A stretch of DNA of 33,603 bases from Actinomycetales bacterium (GTDB lineage: Bacteria > Actinomycetota > Actinomycetes > Actinomycetales > Actinomycetaceae). This document shows, in pieces, positions 1-33,603 of the stretch. Each line of letters opens with the position of its first letter. Within the stretch, counting starts at the first letter, position 1. The notes below the pieces were generated by a model. It was not told where the DNA came from, made no database searches, and was given only the letters and a program-made list of their open reading frames with translations. Location: assembly GCA_017882885.1 (NCBI GenBank), contig JADGOQ010000174.1:1-33603 (forward strand), given 5' to 3'. A program made the translations under genes and the position numbers.

Positions 1-117
1 GACCAGCACCACGCCCCGGCCCGCCGCCGTCGACGCGCCCGCCACCACCGTCGTCGTCGTCCGCATGACGCGGGAGGTGAACACCCAGACACCGGGGGCG
101 ATCTCGCACGGCTCCAT
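1..117 (-). CDS. MBL-fold metallo-hydrolase, N-terminal part (runs off window)
   Basis: Only the first 39 codons are inside the window; the gene continues past base 1. The minus-strand translation starts MEPCEIAPGVWVFTSRVM, followed by a Thr/Val-rich strand and GVVLV. This 'PGVWVFTSR...TTTxVV...LV' pattern is the opening beta-sheet of metallo-beta-lactamase-fold hydrolases, in which an aspartate and the HxHxDH zinc motif would follow; those residues lie outside the window, so function rests on the N-terminus alone. The start is taken as ATG at 117; an in-frame GTG two codons upstream (123) is possible. It is divergent from the VOC gene across about 90 bp. Confidence 0.6.
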   Translation of the reverse strand, partial: MEPCEIAPGVWVFTSRVMRTTTTVVAGASTAAGRGVVLV

Positions 118-210
118 GGGCACACGGTAGCGGCCGGACGAGCCCCATTCCCCTCCTCGGAGCGGGGACCCGCATTAGGGTATGGGCACAGGCTCGGGAA
201 AGGGCATCCC

Positions 211-600
211 ATGGCGATCGTTTGGCTGGACCTGCGCGTCTCCGACCTGGAGCGCGCCCAGGAGTTCTATCACCGGCTGCTCGGGTGGACGTACGAGCCG
301 TTCGAGGAAGTGGCCGTCACGATCCTCGACGGCGGCGAGACGCTCGGGATGATGAGCCAGGCCGCGCGGGTGAGCGGACCGCCGGCGGAGACCGGCGCCG
401 TGATCTACCTGGACGTGGACGACATCGTCGCCGCCCTCCAGGTGGCCGCGTCGATGGGCGCGATCGTGGAGATCGGCCCCGAAACGGACGACGACACCGG
501 CGCCGTCTACGCGGACCTGCTCGATCCGTTCGGGCTGCGTATCGGCCTTGTCCAGGAGGAGCCCTCCCCGATCGCGGACGACGAGGGCAGCGAATCCTGA
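211..600 (+). CDS. VOC (glyoxalase/bleomycin-resistance) superfamily protein
   Basis: A 129-residue single-domain protein. It begins MAIVWLDLRVSDLERAQEFY and continues HRLLGWTYE, the signature opening of the vicinal-oxygen-chelate fold, in which an early strand is followed by a helix carrying 'A..FY..LLG'. The second babbb module is seen as VIYLDVDDIVAALQ and ends in LLDPFGLRIGLVQE, matching the usual 'DPfGn.igl.q' closing strand. Members bind a metal or small hydrophobic ligand and range from dioxygenases to resistance proteins; nothing here fixes the substrate. The acidic C-terminal tail is probably disordered. The ATG at 211 follows a Shine-Dalgarno-like AAAGGG (about 199-204), and TAGGGT near 176-181 could be its -10 box. 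Confidence 0.8.
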   Translation: MAIVWLDLRVSDLERAQEFYHRLLGWTYEPFEEVAVTILDGGETLGMMSQAARVSGPPAETGAVIYLDVDDIVAALQVAASMGAIVEIGPETDDDTGAVYADLLDPFGLRIGLVQEEPSPIADDEGSES

Positions 601-708
601 GGCCTGCCGCACCCGGCCGCCCCGGGCAACACATTGGCAACCCCACCGGCGGCCAGTGACTCCCGTACCCTCGTGTAAGTCTCAACGCAGAGAAAAGGAG
701 CCGTTTCA

Positions 709-1536
709 GTGTTCACATTGACCGGATTTGCCGATGAAATCGCCTTCGACCTCGGCGAGCAGATCGCGCTTCTGACGAAACTCGGAATCAAGCACGTCGA
801 ATTCCGCAGCGCCTGGCGGACGAAGGTCCTCGACCTGAGCGACGAGCAACTCAGCGAAGCGAAGCGGATGCTGGACGCCGCCGGGATCACCCTCTCCTCC
901 GTGGGCTCCGACATCGGCAAGATCCAGATCACCGATTCCTTCGAGGACCACCTCGAGCGCGCCCGTGACGCCGTCGAAGTCGCGAAGTTCTTCGGCGCCC
1001 CGTACATCCGGATGTTCTCCTTCTTCATCCGCGAGGGCGACGACCCGGACAGCCACCGCGACGAGGTGATGCGCCGGACACGCGCGTTCGTGGACCTGGC
1101 GGAGGCCGGGGGCATCACGATGCTGCACGAGAACGAGAAGGACATCTTCGGGGACATCCCGCGCCGCGTCGTCGACCTCGTCACCACGATGGACTCCCCC
1201 GCATACCGCGCGATCGTCGACCCCGCGAACTACGTGCAGTGCGGCGTGAACCCGCGCGACGAGGCCTACGACCTCGTGCGCCCCTACACCGACTACATCC
1301 ACATCAAGGACGCGAAGTTCGTGGACAACTCCGTAGTGCCCGCCGGCGAGGGCGACGGCCAGGTCCGCGAGGTCATCCGCGCCCTGCGGGATGACGGGTA
1401 CGACGGGTTCCTCTCGATCGAGCCGCACCTCGGCCAGTTCGACGCCTTCGGCGGCCTCTGCGGCCCCGACCTGTGGACGACGGCGTACGACGCACTCACG
1501 GGAATCCTGCGGAGCGAGGGGATCGAGTGGGCGTGA
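709..1536 (+). CDS. Sugar phosphate isomerase/epimerase-type TIM barrel (AP2 fold)
   Basis: A 275-residue protein of the xylose-isomerase-like TIM-barrel superfamily (AP_endonuc_2). It starts FTLTGFADEIAFDLGEQ and has the expected metal-ligand set: Glu near 141 (MLHENEKD), Asp near 171 (IVDPANYVQ), His near 198 (YIHIKDAK) and Glu near 238 (LSIEPHL). Relatives include inosose dehydratases/isomerases (IolE, IolI, IolH) and 3-keto-sugar lyases or epimerases; the substrate cannot be read from sequence. The GTG start at 709 follows a strong AAAAGGAG. It is the first gene of a four-gene operon with two Gfo/Idh genes and a second AP2-fold protein, which points to catabolism of a cyclitol, polyol or keto-glycoside. 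It overlaps the next gene by a few bases. Confidence 0.85.
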   Translation: MFTLTGFADEIAFDLGEQIALLTKLGIKHVEFRSAWRTKVLDLSDEQLSEAKRMLDAAGITLSSVGSDIGKIQITDSFEDHLERARDAVEVAKFFGAPYIRMFSFFIREGDDPDSHRDEVMRRTRAFVDLAEAGGITMLHENEKDIFGDIPRRVVDLVTTMDSPAYRAIVDPANYVQCGVNPRDEAYDLVRPYTDYIHIKDAKFVDNSVVPAGEGDGQVREVIRALRDDGYDGFLSIEPHLGQFDAFGGLCGPDLWTTAYDALTGILRSEGIEWA

Positions 1537-2534
1537 AGCGGGCGGCACTCATCGGCTGCGGCGACGTCTCGGTCATCCACTTCGAGGCCATCGACGAGAT
1601 CGACGACATCGAACTCGTCGCCGTGTGCGACATCGACCCTGACCGCCTCGAAGCGGTGGGGACGGAACGGGGCGTGGCGACGTACACCGACCATCTCGAG
1701 ATGATCGCGGAGGCCCGCCCGGACGTCGTCCACATCACCACCCCGCACCACCAGCACGTCCAGCTCTCGATCGACTGCCTCGGGGCCGGGGTCAACGTGA
1801 TCCAGGAGAAGCCGCTCGCGAACACGCTCGCCGAGGGCCAGCGCCTGGTGGACGTGGCCGCCACGGCGAAGCCGAAGATCGGGATCTGCTTCCAGAACCG
1901 CTACAACGTGTCCTCGCAGGAGGCGCGCCGGCTGCTGGACTCCGGGCAACTCGGGGAGATCCAGGGCGCCTACGCCAGCGTGGTGTGGACCCGGACCGCG
2001 GACTACTATTACGCCCGGCCGTGGCGCGGGACCTGGAGGGAGAGCGGCGGCGGCCTGCTGATCAACCAGGCCATCCACACGCTCGACCTGGTGCAGTGGC
2101 TGATGGGGGACGTCGTCGGGCTGGAGGGTCAGGTCGCCACCCACAAGTTCCGGGACGTCATCGAGGTGGAGGACACCGCCGAGGCGCTCTTCACCCACGC
2201 GAACGGCGCCCAGACGAGCTTCTACGCGACCCTGACGGCGCCGGTCCACCGGCCCGTCGAGATCGAGATCCACTGCGAGAACGCCGTGCTCGCCATTCGC
2301 AACGGGCTCGAGGTGACCTGGGCCGACGGCCGGGTGGACGTGTACCCGGAACGGGCCGTGCCCTCGGGTGGCCGCTCCTACTGGGGCGTGTCCCACGAGA
2401 TCTTCATTCGTGACTTCTACGACAAACTGGACGACCCTGAACCATTCTGGATCGGCCCGGCCGAGGCCATGGCGTCTCTCGAGATGCTCAAGTCCCTGTA
2501 CCACCAGACATTCGGAAATCAGTCAGAAGTTTGA
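1527..2534 (+). CDS. Gfo/Idh/MocA family NAD(P)-dependent oxidoreductase
   Basis: A 335-residue dehydrogenase. The Rossmann fold opens KRAALIGCGDVSVIH; the family EKP motif is visible in VIQEKPLANTLAEGQ; and the substrate-site motif reads ESGGGLLINQAIHTLDL, carrying the conserved GG..xNQ..H..D. The family oxidises or reduces sugar and cyclitol hydroxyls with NAD(P). I chose GTG at 1527, about 5 nt after an AGGGG element; GTG at 1533, which makes a GTGA overlap with the upstream stop, is an equally serious alternative. Both starts give translational coupling to the upstream isomerase. Unlike the next gene, which is a damaged relative, this copy has all the family motifs. The substrate is unknown. 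Confidence 0.85.
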   Translation: MGVKRAALIGCGDVSVIHFEAIDEIDDIELVAVCDIDPDRLEAVGTERGVATYTDHLEMIAEARPDVVHITTPHHQHVQLSIDCLGAGVNVIQEKPLANTLAEGQRLVDVAATAKPKIGICFQNRYNVSSQEARRLLDSGQLGEIQGAYASVVWTRTADYYYARPWRGTWRESGGGLLINQAIHTLDLVQWLMGDVVGLEGQVATHKFRDVIEVEDTAEALFTHANGAQTSFYATLTAPVHRPVEIEIHCENAVLAIRNGLEVTWADGRVDVYPERAVPSGGRSYWGVSHEIFIRDFYDKLDDPEPFWIGPAEAMASLEMLKSLYHQTFGNQSEV

Positions 2535-3273
2535 GGAGAGAAACGACAGACACCAAGGTTCGCCTCGGCATCATCGGCCTCGGCGCCGAGGGCGGCATGT
2601 ACGCCCAGTTCATCAGCCAGGGCATGGTTCCCAACGTCGCGATCGGCGCGATCTGCGACATCCTGCCCGAGAAGAAGGCGAAGGCCGACGAGTACGGCGT
2701 CCCCTTCTACGAGGACTACATCGCGATGATCGAGTCCGGCGACGTCGACGCCGTCGTCACGTGCGTTCCCCACTACCTGCACCCCGAGATGGGCATCGCC
2801 GCCCTCGTGCGTGGCATCCACGCCCTCGTGGAGAAGCCGGTGGGCGTCTACACCAAGCAGGCGCGTGAGCTGATCGACTTCGCGGCCACCAAGCCCGAGC
2901 TCACCTTCGGCGTGTTCTTCAACCAGCGTACCAACCCGCTCTACATCGACCTGAAAGACCTCATCGCCTCCGGCGAGCTGGGCGCGCTCCGCCACACCTC
3001 GTGGATCATCACCACCTGGTGGCGCCCGCAGCCGTACTACAACCAGTCCGAATGGCGCGCCACAAGCGACATCGTCGGCACCCCCGGAGCAGGAGCTCAG
3101 CGCTGATCGCCCCCGGACCGGACGGGATCAACGGCGTGCGCCTCGCCAACGCGATGCACCTCTCCGCGTGGACCGGGCAGGAAGTTGACATGGTCGACTT
3201 CGACGAGGAGGCCTACATGGTGGAGCTCAACAAGCGCATCACGGCCGAGGGCAAGTTCCCCACCCGCTCCTGA
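2531..3273 (+). pseudogene. Second Gfo/Idh/MocA oxidoreductase, internally deleted and frameshifted
   Basis: The first ~175 codons encode a normal Gfo/Idh N-terminus: VRLGIIGLGAEGGMYAQF, an EKP motif in LVEKPVGVYTKQ, and NQRTNPLYIDLKDLI. Similarity stops at QSEWRAT (about 3060), and that frame terminates at 3106. From about 3110 a different frame encodes a typical Gfo/Idh C-terminus (LIAPGPDGINGVRLANAMHL ... EEGK-like ending AEGKFPTRS). The segment carrying the GG..NQ..H..D motif and most of the C-terminal sheet, roughly 140 residues judged from family length, is gone. No ATG, GTG or TTG sits at a proper distance after the GAGGAGAG at 2533-2540; ACG at 2543 is where an ATG would be expected, so the start may be lost as well. 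TTG at 2531 is the only in-frame alternative. Two short peptides might still be made, but the enzyme should be inactive. Confidence 0.8.
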
Positions 3274-3306
3274 ACTCGAACACGAACTGAACCGAAAGGT
3301 ACGAAC

Positions 3307-4155
3307 ATGGCTGTCCTTGGCGTCCAGATGATGATGCTCAAGAACAAGGTGGCGGACGAGGGCATGTGGCCCGTCCTGGAGAAGGTCGCGGACCTGGGTT
3401 ACCGGGCCGTCGAGGTCTCCCAGATCCCGATGACCGAGGAGAACACCGCGGCGCTCGAGCGCGGGATCGCGGAGTTGGGTGTCGAGGTCGGGGCGCTGTC
3501 GGTGGCGCTCAAGCCGGGGCCTTTCGCAACCGGCGACAACCTCGCAGAGCATTCCGACAAGATCGTGGCGGACTGCAAGCGCCTGGGCTGCCGCTTCGTG
3601 CGGATCGGCATGATGCCCTTCGACGCCATGGCGTCGAAGGAGGCCTGCGAGGCGTGGGCGGCCGAGTGTGAGGCAGCCGCCCAGGTTCTCGCGGCCCACG
3701 GCATCACGCTGTGCTACCACAACCACCACGTTGACCTGGCCCAGTTCGACGGCGAGCGCATCTTCGACATCGTCCGGCGGGTCGCGCCGTCGGTCGGGTT
3801 CGAGGTGGACCTGCACTGGGTGCAGCGCGGTGGCATGGCCCCGCTCGACATGCTCGAGCAGTACTCCGGCGCCTGCAAGATCATCCACGTGAAGGACTTC
3901 CGGGTGGTCCCGTTGCCCCCGAGCACGATGGACCTCCTCGCCAACGGCGACATGGCCGGGTTCATGAACGCGTTCACGAACATCGCCCAGTTCGCCGAGG
4001 TGGGCTCCGGCAACATGAACTGGCCGAAGCTGCTGCCCGCCGCCCTCGACGCCGGCGCGGAGTACTTCTTCGTGGAGCAGGACGACACCTACGGGCGCGA
4101 CCCCTACGACTGCCTGAAGGACTCGCGCAATTACCTGGCCTCGATCGGCTACTGA
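3307..4155 (+). CDS. Second sugar phosphate isomerase/epimerase-type TIM barrel
   Basis: A 282-residue AP2-fold TIM-barrel protein, clearly distinct from the first one in this operon. Landmarks are LGYRAVEVSQI near the N-terminus, a histidine-rich strand ITLCYHNHHVDLAQF, SVGFEVDLHWVQRGG, IIHVKDFRVVPL and a closing YFFVEQDDTYG. The His, Asp, His-Lys-Asp and Glu positions correspond to the metal-binding sites of IolE/IolH-like enzymes. The ATG at 3307 follows AAAGG. It ends the operon and is followed within 20 bp by a strong terminator. Pairing of two such barrels with Gfo/Idh enzymes resembles inositol-type or oxidation/elimination keto-glycoside pathways; that pathway assignment is inference. 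Confidence 0.85.
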   Translation: MAVLGVQMMMLKNKVADEGMWPVLEKVADLGYRAVEVSQIPMTEENTAALERGIAELGVEVGALSVALKPGPFATGDNLAEHSDKIVADCKRLGCRFVRIGMMPFDAMASKEACEAWAAECEAAAQVLAAHGITLCYHNHHVDLAQFDGERIFDIVRRVAPSVGFEVDLHWVQRGGMAPLDMLEQYSGACKIIHVKDFRVVPLPPSTMDLLANGDMAGFMNAFTNIAQFAEVGSGNMNWPKLLPAALDAGAEYFFVEQDDTYGRDPYDCLKDSRNYLASIGY

Positions 4156-4171
4156 GCGCTGGACGTCCAGG

Positions 4172-4199
4172 AGGGGCCCGCCGGGAACGGTGGGCCCTT
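4172..4199. terminator. Bidirectional hairpin terminator
   Basis: A near-perfect stem, with left arm AGGGGCCCGCCG (4172-4183) and right arm CGGTGGGCCCTT (4188-4199), closes a GGAA tetraloop; mismatches are G-T wobbles only. It sits between the 3' ends of the converging sugar operon and the minus-strand membrane protein gene. There is no long T tract, as is common in high-GC actinobacteria. Confidence 0.75.
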
Positions 4200-4208
4200 C
4201 CGCCGCCG

Positions 4209-4844
4209 TCAGGCCCCGTCCACCCGAGACGGCGCCGACTCCGCCGGCCACGCGACCCCGGCGCGGGCCAGCTCCACCCTCGCGAGCCGCTCGACGACGT
4301 CGTGCCGGCCCTCCCGCCAGTCGCGGGCCGGGTGCGGGCTCACGCCCGCAAGCGCCCGCACGGGCTGGGTGGCGAGCGCGCGCAGCGCAAGGAGGTCAAG
4401 GGCGTCGCCGGTTGCGAGGAGATCGCGGACCGCGCCGGCATTCCGTGCGAACGCCGCCCGGGAGAGGACCCAGGGGATCACCACGAGCGCCAGCGGGATC
4501 ACCGCGGCGGCCAGCCCCGAGACGAGGGCCGTCTGCTCGATGTAGCCGCCCAGATCCGCGCCGACCCGCCCGATCGCGTCCCCCGCGTCGGCCGCCCGCT
4601 CGAACGGCCGGGAGATCGCGTTGCCCAGCAACGGGATGGCCCCCAATCGCTCCCCCAGGTCGGACAATGACGACTGCAGCGATGACCCGGCGGCCTCCAG
4701 TTGCACCGTCGGTCCGAGGGCGGAAAGCACGGTTTCGTGCAACCAGAGCCCGAACCGGACACAGAGGGCGACCCACGCCACCACGAGGAGGTCGGTGACG
4801 GCCTGGCGGACACGGCGGGCGGGGGCGTCGGCGTAGAGCTTCAT
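4209..4844 (-). CDS. Small membrane protein of unknown function
   Basis: A 211-residue protein beginning MKLYADAPARRVRQ. A first membrane segment (VTDLLVVAWVALCVRFGLWL, residues ~16-35) is followed by a ~75-residue Ala/Gly/Leu-rich exported or coiled stretch (QLEAAGSSLQSSLSDLGERL). A second hydrophobic segment (SGLAAAVIPLALVVIPWVL, about 112-130) follows, then a basic cytoplasmic tail of alpha-helical character. I recognise no enzymatic motif. The longer open frame upstream of 4844 runs into the divergent promoter and is not needed. TACAAC lies 6 nt before the ATG with no Shine-Dalgarno, so the transcript is probably leaderless. It is convergent with the sugar operon and divergent from the SGNH hydrolase. 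Confidence 0.75.
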   Translation of the reverse strand: MKLYADAPARRVRQAVTDLLVVAWVALCVRFGLWLHETVLSALGPTVQLEAAGSSLQSSLSDLGERLGAIPLLGNAISRPFERAADAGDAIGRVGADLGGYIEQTALVSGLAAAVIPLALVVIPWVLSRAAFARNAGAVRDLLATGDALDLLALRALATQPVRALAGVSPHPARDWREGRHDVVERLARVELARAGVAWPAESAPSRVDGA

Positions 4845-4905
4845 GTTCCGGTTGTAGCAGATCGCCCCCGCCGACCTACAGTGGATCCGGACAAGAGGGG
4901 GATCC

Positions 4906-5649
4906 ATGCAGATCGAGATGGTCATGGGCGCCGCCGCGGCGGGCGTCGTCGCGGGGTGGGGAACCAGGCGCGTGGTCGGTGTGGCGCGGGTGCGGCGTTC
5001 GGTGGCCGAGTATCGCGAGCACTGGCGCGAGCTCGCCGAATCCCACGTGGACGGCGGCGGCGCGCTGCGCTATGTGGCGCTCGGTGACTCGGCGGCGCAG
5101 GGTGTGGGGGCGTCGTCGCCGGCGCGGGGTTACGTGCCGATCGTCGCCGACGGCGTCGCGGAGGCGACTGGCCTCGAGGTGGCGCTGTACAACCTCTCGG
5201 TGTCCGGGGCAAAGGCCACCGACCTGCTGGAGGACCAGCTGCCGCGCCTCGCGGAACTGGGCTTCATCCCGGACCTGGTGACCGTGGACATCGGGGGCAA
5301 CGACATCGTGGATCGGCGGATCTCCGTGGCGCGATTCCTCGACACGATGGCCGAGGTACTGGCGGAACTGCCGTCGGGCAGCTTCGTGGCGGACCCCCCG
5401 GGATTCCTGGTCCCGCCCTTCGAGGCGCGTTCGGACGCGATGGCAGTCGGGGTGCGACCGATCATCGGTGAGGCCGGACACCACCTCGTGGCGCTGCACC
5501 GGGCGACGAGGTCTGCCGGGCATCTCGGGTGGGTGCGCAACGTGGCCGCGGACGCCTTCCACCCCAACGACCGGGGCTACGCCGGGTGGGCTGGGGCCTA
5601 CCTGGACAGCTTCGCCGCGGCGCGGTTGGGCACTGTGGTCGCATCCTGA
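4906..5649 (+). CDS. SGNH/GDSL-family hydrolase
   Basis: A 247-residue esterase/lipase-like protein. Block I is YVALGDSAAQGVGA, with the nucleophilic Ser in GDS near residue 61. Block III is VDIGGNDIV, with the oxyanion Asn in GGND. Block V is DAFHPNDRGYAGWA, with the catalytic Asp and His in DxxH. The first ~20 residues (VMGAAAAGVVAGWGTRRVV) are hydrophobic and could be a membrane anchor or uncleaved signal. The ATG at 4906 follows GAGGGGG at good spacing, and TACAGT (4874-4879) is a candidate -10. Physiological substrates of such actinobacterial SGNH proteins are acyl or acetyl esters, but which one is not indicated. Confidence 0.85.
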   Translation: MQIEMVMGAAAAGVVAGWGTRRVVGVARVRRSVAEYREHWRELAESHVDGGGALRYVALGDSAAQGVGASSPARGYVPIVADGVAEATGLEVALYNLSVSGAKATDLLEDQLPRLAELGFIPDLVTVDIGGNDIVDRRISVARFLDTMAEVLAELPSGSFVADPPGFLVPPFEARSDAMAVGVRPIIGEAGHHLVALHRATRSAGHLGWVRNVAADAFHPNDRGYAGWAGAYLDSFAAARLGTVVAS

Positions 5650-5686
5650 GACTGCAGTATTGACAGGCGGGATCGCTGTACGGGGC

Positions 5687-5705
5687 ATACCCCACGGGGT
5701 ATAGT
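5687..5705 (+). promoter_or_regulatory. CstR/CsoR-like operator overlapping the -10 of the sulfur operon
   Basis: A perfect 16-bp palindrome ATACCCC-AC-GGGGTAT (5687-5702) is followed directly by AGT, so its last three bases form the -10 box TATAGT (5700-5705). GTG of the SQR-like gene is 7 nt further and has no Shine-Dalgarno, so the mRNA is probably leaderless. ATACCCC-N2-GGGGTAT is the form of site used by the CsoR/CstR repressor family, whose CstR branch senses persulfides. A consensus TTGACA at 5660-5665 is too far from TATAGT but could pair with a weaker -10 inside the palindrome. The repressor gene is not in the window. Confidence 0.65.
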
Positions 5706-5712
5706 TCTCTCC

Positions 5713-6963
5713 GTGAACCACAACTTAGTGCGCCGGCTCCTCATCCTCGGAGCCGGGACAGCAGGAACCATCACCGCCAACAAGCTCCGCGCCAAGCTCC
5801 CCAAGTCCGAGTGGGAGATCAAGGTCGTCGCCAAGGACGACATCCACGACTACAAGCCGTCCTACCTCTTCATCCCGTTCGGGATGAACGAGCCCGAGCA
5901 GGCGCGCCGCAGCGCCCACAGCTTCATCGACGACGGCATCATCTTCGAGATGGGTGAAGTCGACGTCGTGCAGCCGGAGGAGAAGAAGGTCGTGCTGGTG
6001 GACGGCCGCGAGCTCCCCTACGACTACCTCGTCATCGCCACGGGCGCGCACCCCCGCCCGGACATGACCGAGGGCAGCCTCTCCGACGAGTGGCACAAGA
6101 CAGTGGGCGAGTTCTACTCGCTCGACGGCGCCATGGCCCTGCGGGAGCAGGCCTTCAAGTGGCGCGGTGGCAAGCTGGTCATGCACATCACCGAGTTCCC
6201 GATCATGTGTCCGGTGGCCCCACTGGAGTTCGTGCTCCTCGCCGACTCCTGGCTGCGCAAGCAGGGCCTCCGCGCGGAGACCGAGATCACCTACGTGACG
6301 CCGCTCGACGGCGCCTTCACCAAGCCGGTCGCCTCGAAGATCCTCGGGGACCTGCTCGAGAAGCGGAACATCAAGGTCGAGGCCGACTTCATGATCGAGC
6401 GCATCGACGCCGAGCAGAAGAAGATCGTCTCCTTCGACGAGCGCGAGATCCCCTTCGACCAGTTGGTCACCGTGCCGCTCAACATGGGCGCCGAATTCGT
6501 GGCGCGCTCCGGTCTCGGGGACGAGCTCAACTTCGTCACCGTGGACAAGCACACGATGCAGCACACCACCCACCCGGAGATCTTCGCCCTCGGCGACGCC
6601 GGGAACCTCCCCACGTCGAAGGCGGGCTCCGTCGCCCACTTCTCGATCGACGTCTTCGTGGAGAACTTCCTCCAGCTCGCCGCGGGCCGCCCGATGACAC
6701 ACAAGTTCGACGGCCACGCCAACTGCTTCATCGAGTCCGGGGACCGCAAGGCACTGCTGCTGGACTTCAACTACGAGACCGAGCCCTACCCCGGTACCTT
6801 CCCGTTCCCGGCCGTAGGCCCGCTGACGCTGCTCGGCGAGTCCCACATGAACCACCTGAGCAAGCTCGCGTTCCGCTGGGTGTACTGGAACCTGCTCCTC
6901 CCGGGCCGCCCGATCCCCCTGCCGCCGGACATGTCCATGGTCGGCAAGAACACCAACGTCTGA
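5713..6963 (+). CDS. Sulfide:quinone oxidoreductase-like FAD/NAD(P)-dependent flavoprotein
   Basis: A 416-residue two-dinucleotide-binding-domain flavoprotein. The FAD Rossmann motif is LLILGAGTAGTITANKL (residues ~9-25), and the ATG motif is YLVIATGAHPRP. The second FAD-contact motif is FALGDAGNLPTSKAGSVAHF. Two cysteines, C166 (PIMCPVAP) and C338 (ANCFIESG), lie where the redox-active pair of SQR and flavocytochrome c sulfide dehydrogenase sits. The C-terminal FRWVYWNLLLPGRPIP is the hydrophobic/amphipathic patch that anchors SQRs to the membrane surface. The expected role is sulfide oxidation to polysulfide or persulfide, passing electrons to the quinone pool. It is first in an operon with a TusE-like carrier and a DsrE2-like protein. 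Start GTG at 5713. It could act on another thiol or persulfide. Confidence 0.85.
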   Translation: MNHNLVRRLLILGAGTAGTITANKLRAKLPKSEWEIKVVAKDDIHDYKPSYLFIPFGMNEPEQARRSAHSFIDDGIIFEMGEVDVVQPEEKKVVLVDGRELPYDYLVIATGAHPRPDMTEGSLSDEWHKTVGEFYSLDGAMALREQAFKWRGGKLVMHITEFPIMCPVAPLEFVLLADSWLRKQGLRAETEITYVTPLDGAFTKPVASKILGDLLEKRNIKVEADFMIERIDAEQKKIVSFDEREIPFDQLVTVPLNMGAEFVARSGLGDELNFVTVDKHTMQHTTHPEIFALGDAGNLPTSKAGSVAHFSIDVFVENFLQLAAGRPMTHKFDGHANCFIESGDRKALLLDFNYETEPYPGTFPFPAVGPLTLLGESHMNHLSKLAFRWVYWNLLLPGRPIPLPPDMSMVGKNTNV

Positions 6964-6992
6964 CACCATCTTCACATCCTGAAAGGACCCCC

Positions 6993-7307
6993 ATGCCCAC
7001 CACCACCATTGCCGGCCACGAGGTCGAGGTCAACGAGGAGGGCTTCCTCACGAAGCCCTCGCAGTGGACCGAGGACCTCGGCACCGCCCTCGCCGGCCTC
7101 ATCGGCATCGAGCTGACCGACGACCACTGGAAGGTCATCAAGTTCCTCCGCTCGGACTACGACGCCATGGGCGAGACCGCCACCCTGCGCCGCGTCTCCA
7201 CCCAGATGGGCCTCCCGGTGAAGCAGCTCTTCACCCTGTTCCCGGGCAAGCCCGCCAAGAAGATGTCCTACGTCGCCGGGCTGCCCAAGCCCAAGGGCTG
7301 CGTCTGA
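6993..7307 (+). CDS. TusE/DsrC/DsvC-family sulfur carrier, single-cysteine form
   Basis: A 104-residue protein with the DsrC/TusE fold signature: FLTKPSQWTEDLGTALA near the N-terminus, LTDDHWKVIKFLRSDYD in the middle, and the conserved swinging C-terminal arm AGLPKPKGCV. The penultimate Cys (C103, 'CysA') is the sulfur-carrying residue of the family. The second cysteine of true DsrC, 11 residues before it, is Ser here (KKMSYVAG), so this protein can carry one persulfide but cannot form the DsrC intramolecular disulfide/trisulfide; this is the TusE-type arrangement. GAAAGGA precedes the ATG. It lies 29 bp after the SQR-like gene and 31 bp before the DsrE2 gene, suggesting it takes sulfur produced by the first enzyme. 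Confidence 0.88.
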   Translation: MPTTTIAGHEVEVNEEGFLTKPSQWTEDLGTALAGLIGIELTDDHWKVIKFLRSDYDAMGETATLRRVSTQMGLPVKQLFTLFPGKPAKKMSYVAGLPKPKGCV

Positions 7308-7338
7308 CCCGCCCATCAGCACACGGATCGGAAACCAT

Positions 7339-7866
7339 ATGACTGACCAGCCTTTTGTCCCCTCCTTCGACGACGACGCCTCCGCCGGCCGCAAACTGGT
7401 GATCATCTGCTCGAAGGGCAACCTCGACATGGCCCTCCCCGGCCTGATCATCGCAAACTCCGCGCTCGGTGAAGGGATCGAGACCCATCTCTTCTTCACC
7501 TTCTGGGGTTTCGACATGATCAACAAGAAGACCATGGGAAACCTGAAGTTCAGCTACTTGGGCAACACCGCGATGCACCTGCCCGGGCAGTTCGGCTTCT
7601 CCATGCCGCAGGGCCTCGCCGCCCTGCCCGGCATGACCGCCGTGACGACGAAGATGATGAACAAGCAGCTCGCCGACCTGGACGTCCCCGGGGTCCCCGA
7701 GTTCCTCGAGATCATCCTCGCGTCCGGCGGCCACCTGTGGGCCTGCAAGATGAGCGCCGACATGGCGAACCTCACCGAGCCGGACCTGTACGAGGGCGTC
7801 GAGGGCATCATCTCGGCGACCGACATGCTCGAGCTCGCCGAGGGCGCTCAGATGCTCTTCATCTGA
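7339..7866 (+). CDS. DsrE/DsrF/DrsH-like (DsrE2-type) sulfur-transfer protein
   Basis: A 175-residue protein. After a short acidic leader comes KLVIICSKGNLDMALPGLII with Cys24, then THLFFTFWGFDMINKK, typical of the DsrE2 group (DrsE_2 domain). Cys136 lies in GGHLWACKMSADM. The strand-loop containing the first Cys and the Met/Gly-rich central helix (GLAALPGMTAVTTKMMNKQ) are as in membrane-associated DsrE2 proteins that exchange persulfide with TusA- or DsrC-type carriers. As the last gene of the SQR-TusE-DsrE2 operon, it is expected to relay or sense sulfane sulfur. Its last 8 bp overlap the 3' end of the convergent CHAD gene. The ribosome site is weak (GGAAA). Confidence 0.85.
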   Translation: MTDQPFVPSFDDDASAGRKLVIICSKGNLDMALPGLIIANSALGEGIETHLFFTFWGFDMINKKTMGNLKFSYLGNTAMHLPGQFGFSMPQGLAALPGMTAVTTKMMNKQLADLDVPGVPEFLEIILASGGHLWACKMSADMANLTEPDLYEGVEGIISATDMLELAEGAQMLFI

Positions 7867-8731
7867 CGCCACTCCAGTAGGGCCCTCGCGCGATGAGTTC
7901 CGCTCTCGCCGCGAGGGCCTTTCCGGTGTGGTCCACCGTGTCCACCGCGACTGTTCGTGGCGTGAACCCCGCCTCCCGGACGATGTGCTCGGCCACCGCG
8001 GCGTCGTTGAGCGCACCGAGCTCGTCCTGGATCGTCTTGAGGCCCTCGGTGAACGCCGAACGCTCGGCCGCGCGGTCCGCGAACAGGTCCGCGGTCACCT
8101 CGGTGACGTAGCGCATCTTCTTCGCCTCGATCCGGACGCGGTGGCGCGGCGCCGCCTCCATCTCCGCCAGCCCCTCGCTGCCGGCGAGCAGGGCCCACCA
8201 CCACAGGTCGAGGCGCTCGGACACGAACGCCCGCGCGTCGACGTCGGCGCTCGGGGCCGCCCGCCACACACCACCCGCCGCGCCCGCGCGGACGCGCTCC
8301 AGCGCCCGCCGCCAGCGCCGCGACCCCAGCACCCGCACGACGTCGTCGGCGAGTTGGGCGCGACGCGTGACCAGCGCACGGCGCAACGGCTTGCGGTCCC
8401 CGGGGGCCACCGGCGCGACGCCGTCGCCGAGGTGCCCGAGGAACACGTCCAGGTCGCGGAGCTGGCCGGACGGGAGTGCCAGCTTCCGCAGCCGAACGCG
8501 CGCGCGCTCCAGGTTGTCGTCCCCGTGGAAGAGCGGTTCGAAGAACGACAGCGTCGCGCGCAGCTTCCGGGTGGCGATGCGCAGCTGGTGCAGCGGCTCG
8601 ATGCCGCGGCCGACGTGGAACTCCGCGGCGTTCTCCGTCACCAGGTCGAGGAGGTGGGCCAGCGAGGCGTCGCAGTACTCCCCCGCAGGGGCAGCGGGCC
8701 TGGGAGGTCCGCCGTGCGGCGTCGCAGTCAT
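7859..8731 (-). CDS. CHAD domain-containing protein
   Basis: A 290-residue helical protein with the CHAD pattern. The N-terminal helix pair ends in EPLHQLRIATRKLRATL (conserved HxxR.xxRr.R), followed by RKLALPSGQLRDLDVFLGHL with LRDLDV. The C-terminal half contains HRVRIEAKKMRYVTEV and LKTIQDELGALNDA, the second HxxR/K..K..RY and LQxxLGxxND motifs. CHAD bundles bind inorganic polyphosphate through these His, Arg and Lys residues. The gene is divergent from a PPK2 polyphosphate kinase, a meaningful pairing. I start it at ATG 8731; the open frame extends upstream only as a shadow of the PPK2 gene. No clear Shine-Dalgarno is visible, so the start is less certain than the identity. Confidence 0.85.
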   Translation of the reverse strand: MTATPHGGPPRPAAPAGEYCDASLAHLLDLVTENAAEFHVGRGIEPLHQLRIATRKLRATLSFFEPLFHGDDNLERARVRLRKLALPSGQLRDLDVFLGHLGDGVAPVAPGDRKPLRRALVTRRAQLADDVVRVLGSRRWRRALERVRAGAAGGVWRAAPSADVDARAFVSERLDLWWWALLAGSEGLAEMEAAPRHRVRIEAKKMRYVTEVTADLFADRAAERSAFTEGLKTIQDELGALNDAAVAEHIVREAGFTPRTVAVDTVDHTGKALAARAELIARGPYWSGVR

Positions 8732-8816
8732 GGGAGGAGTCAATCGTTGTTCCGGCCGCCGCGCAATCCCATCTGAACCCGCCCCGCGGCGGGTGGCGGC
8801 GGGAATACGCTGGACC

Positions 8817-9704
8817 ATGGCCAAGAAGTCACCGCAGGGCGCGGGTGTCAACGACGTACCCGACCCCCACCACGTCGCCAAGATCTCCAACAAGACGTAT
8901 GAGACGGAGATGTACCACCTCCAGGGCGAGCTGGCGAAGCTGCAGCAATGGGTGCGCGGGACCGGCGCGCGTGTCGTGATCATCTTCGAGGGTCGCGACG
9001 CCGCCGGCAAGGGCGGCACCATCAAGCGGATCACCGAGTACCTCTCGCCCCGCGTGGCGCGGATCGCCGCCCTGCCCTCGCCCACGGAGCGCGAGCAGAC
9101 GCAGTGGTACTTCCAGCGCTACATCGCGCACCTGCCCGCCGCCGGGGAGATCGTGCTCTTCGACCGCTCCTGGTACAACCGCGCCGGGGTGGAGAAGGTA
9201 ATGGAGTTCTGCACGCCGCACGAGTCGATGCGGTTCATGCGGCAGTGCCCCATCTTCGAGCAGATGCTCGTGGAGGACGGCATCCACCTGCGCAAGTACT
9301 GGTTCTCCGTGTCCGACAAGGTACAGTACGACCGCTTCCAGAAACGCCTGAACGACCCGCTGCGCCAGTGGAAGCTCTCCCCCATGGACCTCGAGTCCAT
9401 CACCAAGTGGGAGGAGTACTCCCGCGCCAAGGACGAGATGATGGTCCACACCGACACGCCAACCGCGCCGTGGTACCAGGTTGGCTCGGACTCCAAGAAG
9501 GCCGCGCGGATCGACATGATCCACCACCTGCTGGGCTCCATCCCCTACAAGGACATGCCCGTGGGCGAGATCGTGCTCCCGGACCGCCCGGCAGGCTTCG
9601 GGTACCGCAGGCCGTCCATGACGGTCTCCACCTACGTCCCCGACTACGCCGCCACGCTGGCGCCGGTCACCAAGGGCCCGGAGATCCTGGACCGCGAGGA
9701 CTGA
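8817..9704 (+). CDS. ppk2: Polyphosphate kinase 2 (PPK2 family)
   Basis: A 295-residue polyphosphate:nucleotide phosphotransferase. The Walker A loop is FEGRDAAGKGGTIKRI (GRDAAGKGG from ~residue 59), the Walker B/lid Asp is in VLFDRSWYNRAGVE (D116), and the family signatures REQTQWYFQRY and HLRKYWFSVSDKVQ are complete. The length matches the single-domain class I PPK2 enzymes, which use polyphosphate to phosphorylate NDPs or run the reverse reaction. No Shine-Dalgarno precedes ATG 8817; TACGCT ends 5 nt upstream, so the mRNA is probably leaderless. It is divergent from the CHAD polyphosphate-binding protein over an 85-bp interval, implying joint control of polyphosphate. Confidence 0.93.
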   Translation: MAKKSPQGAGVNDVPDPHHVAKISNKTYETEMYHLQGELAKLQQWVRGTGARVVIIFEGRDAAGKGGTIKRITEYLSPRVARIAALPSPTEREQTQWYFQRYIAHLPAAGEIVLFDRSWYNRAGVEKVMEFCTPHESMRFMRQCPIFEQMLVEDGIHLRKYWFSVSDKVQYDRFQKRLNDPLRQWKLSPMDLESITKWEEYSRAKDEMMVHTDTPTAPWYQVGSDSKKAARIDMIHHLLGSIPYKDMPVGEIVLPDRPAGFGYRRPSMTVSTYVPDYAATLAPVTKGPEILDRED

Positions 9705-9733
9705 GCCGCCCGGCAGCTCGTCATTCAGCCGGT

Positions 9734-9940
9734 CTACCAGCCCATCGTGCCGGGTCCACCCTTGAACGGGCCCACCACCGCGGAGGTGATCCAGCCGCCG
9801 TAGAACCCGCCCGCCTGCGGGGTCACGGTCTCGCCGTCGACCGTGCAGCGGTCCACCAGCCCCGGCATGACGGCGACGGTGCCCGTCAGTGACTCGTATC
9901 CCGGGCTCGGCTGCAGGTAGGTCCAGGCCGCCTTGGGGGC
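9734..9940 (-). pseudogene. DUF427 protein remnant, C-terminal third only
   Basis: Minus-strand reading from about 9938 gives PKAAWTYLQPSPGYESLTG, VAVMPGLVDRCTVDGE and a C-terminus GGFYGGWITSAVVGPF-KGGPGTMGW before TAG at 9734. This is the C-terminal part of DUF427 proteins (AAW.Y..P......I.G.VAFyp..VDctvDGE.v.PQ.GGFYGGW). The N-terminal part, normally at higher coordinates, is absent: immediately beyond 9940 the DNA matches a plus-strand F420-reductase-like gene instead. The frame stays open to 10192, but only as a shadow. It has no plausible start or promoter and is probably not expressed. Confidence 0.7.
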
Positions 9941-10172
9941 GACGACGGCGCCACCGTCGACCACATCACCACCTCCACCCCCGGCGCCACCGTGACGGGC
10001 GACGTCGTCGTCCTCGCCGTTCCCCACCCCGCGCTCGACGGGATCCTGGCGGCCTACGGCGAGCAGTTCGCGGGCAAGGTGGTCGTCGACATCACCAACC
10101 CCGTCAACTTCGAGACCTTCGACTCCCTCGTGGTGCCGGCGGACTCGTCCGCCGCCGCCGAGTTCGCCGCCC
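9941..10172 (+). pseudogene. NADPH-dependent F420 reductase-like fragment, both ends missing
   Basis: The plus frame reads DDGATVDHITTSTPGATVTG, then VVVLAVPHPALDGILAAYG, KVVVDITNPVNFETFDSLVV and PADSSAAAEFAA. This is the central Rossmann portion of the F420-dependent NADP oxidoreductase family, including 'VDITNPv.f..fdsLv.p..sSaAe'. The N-terminal GxGxxG strand is missing upstream, and the expected continuation (LP.A.VVKAFNT) is missing downstream, where the DNA turns into a hairpin-rich segment. The frame remains open to about 10306 by chance. It was evidently once divergent from the neighbouring DUF427 gene, with a deletion removing the 5' ends of both. Confidence 0.7.
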
Positions 10173-10190
10173 AACCCGGCCGGCCGGCTC

Positions 10191-10234
10191 ACTGGGGAAG
10201 GTTTGGAGCGGATACGCTCCGAATCTTCCCCAGT
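10191..10234. repeat. 44-nt hairpin with a 20-bp uninterrupted stem
   Basis: The left arm (10191-10210, ACTGGGGAAG then GTTTGGAGCG) pairs with the right arm (10215-10234, CGCTCCGAAT then CTTCCCCAGT) around a GATA loop. All 20 positions pair: 18 Watson-Crick and two G-T. A second imperfect hairpin (CCGGGCACGGG / CCCGTCCGG) follows at 10249-10273. Local GC is lower than the surroundings. It sits exactly where the F420-reductase-like fragment loses similarity, so it could be a mobile-element end, a terminator or a structured RNA; no assignment is secure. Confidence 0.7.
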
Positions 10235-10294
10235 AACGCATTGGGTGACCGGGCACGGGGATTACCCGTCCGGTTGGGGACGAGCGATCCTCAG

Positions 10295-10615
10295 TCAGAG
10301 GGATGAGGGATCAAGGGCCTCGTAGAGGTGGTACGCCGGTTCCTCGTACGGATGGGCTGCGAGGACCGCGTCCAGCACCTTGCGGACAATTTCGCGTTCG
10401 CACACCACTTCGATGCGCTCCTCGGCCACGGCTTCGAGCTCGCCGATCCGCCCGACGGCCGGGTGTGCGCCGTGGACCGGCTCGAACCGTCCGGTGCCCG
10501 GGGCGCTGAAGGAGCACGCGCGGTAGTTGCCGATGTGCCCGGCGCCGGCTGCGGCGGCGGCCCGGCGGACGGCGTCGGCGTGGGCGGTGGACACGAACAC
10601 GACGAGCACGATCAC
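10295..10615 (-). CDS. PII/CutA-like (NIF3-insert/YqfO-type) small protein
   Basis: A 106-residue protein if GTG 10615 is the start (VIVLVVFVSTAHADAVRRAA). It has the ferredoxin-like pattern of the standalone domain related to the insert of NIF3/YqfO proteins: AAAGAGHIGNYRACSFSAPG, GTGRFEPVHGAHPAVGRIGE and a closing VLAAHPYEEPAYHLYEAL. 'GaG.iGnY..Csf...G.G.F.P..G..P.iG..g' and 'HPYEEPAY' are diagnostic of the family. Its biochemical role is unresolved; it resembles PII/CutA trimers that bind small ligands or metals. An upstream in-frame ATG at 10681 is possible, but the added residues look unstructured. It is unconnected to its neighbours. Confidence 0.75.
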   Translation of the reverse strand: MIVLVVFVSTAHADAVRRAAAAAGAGHIGNYRACSFSAPGTGRFEPVHGAHPAVGRIGELEAVAEERIEVVCEREIVRKVLDAVLAAHPYEEPAYHLYEALDPSSL

Positions 10616-10780
10616 CCGGCCAGCGTCGCACGCGAGGCTGCCCCGGGACGCCGGTTCGGGGGACGAATTCGGGTGGCACAAGCAGGCCCACCACGATCTG
10701 GCTCATCAAGCGGTGGGACCTCGCGGGGGCGTGATGGCCTCCCGTTGCCACCCCACCCGAGCAGTGTCATCATCGACGGC

Positions 10781-11482
10781 ATGACAACACAGATCGTGCT
10801 CGTCCCCGGATTCTGGCTCGGGGCGTGGGCATGGGACGACGTCGCCCCGCTGCTCCGTGACCGCGGCCACGACGTCACCTCTCTCACGCTGCCCGGCCTT
10901 GAGCCCCAGCACCCCGCTCGCGGCGGGGTCACACTCGACGAGCAGGCCGACGCCATCGCGGCCGCTCTGGATCGCGGAGCCGACCGCCGCGTGATCGTGG
11001 TGCACAGCGGCGCGGCCCTGCCGGGCACGATCGTGCTCGACCGGCACCCGGACCTCGTGGACCACGTCGTCTTCGTCGACACGGCGCCGGCGCGCGACGG
11101 CCAGGCCATGGACTCCGGTTTCGATTCCGACGAGTTCCCCCTCTCCGCCGCCTGGGAGTCCGAGATGGAGGACGGCAGCATGCGCGACCTCACCGAGTCC
11201 CAGCTGTCCGCCTTCCGGGACCGGGCGGTTCCGCAACCCGGCCGGACCGTCGGCGGCCGGGTGTCGCTCACTGACCCCCGCCGCCTGACGGTCCCGGGCA
11301 CGGTGGTCTGCACCGCGTTCTCCAGCCAGGACTATAGGGCCTACGCGGCACAGGGGGTGCCGTTCCTCGCGGCGCTCCAGGACCACACCGCGCTCGCCTA
11401 TGTCGACCTTCCGACAGGGCACTGGCCGATGTGGTCGAAGCCGGTCGAGCTGGCCGAGGTCATCGCGACGGCCGCCGCGTAA
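10781..11482 (+). CDS. Alpha/beta-hydrolase fold protein
   Basis: A 233-residue esterase-like protein of the EstB/salicylate-esterase-like branch. The first strand and oxyanion loop read IVLVPGFWLGAWAWDDV. The nucleophile elbow is VIVVHSGAALPG (Ser within x-H-S-G-A), and the catalytic His is in DLPTGHWPMWSKP near the C-terminus. 'GHWPM.S.P..la..i' is the common ending of this subgroup. The substrate is unknown. ATG 10781 gives the natural N-terminus; longer upstream reading frames overlap the NIF3-like gene on the other strand and are not credible. No Shine-Dalgarno is evident, so a leaderless transcript is likely. Confidence 0.85.
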   Translation: MTTQIVLVPGFWLGAWAWDDVAPLLRDRGHDVTSLTLPGLEPQHPARGGVTLDEQADAIAAALDRGADRRVIVVHSGAALPGTIVLDRHPDLVDHVVFVDTAPARDGQAMDSGFDSDEFPLSAAWESEMEDGSMRDLTESQLSAFRDRAVPQPGRTVGGRVSLTDPRRLTVPGTVVCTAFSSQDYRAYAAQGVPFLAALQDHTALAYVDLPTGHWPMWSKPVELAEVIATAAA

Positions 11483-11586
11483 ACGATTCAATAAGCGAGA
11501 CCGCGACGGGACAAAGGTGCCGCGCCGGCCCACGGCAAGGGCGGCAACGGCGTGCGCCTGCGGCGAGACGTCCCACCGGTCCGAGG

Positions 11587-11635
11587 CCTCCCGGGAGCGG
11601 GCGTAGCGGATTCTGCTCCGGGGGCTCCCGGGAGG
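11587..11635. terminator. Long-armed inverted repeat downstream of ABC exporter
   Basis: Identical 11-bp self-complementary arms, CCTCCCGGGAG (11587-11597) and CTCCCGGGAGG (11625-11635), face each other across 27 nt in the 243-bp gap between two converging genes. It is a plausible terminator for either, chiefly the minus-strand ABC operon. I see nothing else in this gap. Confidence 0.55.
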
Positions 11636-11725
11636 TTCGGGACCACGGGATCGCGGGGCGAACTGTGCGGGCGGGGTAAGCCGGGGGCCCAGCCGCGGGC
11701 GGCGGGCGCCACCAAGGGGCGAGGG

Positions 11726-12556
11726 CTACCGCAGGAACAGCTTCGCCAACCGAGCCGTCGTGAGCCACAGCCCGAGCACGGTCATCACGAGGAAGTAACC
11801 GATGTGGACCGGCGTCATCGCGGTGAAGATGCCCACGGAGAGCTGCCGCATCAGCTCGATCCCGTGCCAGAGCGGCATCACCTTCACGAACCACTGGATC
11901 GCCTCGGGGTACACCGAGATGGGGTAGAGGGTGGAGGACAGCAGGAACATCGGCAGCATGAAGAAGTTGATGACGTCCATCTGTTGGAAGGTCTTCATGA
12001 AGCTGGTGACGCCCATGCCGAAGCTCGCGAACCCGAAGGCCACGAGCACCGCGGCCGGGATCATCAGGAGTGCCCAGACGCCGTTGACGATATCGAGGGC
12101 GTACAACACCGCCATGAAGCCCAGCGCGTAGAGGAAGCCGCGGAACAGCGCCATGAAGATCTCGCCGATGGCCACGTCCAGTGGGCCGAGCGAGGTGGAC
12201 ATCATGCCTTGGTACAGCTTCGCGAAGTGCATCTTGAAGAACACGTTCCAGGTGGAGTCGTAGATGGCGCCGTTCATCGCGGAGGTGGCGAGGAGGGCCG
12301 GGGCGATGTATGCCGAGTACTCGATCTCCTGTCCACCCGGCCCGGTGACCGTGCCGATCAGGCCACCCAGCCCGAAGCCCATCGCCATCAGGTAGAACAC
12401 CGGCTCGAAAAACCCGGAGACCAGGATCATCCAGTTCTGGGTGAGGATCACCTTGAAACCGCGCTCGATCACGGCTCGGGCGTTGCCGGAGTACAGCCCA
12501 CGGAGCGGGCGGTTGGGGTTGCGGAGCCGGTCGAGGATCTCGATGGAGGTGCTCAC
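11726..12556 (-). CDS. ABC-2 type transporter permease (second of operon)
   Basis: A 276-residue integral membrane protein with about six membrane segments, e.g. WMILVSGFFEPVFYLMAMGF, YALGFMAVLYAL, ALLMIPAAVLVAFGFASFGM and YFLVMTVLGLWLTTA. The pattern 'SGFFEPVFYL...GxGLG' and the late 'FFMLPMFLLSSTLYPI' loop are typical of ABC-2/NodJ-DrrB permeases that form the membrane half of drug, lipid or polysaccharide exporters. The GTG start at 12556 overlaps the stop of the upstream permease (GTGA), so the two are translationally coupled. The two permeases plus one ATPase suggest a heterodimeric exporter. Cargo is unknown. Confidence 0.88.
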   Translation of the reverse strand: MSTSIEILDRLRNPNRPLRGLYSGNARAVIERGFKVILTQNWMILVSGFFEPVFYLMAMGFGLGGLIGTVTGPGGQEIEYSAYIAPALLATSAMNGAIYDSTWNVFFKMHFAKLYQGMMSTSLGPLDVAIGEIFMALFRGFLYALGFMAVLYALDIVNGVWALLMIPAAVLVAFGFASFGMGVTSFMKTFQQMDVINFFMLPMFLLSSTLYPISVYPEAIQWFVKVMPLWHGIELMRQLSVGIFTAMTPVHIGYFLVMTVLGLWLTTARLAKLFLR

Positions 12557-13422
12557 TCGGTCAGCCTCCGGCGGTAGTTGCGGTTCGCAAGCAGCAGCCC
12601 CACGGTGAGGAGCGCCAGGAGGTACCCGAGGTGCACCAGCGTCATGCCCGGGGCGAGGTCACGCCCGTAATTCGCCACCCGGGCGAGTTCCGTGCCGTGC
12701 CACACCGGGGAGAGCCACCCGATCCACCGGAGGTAGATCGGCATCGAGGACAGCTCGAAGAACGTGCCCGCGAACAGGAACATCGGCATCACGATGAATC
12801 GCTGGATGAAGGAGAACTGGAATCCCTCGTCCTTCAGCGTGGCGGCGTACGCCTGCAACGGCGCCGCGAACGCGAGCGCCGAGAGCGCCCCGATGGGGAT
12901 CACCAGCCACGACCACCCACTCCGGCTCGCCCCGAAGAGCTGCATCAGCCCCCAGAAGACGGTCGCCTGCGCCACGAACCGGAAGCTCACTGCGAGGATG
13001 TGCCCGAGCGCGATCTGCCCGGGCGAGATCGGCGACGCCACCGGCCCGTAGTAGATCCGCTGCCACTTGAAGCCGCTCATCACCGGGTACGTCATCTCGC
13101 CGGCCGCCGTCATGACCGCCGTCGACACCAGCAGCGCCGGCGCCACGAACGTCAGGTAGGGCACGCCGTCGACGGCCCCGGCGTTCGCGTCGACGACGGC
13201 GCCCAGCCCCACCCCCATCGCGAACAGGTAGAGCAGTGGCTGGCCGACGTCGTACACGAGGACCGGCCAGCCGTACCCCCTCATCTGGCGCAGCATGTGC
13301 TCGGCGAAGTACCACCAGCCGAAACGGCGTGCGCTCGCGGACTGGACCGCGGGGGGCGTGGCCCTGCCGGTGTAGGCGAGCCGGTTGGAGTCGGTGAGGG
13401 CGCCGGGGGCGATCTCAGTCAA
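12553..13422 (-). CDS. ABC-2 type transporter permease (first of operon)
   Basis: A 289-residue permease. After a ~30-residue cytoplasmic N-terminus (ending RRFGWWYFAEHMLRQMRGYG) it has six predicted membrane helices. These include PLLYLFAMGVGLGAVVD, YLTFVAPALLVSTAVMTAAG, FSFIQRFIVMPMFLFAGTFF and HLGYLLALLTVGLLLA. It is homologous in layout to its downstream partner but clearly diverged, consistent with a heterodimeric exporter. The start is TTG at 13422, supported by GGAAGGAG 5 nt upstream, and it overlaps the end of the ATPase gene by 8 bp. It belongs with the ATPase gene at 13415-14344. Confidence 0.88.
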   Translation of the reverse strand: MTEIAPGALTDSNRLAYTGRATPPAVQSASARRFGWWYFAEHMLRQMRGYGWPVLVYDVGQPLLYLFAMGVGLGAVVDANAGAVDGVPYLTFVAPALLVSTAVMTAAGEMTYPVMSGFKWQRIYYGPVASPISPGQIALGHILAVSFRFVAQATVFWGLMQLFGASRSGWSWLVIPIGALSALAFAAPLQAYAATLKDEGFQFSFIQRFIVMPMFLFAGTFFELSSMPIYLRWIGWLSPVWHGTELARVANYGRDLAPGMTLVHLGYLLALLTVGLLLANRNYRRRLTE

Positions 13423-14344
13423 CGAGGCTCCTTCCGGTCAGTCGCAGGAACACGTCCTCCAGCGAGGAGCGCCGCACGAGCGAGGTGATCGGGTTGAGTC
13501 CGCGCGCGGTGACCTCGTCCATGGCGGCCTCGCCGGAATCCGCGTAGATGAGGATCCGGTCCGGCAGCACCTCGTTGCGCATCCCCACACCCTCCAACTG
13601 GTGGACCACCGCGGCGTTGCGCTCCGAGCCGAAACGCACCTCCAGCACCTCGCGGGTGGAGTACTCGCGGATGAGCGCCTGCGGGGAACCCTCCGCCATG
13701 ATCTTCCCCTTGTCGATCACGATGAGCCGGTCGCAGAGCTGCTCGGCCTCGTCCATGAAGTGCGTGGTGACGATCAGGGTGACACCCTCCTCCTTGAGGC
13801 GGAAGAGTCGGTCCCAGAGCACGTGCCGCGCCTGCGGGTCCAGCCCTGTGGTGGGCTCGTCCAGCAGCAGGATCCGCGGCTCGTTGACCAGCCCGCGCGC
13901 GATGGTTAGGCGACGCTTCATCCCACCGGAGAGCGCGGTGACCTTCTCGCCGGCCTTCTCCTTCAGCTGCGCGAACTCCAGCAGTTCCTCCGCCTTGGGG
14001 CGCAGGTAGGAGTACGGCAGCCCGAAATACCGGCCGTACGCGATGATGTTCTCCCGCACGCGCAGTTCCTCGTCCAGATTGTCCTGCTGCGGGACGACGC
14101 CGAGGTGCGCGCGCACCTCCGGGCCGTTCTCCTCAGGGTCAAGGCCCATCACCGTGAGCTTCCCGCCGGTGCGCGTGGAGGTACCGCCGATCATCCGCAT
14201 CGTCGTGGACTTGCCCGCGCCGTTCGGTCCCAGCAGCCCGAACGACTCCCCCGCGGGCACGTCGAAGGAGATCGAATCGACGGCTGTGAAGTCGCCGTAC
14301 TTCTTTGTCAGGTCGGAAGCGTGGATGACGACGTCAGAGGGCAC
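13415..14344 (-). CDS. ABC transporter ATP-binding protein, DrrA/NodI type
   Basis: A 309-residue ATPase with all motifs: Walker A LLGPNGAGKSTTMRMIGG (GPNGAGKST ~39-47), Q-loop VVPQQDNLDEEL, signature ALSGGMKRRLTIARGL, Walker B RILLLDEPTTGLDP, and switch His in LIVTTHFMDEAEQLCD. The ~90-residue C-terminal extension, with DRLIVIDKGKIMAEGSP and a regulatory domain, is typical of DrrA/NodI-like subunits of ABC-2 exporters. I use the GTG at 14344: it is the second of two adjacent GTGs and lies 6 nt after a TACCTT -10-like box, preceded at 18 nt by TTGCCG, so the mRNA is probably leaderless. It heads a three-gene operon with two permeases. Confidence 0.9.
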   Translation of the reverse strand: MPSDVVIHASDLTKKYGDFTAVDSISFDVPAGESFGLLGPNGAGKSTTMRMIGGTSTRTGGKLTVMGLDPEENGPEVRAHLGVVPQQDNLDEELRVRENIIAYGRYFGLPYSYLRPKAEELLEFAQLKEKAGEKVTALSGGMKRRLTIARGLVNEPRILLLDEPTTGLDPQARHVLWDRLFRLKEEGVTLIVTTHFMDEAEQLCDRLIVIDKGKIMAEGSPQALIREYSTREVLEVRFGSERNAAVVHQLEGVGMRNEVLPDRILIYADSGEAAMDEVTARGLNPITSLVRRSSLEDVFLRLTGRSLVD

Positions 14345-14459
14345 CACGCAAAGGTAACCGAGCGCACCGACAACCGGCAAAGGGATTGTTCCGGCTCAGC
14401 GTGCGGGGTGCCGGGGACGCGGGATGCCGGGGCGGGCGCAGGTGCCCCGTCCGCCACAG

Positions 14460-14829
14460 TCAACCCGCGCGCTCGGCCGCCTCGCGCAGCCAGGCGGCGA
14501 CGTCGTCGTCGATGTCCTCGAGCGTTCGCACCTCGAGATGATGCATCCAGTGCAGGCGGGTGGGGTGGACCACCTCCTTGAAACGGGGGGAGGGATCGAG
14601 GCGGCCGAGGGCGATGGTGAGCACGACGTCGGCGGCCGGCCGAGCGAGGTACATCCCCGGCACCCAGAGGTACGCGAACCCACGGCGACGGCGGAACGCG
14701 ACCTGGCTCTTCGTGGTCCCGGGTCTCGACGTCGTCCCAATCCTCCAACAGCCCCGAGACGCACTCGAGGACCGCCAGCCCGAAGGGGTTGCCGGAGAAG
14801 AACTCCTCGGCGGTGAGGGGAATCGTCAC
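14460..14829 (-). pseudogene. DUF5655-like protein gene with single-base frameshift
   Basis: From GTG 14829 the minus strand encodes VTIPLTAEEFFSGNPFGLAV and LECVSGLLEDWDDVETR. Around 14712-14724 the meaningful frame shifts by one base, and the second half reads TKSQVAFRRRRGFAYLWVPG, MYLARPAADVVLTIALGRLD and a C-terminus VVHPTRLHWMHHLEVRTLED...WLREAAERAG (stop at 14460). Joined, this gives a ~122-residue protein in one piece, matching small DUF5655-type domain proteins ('Sp.fkevvhp...wmHHlev'). The interval is 370 nt, one more than a multiple of three. Either a recent frameshift or a base-calling error in the GGTCCCGGG tract. It is divergent from the GH3 gene. Confidence 0.7.
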
Positions 14830-14979
14830 GGACTCATCGTTGCGCCCGCCGGGCGCCCGACGCAATGGTGGGCGCCGCCCCCGCGCCGCCGTGGTCCAGC
14901 CGTGGCAACCGGCCGCAAAACGTCTCCTACGATGGGGCGACTTTGGTAGTAAGGAGTCAAGCAAGACGAAGGAGTCGAC

Positions 14980-16701
14980 ATGCCACGCCTCGTGGACCTG
15001 AAAGCCAAGCCATACAACCTCGACGACGAGCAGATCGCCTGGGTCGAGGAGACCCTTGCGGGCATGACCGATGATGAGAAGATCGGCCAGCTGTTCGTCA
15101 GCCTGTTCTTCCTCGGGGTCGACTCGTTCTCCGGGAACGTCCTGACGAACAAGGAGATCCTCGAGAAGTTCCACATCGGCGGCGCGCGCTACCAGGGCGG
15201 CAGCGGAGCGCAGGTGCAGACCCTGCTGAACGAGCTCCAGAACCACAGCCGAATCCCCCTGCTCATCGCCGCCAACTGCGACTCCGGCGGCAACGGCGCC
15301 TGCAACGACGGCACCTACATCGCCTCGGCCGCCCAGTGCGAGGCCAGCCGGGACCCGCAGGTGGCGTGGGACGCGGGGTACGTGTCCGGGGCGGAATCCG
15401 CCGCGTTGGGCGTGAACGTGAACTTCGGCCCCTGCGTCGACATCCTCTACAACTGGCGCAACACGATCGTCAACACCCGCGCCTACGGCACCAACCCCGA
15501 GGACGTGATCACCTACACGAACGCATACGTCGACGGCATCTCGGAGTCCGGGGTCCTGAGCGGCATCAAGCACTGGCCGGGCGACGGCGTCGAGGAGCGA
15601 GACCAGCACCTGGTGCTCGGCGTGAACGACCAGACCCCCGAGGAGTGGGACGCCTCCTTCCGGAAGGTGTACCAGAACCACGTCGACCGTGGTGTCGAGA
15701 TGATCATGGCCGGGCACATCGCCCTGCCGTACTACCAGAAGAAGCTGAACCCCCAACTGGAGGATGCGGAAATCCTGCCGGCGACCCTCGCGGAGGAGCT
15801 GCTGCAGGACCTCCTGAAGACCGACCTCGGGTTCAACGGCGTGGTCATCACCGACGCATCGCACATGCTCGGCATGACGTCCGCGATGCGGCGCGAGGAG
15901 TACGTGCCACTGGCCGTCGCAGCCGGGTGCGACATGTTCCTCTTCTTCAACGTGATGGAGGAGGACTTCGAGTTCATGCTCAACGGCTACCGGAAGGGCA
16001 TCATCACCGAGGAGCGCCTCCTCGACGCCAACCGCCGCATCCTGGGCCTCAAGGCCAAGCTCAACCTGCACACGCAGCAGGCCGATGGCACCCTCGCGAA
16101 GTCGAAGGACGCCCTCACGGTGATCGGGAGCGAGAAGCACCTCGAGATGCGCGCCAACGCCGCGGACAAGGGCATCACCCTGGTCAAGAACACCCTCGAC
16201 CAGCTGCACCTCAATCCAACGGACCACCGGAGGATCCGGCTCTACCACCTCACGGGCGAGGTCGGCGGAATCTACGCCGCCGGCGAGAAGACGGTGCAGC
16301 TCCTGATCGACGAGCTCTCGAAGCGTGGGTACGAGGTCACCGTGAACGACGGCAGCAGCCGCGTGAAGGGCTCCACCGTGAAGTTCCGCGACGAGGTGGA
16401 CGCCGCCCTCGTCGTGGCCGAAGTGGTTGGGTACGGCGCACAGAACAACTACCGCATCCAGTGGAAGACCGCCATGAGCAACGAGTGCCCCTGGTACGTC
16501 TGGGAGGTCCCCACCTTCATGGTCTCGCTGAACTTCACCACCCACCTCCACGACGCCACGATGGTGAAGTGCTACATCAACGCCTACCACTCCAACGAGG
16601 AGATCATCCGCCAGACGCTCGACAAGATGGAGGGCAAGAGCGAGTTCAAGGGCACGCCGAACGACCTGGTCTGGGCCGGGAAGTGGCAGGCAAAGCTCTG
16701 A
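14980..16701 (+). CDS. Glycoside hydrolase family 3 protein (beta-glycosidase, NagZ-like active site)
   Basis: A 573-residue GH3 enzyme without a signal peptide, so probably cytoplasmic. The TIM-barrel domain contains NVNFGPCVDILYN, a KHWPGDGVEERDQHL loop (from K197) and VVITDASHMLGM with the nucleophile Asp near 292. In GH3 N-acetylglucosaminidases the loop 'KHfPGhG....D.H' supplies the Asp-His acid/base dyad; this protein keeps D-x-H but has GDG in place of GHG, so its specificity is uncertain. A C-terminal GH3_C-like sandwich follows (KGITLVKNTLDQLHL, RIRLYHLTGEVGGIYAAGEK). The ATG at 14980 is preceded by GAAGGAG. It is apparently monocistronic. Confidence 0.85.
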   Translation: MPRLVDLKAKPYNLDDEQIAWVEETLAGMTDDEKIGQLFVSLFFLGVDSFSGNVLTNKEILEKFHIGGARYQGGSGAQVQTLLNELQNHSRIPLLIAANCDSGGNGACNDGTYIASAAQCEASRDPQVAWDAGYVSGAESAALGVNVNFGPCVDILYNWRNTIVNTRAYGTNPEDVITYTNAYVDGISESGVLSGIKHWPGDGVEERDQHLVLGVNDQTPEEWDASFRKVYQNHVDRGVEMIMAGHIALPYYQKKLNPQLEDAEILPATLAEELLQDLLKTDLGFNGVVITDASHMLGMTSAMRREEYVPLAVAAGCDMFLFFNVMEEDFEFMLNGYRKGIITEERLLDANRRILGLKAKLNLHTQQADGTLAKSKDALTVIGSEKHLEMRANAADKGITLVKNTLDQLHLNPTDHRRIRLYHLTGEVGGIYAAGEKTVQLLIDELSKRGYEVTVNDGSSRVKGSTVKFRDEVDAALVVAEVVGYGAQNNYRIQWKTAMSNECPWYVWEVPTFMVSLNFTTHLHDATMVKCYINAYHSNEEIIRQTLDKMEGKSEFKGTPNDLVWAGKWQAKL

Positions 16702-16725
16702 ACCGCGACCGTGGTCGTTCGGCCT

Positions 16726-17211
16726 TCACAAGCCGCCAAATGACCATTCACATTGACACGACAACCAACACCAAAACAACACATGGCGATCTGGGCTCAT
16801 GGTCAGGCGGAGTGCCGTCCATCTCAGCCAGAAAGCGAGAGGGGACTGTTCGGTGCCGCGATCATGGTCCTGGCACTCTCGTGGATCATCGCACCCCAGA
16901 TCCGGGCGAACGCCGGTGACGCGGTTGCGCTGCAGAACCACCCGCGTGCGGCGGAACTCGGTCAGCCGCTTCGGTGAGTAGTCGGTGATGTCCTCACCAC
17001 CCACGGACACTCGGCCGTCCGTTGCGGTCAGGATGCCCCCGGCGATGGTGCACAGGGTGGTCTTCCCGGACCCTGACGGGCCGATCAGGGCGACGATCTC
17101 GTCCTCGGCCACGTTCATGTCGATGCCGTCGAGCGCCACGACCTCCTGATCCGCCATCGGGTAGACCTTGCGGACCCCCGCCAACTCGAGGGCGTACCCA
17201 GCCTTGCTCAT
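16726..17211 (-). pseudogene. MacB/LolD-type ABC ATPase, truncated after ~91 residues
   Basis: The first ~91 residues are a normal LolD/MacB-like ATPase: YALELAGVRKVYPMADQEVV, Walker A IVALIGPSGSGKTTLCTIAGG and DITDYSPKRLTEFRRTRV. Thereafter the expected 'GFVFQ...L.P..' Q-loop, the LSGGQ signature, Walker B and the switch His are all absent; the frame continues to 16726 through unrelated, lower-GC DNA. The protein could not hydrolyse ATP. The ATG at 17211 overlaps the stop of the preceding permease (TGATG). The gene is last in the operon, so its loss leaves the exporter without an engine unless another ATPase substitutes. Confidence 0.8.
16735..16937. other. Low-GC foreign-looking segment at the 3' break of the ABC ATPase
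   Basis: About 200 bp between the GH3 stop and the point where ABC ATPase similarity ends. The first 55 bp (from about 16735) are A/C-rich, roughly 44% GC versus about 70% elsewhere. Further in, one minus frame ends FARIWGAMIHESARTMIAAP and the opposite strand reads LFGAAIMVLALSWIIAPQIR, but I recognise neither. It is probably the scar of an insertion or deletion that removed the 3' half of the ATPase gene. Confidence 0.45.
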
Positions 17212-18227
17212 CAGTTTCCTCCAATGGCTTCGGCCGGGTCGATCCTGAGGACCCGGCGCAACGAGAATGCACTGCCGACCACCGCGGCCAGCGCCATGAA
17301 TCCAACGGAACTCAGGAGCCGCGCGGGCCCCACGGAGAACGGGAGCGCACCCGCGGGGATGAAGGCCGCCGCGGTCAGCGTCATGGCCACCCCCACGAGC
17401 GCCGCGATCAGTGTGACCACGAGCGCCTGCACCACCACACCGCTGAAGATGGTCGTGCTGCGGGCACCGATGGCCTTCAGCACGCCGTACAGCCCCACCC
17501 GCTCCACGGTCAGGAGCGCGAAGAACAGCGCGACCACCACGAGCGCGATCGTGAGTGTCACGCCGATGATCTGCGAGAACGTGGAGTTCTGGGCGGACAC
17601 GCCGGGGATGGCGTTTGCGGCGTCGTCGATGGTGAGGGTCCGCGTGGCGCCAGTGGCGCCGTCGATGGCGGCCGCCATGTCCGCCGCGCCGTCGTCGTCA
17701 AGGGCGACGACGACGCCCTGCACGGTCCCGGGGTCCATCGCGGACCCGGGCCGGGCCTCGGCCAGCACGGTCCGCCACGTCTCGAGCGACCCCCAGACGC
17801 CGCCCTGCGACGGCGTGTCCGACTCGCTGAGGAACCCGACGATCATGACCTCGCTGCGGTTGGGGCCGAGGAGCAGGGTCTGGCCCTCGGAGTAGAGCTC
17901 GGTGAGGTCGGGGTCCGCCCACACTTCGCCGGCGGCCGGAGCCGCGTCCGGGAGCCCGGCGGGGGCGATTTCGTAGCCGCGCAGCGTCACGGACTCGAGC
18001 TCACGCTCGTCGCCGCCCTCCAGCCGCGCCCCGAGGATGTCGTTGGCGCCCGCCGAGTAGACGATCAGCTGGCCCGGCTGGGCCTGGTAGGCGCCGGTGA
18101 CCCGCTGCAGGAGCCCGTCGAGCAGCCCGCCCAGGAACATCAGCAGGATCGCGATGAGCGAGAGGGTGACGGTGGCGATGCCGAACCGGCCGGGCTGGCG
18201 GCGCATCTCACGGAGTGCGAGCTTCAT
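17211..18227 (-). CDS. FtsX/MacB-like ABC transporter permease
   Basis: A 338-residue permease beginning MKLALREMRRQPGRFGIATV, with a first membrane helix at about residues 17-42. A ~200-residue extracytoplasmic domain follows (LIVYSAGANDILGARLEGGD ... FSQIIG). Three C-terminal helices (VTLTIALVVVALFFALLTVE, VVQALVVTLIAALVGVAMTL, SSVGFMALAAVVGSAFSLRR) and the family ending VLRIDPAEAIGGN complete it. This 1+3 helix topology is that of MacB/FtsX permeases. It starts with ATG at 18227, overlapping the stop of the broken upstream permease. It is the only intact structural gene of this exporter operon, and may be a non-functional survivor. Confidence 0.85.
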   Translation of the reverse strand: MKLALREMRRQPGRFGIATVTLSLIAILLMFLGGLLDGLLQRVTGAYQAQPGQLIVYSAGANDILGARLEGGDERELESVTLRGYEIAPAGLPDAAPAAGEVWADPDLTELYSEGQTLLLGPNRSEVMIVGFLSESDTPSQGGVWGSLETWRTVLAEARPGSAMDPGTVQGVVVALDDDGAADMAAAIDGATGATRTLTIDDAANAIPGVSAQNSTFSQIIGVTLTIALVVVALFFALLTVERVGLYGVLKAIGARSTTIFSGVVVQALVVTLIAALVGVAMTLTAAAFIPAGALPFSVGPARLLSSVGFMALAAVVGSAFSLRRVLRIDPAEAIGGN

Positions 18228-18715
18228 CAGTGACCCCCTCCCGTGGTTGCCTCGACCGGGTCGATGGCGAGCACGCGGCGGATCGAGGCGAGTGCGCTCC
18301 CGACACCGAGCACCCCCAGCAGGGCGGTCCAGAAGGCCACGGTCGTCCAGTCGAAGACGATGGTGAGCGAGCCGATCTCGATCCGCGACGTCAGGGCGTA
18401 CAACCCGACCCCCACGGCGATGCCGCCGCCCAGGATGAACGCGACCTGCCACAGCAACGCGCGCACCAAGACGCTGGAGCGCGCTCCCACGGCGCGGAGC
18501 AGCGTGAGGGCCCTTGTCTTCTGGAACGCCGTCGGAGAGCGCGGCCTCGGCGAGAGTCACCGAGAGGATGCCGATGCGCCCGGAGTCGGCGACCTCGGGC
18601 GAATCCGCCACGGGGCTTGTTGCACCAGGATCAGGAAGACGAGCAGGCTCACCGCGATCAGCAGCAGCGCGAACTTGACCTTCCCCCGGTGCATCTCCTT
18701 GGCAGCGAGGAACAT
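18227..18715 (-). pseudogene. FtsX/MacB-like ABC permease, internally deleted
   Basis: The N-terminus is intact: MFLAAKEMHRGKVKFALLLI continuing AVSLLVFLILVQQ, the cytoplasmic start and first helix of an FtsX-type permease. From about 18615 the reading moves to another frame (PVADSPEVADSGRIGILSVT), and from about 18540 to a third frame: TRALTLLRAVGARSSVLVRA, then LTSRIEIGSLTIVFDWTTVA and the proper C-terminus IRRVLAIDPVEATTGGGH. About 160 codons remain where 340-380 are expected, so most of the external domain and at least one helix are lost by two or more deletions. The promoter, operator and start codon look intact. It was the first gene of the permease-permease-ATPase operon controlled by the divergent TetR. 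Confidence 0.78.
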
Positions 18716-18721
18716 GTGGCT

Positions 18722-18741
18722 ATGTTACGACGGAACGTCGT
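18722..18741 (-). promoter_or_regulatory. Leaderless promoter with TetR-type operator
   Basis: A perfect inverted repeat ACGACG-GAA-CGTCGT (18727-18741) lies in the spacer just upstream of a TAACAT -10 box (18722-18727 on the minus strand), 6 nt before ATG 18715. A bound TetR dimer would block this promoter. The divergent tetR start is 54 bp away. The site is a prediction from symmetry and position. Confidence 0.6.
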
Positions 18742-18794
18742 GAACGGCCAGCGGAAGCGGGACCAACGGCCCTTCCGGGTGCGATAATCGGATC

Positions 18795-19409
18795 ATGCCC
18801 CGGATCCTGGCCGATTCGCTCGCCGAGCACCGCGTGCTGGTGCGCGCCCGGATCCTCGACGCCTTCGGGGAGGAACTCCACGAGAAGGGGTACTCCGCGC
18901 TCACCCTCGCGAACGTGGCGGGACGCGCAGGGATCGCCCGCAACACCATCTACAACTACGCGGCGGACAAGAACGAGTTGATGCTCGAATACGTGGAGCG
19001 GTCCGTGGGCGGCTACCTCGAGCGCGCCCGCGCCGAGCTGGCCACGCTCACGTCCGCGAGCGACCAGTTGAAGTACCTGATCCGCAGTCAGACCGAGGCG
19101 TTCCTCCACGAGCCGGGGGCCGGGTCCGCGGGGTCCGCCGGGGGCATGCTCGAGGGCGGCTCGCTCCCCCCCGCGGTGTTCGACGCCCTCATGGGCCGCC
19201 TCTCCGGACTGCACCACATGATCGCCGAGGTGGTGGACCGCGGCACGGCCTCCGGCGAGTTCCACCGCGTCACCGACGTCCCCGCCACCGTCGAGATGAT
19301 CGCGTCCGTGATCGGCTCCCAGCGCATGCCGGTCGGCGAGCACACCCGCTCGTTGGACGACGCCGTCACCCACGTGACCGCGTTCGTCATGGCCGCCCTC
19401 ACGGCCTGA
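18795..19409 (+). CDS. TetR/AcrR family transcriptional regulator
   Basis: A 204-residue regulator. The N-terminal helix-turn-helix reads RARILDAFGEELHEKGYSAL, then TLANVAGRAGIARNTIYNYA and ADKNELMLEYVE, the classic TetR DNA-binding domain (residues ~18-65). The C-terminal ligand domain has a Gly/Ser-rich loop (EPGAGSAGSAGGMLEGG). GATAAT at 18783-18788 ends 6 nt before the ATG, with no Shine-Dalgarno, indicating a leaderless transcript. It is divergent from the decaying MacB-type exporter operon, and the palindrome in the shared promoter region is its probable operator. The ligand is presumably a substrate of the lost exporter. Confidence 0.9.
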   Translation: MPRILADSLAEHRVLVRARILDAFGEELHEKGYSALTLANVAGRAGIARNTIYNYAADKNELMLEYVERSVGGYLERARAELATLTSASDQLKYLIRSQTEAFLHEPGAGSAGSAGGMLEGGSLPPAVFDALMGRLSGLHHMIAEVVDRGTASGEFHRVTDVPATVEMIASVIGSQRMPVGEHTRSLDDAVTHVTAFVMAALTA

Positions 19410-19430
19410 GCCGCGGCCACCCGGGCCGGG

Positions 19431-19503
19431 GAGGGTTGCGGCTGACAGGGAGGGTTGCAGCTGAGACCGCTTGGTGCGCGCCGCTCCCCTGGCGCGAACC
19501 CTC
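19431..19503. repeat. Short direct repeat plus inverted copy between converging genes
   Basis: GAGGGTTGCGGCTGACA (19431-19447) is repeated with two changes at 19450-19466, and AACCCTC at 19497-19503 is the complement of GAGGGTT, so the second copy can fold into a loose hairpin. It fills the 117-bp gap between tetR and the GNAT gene and may act as a terminator. Confidence 0.5.
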
Positions 19504-19526
19504 CCTGCGGGCGCAATTCCGCTCCC

Positions 19527-20450
19527 TCACGCACCGCCACCCGCGCGCGATCCGTCGCCGCGCGGGCGTCGCCCTTCATCCCGCGGCGGCGCGTACTCCA
19601 TCAGGTAGAGCGGGACGCCGTCGAGCTTGGGGGCGGTCTGCAGCAGGGGGTGAAGGTGGGGATCGCCCTGGTGGCCATCGAACGCGATCTGGCCCCAGCC
19701 GGCGTCCGCCGCCTGCCTCGCGGTGGCGCGCACGCAGGCCGCGAGGGCGGCGGCGCCGTCGGGGGCGTCGCGGGTGATCGTCTCGGCGACGACGTCGAGC
19801 GGCTCACCCGACGGCGTGCGGAACACGAAGACGCCGGCGACGACATCGTCACGGTCCACCGCGAAGCTCGACAGCCTTCGGTCCAGGTCCAGGCGCACCT
19901 CGTCTGCGAACATCCGCTCGACGTCCGCGCGGGAGGTCACCGGGGACCAGTCCTCGTGCACCCACTCGTACAGCGAGCAGAACGACGTGACGAGTTGCTC
20001 GTCCGAGAGGTCGGAGCCGGGCACGATGCGGGCGGTCGCCGGCCGCTCGGGGAGCGACCCGACCCACAGGCGGTTCGCGGCGTCGGTCAGGTCGAGCCGC
20101 ATCGGGGGACAGACCTGGTAGGGCACCCCACCCATGGCCCGGACCCACCCCAGCGCCGGGTTGTCCTCCCGTAACTTCGCGAAGAAGGGCCGATCCTCGT
20201 CACGGCTCTGCCCGAGGGCCTTCAGCAGCTCGGTCCCGAGCCCCTTGCCGCGCTGGCCATCGCACACGCGGATCGTGGCCCAATAGCGCGAATGGTGCAG
20301 CCCGGAGAGGAAGCAGTACGCGAAGCCGGCGAACTCGCCGTTGTCGTCCTCTGCCACCAGCATGTGTTCCGGCTTGACGCGGGTGTTGATGCGCAGGCCC
20401 GCGTCGAGGATGGCATGGATGTCGTCGTAACCACCCGGTCGAATGTGCAT
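19527..20450 (-). CDS. Tandem GNAT-type acetyltransferase
   Basis: A 307-residue protein with two GNAT-like halves. The first half has MHIRPGGYDDIHAILDAGLR, MLVAEDDNGEFAGFAYCFLS and the acetyl-CoA loop ATIRVCDGQRGKGLGTELLK (R/Q-x-x-G-x-G/A as QRGKGLG), then FFAKLREDNPALGWVRAMG. The second half (DDVVAGVFVFRTPSGEPLDV ... GWGQIAFDGHQGDPHLHPLL) keeps the fold but not an obvious CoA loop, as is usual when the second domain is catalytically silent. The substrate is unknown. ATG 20450 lies 6 nt after TAGGTT, another leaderless arrangement. The charged tail (RRPRGDGSRAGGGA) is disordered. Confidence 0.82.
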   Translation of the reverse strand: MHIRPGGYDDIHAILDAGLRINTRVKPEHMLVAEDDNGEFAGFAYCFLSGLHHSRYWATIRVCDGQRGKGLGTELLKALGQSRDEDRPFFAKLREDNPALGWVRAMGGVPYQVCPPMRLDLTDAANRLWVGSLPERPATARIVPGSDLSDEQLVTSFCSLYEWVHEDWSPVTSRADVERMFADEVRLDLDRRLSSFAVDRDDVVAGVFVFRTPSGEPLDVVAETITRDAPDGAAALAACVRATARQAADAGWGQIAFDGHQGDPHLHPLLQTAPKLDGVPLYLMEYAPPRDEGRRPRGDGSRAGGGA

Positions 20451-20590
20451 GCCTCGAACCTAATGTCAGCGCCCCGTCTCGGCGAACGCTCGCGGCAACC
20501 CATCGAGCAGTTGCCAAGGTCGCTGGGCCGCGGCGTGCCGAGTTCGCCGGGCGGTCAGGCGCGGGTGTTGGCCCGGTGCGGACATGCTGG

Positions 20591-21115
20591 TCAGGCGGGG
20601 CAGGTGGGCGAACCGAGCACCCGCTGGGCCAGGCCGAACCCGACCAGTCCGACCGCGAGGACCCCGTTGAACGGCGAGGTAACCGCCGATTCGAACAGGA
20701 GGGTGGCGAACATCACGGGGAGGATCGGGCCGGCGGCGCAGGCGGTCACGGCCCTACGCTGGCCGTCGGTCTCCCGGCCACGCGCACGCGGGGGCACGTA
20801 CGTCGCGAGGGTCAGGCCGCCGAGGATCGCGGCGAGCGCGAGCGCCACCAGCGTTCCGGGATCACCAGGGAGTGGCCGGCCCACGGCGCCGGCGTAGGCC
20901 CAGAACAGGAGCGGGACCGCGACGACGGCGGCAGCGGCGTGACGCCCCGACGCCACCCTTGCCCAGTACCCGAGCCCGGAGACCTGGGGCTGCGGGGCGA
21001 CGGCGTCGAGCCGTGGGAGGGCGGCAACCTGATCGTGGAGGGTGAGCGGTGCGGGAAGGGCTTGCGGCGCAGGAAGGGCTTGCGGCGCAGGTGCGTCCGG
21101 GGGTCGCGTCGTCAT
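20591..21115 (-). CDS. Small polytopic membrane protein under a CstR-like operator
   Basis: A 174-residue protein I cannot assign to a family. A Pro/Ala/Gln-rich N-terminus (PPDAPAPQALPAPQALPAP, encoded by a tandem 18-bp repeat) precedes about four hydrophobic segments. These are HAAAAVVAVPLLFWAYAGAV, TLVALALAAILGGLTLATYV, VTACAAGPILPVMFATLLF and FNGVLAVGLVGFGLAQRVL. There are two cysteines (C in TACAAG and in the C-terminal SPTCPA). The ATG at 21115 follows GGGAGGAA. The promoter carries the same 16-bp palindrome as the sulfur operon, suggesting a role in sulfide, persulfide or copper handling, but the protein itself gives no biochemical clue. Confidence 0.7.
   Translation of the reverse strand: MTTRPPDAPAPQALPAPQALPAPLTLHDQVAALPRLDAVAPQPQVSGLGYWARVASGRHAAAAVVAVPLLFWAYAGAVGRPLPGDPGTLVALALAAILGGLTLATYVPPRARGRETDGQRRAVTACAAGPILPVMFATLLFESAVTSPFNGVLAVGLVGFGLAQRVLGSPTCPA
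21054..21090. repeat. Tandem 18-bp repeat inside the membrane-protein gene
   Basis: GAAGGGCTTGCGGCGCAG occurs twice in direct succession, producing the duplicated PAPQAL peptide in the disordered N-terminus of the membrane protein. It is an in-frame unit prone to copy-number variation. Confidence 0.7.
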
Positions 21116-21146
21116 GGGGTTCCTCCCGGGGTCGTGGCTGGTGAAC

Positions 21147-21165
21147 AGCATACCCCTAGGGGTAT
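21147..21165 (-). promoter_or_regulatory. Second CstR/CsoR-like operator overlapping a -10 box
   Basis: A perfect palindrome ATACCCC-TA-GGGGTAT (21150-21165) with the same 7-2-7 layout as the site at 5687. On the minus strand its terminal TAT continues as TATGCT (21152-21147), the probable -10 of the membrane-protein gene 32 bp downstream. Only the two central bases differ from the first site. This strongly suggests both are bound by the same CsoR/CstR-type repressor, encoded elsewhere. Confidence 0.65.
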
Positions 21166-21233
21166 ATGCCCGCCACAGACTGGCGCGGTTTGGGCGGGCA
21201 CTGCCCGACACTGGTCCGGTTGGGGGGCGCACG

Positions 21234-21267
21234 AGTGTGGCCGGGACCTCGCGGCCCCGGCCACACT
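21234..21267. terminator. Hairpin terminator downstream of hsp20
   Basis: A perfect 12-bp stem, AGTGTGGCCGGG (21234-21245) against CCCGGCCACACT (21256-21267), with a 10-nt loop lies 16 bp past the hsp20 stop on the minus strand. It has no T tract. It also separates the sulfur-type promoter at 21150 from hsp20. Confidence 0.7.
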
Positions 21268-21282
21268 CAATGGATGAGCTGG

Positions 21283-21705
21283 TCAGGAGCCCGACTCGAG
21301 GGACGAGGGACGGTGGCTCACCGCGATCTTGCGCGGCTTCGCCTCCTCGGCCACCGGGATGGTGAGCGTCAGAACGCCGTCGGTGTAACTGGCGACGACG
21401 TTGGCCAGGTCGAGGCCGTACCCGAGGGTGAGCTGGCGGGCGAAGGTGCCAGTGGGGCGCTCGTGGGAGATCCATTGCATGCCCTCCGTGGCGTGCGGCT
21501 TGCGCTCCGCGCGGATCGTCAGGGTGCGGTCCTCGACGTCGATGTCGATCGACGCGGGGTCGACGCCCGGCAGGTCCAGGGTCGCGACGAACGTGTCGCC
21601 CTCGCGGTACAGGTCGAGCGGCATGATCGGGCTGGACGGGCCCTGTCGCAACGTGGAGTTCATGAGCGCGGTCAGCTCGGCAAACGGGTCATTTCGGGGA
21701 ACCAT
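21283..21705 (-). CDS. hsp20: Hsp20/alpha-crystallin small heat-shock protein
   Basis: A 140-residue small heat-shock protein. N-terminus MVPRNDPFAELTALMNSTL, then the alpha-crystallin domain from PLDLYREGDTFVATLDLPGV through DIDVEDRTLTIRAERK, GTFARQLTLGYGLDLANVVA and the conserved YTDGVLTLTIPVAEEAKPRK (A-x-x-x-x-G-V-L-T-L-x-I-P). It acts as an ATP-independent holdase in the cytoplasm. The ATG at 21705 has GGAGAGG at proper distance; a longer frame upstream is excluded on that ground. I see no clear HAIR or CIRCE element upstream. It is monocistronic with its own terminator. Confidence 0.92.
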   Translation of the reverse strand: MVPRNDPFAELTALMNSTLRQGPSSPIMPLDLYREGDTFVATLDLPGVDPASIDIDVEDRTLTIRAERKPHATEGMQWISHERPTGTFARQLTLGYGLDLANVVASYTDGVLTLTIPVAEEAKPRKIAVSHRPSSLESGS

Positions 21706-21840
21706 GTGAACCACCTCTCCAGATCCGGCGCCCGGCGTTTGCGGGCGGAGGGTTCGGCCCGTGCGCTTCTCGCCGTGGCCGGTCACTGCGTCGATTATTG
21801 GCGCTCCGCCGCGGCGAGTGCCAGCGTGTACGCTGCCGGC

Positions 21841-21867
21841 GAAAAGTTGAGCGTTCTCGGCTCAACT
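21841..21867 (-). terminator. Rho-independent terminator of the MFS gene
   Basis: On the minus strand AGTTGAGC (21867-21860) pairs with GCTCAACT (21852-21845) across a 7-nt loop, followed by TTTT. The stop codon of the MFS gene lies within the first arm. It is the one canonical U-tract terminator I found in the window. Confidence 0.75.
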
Positions 21868-23115
21868 CTCTCGGGACTGGCTGGTGATCCTGGCCCGCTC
21901 GAGGGTTTCCGGTGTGCCGTACCACGGGATCGACGCCGCCATCATGATCAGCCCGGTGACGAGGAACGCGGCCGTGTAGCCCACCCGGTCGGCGATCAGG
22001 CCCGCAACGATCGGGCCGAGGATGGCCCCCACGTCCTGGAGCATCTGGAAGACCGCCAGCACCTGGCCGGCACTGCGGTCCGAGCCGATGACGTCCGCCA
22101 CCGCTGCCTGCTGCCCGGGGTTGAGGAGGCCGGCCCCGACCCCGGCAAGCAGCGAGATCAAGAGCAGCACCCACGGCGAAGCGCTCACGCCGATGAGCGC
22201 GGTGAAGGCGCCGTTCACGAGGGTCCCCCCGATGATGAGCGGCTTGCGTCCCACCGTGTCCGCCACCCGCGCGGAGAAGGGCAGCACCGCGCCGTTCCCG
22301 ACGGCGAAAGCCGCGAGCACCGCGCCGGCGATCCAGGGTTTCGGGGAGATCACCACGGAGGCGAACAGCGGCACCATCGCGACCCGGACCCCGAAATTGG
22401 CCCAGCCGTTGGCGAAGCCACTTCCCACGACGGACCGGTACGCCCGGTCCCCGAACGCCTCGGACAGCGTCATGACGGGAGTGTTGGCCCGGCCGGCGGA
22501 GGCCTGCGTCCGCGGGTCCTCGAGCAGCAGCCCGATGAGTGCCGCCGCCACCACGAGCATCCCCGCGTAGACCAGGAACGGCACCCGCATGCCGAACTCG
22601 GCCAGCAGTCCCCCGATCACCGGGCCGGCGATGCTGCCGAGCAGGAACGTCGAACCGTACAGGGCGGAGACGCGGCCGCGGATCGGCGCGGGCGAGAGTC
22701 GCACCAGGAGTCCCATCGCCGAGACGGTGAACATCACCGACCCCACGCCACCCAGCGACCGGAAGACCAGGAGTTGCCAGTAGTTCTGCGCGAACGCCGT
22801 CGCCGCCGACGACGCCGCCACGATCAGCACCCCCGCCATGTAGGTGGGCCGTTCGCCGAGCCGGGTGACGAGCACACCGGCGGGGGCGGCCCACAGCAGC
22901 CGGAAGGCGGCGAAGGCGCTGACCACGACACCCGTCGCGGTCACCGACACCGAGAAGGTGTGCGCGTACTGCGGGAGGACGGGCGCGATGAGGCCGAAGC
23001 CGATCGCGATGCAGAACGCCGCCCCGACCAGGACCCAGATCTGGCGGGGGATCGCCTCATCGGGAACGCGACGTGCAGACTTCTTCGGGGCGGAGGGGGA
23101 GGGGGAGGATGCCAT
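21862..23115 (-). CDS. MFS transporter (drug/multidrug efflux-like)
   Basis: A 417-residue, 12-helix major-facilitator protein. After a basic N-terminus (MASSPSPSAPKKSARRVPDE) the first helix is IWVLVGAAFCIAIGFGLIAP. Motif A is seen in the loop VLVTRLGERPTYMAG, and the equivalent second-half loop is ARVADTVGRKPLIIGG. Further helices include FRSLGGVGSVMFTVSAMG and AGVGAGLLNPGQQAAVADV. The architecture resembles MdtG/TetA-type drug:H+ antiporters, but substrate cannot be inferred. The ATG at 23115 follows GGAGGGG; the extra 25 codons upstream lack a ribosome site. It is divergent from alanine dehydrogenase. Confidence 0.87.
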   Translation of the reverse strand: MASSPSPSAPKKSARRVPDEAIPRQIWVLVGAAFCIAIGFGLIAPVLPQYAHTFSVSVTATGVVVSAFAAFRLLWAAPAGVLVTRLGERPTYMAGVLIVAASSAATAFAQNYWQLLVFRSLGGVGSVMFTVSAMGLLVRLSPAPIRGRVSALYGSTFLLGSIAGPVIGGLLAEFGMRVPFLVYAGMLVVAAALIGLLLEDPRTQASAGRANTPVMTLSEAFGDRAYRSVVGSGFANGWANFGVRVAMVPLFASVVISPKPWIAGAVLAAFAVGNGAVLPFSARVADTVGRKPLIIGGTLVNGAFTALIGVSASPWVLLLISLLAGVGAGLLNPGQQAAVADVIGSDRSAGQVLAVFQMLQDVGAILGPIVAGLIADRVGYTAAFLVTGLIMMAASIPWYGTPETLERARITSQSRES

Positions 23116-23252
23116 GGCCCCTCCATTATGCGGGGCGGTGGCGCGACGGCCCATCCGACCACTCCCGGTACGCGGGCAGGTCCGGGGCAATAGTGTGGTC
23201 CCGCAGCAGGATCAGCGCCGATCCTGCTGCCTGCGGCGACATGGAGGTTCAC

Positions 23253-24368
23253 ATGCGTATCGGGATCCCCACCGAGGTCAAGAACAACGAGTACCGCGTG
23301 GCGATCACGCCGGTCGGGGTGCACGAACTCGTCGAACGCGGGCACCAGGTCCTCATCCAGGCGGGCGCCGGGATCGGCTCGGCGATCCCCGACGAGGAGT
23401 TCGAGCGGCAGGGCGGCACGATCGTCCCGGACGCGGACCGAGTGTGGGCAGATTCGGAGATGGTGCTGAAGGTGAAGGAGCCGATCGCCGAGGAGTTCCA
23501 CCAGCTGCGCGAGGGCCTGGTGCTCTTCACCTACCTCCACCTCGCGGCGAACCTCGAGTGCACCACGGCCCTCAGGGACGCGGGCGTAACCGCCATCGCG
23601 TACGAGACCGTCCAGACGCCGCACGGCCAGTTGCCCCTGCTCTACCCGATGTCCGAGGTCGCCGGCTGCCTCGCGCCGCAGGTCGGCGCGCACGCCCTCA
23701 TGCGGCCACAGGGCGGCCGGGGAGTGCTGATGGGCGGCGTCGGCGGCGTGGCGAGCGCGAAGGTGGTGATCATCGGCGGCGGTGTCGCGGGACAGAACGC
23801 CGCGAACATCGCGCTGGGCATGGGCGCGGACGTGACCATCCTGGACACCAACCTGGAAAAGCTGCGCATGGTCTTCTGGCGGTGGCAGGGACGCATCAAG
23901 CAGTTGACGTCGTCGAAGCTCGCGGTGCGCCACCAGATCGAGGACGCGGACATGGTCATCGGCTCGGTGCTCATTCCCGGTGCGCGGGCCCCGAAGCTCG
24001 TGACCAACGAGATGGTCGCGCAGATGAAGCCGGGGTCGGTGCTGGTGGACATCGCGATCGACCAGGGCGGCTGCTTCGAGGACTCACACCCCACCACCCA
24101 CGCCGACCCGACCTTCCGGGTGCACAACTCCACCTTCTACTGCGTGGCGAACATGCCCGGCGCGGTGCCGAACACGTCCACCTACGCGCTCACGAACTCC
24201 ACCCTGCCCTACGTGGTGCGGATCGCGAAGCGGGGGTGGCGGGACGCGATGCGCGCGGACCACGCCCTCGCCCTGGGGCTCAACACGCACGCCGGGAAGG
24301 TGACCTTCCCGGCGGTGGCTGAGGCGTTCGGCATGGAGTGCACGCCCGTCGAGGACATCCTCGCCTAG
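23253..24368 (+). CDS. ald: Alanine dehydrogenase
   Basis: A 371-residue enzyme, exactly the family length, catalysing L-alanine + NAD+ + H2O to pyruvate + NH4+ + NADH. It begins MRIGIPTEVKNNEYRVAITP. It has LVLKVKEP-type MVLKVKEPIAEEF, the catalytic His in FTYLHLAANLECT (near residue 96), the NAD Rossmann motif VVIIGGGVAGQNAANIALGM and the catalytic Asp in VDIAIDQGGCFEDSHPTTH (near 270). NMPGAVPNTSTYALTNSTLP is fully conserved. The ATG at 23253 follows GGAGG. It is monocistronic; its stop overlaps the convergent nitroreductase remnant by four bases. Roles include alanine catabolism and redox balance under oxygen limitation. Confidence 0.95.
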   Translation: MRIGIPTEVKNNEYRVAITPVGVHELVERGHQVLIQAGAGIGSAIPDEEFERQGGTIVPDADRVWADSEMVLKVKEPIAEEFHQLREGLVLFTYLHLAANLECTTALRDAGVTAIAYETVQTPHGQLPLLYPMSEVAGCLAPQVGAHALMRPQGGRGVLMGGVGGVASAKVVIIGGGVAGQNAANIALGMGADVTILDTNLEKLRMVFWRWQGRIKQLTSSKLAVRHQIEDADMVIGSVLIPGARAPKLVTNEMVAQMKPGSVLVDIAIDQGGCFEDSHPTTHADPTFRVHNSTFYCVANMPGAVPNTSTYALTNSTLPYVVRIAKRGWRDAMRADHALALGLNTHAGKVTFPAVAEAFGMECTPVEDILA

Positions 24369-24838
24369 ATGAACTCGACAACCTGCTCGAACGGCAGGCG
24401 CGGGGAGCGCGGACGGCCGGCGGACTCGTCCGCGTAGCCGAGGGCGACGACGGCGAGCAGGTCCTGATCCCCGTCGCTGAGGAAGCGCTCCGCGATGGCC
24501 GGGCCGTTGTAGCCGGTCATCGGGCCGACATCGAACCCGTGGGCGCGGGCGGCGATGATGAAGTAGCCCATCTGCAGGCTGGCGTTCATGCGGGCGAGGT
24601 AGCCGCGCTGCTCGCGGTCCTGGAACATCTTCCCGGCGTTCGGGGCGTGCGGGAACGTGGTGGAAAGCGTCTCGTGGAAGTTGTTCATCATGGTGGGGCC
24701 GTACTTGAACGACTCGAAGATCTCCCCGACCACAGCGCGGTCCACCGGTTGGTCAGAGAAGGCCACGACCGTGCGCGCCTCACGGAAGAGGGTGTCGATC
24801 GCGTCGTCGGTGATGGCGGTGTGCAGGGTGACTGTCAT
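24365..24838 (-). CDS. RutE/HadB-type nitroreductase, shortened by an in-frame internal deletion
   Basis: A 157-residue protein of the malonic-semialdehyde-reductase-like nitroreductase group, which is normally about 195 residues. The ends are normal: DDAIDTLFREARTVVAFSDQ, IFESFKYGPTMMNN, then HAPNAGKMFQDREQRGYLAR, ASLQMGYFIIAARAHGFDVG and PMTGYNGPAIAERFL. Between MMNN and FHETLSTTFPH about 40 residues are missing, comparing with RutE, where this stretch carries the FMN-binding strand, the 'KERL' helix and the 'AP..i' strand. The reading frame is preserved, so a protein may be made, but FMN binding is doubtful. I start at ATG 24838, 7 nt after TAACAT; ATG 24847 is also possible. It converges on ald. 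Confidence 0.75.
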   Translation of the reverse strand: MTVTLHTAITDDAIDTLFREARTVVAFSDQPVDRAVVGEIFESFKYGPTMMNNFHETLSTTFPHAPNAGKMFQDREQRGYLARMNASLQMGYFIIAARAHGFDVGPMTGYNGPAIAERFLSDGDQDLLAVVALGYADESAGRPRSPRLPFEQVVEFI

Positions 24839-24843
24839 GGTTC

Positions 24844-24863
24844 CCATGTTATTGAACCTTCAA
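24844..24863 (-). promoter_or_regulatory. Promoter and palindromic operator of the nitroreductase gene
   Basis: TTGAACCTTCAA (24852-24863), a perfect 12-bp palindrome, lies just upstream of a TAACAT hexamer that ends 7 nt before ATG 24838. The position inside the -35/-10 spacer and the TTGAA-N2-TTCAA form suit a MarR/HxlR-type repressor. No candidate regulator gene is adjacent. Confidence 0.5.
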
Positions 24864-24900
24864 CCAAATCGCCAGCGGGGGCGCCGTGGCGGTGGTCACG

Positions 24901-24960
24901 GGCGACGGCGTCGGGCGGGGACGGCGTCGGGCGGGCGACGGCGGCGACGGCGACGGCGTC
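24901..24960. repeat. GACGGCGTCGGGCGGG tandem repeat
   Basis: A 16-bp unit occurs twice in exact tandem (24904-24919, 24920-24935) and then decays into GGCGAC triplet-like repeats up to the stop of the GNAT gene. It fills the intergenic space between two minus-strand genes. No coding signal is seen. Confidence 0.7.
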
Positions 24961-25261
24961 AGGCGTCCTGGACCAGCAGGTCGGTGTACTCGGGGTGGCG
25001 GCGGATGAACGTGGCGACGTAGGGACACACGGGGTCCGCCTTGAGGCCTGACTCGCGGGTGTCGCGCAGCGCCCAACCCACGAGCTTGCCGACGAGGCCG
25101 TGCCCGCGCTGGGCGGGGTCGACCTCGGTGTGGGGGAAGGCGCGCACGCCGTCGTCGTCGAAGAAGTCGGCCAGGCCGACGAACTCGCCGTCCTGGCGGA
25201 TCTCGTAGCGCGAAAGGGAGTCGTTGCGGGTGATCTCGATCGAGCCGGCGGCCGTGTCCAT
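24959..25261 (-). CDS. Small GNAT-like N-acetyltransferase (YidJ/GCN5-related)
   Basis: A 100-residue protein of the short GNAT family typified by YjdJ/YidJ-like proteins. ITRNDSLSRYEIRQDGEFVG, LADFFDDDGVRAFPHTEVDP, then the CoA-binding AQRGHGLVGKLVGWALRDTR (Q-R-G-x-G-L) and GLKADPVCPYVATFIRRHPE. 'HTEV...qG.GlG..L...AL...R..g..v.p.CpyV..fi..HPEY' is the complete family consensus, so the gene is intact despite its size. The substrate is unknown. The ATG at 25261 places it divergent from the DUF4921 gene across about 60 bp. Confidence 0.85.
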   Translation of the reverse strand: MDTAAGSIEITRNDSLSRYEIRQDGEFVGLADFFDDDGVRAFPHTEVDPAQRGHGLVGKLVGWALRDTRESGLKADPVCPYVATFIRRHPEYTDLLVQDA

Positions 25262-25322
25262 GCCGATGACGATACCCGCCGGGTTCGCTGAACGCCCCGC
25301 GCGCCCGGACTATTGTGGAGCC

Positions 25323-26639
25323 GTGGAACTTGCAGGCGTGGAGCCGATCCGCCGGATGGCCGACGGCACCATCAAACAGGTCAATCCCATGTCCGGCACC
25401 CAGGTGTGGACCGTCCCGGGGCGCGGGAACCGCCCGCTCGGCAACGCCGCCGGGTCATCGGCGCCCATCAACCCGAGTCGCCATGGCCGCTACTGCGCCT
25501 TCTGCTCGGGCCGCTACTGGGACACCCCACCCGAGAAGTCCCGTCTGGTTCGGACCAGCGCGGGCTGGACCCGGGTGGACAACCTCCCGGCCAACCAGCT
25601 GACCGCCACCACCGCGGACTTCCGCCGCATCCCGAACCTCTTCGAGATCCTTTCGCTGGACTACTGGGAGGACAACTACGGGTACACGATGCCCCCCGAG
25701 GCGCGCGCCCGGATGGACGCCTACCTCGCGGACCGCGATGGCCACGCCCACGTGATGGGGGTGGCTCGGGGCAAGGCGATGGCCTCGGGCGTCCCGGAGC
25801 GTGTGTGGGACCAGATGAGCGAGGAGAAGCGGCTCGAATGGGCCGACAACTTCTTTGCCGGCGGTCATGACGTGATCGTGGCCCGGCGCCACTTCGCCGA
25901 CGGCGCCACCTGCGAGGACCATCTGGCCTCCTCCGGAACCCTGACGCCCGAGGAGCACTTCCAGTACACCGCATACACTATCGACACCATGCGGGACCTG
26001 TACGACTTCGCCCCGCACGTGAAGTACGTGGCCACCTTCCAGAACTGGCTGCGCCCCGCCGGCGCCTCGTTCAACCACCTGCACAAGCAGCTGGTCGCGA
26101 TCGACGAGCGCGGGGTCCAGGCCGAGCGCGAGTACGAGAGGGCAAAGGCGGACCCGAACATCTACAACGAGATGGCCGTGGACTACGCCGCCGCCCAGGG
26201 GCTTCTCCTGGCCGAGAACACGCACGCCATTGCGTTTGCCGGGTTCGGCCACCGCTACCCCACCCTCGAGGTGTACTCGAAGGCGAACGCCCGCATGCCC
26301 TGGAAGCACACCCCGGACCAGGTCCGAGCGGTCTCGGACCTCCTCCACGCCTGCCACGCCGCCACTGGCGCCACCGTGGCCACGAACGAGGAGTGGTACT
26401 ACAAGCCGCGCGACCTGGACGTCCCGATGCCCTGGCGGATCATGGTGAAGTGGCGCGTCTCCACCCTCGCGGGTTTCGAGGGCGGCACCAAGATCAACGT
26501 CAACACGATCTCGCCCTTCACCCTCCACGACCGTGTGCTGCCGCGGCTCCTCGAACTGCGGAAGCAAGGGCTCATCGCGCCGATGCGGCTCGGCTCGGAG
26601 TGTCAGCCGGAGAAGGGCTGCCTGCGGTACGCGGGGTGA
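25323..26639 (+). CDS. DUF4921 / galactose-1-phosphate uridylyltransferase-like protein
   Basis: A 438-residue member of the actinobacterial DUF4921 family, related to GalT in the HIT superfamily. It has a probable zinc-binding pair in GRYCAFCSGRYWDTPP (C58, C61) and PNLFEILSLDYWEDNYGYTM. A second long conserved stretch is HVKYVATFQNWLRPAGASFN-HLHKQL, in which HLHKQ (H252, H254) matches the HxHxQ nucleotidyl-transfer motif of GalT. The C-terminus repeats GalT-like strands (WRIMVKWRVSTLAGFEGGTK). This suggests a nucleotide-monophosphate transfer or hydrolysis via a His intermediate; the sugar or nucleotide substrate is unknown. The GTG at 25323 lies 6 nt after TATTGT, so the mRNA is probably leaderless. 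Confidence 0.8.
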   Translation: MELAGVEPIRRMADGTIKQVNPMSGTQVWTVPGRGNRPLGNAAGSSAPINPSRHGRYCAFCSGRYWDTPPEKSRLVRTSAGWTRVDNLPANQLTATTADFRRIPNLFEILSLDYWEDNYGYTMPPEARARMDAYLADRDGHAHVMGVARGKAMASGVPERVWDQMSEEKRLEWADNFFAGGHDVIVARRHFADGATCEDHLASSGTLTPEEHFQYTAYTIDTMRDLYDFAPHVKYVATFQNWLRPAGASFNHLHKQLVAIDERGVQAEREYERAKADPNIYNEMAVDYAAAQGLLLAENTHAIAFAGFGHRYPTLEVYSKANARMPWKHTPDQVRAVSDLLHACHAATGATVATNEEWYYKPRDLDVPMPWRIMVKWRVSTLAGFEGGTKINVNTISPFTLHDRVLPRLLELRKQGLIAPMRLGSECQPEKGCLRYAG

Positions 26640-26666
26640 CGACCGTGCCGCTGGAGCAGGAAGGCC

Positions 26667-26978
26667 TCAGGGCGTGACCTCCACGCGGTGGCGCCGCCCC
26701 CGGATCGTCACCGTGAACGCCAGCCGGTTCCACCCCTCGGGAAGCGCCGGATGCGTGCTCGCCGTTCCGTCAGCCACCCGAAGGCCCCCGAAGCCGAACA
26801 CCACCGCCTGCCAGACCCCACCGCACGACGCGCCGTGGATGCCGTCGGTGGCATTCCCCCGGAGGTCCCGGAGGTCACCGAAGGCGGCCCGTTCGAAGTG
26901 TTCGACGGCTTCGTCCGGCAGGCCGGCGCGCGCCGCGATGATGGCCTGCACGGCAGGACCATGCGACGGAGCCATTCG
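26667..26978 (-). pseudogene. GH65 glycoside phosphorylase remnant, C-terminal end only
   Basis: The minus strand encodes HGPAVQAIIAARAGLPDEAV, EHFERAAFGDLRDLRGNATD, GIHGASCGGVWQAVVFGFGG and LPEGWNRLAFTVTIRGRRHR-VEVTP before the stop at 26667. This is the C-terminal helical and beta-sandwich end of GH65 enzymes (maltose, trehalose or kojibiose phosphorylases: 'S...h.i.AA..g..d.A...f...a..Dl.d..gNa.dGIH.A..GG.WqA.v.GF.Gl'). Everything upstream, including the catalytic (alpha/alpha)6 barrel that makes up most of the usual ~750 residues, is missing. Similarity ends near 26975, where a repeat-rich segment begins. It is not functional. Confidence 0.75.
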
Positions 26979-26995
26979 GTGGGTTCCCGTGGTCC

Positions 26996-27440
26996 TGGCG
27001 AGGTTTCGAGCCGAGGAAGAGGCGTGGAACCCTCGCCTTCGATCCGAGACCTCGCCAACCAGGATTCGAGACCTCGCCCCCGGTTCACGACCTCGCCTTC
27101 GGCGCGGGAATTCGGCGCGGCGGGGCGGTCCGGGCAACCGGCCGGCCCGTTCGCTTCGCCTCAGACCCCCCGTGCCCCATCCCCACAGGCACGGGTCGCG
27201 TCCCGAATCGATCCCGGAACCGTTTGGTGGCTTCCTGCGGTCCTGTGGTTGCAGTCGGTGAGGCTTCGACCCCGCGGTGAGGGGTACAGGCCTCACCACC
27301 GGTTCGAACTCTTACCAGGGCTGCCGGGACACCCGCGGACTCGCCCGCAGCGCCGAGCCTCCGCGCCACCTCGCGCGGTCGGTGAGGCTTTGCACCGACG
27401 GTGTGGGGCATATCCCACACCGTGGGCACGAAACCTCGCC
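26996..27440. repeat. Cluster of dispersed GGYGAGGYTTCG-type inverted repeats
   Basis: A non-coding stretch containing about eight copies of a short degenerate motif in both orientations. Direct copies are GGCGAGGTTTCGAGCC (26998), GGTGAGGCTTCGACC (27257) and GGTGAGGCTTTGCACC (27381). Inverted copies end in ACCTCGCC near 27047-27056, 27068-27077 and 27087-27096, GCCTCACC at 27290-27297 and AACCTCGCC at 27432-27440. Neighbouring copies pair into hairpins. The last includes a perfect 10-bp stem, ACGGTGTGGG (27398-27407) with CCCACACCGT (27414-27423). No coding signal is convincing between 26980 and 27486. Confidence 0.65.
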
Positions 27441-27486
27441 GCGGATGGATGGTGCGGGTTTGAACTCGGGCACGCGGCCCCACGCG

Positions 27487-28200
27487 TCACACCCCGAGGA
27501 ACTCGGCCACTGGGTCCGACGCCGGCGCCCCCCACACCTGCTCCGGCGTGCCGATCTGCACCAGCCGACCGGCCATCATGATGCCCACCCGGTCGGCGAC
27601 CGCGCAGGCCTCGGCGTGGTCGTGGGTGACGTAGAGCGACGTCGTCGACGACGCCCGCAGGATCCGCGCCACGTCCTCCGTCAGCCGCTCCCGCAGGCTG
27701 CGGTCGAGGGCGGAGAGCGGCTCGTCCAGCATCAACAGGCGCGGGCGCGGGGCGAGCGAGCGAGCGAGCGTCACCCGCTGCCGCTCCCCACCGGACAGCG
27801 TGGACACGGACCGGCGCCCGAACCCCTCAAGCCCCACGAGTTCCAGCAGGTGCGCGACCCGCGCGCGCTGCTCCTCGCGCGGCGCGCCGGCCAGCCCGTA
27901 GGCGACGTTCCCCGCCACGTCCCGGTGCGGGAACAGCTGCCCGTCCTGGAACATCAGCCCGAAGCCGCGGCGGTGCACCGGGACGCCCGTCACGCTCTGG
28001 CCGTCCCACAGCACGTCGCCGCCGGCGAGCGGCTCAAGCCCGGCCACCGCGCGCAGCAGCGACGACTTGCCGCACCCACTCGGCCCGAGCAGCGCCACCA
28101 CCTCGCCCCGCGCCACGTCCAGGCTCACGCCATCGACCGCCACGGTCTCCCCGCGCCCCGCCGGGTAGGTCACGACGACGTCGCGCAACGACAGGCTCAC
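27487..28200 (-). CDS. thiQ: Thiamine ABC transporter ATP-binding protein
   Basis: A 237-residue ABC ATPase with complete motifs: Walker A VALLGPSGCGKSSLLRAVAG, Q-loop FGLMFQDGQLFPHRDVAGN, signature VSTLSGGERQRVTLARSLA, Walker B LLMLDEPLSALDRSLRERL and switch His YVTHDHAEACAVADRVG. It lies downstream of a TPP riboswitch and the thiB and thiP genes, which makes the thiamine assignment firm by context. GTG 28200 overlaps the permease stop (GTGA); GTG 28203 is an alternative. It ends just before the repeat cluster. The frame continues open upstream far into thiP, but only as a shadow. Confidence 0.9.
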   Translation of the reverse strand: MSLSLRDVVVTYPAGRGETVAVDGVSLDVARGEVVALLGPSGCGKSSLLRAVAGLEPLAGGDVLWDGQSVTGVPVHRRGFGLMFQDGQLFPHRDVAGNVAYGLAGAPREEQRARVAHLLELVGLEGFGRRSVSTLSGGERQRVTLARSLAPRPRLLMLDEPLSALDRSLRERLTEDVARILRASSTTSLYVTHDHAEACAVADRVGIMMAGRLVQIGTPEQVWGAPASDPVAEFLGV

Positions 28201-29897
28201 CACTCCCCCGTCCTGTCGATCCGGAGCCGCTCCGCGAGCGCCATGACCCCGGCCGTCATCACCGCGAGGACCACGGACGCCGCGAGCGCCATCCCGAAGT
28301 TCTCCGCGCCGGGCCGGCCGATGAGCCGGAAGATGACCACGGGCAGGGTGGGGCGGTCGGGCCGCGCGAGGAACGACGTCGCCCCGAACTCCCCCAGCGA
28401 GATCGCGAACGCGAAGCCGACGGCCAGGCCGAGCGCACGGACGAGGTGGGGTCCGTCCACGGTGGCGAAGACCCGGGCGGGGCCGGCGCCGAGCGTGGCG
28501 GCCGCCTCCCGCTGGCGCGGGTCGATCGCGCGCAGCACGGGGAGAACGGTCCGCACCACCATCGGCAGGGCCACGATCGCCTGGGCGATCGGGATGAGGA
28601 CCATCGAGGAGCGCAGGTCCAGCGGCGGCCGGTTGAGGGTGATCAGGAAGCCGAAACCGACGGTCACCGCCGAGACACCCAACGGCAGCATGAACAGGCC
28701 GTCCAGGAGTGAGACCGCGCGCCGCCCACTGGCCGAGCGGGGGCGCTGGGCCACCACCACGGCCACCATCACCCCGAGCACCACCGCCAGCAGGGTGGCG
28801 TCCACGGCCACGCGCAGCGAGTTGCCCATGGCCTCCCACACGGTCACCGTCAGGGCGCGGGACGAGGTCCCGAGGTTGCGGTAGTTGTCCAGGCCCCAGC
28901 CGGCGGCGGTGTGGAAGGACCGCACCAGCAGGTTCGCGAGCGGGAGAGTGAGCAGCCCGAGCACGACGACGGCCGTCACCGCCAGCGGCACCGCGTCGCG
29001 CGCGGGGTCCAGGGGCCGGTGGTGCTCCGCGCGCAACTGGAGCGACCGCTCCCGCGCGGAGCGGGCCCGGCCGGCAACGGCGAGGGCCGCGGCCCCCACG
29101 ACGAGCTGGACCACCGAGAGCACCGCGGCGGCGCGCAGGTTCAGGAACTGGGTGGTCTGCACCCAGATCTCCGTCTCGATGGTGCCGAAGTGGATGCCGC
29201 CGAGGATGAGGACCACGCCGAACGCCGTCGCGCAGAAGAGGAACACCACGGAGGCGGCCGAGGCCACCGCGGGGGCCAGCGCGGGGAGGGTCACGGTGAG
29301 GAAGGCGCGCGCCGGTGAGGCGCCGAGGGAGCGGGCGGCCTCCACGGTCCGGGGGTCGAGGCGCGCCCACATGCCGCCGACCGTGCGGACCACCACGGAG
29401 TAGTTGAAGAACACGAGCGCCAGCACGATGGCCGCGAACGTCCCGTCGAGACGGAGGAAAGCGAGGGGTCCGCCGGCGGCGAGCAGCGAGCGGAACGCCA
29501 CGCCCACGACCACCGAGGGCAGCACGAACGGCACGGTCACCAGCGCCCGCACCAGCCCGCGCCCCGGGAAGGAGGTGCGGTACAGCAGGTACGCCCCGGG
29601 GATCCCGAGCGCCACGGACAACGCGGTGCCGAGCGTGGCCTGCGCGATCGTCAGCCCGATGATCCGCCAGGTCCGCGGCTTGGCGAACACCTCCGCGAAA
29701 CCGGAGAGGTCCAGCGCCCCGTCCGTGACGAACCCGCGGGCCACCAGTGCGCCCACCGGCCACGCGAAGAACACCGCGAGGAACGCGAGCGGGACCAGCG
29801 CCGCCACCACCAGCCACACCCGGCCCGGTCGCGGCGGTCGCGGCGGGACCGCGCGAAGCGACGACGCCGGCGTGGGTCGCGTCATCGTCGTGGTCAC
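28197..29897 (-). CDS. thiP: Thiamine ABC transporter permease (fused two-half type)
   Basis: A 566-residue, ~12-helix permease made of two homologous binding-protein-dependent transport domains, the ThiP/FbpB layout. The two EAA loops are visible: DPRTVEAARSLGASPARAFL in the first half and DPRQREAAATLGAGPARVFA in the second. The GTG start at 29897 is supported by GGAGG 5 nt upstream; ATG 29885 would be too far from it. It lies between thiB and thiQ, with a GTGA overlap into thiQ. The short thiB-thiP gap (29898-29976) holds a ~27-bp direct repeat of GGCTGGTGGGGGCGGG type. Confidence 0.9.
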   Translation of the reverse strand: MTTTMTRPTPASSLRAVPPRPPRPGRVWLVVAALVPLAFLAVFFAWPVGALVARGFVTDGALDLSGFAEVFAKPRTWRIIGLTIAQATLGTALSVALGIPGAYLLYRTSFPGRGLVRALVTVPFVLPSVVVGVAFRSLLAAGGPLAFLRLDGTFAAIVLALVFFNYSVVVRTVGGMWARLDPRTVEAARSLGASPARAFLTVTLPALAPAVASAASVVFLFCATAFGVVLILGGIHFGTIETEIWVQTTQFLNLRAAAVLSVVQLVVGAAALAVAGRARSARERSLQLRAEHHRPLDPARDAVPLAVTAVVVLGLLTLPLANLLVRSFHTAAGWGLDNYRNLGTSSRALTVTVWEAMGNSLRVAVDATLLAVVLGVMVAVVVAQRPRSASGRRAVSLLDGLFMLPLGVSAVTVGFGFLITLNRPPLDLRSSMVLIPIAQAIVALPMVVRTVLPVLRAIDPRQREAAATLGAGPARVFATVDGPHLVRALGLAVGFAFAISLGEFGATSFLARPDRPTLPVVIFRLIGRPGAENFGMALAASVVLAVMTAGVMALAERLRIDRTGEW

Positions 29898-29976
29898 GGG
29901 GACCTCCGGTGGCTGGTGGGGGCGGGCGTGGGCGGTTGGCTGGTGGGGGCGGGGGTGCGCCGGCGGGAGGGGCGGG

Positions 29977-31017
29977 TCATCCCAGGAGCGCTGCCCACTC
30001 CTCCAGCCACGCGGTGCGGTTCGCGGCGATCGCGGCCGGGTCCAGGGTGATCGGGTCCGCAGCGAGCGGGGCGTGCTCCACCCATGCGGCGGGCAGGTCC
30101 ACATCGGTGACGGGGTACATGTACATGGAGCCGGGGATGTCCGCCTGCACCGCGTCGCTGAGCAGGAAGTCCACCAGCGCCTTCGCGCCCTCGGGGTTAG
30201 CGGCACCCGCGAGGACCCCGGCGTACTCGACCTGCCGGACACAGGTGGCCTCGACGTTCCCGGTGCGCGCCACGCCGTCGTCGCCCACCTCGGCCGCCGG
30301 TGACGAGGAGTAGGAGAGCACGATCGGCCGCGGGCCCGCACCCTCCGAGCCGGAGAAGTCCACGTAGTACGCGTCGGACCAGCCCTCGGTGATCAGCAGG
30401 CCGTTGCGCAGGAGTCCCCGCCAGTACTCCTGCCACCCGGTCTCCCCGAAGTGCCCGATGGTGGCGAGCAGGAAGGCGAGTCCCGGTGAGGAGGTGGCCG
30501 GATTGGTCACGACCAGCAGGTCCTCGTACGCGGGATCCACCAGCTCCTCGAACGTGGTGGGCTCCGCCACGCCGTTCGCGGCGAACCACTGGTGGTCCAC
30601 GTTGAGACAGACGTCGCCCTGGTCGATGGCCGTGAGGTGGCCGTCCGCGGTGTCCATGCCCGCGACGGCGTCCGGCGAGGTGTATGCCGCAAGGACGCCC
30701 TCGTCGACGGCCCGCGAGGAGAAGGTGTTGTCGATGCCGTACACCGCGTCGCCCAGCGGGGAGTCCTTGGTGAGGATCAGCTGGTTCACGAGGGCACCGC
30801 CGTCGCCGGGCGCCACCAGTTTGACGGCGTATCCCGTCTGCTCGGTGAAGGACTCCAGCAGCCCGTCGGAGAGCGCGAAGGAGTCATGCGTGACGAGGAT
30901 TACGGTGCCGCCGGTGGCGGCAGTGGTGCCCCCCGAGAGCGAGCACGCCGCGAGGCCCGCGGCGAGGGCCGCGGCGGAGGCGGCGAGCGCAGCGCCGCGC
31001 CGGACGGGTCGGTTCAT
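29977..31017 (-). CDS. thiB: Thiamine ABC transporter substrate-binding lipoprotein
   Basis: A 346-residue lipoprotein. A Tat/Sec-like signal with RR (MNRPVRRGAALAASAAALAA) ends in lipobox GLAAC with the lipidated Cys at 25. The mature part opens TVILVTHDSFALSDGLLESF, characteristic of thiamine-binding TbpA/ThiB proteins. It includes LTKDSPLGDAVYGIDNTFSS, WFAANGVAEPTTFEELVDPA and YYVDFSGSEGAGPRPIVLSY. It binds thiamine, TMP or TPP outside the membrane and delivers it to ThiP. It is first gene of thiBPQ under a TPP riboswitch; ATG 31017 has GGAGG 4 nt upstream. Confidence 0.93.
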   Translation of the reverse strand: MNRPVRRGAALAASAAALAAGLAACSLSGGTTAATGGTVILVTHDSFALSDGLLESFTEQTGYAVKLVAPGDGGALVNQLILTKDSPLGDAVYGIDNTFSSRAVDEGVLAAYTSPDAVAGMDTADGHLTAIDQGDVCLNVDHQWFAANGVAEPTTFEELVDPAYEDLLVVTNPATSSPGLAFLLATIGHFGETGWQEYWRGLLRNGLLITEGWSDAYYVDFSGSEGAGPRPIVLSYSSSPAAEVGDDGVARTGNVEATCVRQVEYAGVLAGAANPEGAKALVDFLLSDAVQADIPGSMYMYPVTDVDLPAAWVEHAPLAADPITLDPAAIAANRTAWLEEWAALLG

Positions 31018-31021
31018 GGTT

Positions 31022-31037
31022 CCTCCATTCCTGGAGG
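31022..31037 (-). promoter_or_regulatory. Shine-Dalgarno-sequestering hairpin (expression platform)
   Basis: On the mRNA strand CCTCC (31037-31033) can pair with the thiB Shine-Dalgarno GGAGG (31026-31022) across a 6-nt loop. Between aptamer and start there is no U-tract terminator. This suggests that TPP binding to the upstream aptamer shuts off translation initiation rather than transcription. Confidence 0.6.
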
Positions 31038-31062
31038 GGTGGCCTGCTGCCAGAGAAAATCC

Positions 31063-31146
31063 CGACTCCCTACGCCGGTACCAACCGGATCAGGTTCGAG
31101 GGTCTGCTTTCGCACTCTCAGCGCCACTGGTGGCGCTCCCCTGTCG
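31063..31146 (-). ncRNA. TPP riboswitch (THI element)
   Basis: The minus strand carries every landmark of the THI-box aptamer. P1 pairs CGAC (31146-31143) with GTCG (31066-31063). GGGGAGC is followed by a perfect P3 stem GCGCCAC/GTGGCGC. The universal CTGAGAGTGCGAAAGCAGACCC follows in that order, in two parts around the CTGAGA box. The pyrophosphate-sensing half is CGAACCTGATCCGGTT, and the final GGTACCGGCGTAGGGAGTC closes P4/P5 and P2. It lies 46 nt upstream of thiB, in the leader of the thiBPQ operon, and should repress it when TPP is abundant. Confidence 0.95.
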
Positions 31147-31234
31147 TTTCACCACGATCGTACACGCGAACGCTGCGGCAACGCCCGCGATGCGGCAGGA
31201 TGGGACAGCAGGCACCGCGCGGAGGGAGCTCGAC

Positions 31235-31498
31235 ATGGCGGGACAGGACGTCGGCTGGAAGGTTGTCAGCGCCGTATCGATGGGGCTGGCCGGGATCGTG
31301 GCCGGGAAGATCGTCGAGATCGGCTGGAAGGCCGTGACCGGACATGGCGCGCCCGTTGACCCGGACGACCCGGGCGTGAGCGTGGCCGAGATGATCGCGT
31401 TCGCTGCGGTCTCCGGCGCACTGCTGGGACTCGCGCGCCAACTCGCGGCCCTCGGGGCCAAGCGCTGGTACTCCGGCCCGGTGCCGAAGCGCCTCTGA
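31235..31498 (+). CDS. DUF4235 membrane protein
   Basis: An 87-residue protein of the DUF4235 family common in actinobacteria. DVGWKVVSAVSMGLAGIVAG is the first membrane helix, KIVEIGWKAVTG.GAP.DPDDP the conserved loop, and AEMIAFAAVSGALLGLARQL the second helix, followed by the basic KRWYSGPVPKRL. The two-helix topology and 'K....W...TG..pp..p...e.....a...a...g' pattern are characteristic. Function unknown. The ATG at 31235 follows GGAGGGA. It is divergent from the thiamine operon and converges on mnhG. Confidence 0.85.
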   Translation: MAGQDVGWKVVSAVSMGLAGIVAGKIVEIGWKAVTGHGAPVDPDDPGVSVAEMIAFAAVSGALLGLARQLAALGAKRWYSGPVPKRL

Positions 31499-31527
31499 GC
31501 CGCCGCCGCCACCAGCCGTCCCCGCCG

Positions 31528-31890
31528 TTACTCGTCCTCGTCATCGCGCTGGGAGAGCGCGAGGTCGCGGCGGTACTCGTCCACGTACAGCGTCTCCGAG
31601 TCGATGTGCCCCGTGCGGTAACCGGCCCGCGCGGCCATGTGCGCGCTGATCGGCGCGGTGATCAGCTGGAAGATCAGCACCAGCACGCAGGTCCAGGCCA
31701 GCCCCGGATCGCCGAGCGTGACCGCCATCCCGGTGAGCATCAGCACCAACCCCAGGACCTGCGGCTTCGCGGGCGCGTGCAGGCGCGCGAGGAGGTCGGG
31801 GAAGCGCCGCAGCCCGACGGCGGCCGCGAGCGTCAGCGCGGTCCCGCCCACGAAGCACAGGGCGGCCAGCACGTCCAGCACCAGGTCCAT
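31528..31890 (-). CDS. mnhG: Na+(K+)/H+ antiporter subunit G
   Basis: A 120-residue MnhG/MrpG/PhaG subunit with three membrane helices. VLDVLAALCFVGGTALTLAA, VGLRRFPDLLARLHAPAKPQ (the RFPD....H..aK family core), VLGLVLMLTGMAVTL and LVLIFQLITAPISAHMAARA. It is part of the multi-subunit Mrp cation/proton antiporter that exchanges Na+ for H+. I use ATG 31890 (TGATG with mnhF); a GTG one codon upstream is possible. It is last gene of the minus-strand mnhD-E-F-G block. The acidic tail (SQRDDEDE) is unusual but plausible. Confidence 0.92.
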   Translation of the reverse strand: MDLVLDVLAALCFVGGTALTLAAAVGLRRFPDLLARLHAPAKPQVLGLVLMLTGMAVTLGDPGLAWTCVLVLIFQLITAPISAHMAARAGYRTGHIDSETLYVDEYRRDLALSQRDDEDE

Positions 31891-32327
31891 CACCGCCCAC
31901 CCCCCTCGTCGGCGGCCACGCGAGTGGCGTCATCCACGCCCGTGGCGTCGCCCGGCGCCGGCATGGCCGTCTGGTCGACGTCGTGCACCGGCGCGTCCTC
32001 GTCCCGGAGTTGGGGCTCGTCCCGCAGGAGGGCCTCGAGCTCCTCACGGGTGAGGATCCGGCGCTCCTCGTCGGACTCGGCGCCCGCGAACCGCGCGACG
32101 GCCACCGTGGAGATGAACCCCACGAGCGCGAGCGCTGCCATGATGGCGATGAGGTCAGTGCGCCCGGTCATCGCCGCCGTGATCGCCACGAAACCCATGA
32201 GGCCCGCGGTGATGACGTCGATCGCGACGGCGCGGTCCAGCATCGACGGCCCCTGCTCCACCCGCGTGACCGCCACGACGACGGCGAGGGCCAGCGTCGC
32301 CAGGCACACCACGTACACCCACGTCAT
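31890..32327 (-). CDS. mnhF: Na+(K+)/H+ antiporter subunit F
   Basis: A 145-residue MnhF/MrpF subunit. TWVYVVCLATLALAVVVAVT is helix 1, then RVEQGPSMLDRAVAIDVITA (R...GPs..DR..a.D family core), GLMGFVAITAAMTGRTDLIA and IMAALALVGFISTVAVARFA. The membrane part is of normal length; a ~55-residue hydrophilic, acidic C-terminal tail (EELEALLRDEPQLRDEDAPV...) is longer than the usual ~90-residue family member and probably lies in the cytoplasm. ATG 32327 overlaps the mnhE stop (ATGA). Confidence 0.92.
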   Translation of the reverse strand: MTWVYVVCLATLALAVVVAVTRVEQGPSMLDRAVAIDVITAGLMGFVAITAAMTGRTDLIAIMAALALVGFISTVAVARFAGAESDEERRILTREELEALLRDEPQLRDEDAPVHDVDQTAMPAPGDATGVDDATRVAADEGGGR

Positions 32328-32920
32328 GGCCGCACCTCCAGCGACCGGGCGTCCAGCTCGCCGGTGCCCACGCGCCACCCGGGGCGGTAGCCGGCGTCGG
32401 CGAGTTCGGCGTTCGGGGAGAACGCCCGCATGAGGCGCTCCTCCTGTGCGATCACGGCCCGGCGGACGGCGTCCAGCCCGGCGTCGGGGTCCGTCCTGGG
32501 GATGTCCAGGACATGCAGGTAGAGCACGCCGCTGAGGCGGTGCACCTCCACGACCACCGAGCCTGGGATCAGCGTGGACAGCCCCGCGGTGGTGGCCAGG
32601 ACGATGTCCGCATGCGAGCGCAGCTGCACCTTGATGACGGCGGACCGCGGGGGCCGGCGCCGGAGCGCCACCAGGGACACCTCGAGGGCGCCGCGGACGA
32701 CGTCGACGGCGAACCGCCCCACCAGCACCGCCACCGCCAGCGGCCGGAACGCGCCGAGGCCGCTGACGCGCGGAAGCGGCGTCACCATGGTGACGGCGAC
32801 CGCGAGGACCACCCCGTTGACGACGTTGGCCAGGGAGATGTCGCCCCACAGCAGCACCCACACGGCGGTGAGCCACACCACCGTGAGCAGGGACGGAACC
32901 CGGCGCCTAATCCGATGCAT
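32324..32920 (-). CDS. mnhE: Na+(K+)/H+ antiporter subunit E
   Basis: A 198-residue MnhE/MrpE subunit. Helices near the N-terminus (LLTVVWLTAVWVLLWGDISL, VVNGVVLAVAVTMVTPLP and LAVAVLVGRFAVDVVRGALE) are followed by the soluble half. That half has VIKVQLRSHADIVLATTAGL, STLIPGSVVVEVHRLSGVLY and LHVLDIPRTDPDAG; 'lan.itLtPGt' is seen here as TTAGLSTLIPGSVVVEV. This matches the family fully. ATG 32920 lies inside the end of mnhD (14-bp overlap), and the stop overlaps mnhF. Confidence 0.92.
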   Translation of the reverse strand: MHRIRRRVPSLLTVVWLTAVWVLLWGDISLANVVNGVVLAVAVTMVTPLPRVSGLGAFRPLAVAVLVGRFAVDVVRGALEVSLVALRRRPPRSAVIKVQLRSHADIVLATTAGLSTLIPGSVVVEVHRLSGVLYLHVLDIPRTDPDAGLDAVRRAVIAQEERLMRAFSPNAELADAGYRPGWRVGTGELDARSLEVRP

Positions 32921-33603
32921 CGTCCACCCCCCAGGGATCGTTGTAGAGGACCGGCGGGTGCTCGCCGTCGGGCAGGACGGCCTCTATGTAGGGCGTGCGG
33001 ACGCGCAGGTCACGCGCGGCGCGGTCGGTATAGGCGATGAGGGGGCCGGCCACCGCGGCGAGGGCCAGCGACATCGCCACGAGCCCGCCGGCCGCCCCCA
33101 CCATGCTGCGCGGCAGGCGGCGCGGCGCGGGCGGGTTCTCCGCCTCCTGCCAAAAGGCCATGTTCCACGCCTTCGTCATCGCGTAGAGCGTCAGCAGGGA
33201 GGTCACCAGCCCACCCGCCACGAGCGTCCACGCCAGTGTGGAGCCGGAGTCCGAGGCGGCCTGGAGCAGCCCCACCTTGCCGAGGAACCCGGTCATCGGC
33301 GGGATGCCCGCGAGGTTCATGGCCGCGATGAAGAACATGATGGCCAGCACCGGCGCCACGCGGGCGAGCGACCCGAGCCGGGTGAGCGACGTCGTGCCGC
33401 CGAGGTTCTCGATCAGCCCCGCCACGAGGAAGAGCGCGGTCTGCGCGGTGATGTGGTGCACCACGTAGAAGATAGCGGCGGACAGGCCCATGTTGGAGGA
33501 CATCGCCACGCCCCACACCATGAAGCCGATGTGGGACAGGAGGGTGAAGGAGAGCATGCGCTTGATGTCGTCCTGCGCCACCGCGCCCAGGATGCCCACC
33601 ACC
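32907..33603 (-). CDS. mnhD: Na+(K+)/H+ antiporter subunit D, C-terminal part (runs off window)
   Basis: The last ~232 codons of a proton-translocating NuoM/NuoN-like subunit. VGILGAVAQDDIKRMLSFTL is the family core (A..Q.DiKR.La.s), followed by SHIGFMVWGVAMSSNMGLSA, FYVVHHITAQTALFLVAGLI, NLAGIPPMTGFLGKVGLLQA and further helices. Key charged residues of the antiporter (Lys in DIKR, His in VHHI) are present. The 5' half lies beyond base 33603. The order D-E-F-G on this strand is the standard Mrp order; subunits A, B and C would be expected beyond the right edge. Confidence 0.93.
   Translation of the reverse strand, partial: VVGILGAVAQDDIKRMLSFTLLSHIGFMVWGVAMSSNMGLSAAIFYVVHHITAQTALFLVAGLIENLGGTTSLTRLGSLARVAPVLAIMFFIAAMNLAGIPPMTGFLGKVGLLQAASDSGSTLAWTLVAGGLVTSLLTLYAMTKAWNMAFWQEAENPPAPRRLPRSMVGAAGGLVAMSLALAAVAGPLIAYTDRAARDLRVRTPYIEAVLPDGEHPPVLYNDPWGVDDASD

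Follow-up and report, generated by a model that had tools for sequence, protein, structure and literature searches.

When the bacterial acceptor of the sulfane sulfur produced by SQR is discussed, the usual answer is a small thiol, for instance glutathione, CoA or bacillithiol. A locus in which an SQR gene is followed by genes for a TusE/DsrC-family protein and a DsrE2-like protein raises the question as to whether a protein may instead, or in addition, receive this sulfur. The locus (Table 1) lies on contig JADGOQ010000174.1 of an Actinomycetales bacterium (Actinomycetaceae; assembly GCA_017882885.1), the 33,603 nt of which constitute the window analysed here. A preliminary description had proposed that the three proteins form a self-contained route from sulfide to a protein-bound persulfide; re-reading of the sequence found its coordinates, strand, frames and Cys numbers (C166/C338, C103 and C24/C136) all correct. 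The reading defended below, to which we give a probability of roughly 60%, is that the trio is a sulfide detoxification module induced by sulfane sulfur and operating with protein carriers.

Table 1. Coordinates of the trio, its persulfide-type cysteines and the associated regulatory elements in the window.
Feature	Position	Strand	Remarks
SQR	5713-6963	+	NF049943 594 bits (cut-off 525); best PDB match human SQOR
TusE/DsrC-family protein, 104 aa, single C-terminal Cys	6993-7307	+	Exceeds the cut-offs of PF04358 (111.6 bits) and TIGR03342 (80.9 bits)
DsrE2-like protein, 175 aa	7339-7866	+	PF13686 104 bits (cut-off 25); below NF047629 cut-off
SQR C166 codon, motif PIMCPVAP	6208-6210	+	Cys in 90/90; aligns with a human SQOR Cys
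SQR C338 codon, motif HANC	6724-6726	+	Cys in 90/90; HxxU position of selenoprotein members
TusE C103 (CysA) codon	7299-7301	+	Cys in 90/90; penultimate residue
DsrE2 C24 codon	7408-7410	+	Cys in 75/90
DsrE2 C136 codon, motif WACK	7744-7746	+	Cys in 88/88 sequences extending this far
Putative CsoR/CstR-type operator, perfect inverted repeat (ATACCCC and GGGGTAT around AC), ATACCCCACGGGGTAT	5687-5702	.	Fits ATACCn6GGTAT
Probable -10 element TATAGT	5700-5705	+	Overlaps right arm of operator; 7 nt before start codon
Second perfect operator, ATACCCCTAGGGGTAT	21150-21165	.	Immediately 5' of a minus-strand gene for a small putative membrane protein

The three genes share a single strand and are separated by 29 bp (SQR to TusE) and 31 bp (TusE to DsrE2); a gene that is SGNH-hydrolase-like by inspection (4906-5649) ends 63 bp before the GTG start codon of SQR, and the 3' neighbour of the DsrE2 gene is convergent. 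The trio is presumably co-transcribed as one unit. By its NF049943 score and its pair of cysteines, the first protein is predicted to be a type III SQR endowed with sulfide:quinone activity. An HxxU motif has been described for NF049943 SQRs (PMC13188914), and the NCBIfam name of this model is "selenoprotein subtype", although the window SQR carries Cys; a selenocysteine reading is ruled out by the Cys codon in the window and by the Cys found in 90 of 90 aligned SQRs, and the name of the model should therefore not be transferred. The TusE protein scores far below the TusE equivalog PRK11508 (61.7 vs 191 bits). Similarly, the third protein does not reach the NCBIfam DsrE2 equivalog NF047629 (102 vs 210 bits) and is therefore labelled "DsrE2-like".

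The trio is a real, widespread and conserved module, found in many actinobacteria and in some other bacteria. Among 59 genomes, every relative above the SQR cut-off has TusE and DsrE2 adjoining SQR in the same arrangement; within the taxonomic order, 10 of 10 relatives do so. A scan of GTDB genomes returned at least 578 stretches encoding SQR relatives; in the best 80 loci, which were fetched, the SQR-TusE-DsrE2 order is intact in 79, the 80th being interrupted by the end of its contig. These loci belong mainly to Actinomycetota, some being labelled Chloroflexota, Verrucomicrobia, Trueperaceae or Aequorivita, and as many of the records are metagenome-assembled genomes, single taxonomic outliers may be binning errors. 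Because a search that starts from SQR is biased by its query, 396 genomes of the phylum were also searched with TusE: 48 gave a match, and among the 30 best loci the top 28 encode SQR, DsrE2 and a single-Cys TusE, the remaining two encoding a two-Cys DsrC and no SQR. The co-occurrence of the trio in other genomes, on which the preliminary description had staked its proposal, is thus borne out by each of these samples.

Conservation of the cysteines was assessed in an alignment of 90 sequences. Both SQR cysteines are invariant, C338 also aligns with a Cys of human SQOR, and HANC is the sole HxxC motif of the window SQR. C103 of TusE is equally invariant; the position of the second cysteine of DsrC (CysB, residue 92) is occupied by Ser in the window and by Ala, Ser or Thr in all 90 sequences, so that the trio TusE lacks the second Cys that defines a dissimilatory DsrC. 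The expectation that the persulfide-type cysteines would be conserved among orthologues consequently holds for C166, C338, C103 and, in DsrE2, C136, and fails for C24, which is dispensable, being replaced in 15 of the 90 sequences.

A clue to the sulfur acceptor comes from natural gene fusions. In two loci of the window's family (L005, L006) and in one of Propionibacteriaceae (L075), SQR and TusE form a single open frame joined by a Pro-rich linker. Modelled with AlphaFold2 (mean pLDDT 85), the L006 fusion shows confident SQR and TusE domains connected by a linker, residues 404-471, with pLDDT below 50, and its SQR part matches human SQOR with a TM-score of 0.89 by the target's length. As such tethering through a flexible linker is found in three lineages, a direct hand-over of sulfur from SQR to TusE is the best reading of the module. 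Long Pro-rich C-terminal tails are also present on the SQRs of L052, L057, L076, L097 and L098, ending in peptides such as PIIPKF or PIVPDF. In 57 of 80 loci, DsrE2 begins with this same short motif (FVPSF in the window, 7339-7380), which may be a docking peptide common to both proteins.

Upstream of SQR, the operator-like repeat lies over the probable -10 element. A promoter scan at the SQR start found no sigma-70 pair, the -10 assignment being based on layout alone, and both congeners display the same layout (TATATT, 7 nt, start codon). The position of the operator over the -10 box, together with the 7-nt gap to the GTG kept in both congeners, suggests a likely leaderless mRNA repressed by occlusion of the -10 element. 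The repeat looks like a known site for a persulfide-responsive repressor, as in Streptomyces coelicolor an ATACCn6GGTAT site 5' of a PDO-rhodanese gene is occupied by ScCsoR, which is released upon persulfidation (PMC7533328). Chance is rejected as an explanation of the repeat: the window's genome contains eight ATACCN6GGTAT sites and none of the reversed control pattern. An exact TACCCN(1-8)GGGTA occurs within 300 bp 5' of SQR in 21 of 91 loci, whereas the 80 fetched loci, 1.15 Mb in total, contain 27 occurrences altogether, which amounts to a strong enrichment at SQR. Its absence from most relatives, and the different regulator found 5' of SQR in 17 loci, count against the reading defended here.

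In three congeneric genomes, the operator precedes not only the trio but also genes for a PDO-rhodanese, a thioredoxin, a small membrane protein and a CstR-like member of the CsoR family; a rhodanese lipoprotein gene is added to this list in two of the three, and the window's genome has one more site, 5' of a gene whose thioredoxin reductase-like product includes a thioredoxin part. The CstR-like paralogue (PF02583; L150, 4235-4492) has the sensing cysteines, lacks the copper His ligand and stands behind the same operator, as it does in both congeners. The small putative membrane protein behind the second operator of the window has no Pfam match, and gene and site are kept in both congeners. 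The route is thus self-contained only locally, the conserved operator linking the trio to the PDO-rhodanese, the rhodanese lipoprotein, the thioredoxin and the CstR-like gene elsewhere in the genome. The operon was correctly described as devoid of dsrAB, and no NIR_SIR (sulfite reductase) domain was found in the window's genome, which is 92.6% complete; the reported lack of rhodanese and PDO genes is true of the operon and not of the genome. The sharing of one operator by these genes argues for a role in sulfide/persulfide homeostasis rather than in tRNA thiolation or respiration.

Put together, these elements suggest the following cycle, in which we infer all of the chemistry, the sequence of carriers (first TusE, next DsrE2), the final acceptor and the identity of the repressor. 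Upon a rise of sulfane sulfur (persulfide, polysulfide), the trio would be freed from a CsoR/CstR-type repressor. SQR would oxidise sulfide with quinone, and C166 and C338 would keep the resulting sulfane sulfur between them until it is taken over, instead of or besides a small thiol, by C103 on the flexible C-terminus of TusE acting as a swinging arm; in the three lineages with fusions, TusE is covalently tied to SQR. TusE would then exchange sulfur with C136 of DsrE2, which would buffer it and pass it onward, the most likely recipients being the co-regulated PDO-rhodanese, which would yield sulfite, or else thioredoxin and low-molecular-weight thiols. A relay from sulfide to a protein persulfide, as initially proposed, is likely and well supported by the conservation of the trio, the invariant cysteines and the natural SQR-TusE fusions.

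The flow of sulfur between the two carriers could run the other way, with DsrE2 gathering sulfane sulfur elsewhere, from rhodanese and TusA-domain proteins, and loading TusE, SQR being one donor among several. Transfer from DsrEFH to DsrC is known in Allochromatium (cited in PMC13047784), and a corresponding transfer from DsrE2 to TusE would reverse the assumed order; a protein with TusA and DsrE2 domains at its end is encoded about 8 kb from the trio in the congeners. On the other hand, TusE is fused to SQR and never to DsrE2 in the fusions observed, and a TusA match is absent in 15 of 36 trio genomes searched, which makes this direction of flow rather unlikely. The congeneric gene (L160, 1996-4494, and its L161 counterpart) encodes a protein of about 830 aa with a TusA domain, followed in L160 by a DsrE2 domain, and lies 5' of the trio. 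No TusA was found in the window's genome, and the corresponding position lies outside this contig, past its left end; a claim that the relay of this genome is TusA-free was consequently dropped. An assembly gap may likewise explain why TusA, a partner expected if the trio supplied tRNA 2-thiouridylation in the classical role of TusE, has no match there. The family name and the E. coli TusE, a single-Cys relay protein, speak for such a role, but the unreached PRK11508 equivalog (62 vs 191 bits), the strict linkage of TusE to SQR and its fusion to SQR render it highly improbable.

Equally little credence can be given to a reading in which TusE does not carry sulfur but is a subunit of SQR with a structural or membrane-anchoring function. 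DUF1641 is reportedly a partner of type III SQR that binds the membrane, and in 23 loci a DUF1641 gene separates SQR from TusE (e.g., L103, 9258-10004), although the window's genome yielded none; yet C103 is invariant (90/90) even though much of TusE varies. The regulatory evidence bears on a further, improbable reading, whereby the trio belongs to a copper CsoR regulon guarding copper- or thiol-stressed cells, with sulfide as a secondary substrate. In the same genome, a near-identical site precedes the genes for a copper-type CsoR, CopZ and CopA, and an N6 site is found 5' of SHOCT and multicopper oxidase genes, so that the CsoR/CstR-type repressor proposed for the trio is identified with less than certainty. 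However, the sites of the CopA type have a spacing of 7, whereas those of the trio, PDO-rhodanese, rhodanese, thioredoxin and CstR-like genes have a spacing of 6, and copper control of the trio is therefore less likely; besides, the second CsoR paralogue is devoid of the copper His ligand position. As the spacing-6 operator is found 5' of the SHOCT and multicopper oxidase genes of this genome (C125; L151, 4346-6138), copper and persulfide regulons may overlap.

The trio can be compared with several described systems. The closest known case is the SQR/TusA/DsrE2 operon of Methylacidiphilum, in which TusA stands where the window has TusE: in M. fumariolicum SolV, MFUM_v2_0219-21 (type III SQR, TusA, DsrE2) are about 1.7-fold up with H2S and have been proposed to serve H2S oxidation (PMC10205796). 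In both operons, a type III SQR and DsrE2 are thus accompanied by a small sulfur carrier, which is TusA in one and TusE in the other. Five genomes of Methylacidiphilum's phylum, probably of the Methylacidiphilum type, have a DsrE2-like gene beside SQR, with TusA in between in the three that were read fully (order DsrE2-TusA-SQR; SQR 34-39% identical). Eight other genomes of this phylum carry SQR, TusE and DsrE2, with SQRs 57-60% identical to the actinobacterial set. TusA-type and TusE-type operons, both present in one phylum, therefore represent the same module with two alternative carriers. In the literature searched, SQR, TusE and DsrE2 are brought together in a paper on Thiocapsa.

The cst operon of Staphylococcus aureus comprises CstR, TauE, CstA, CstB and SQR (PMC5480029; for CstA also PMC9918477) and likewise subjects SQR, PDO-rhodanese and carrier domains to control by a persulfide sensor of the CsoR family, which for the window is predicted from sequence. 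There, however, the parts form one operon and CstA is a fused rhodanese-TusA-DsrE protein, whereas in the window they are dispersed and the carrier belongs to the DsrC family. The ScCsoR circuit of S. coelicolor (PDO-rhodanese, rhodanese, sulfite transporter; PMC7533328) shares the operator consensus and has a regulon that also includes genes for a PDO-rhodanese and a rhodanese but, unlike the window, has no SQR and no TusE/DsrE2. As in the Dsr relay TusA-DsrEFH-DsrC of Allochromatium vinosum, DsrE-type and DsrC-type proteins would exchange persulfide; the window differs in that no sulfite reductase domain was found in its genome, in its single-Cys TusE in place of a two-Cys DsrC and in the tie of the carrier to SQR.

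Beside sulfite reductase and tRNA thiolation, the DsrC/TusE family could thus have a third role, as a dedicated and sometimes tethered SQR persulfide acceptor outside the Dsr pathway, evolutionarily interchangeable with TusA; the odds of this broader proposal appear about even. Through the SQR module, single-Cys TusE proteins outside tRNA thiolation would gain a function, and the way in which common actinobacteria (Nocardioides, Phycicoccus, Cellulosimicrobium, Demequina) oxidise sulfide would be linked to persulfide sensing. A protein acceptor that is fused to the oxidase in several lineages also makes the SQR acceptor question directly testable. The neighbours of the trio show that regulators differ among its relatives: a gene for an HTH_17-PocR regulator lies directly 5' of SQR in 17 loci (e.g., L103, 7250-7975), and L039, L040, L041 and L046 have genes for a CstR-like CsoR and for a DUF302 protein near the trio.
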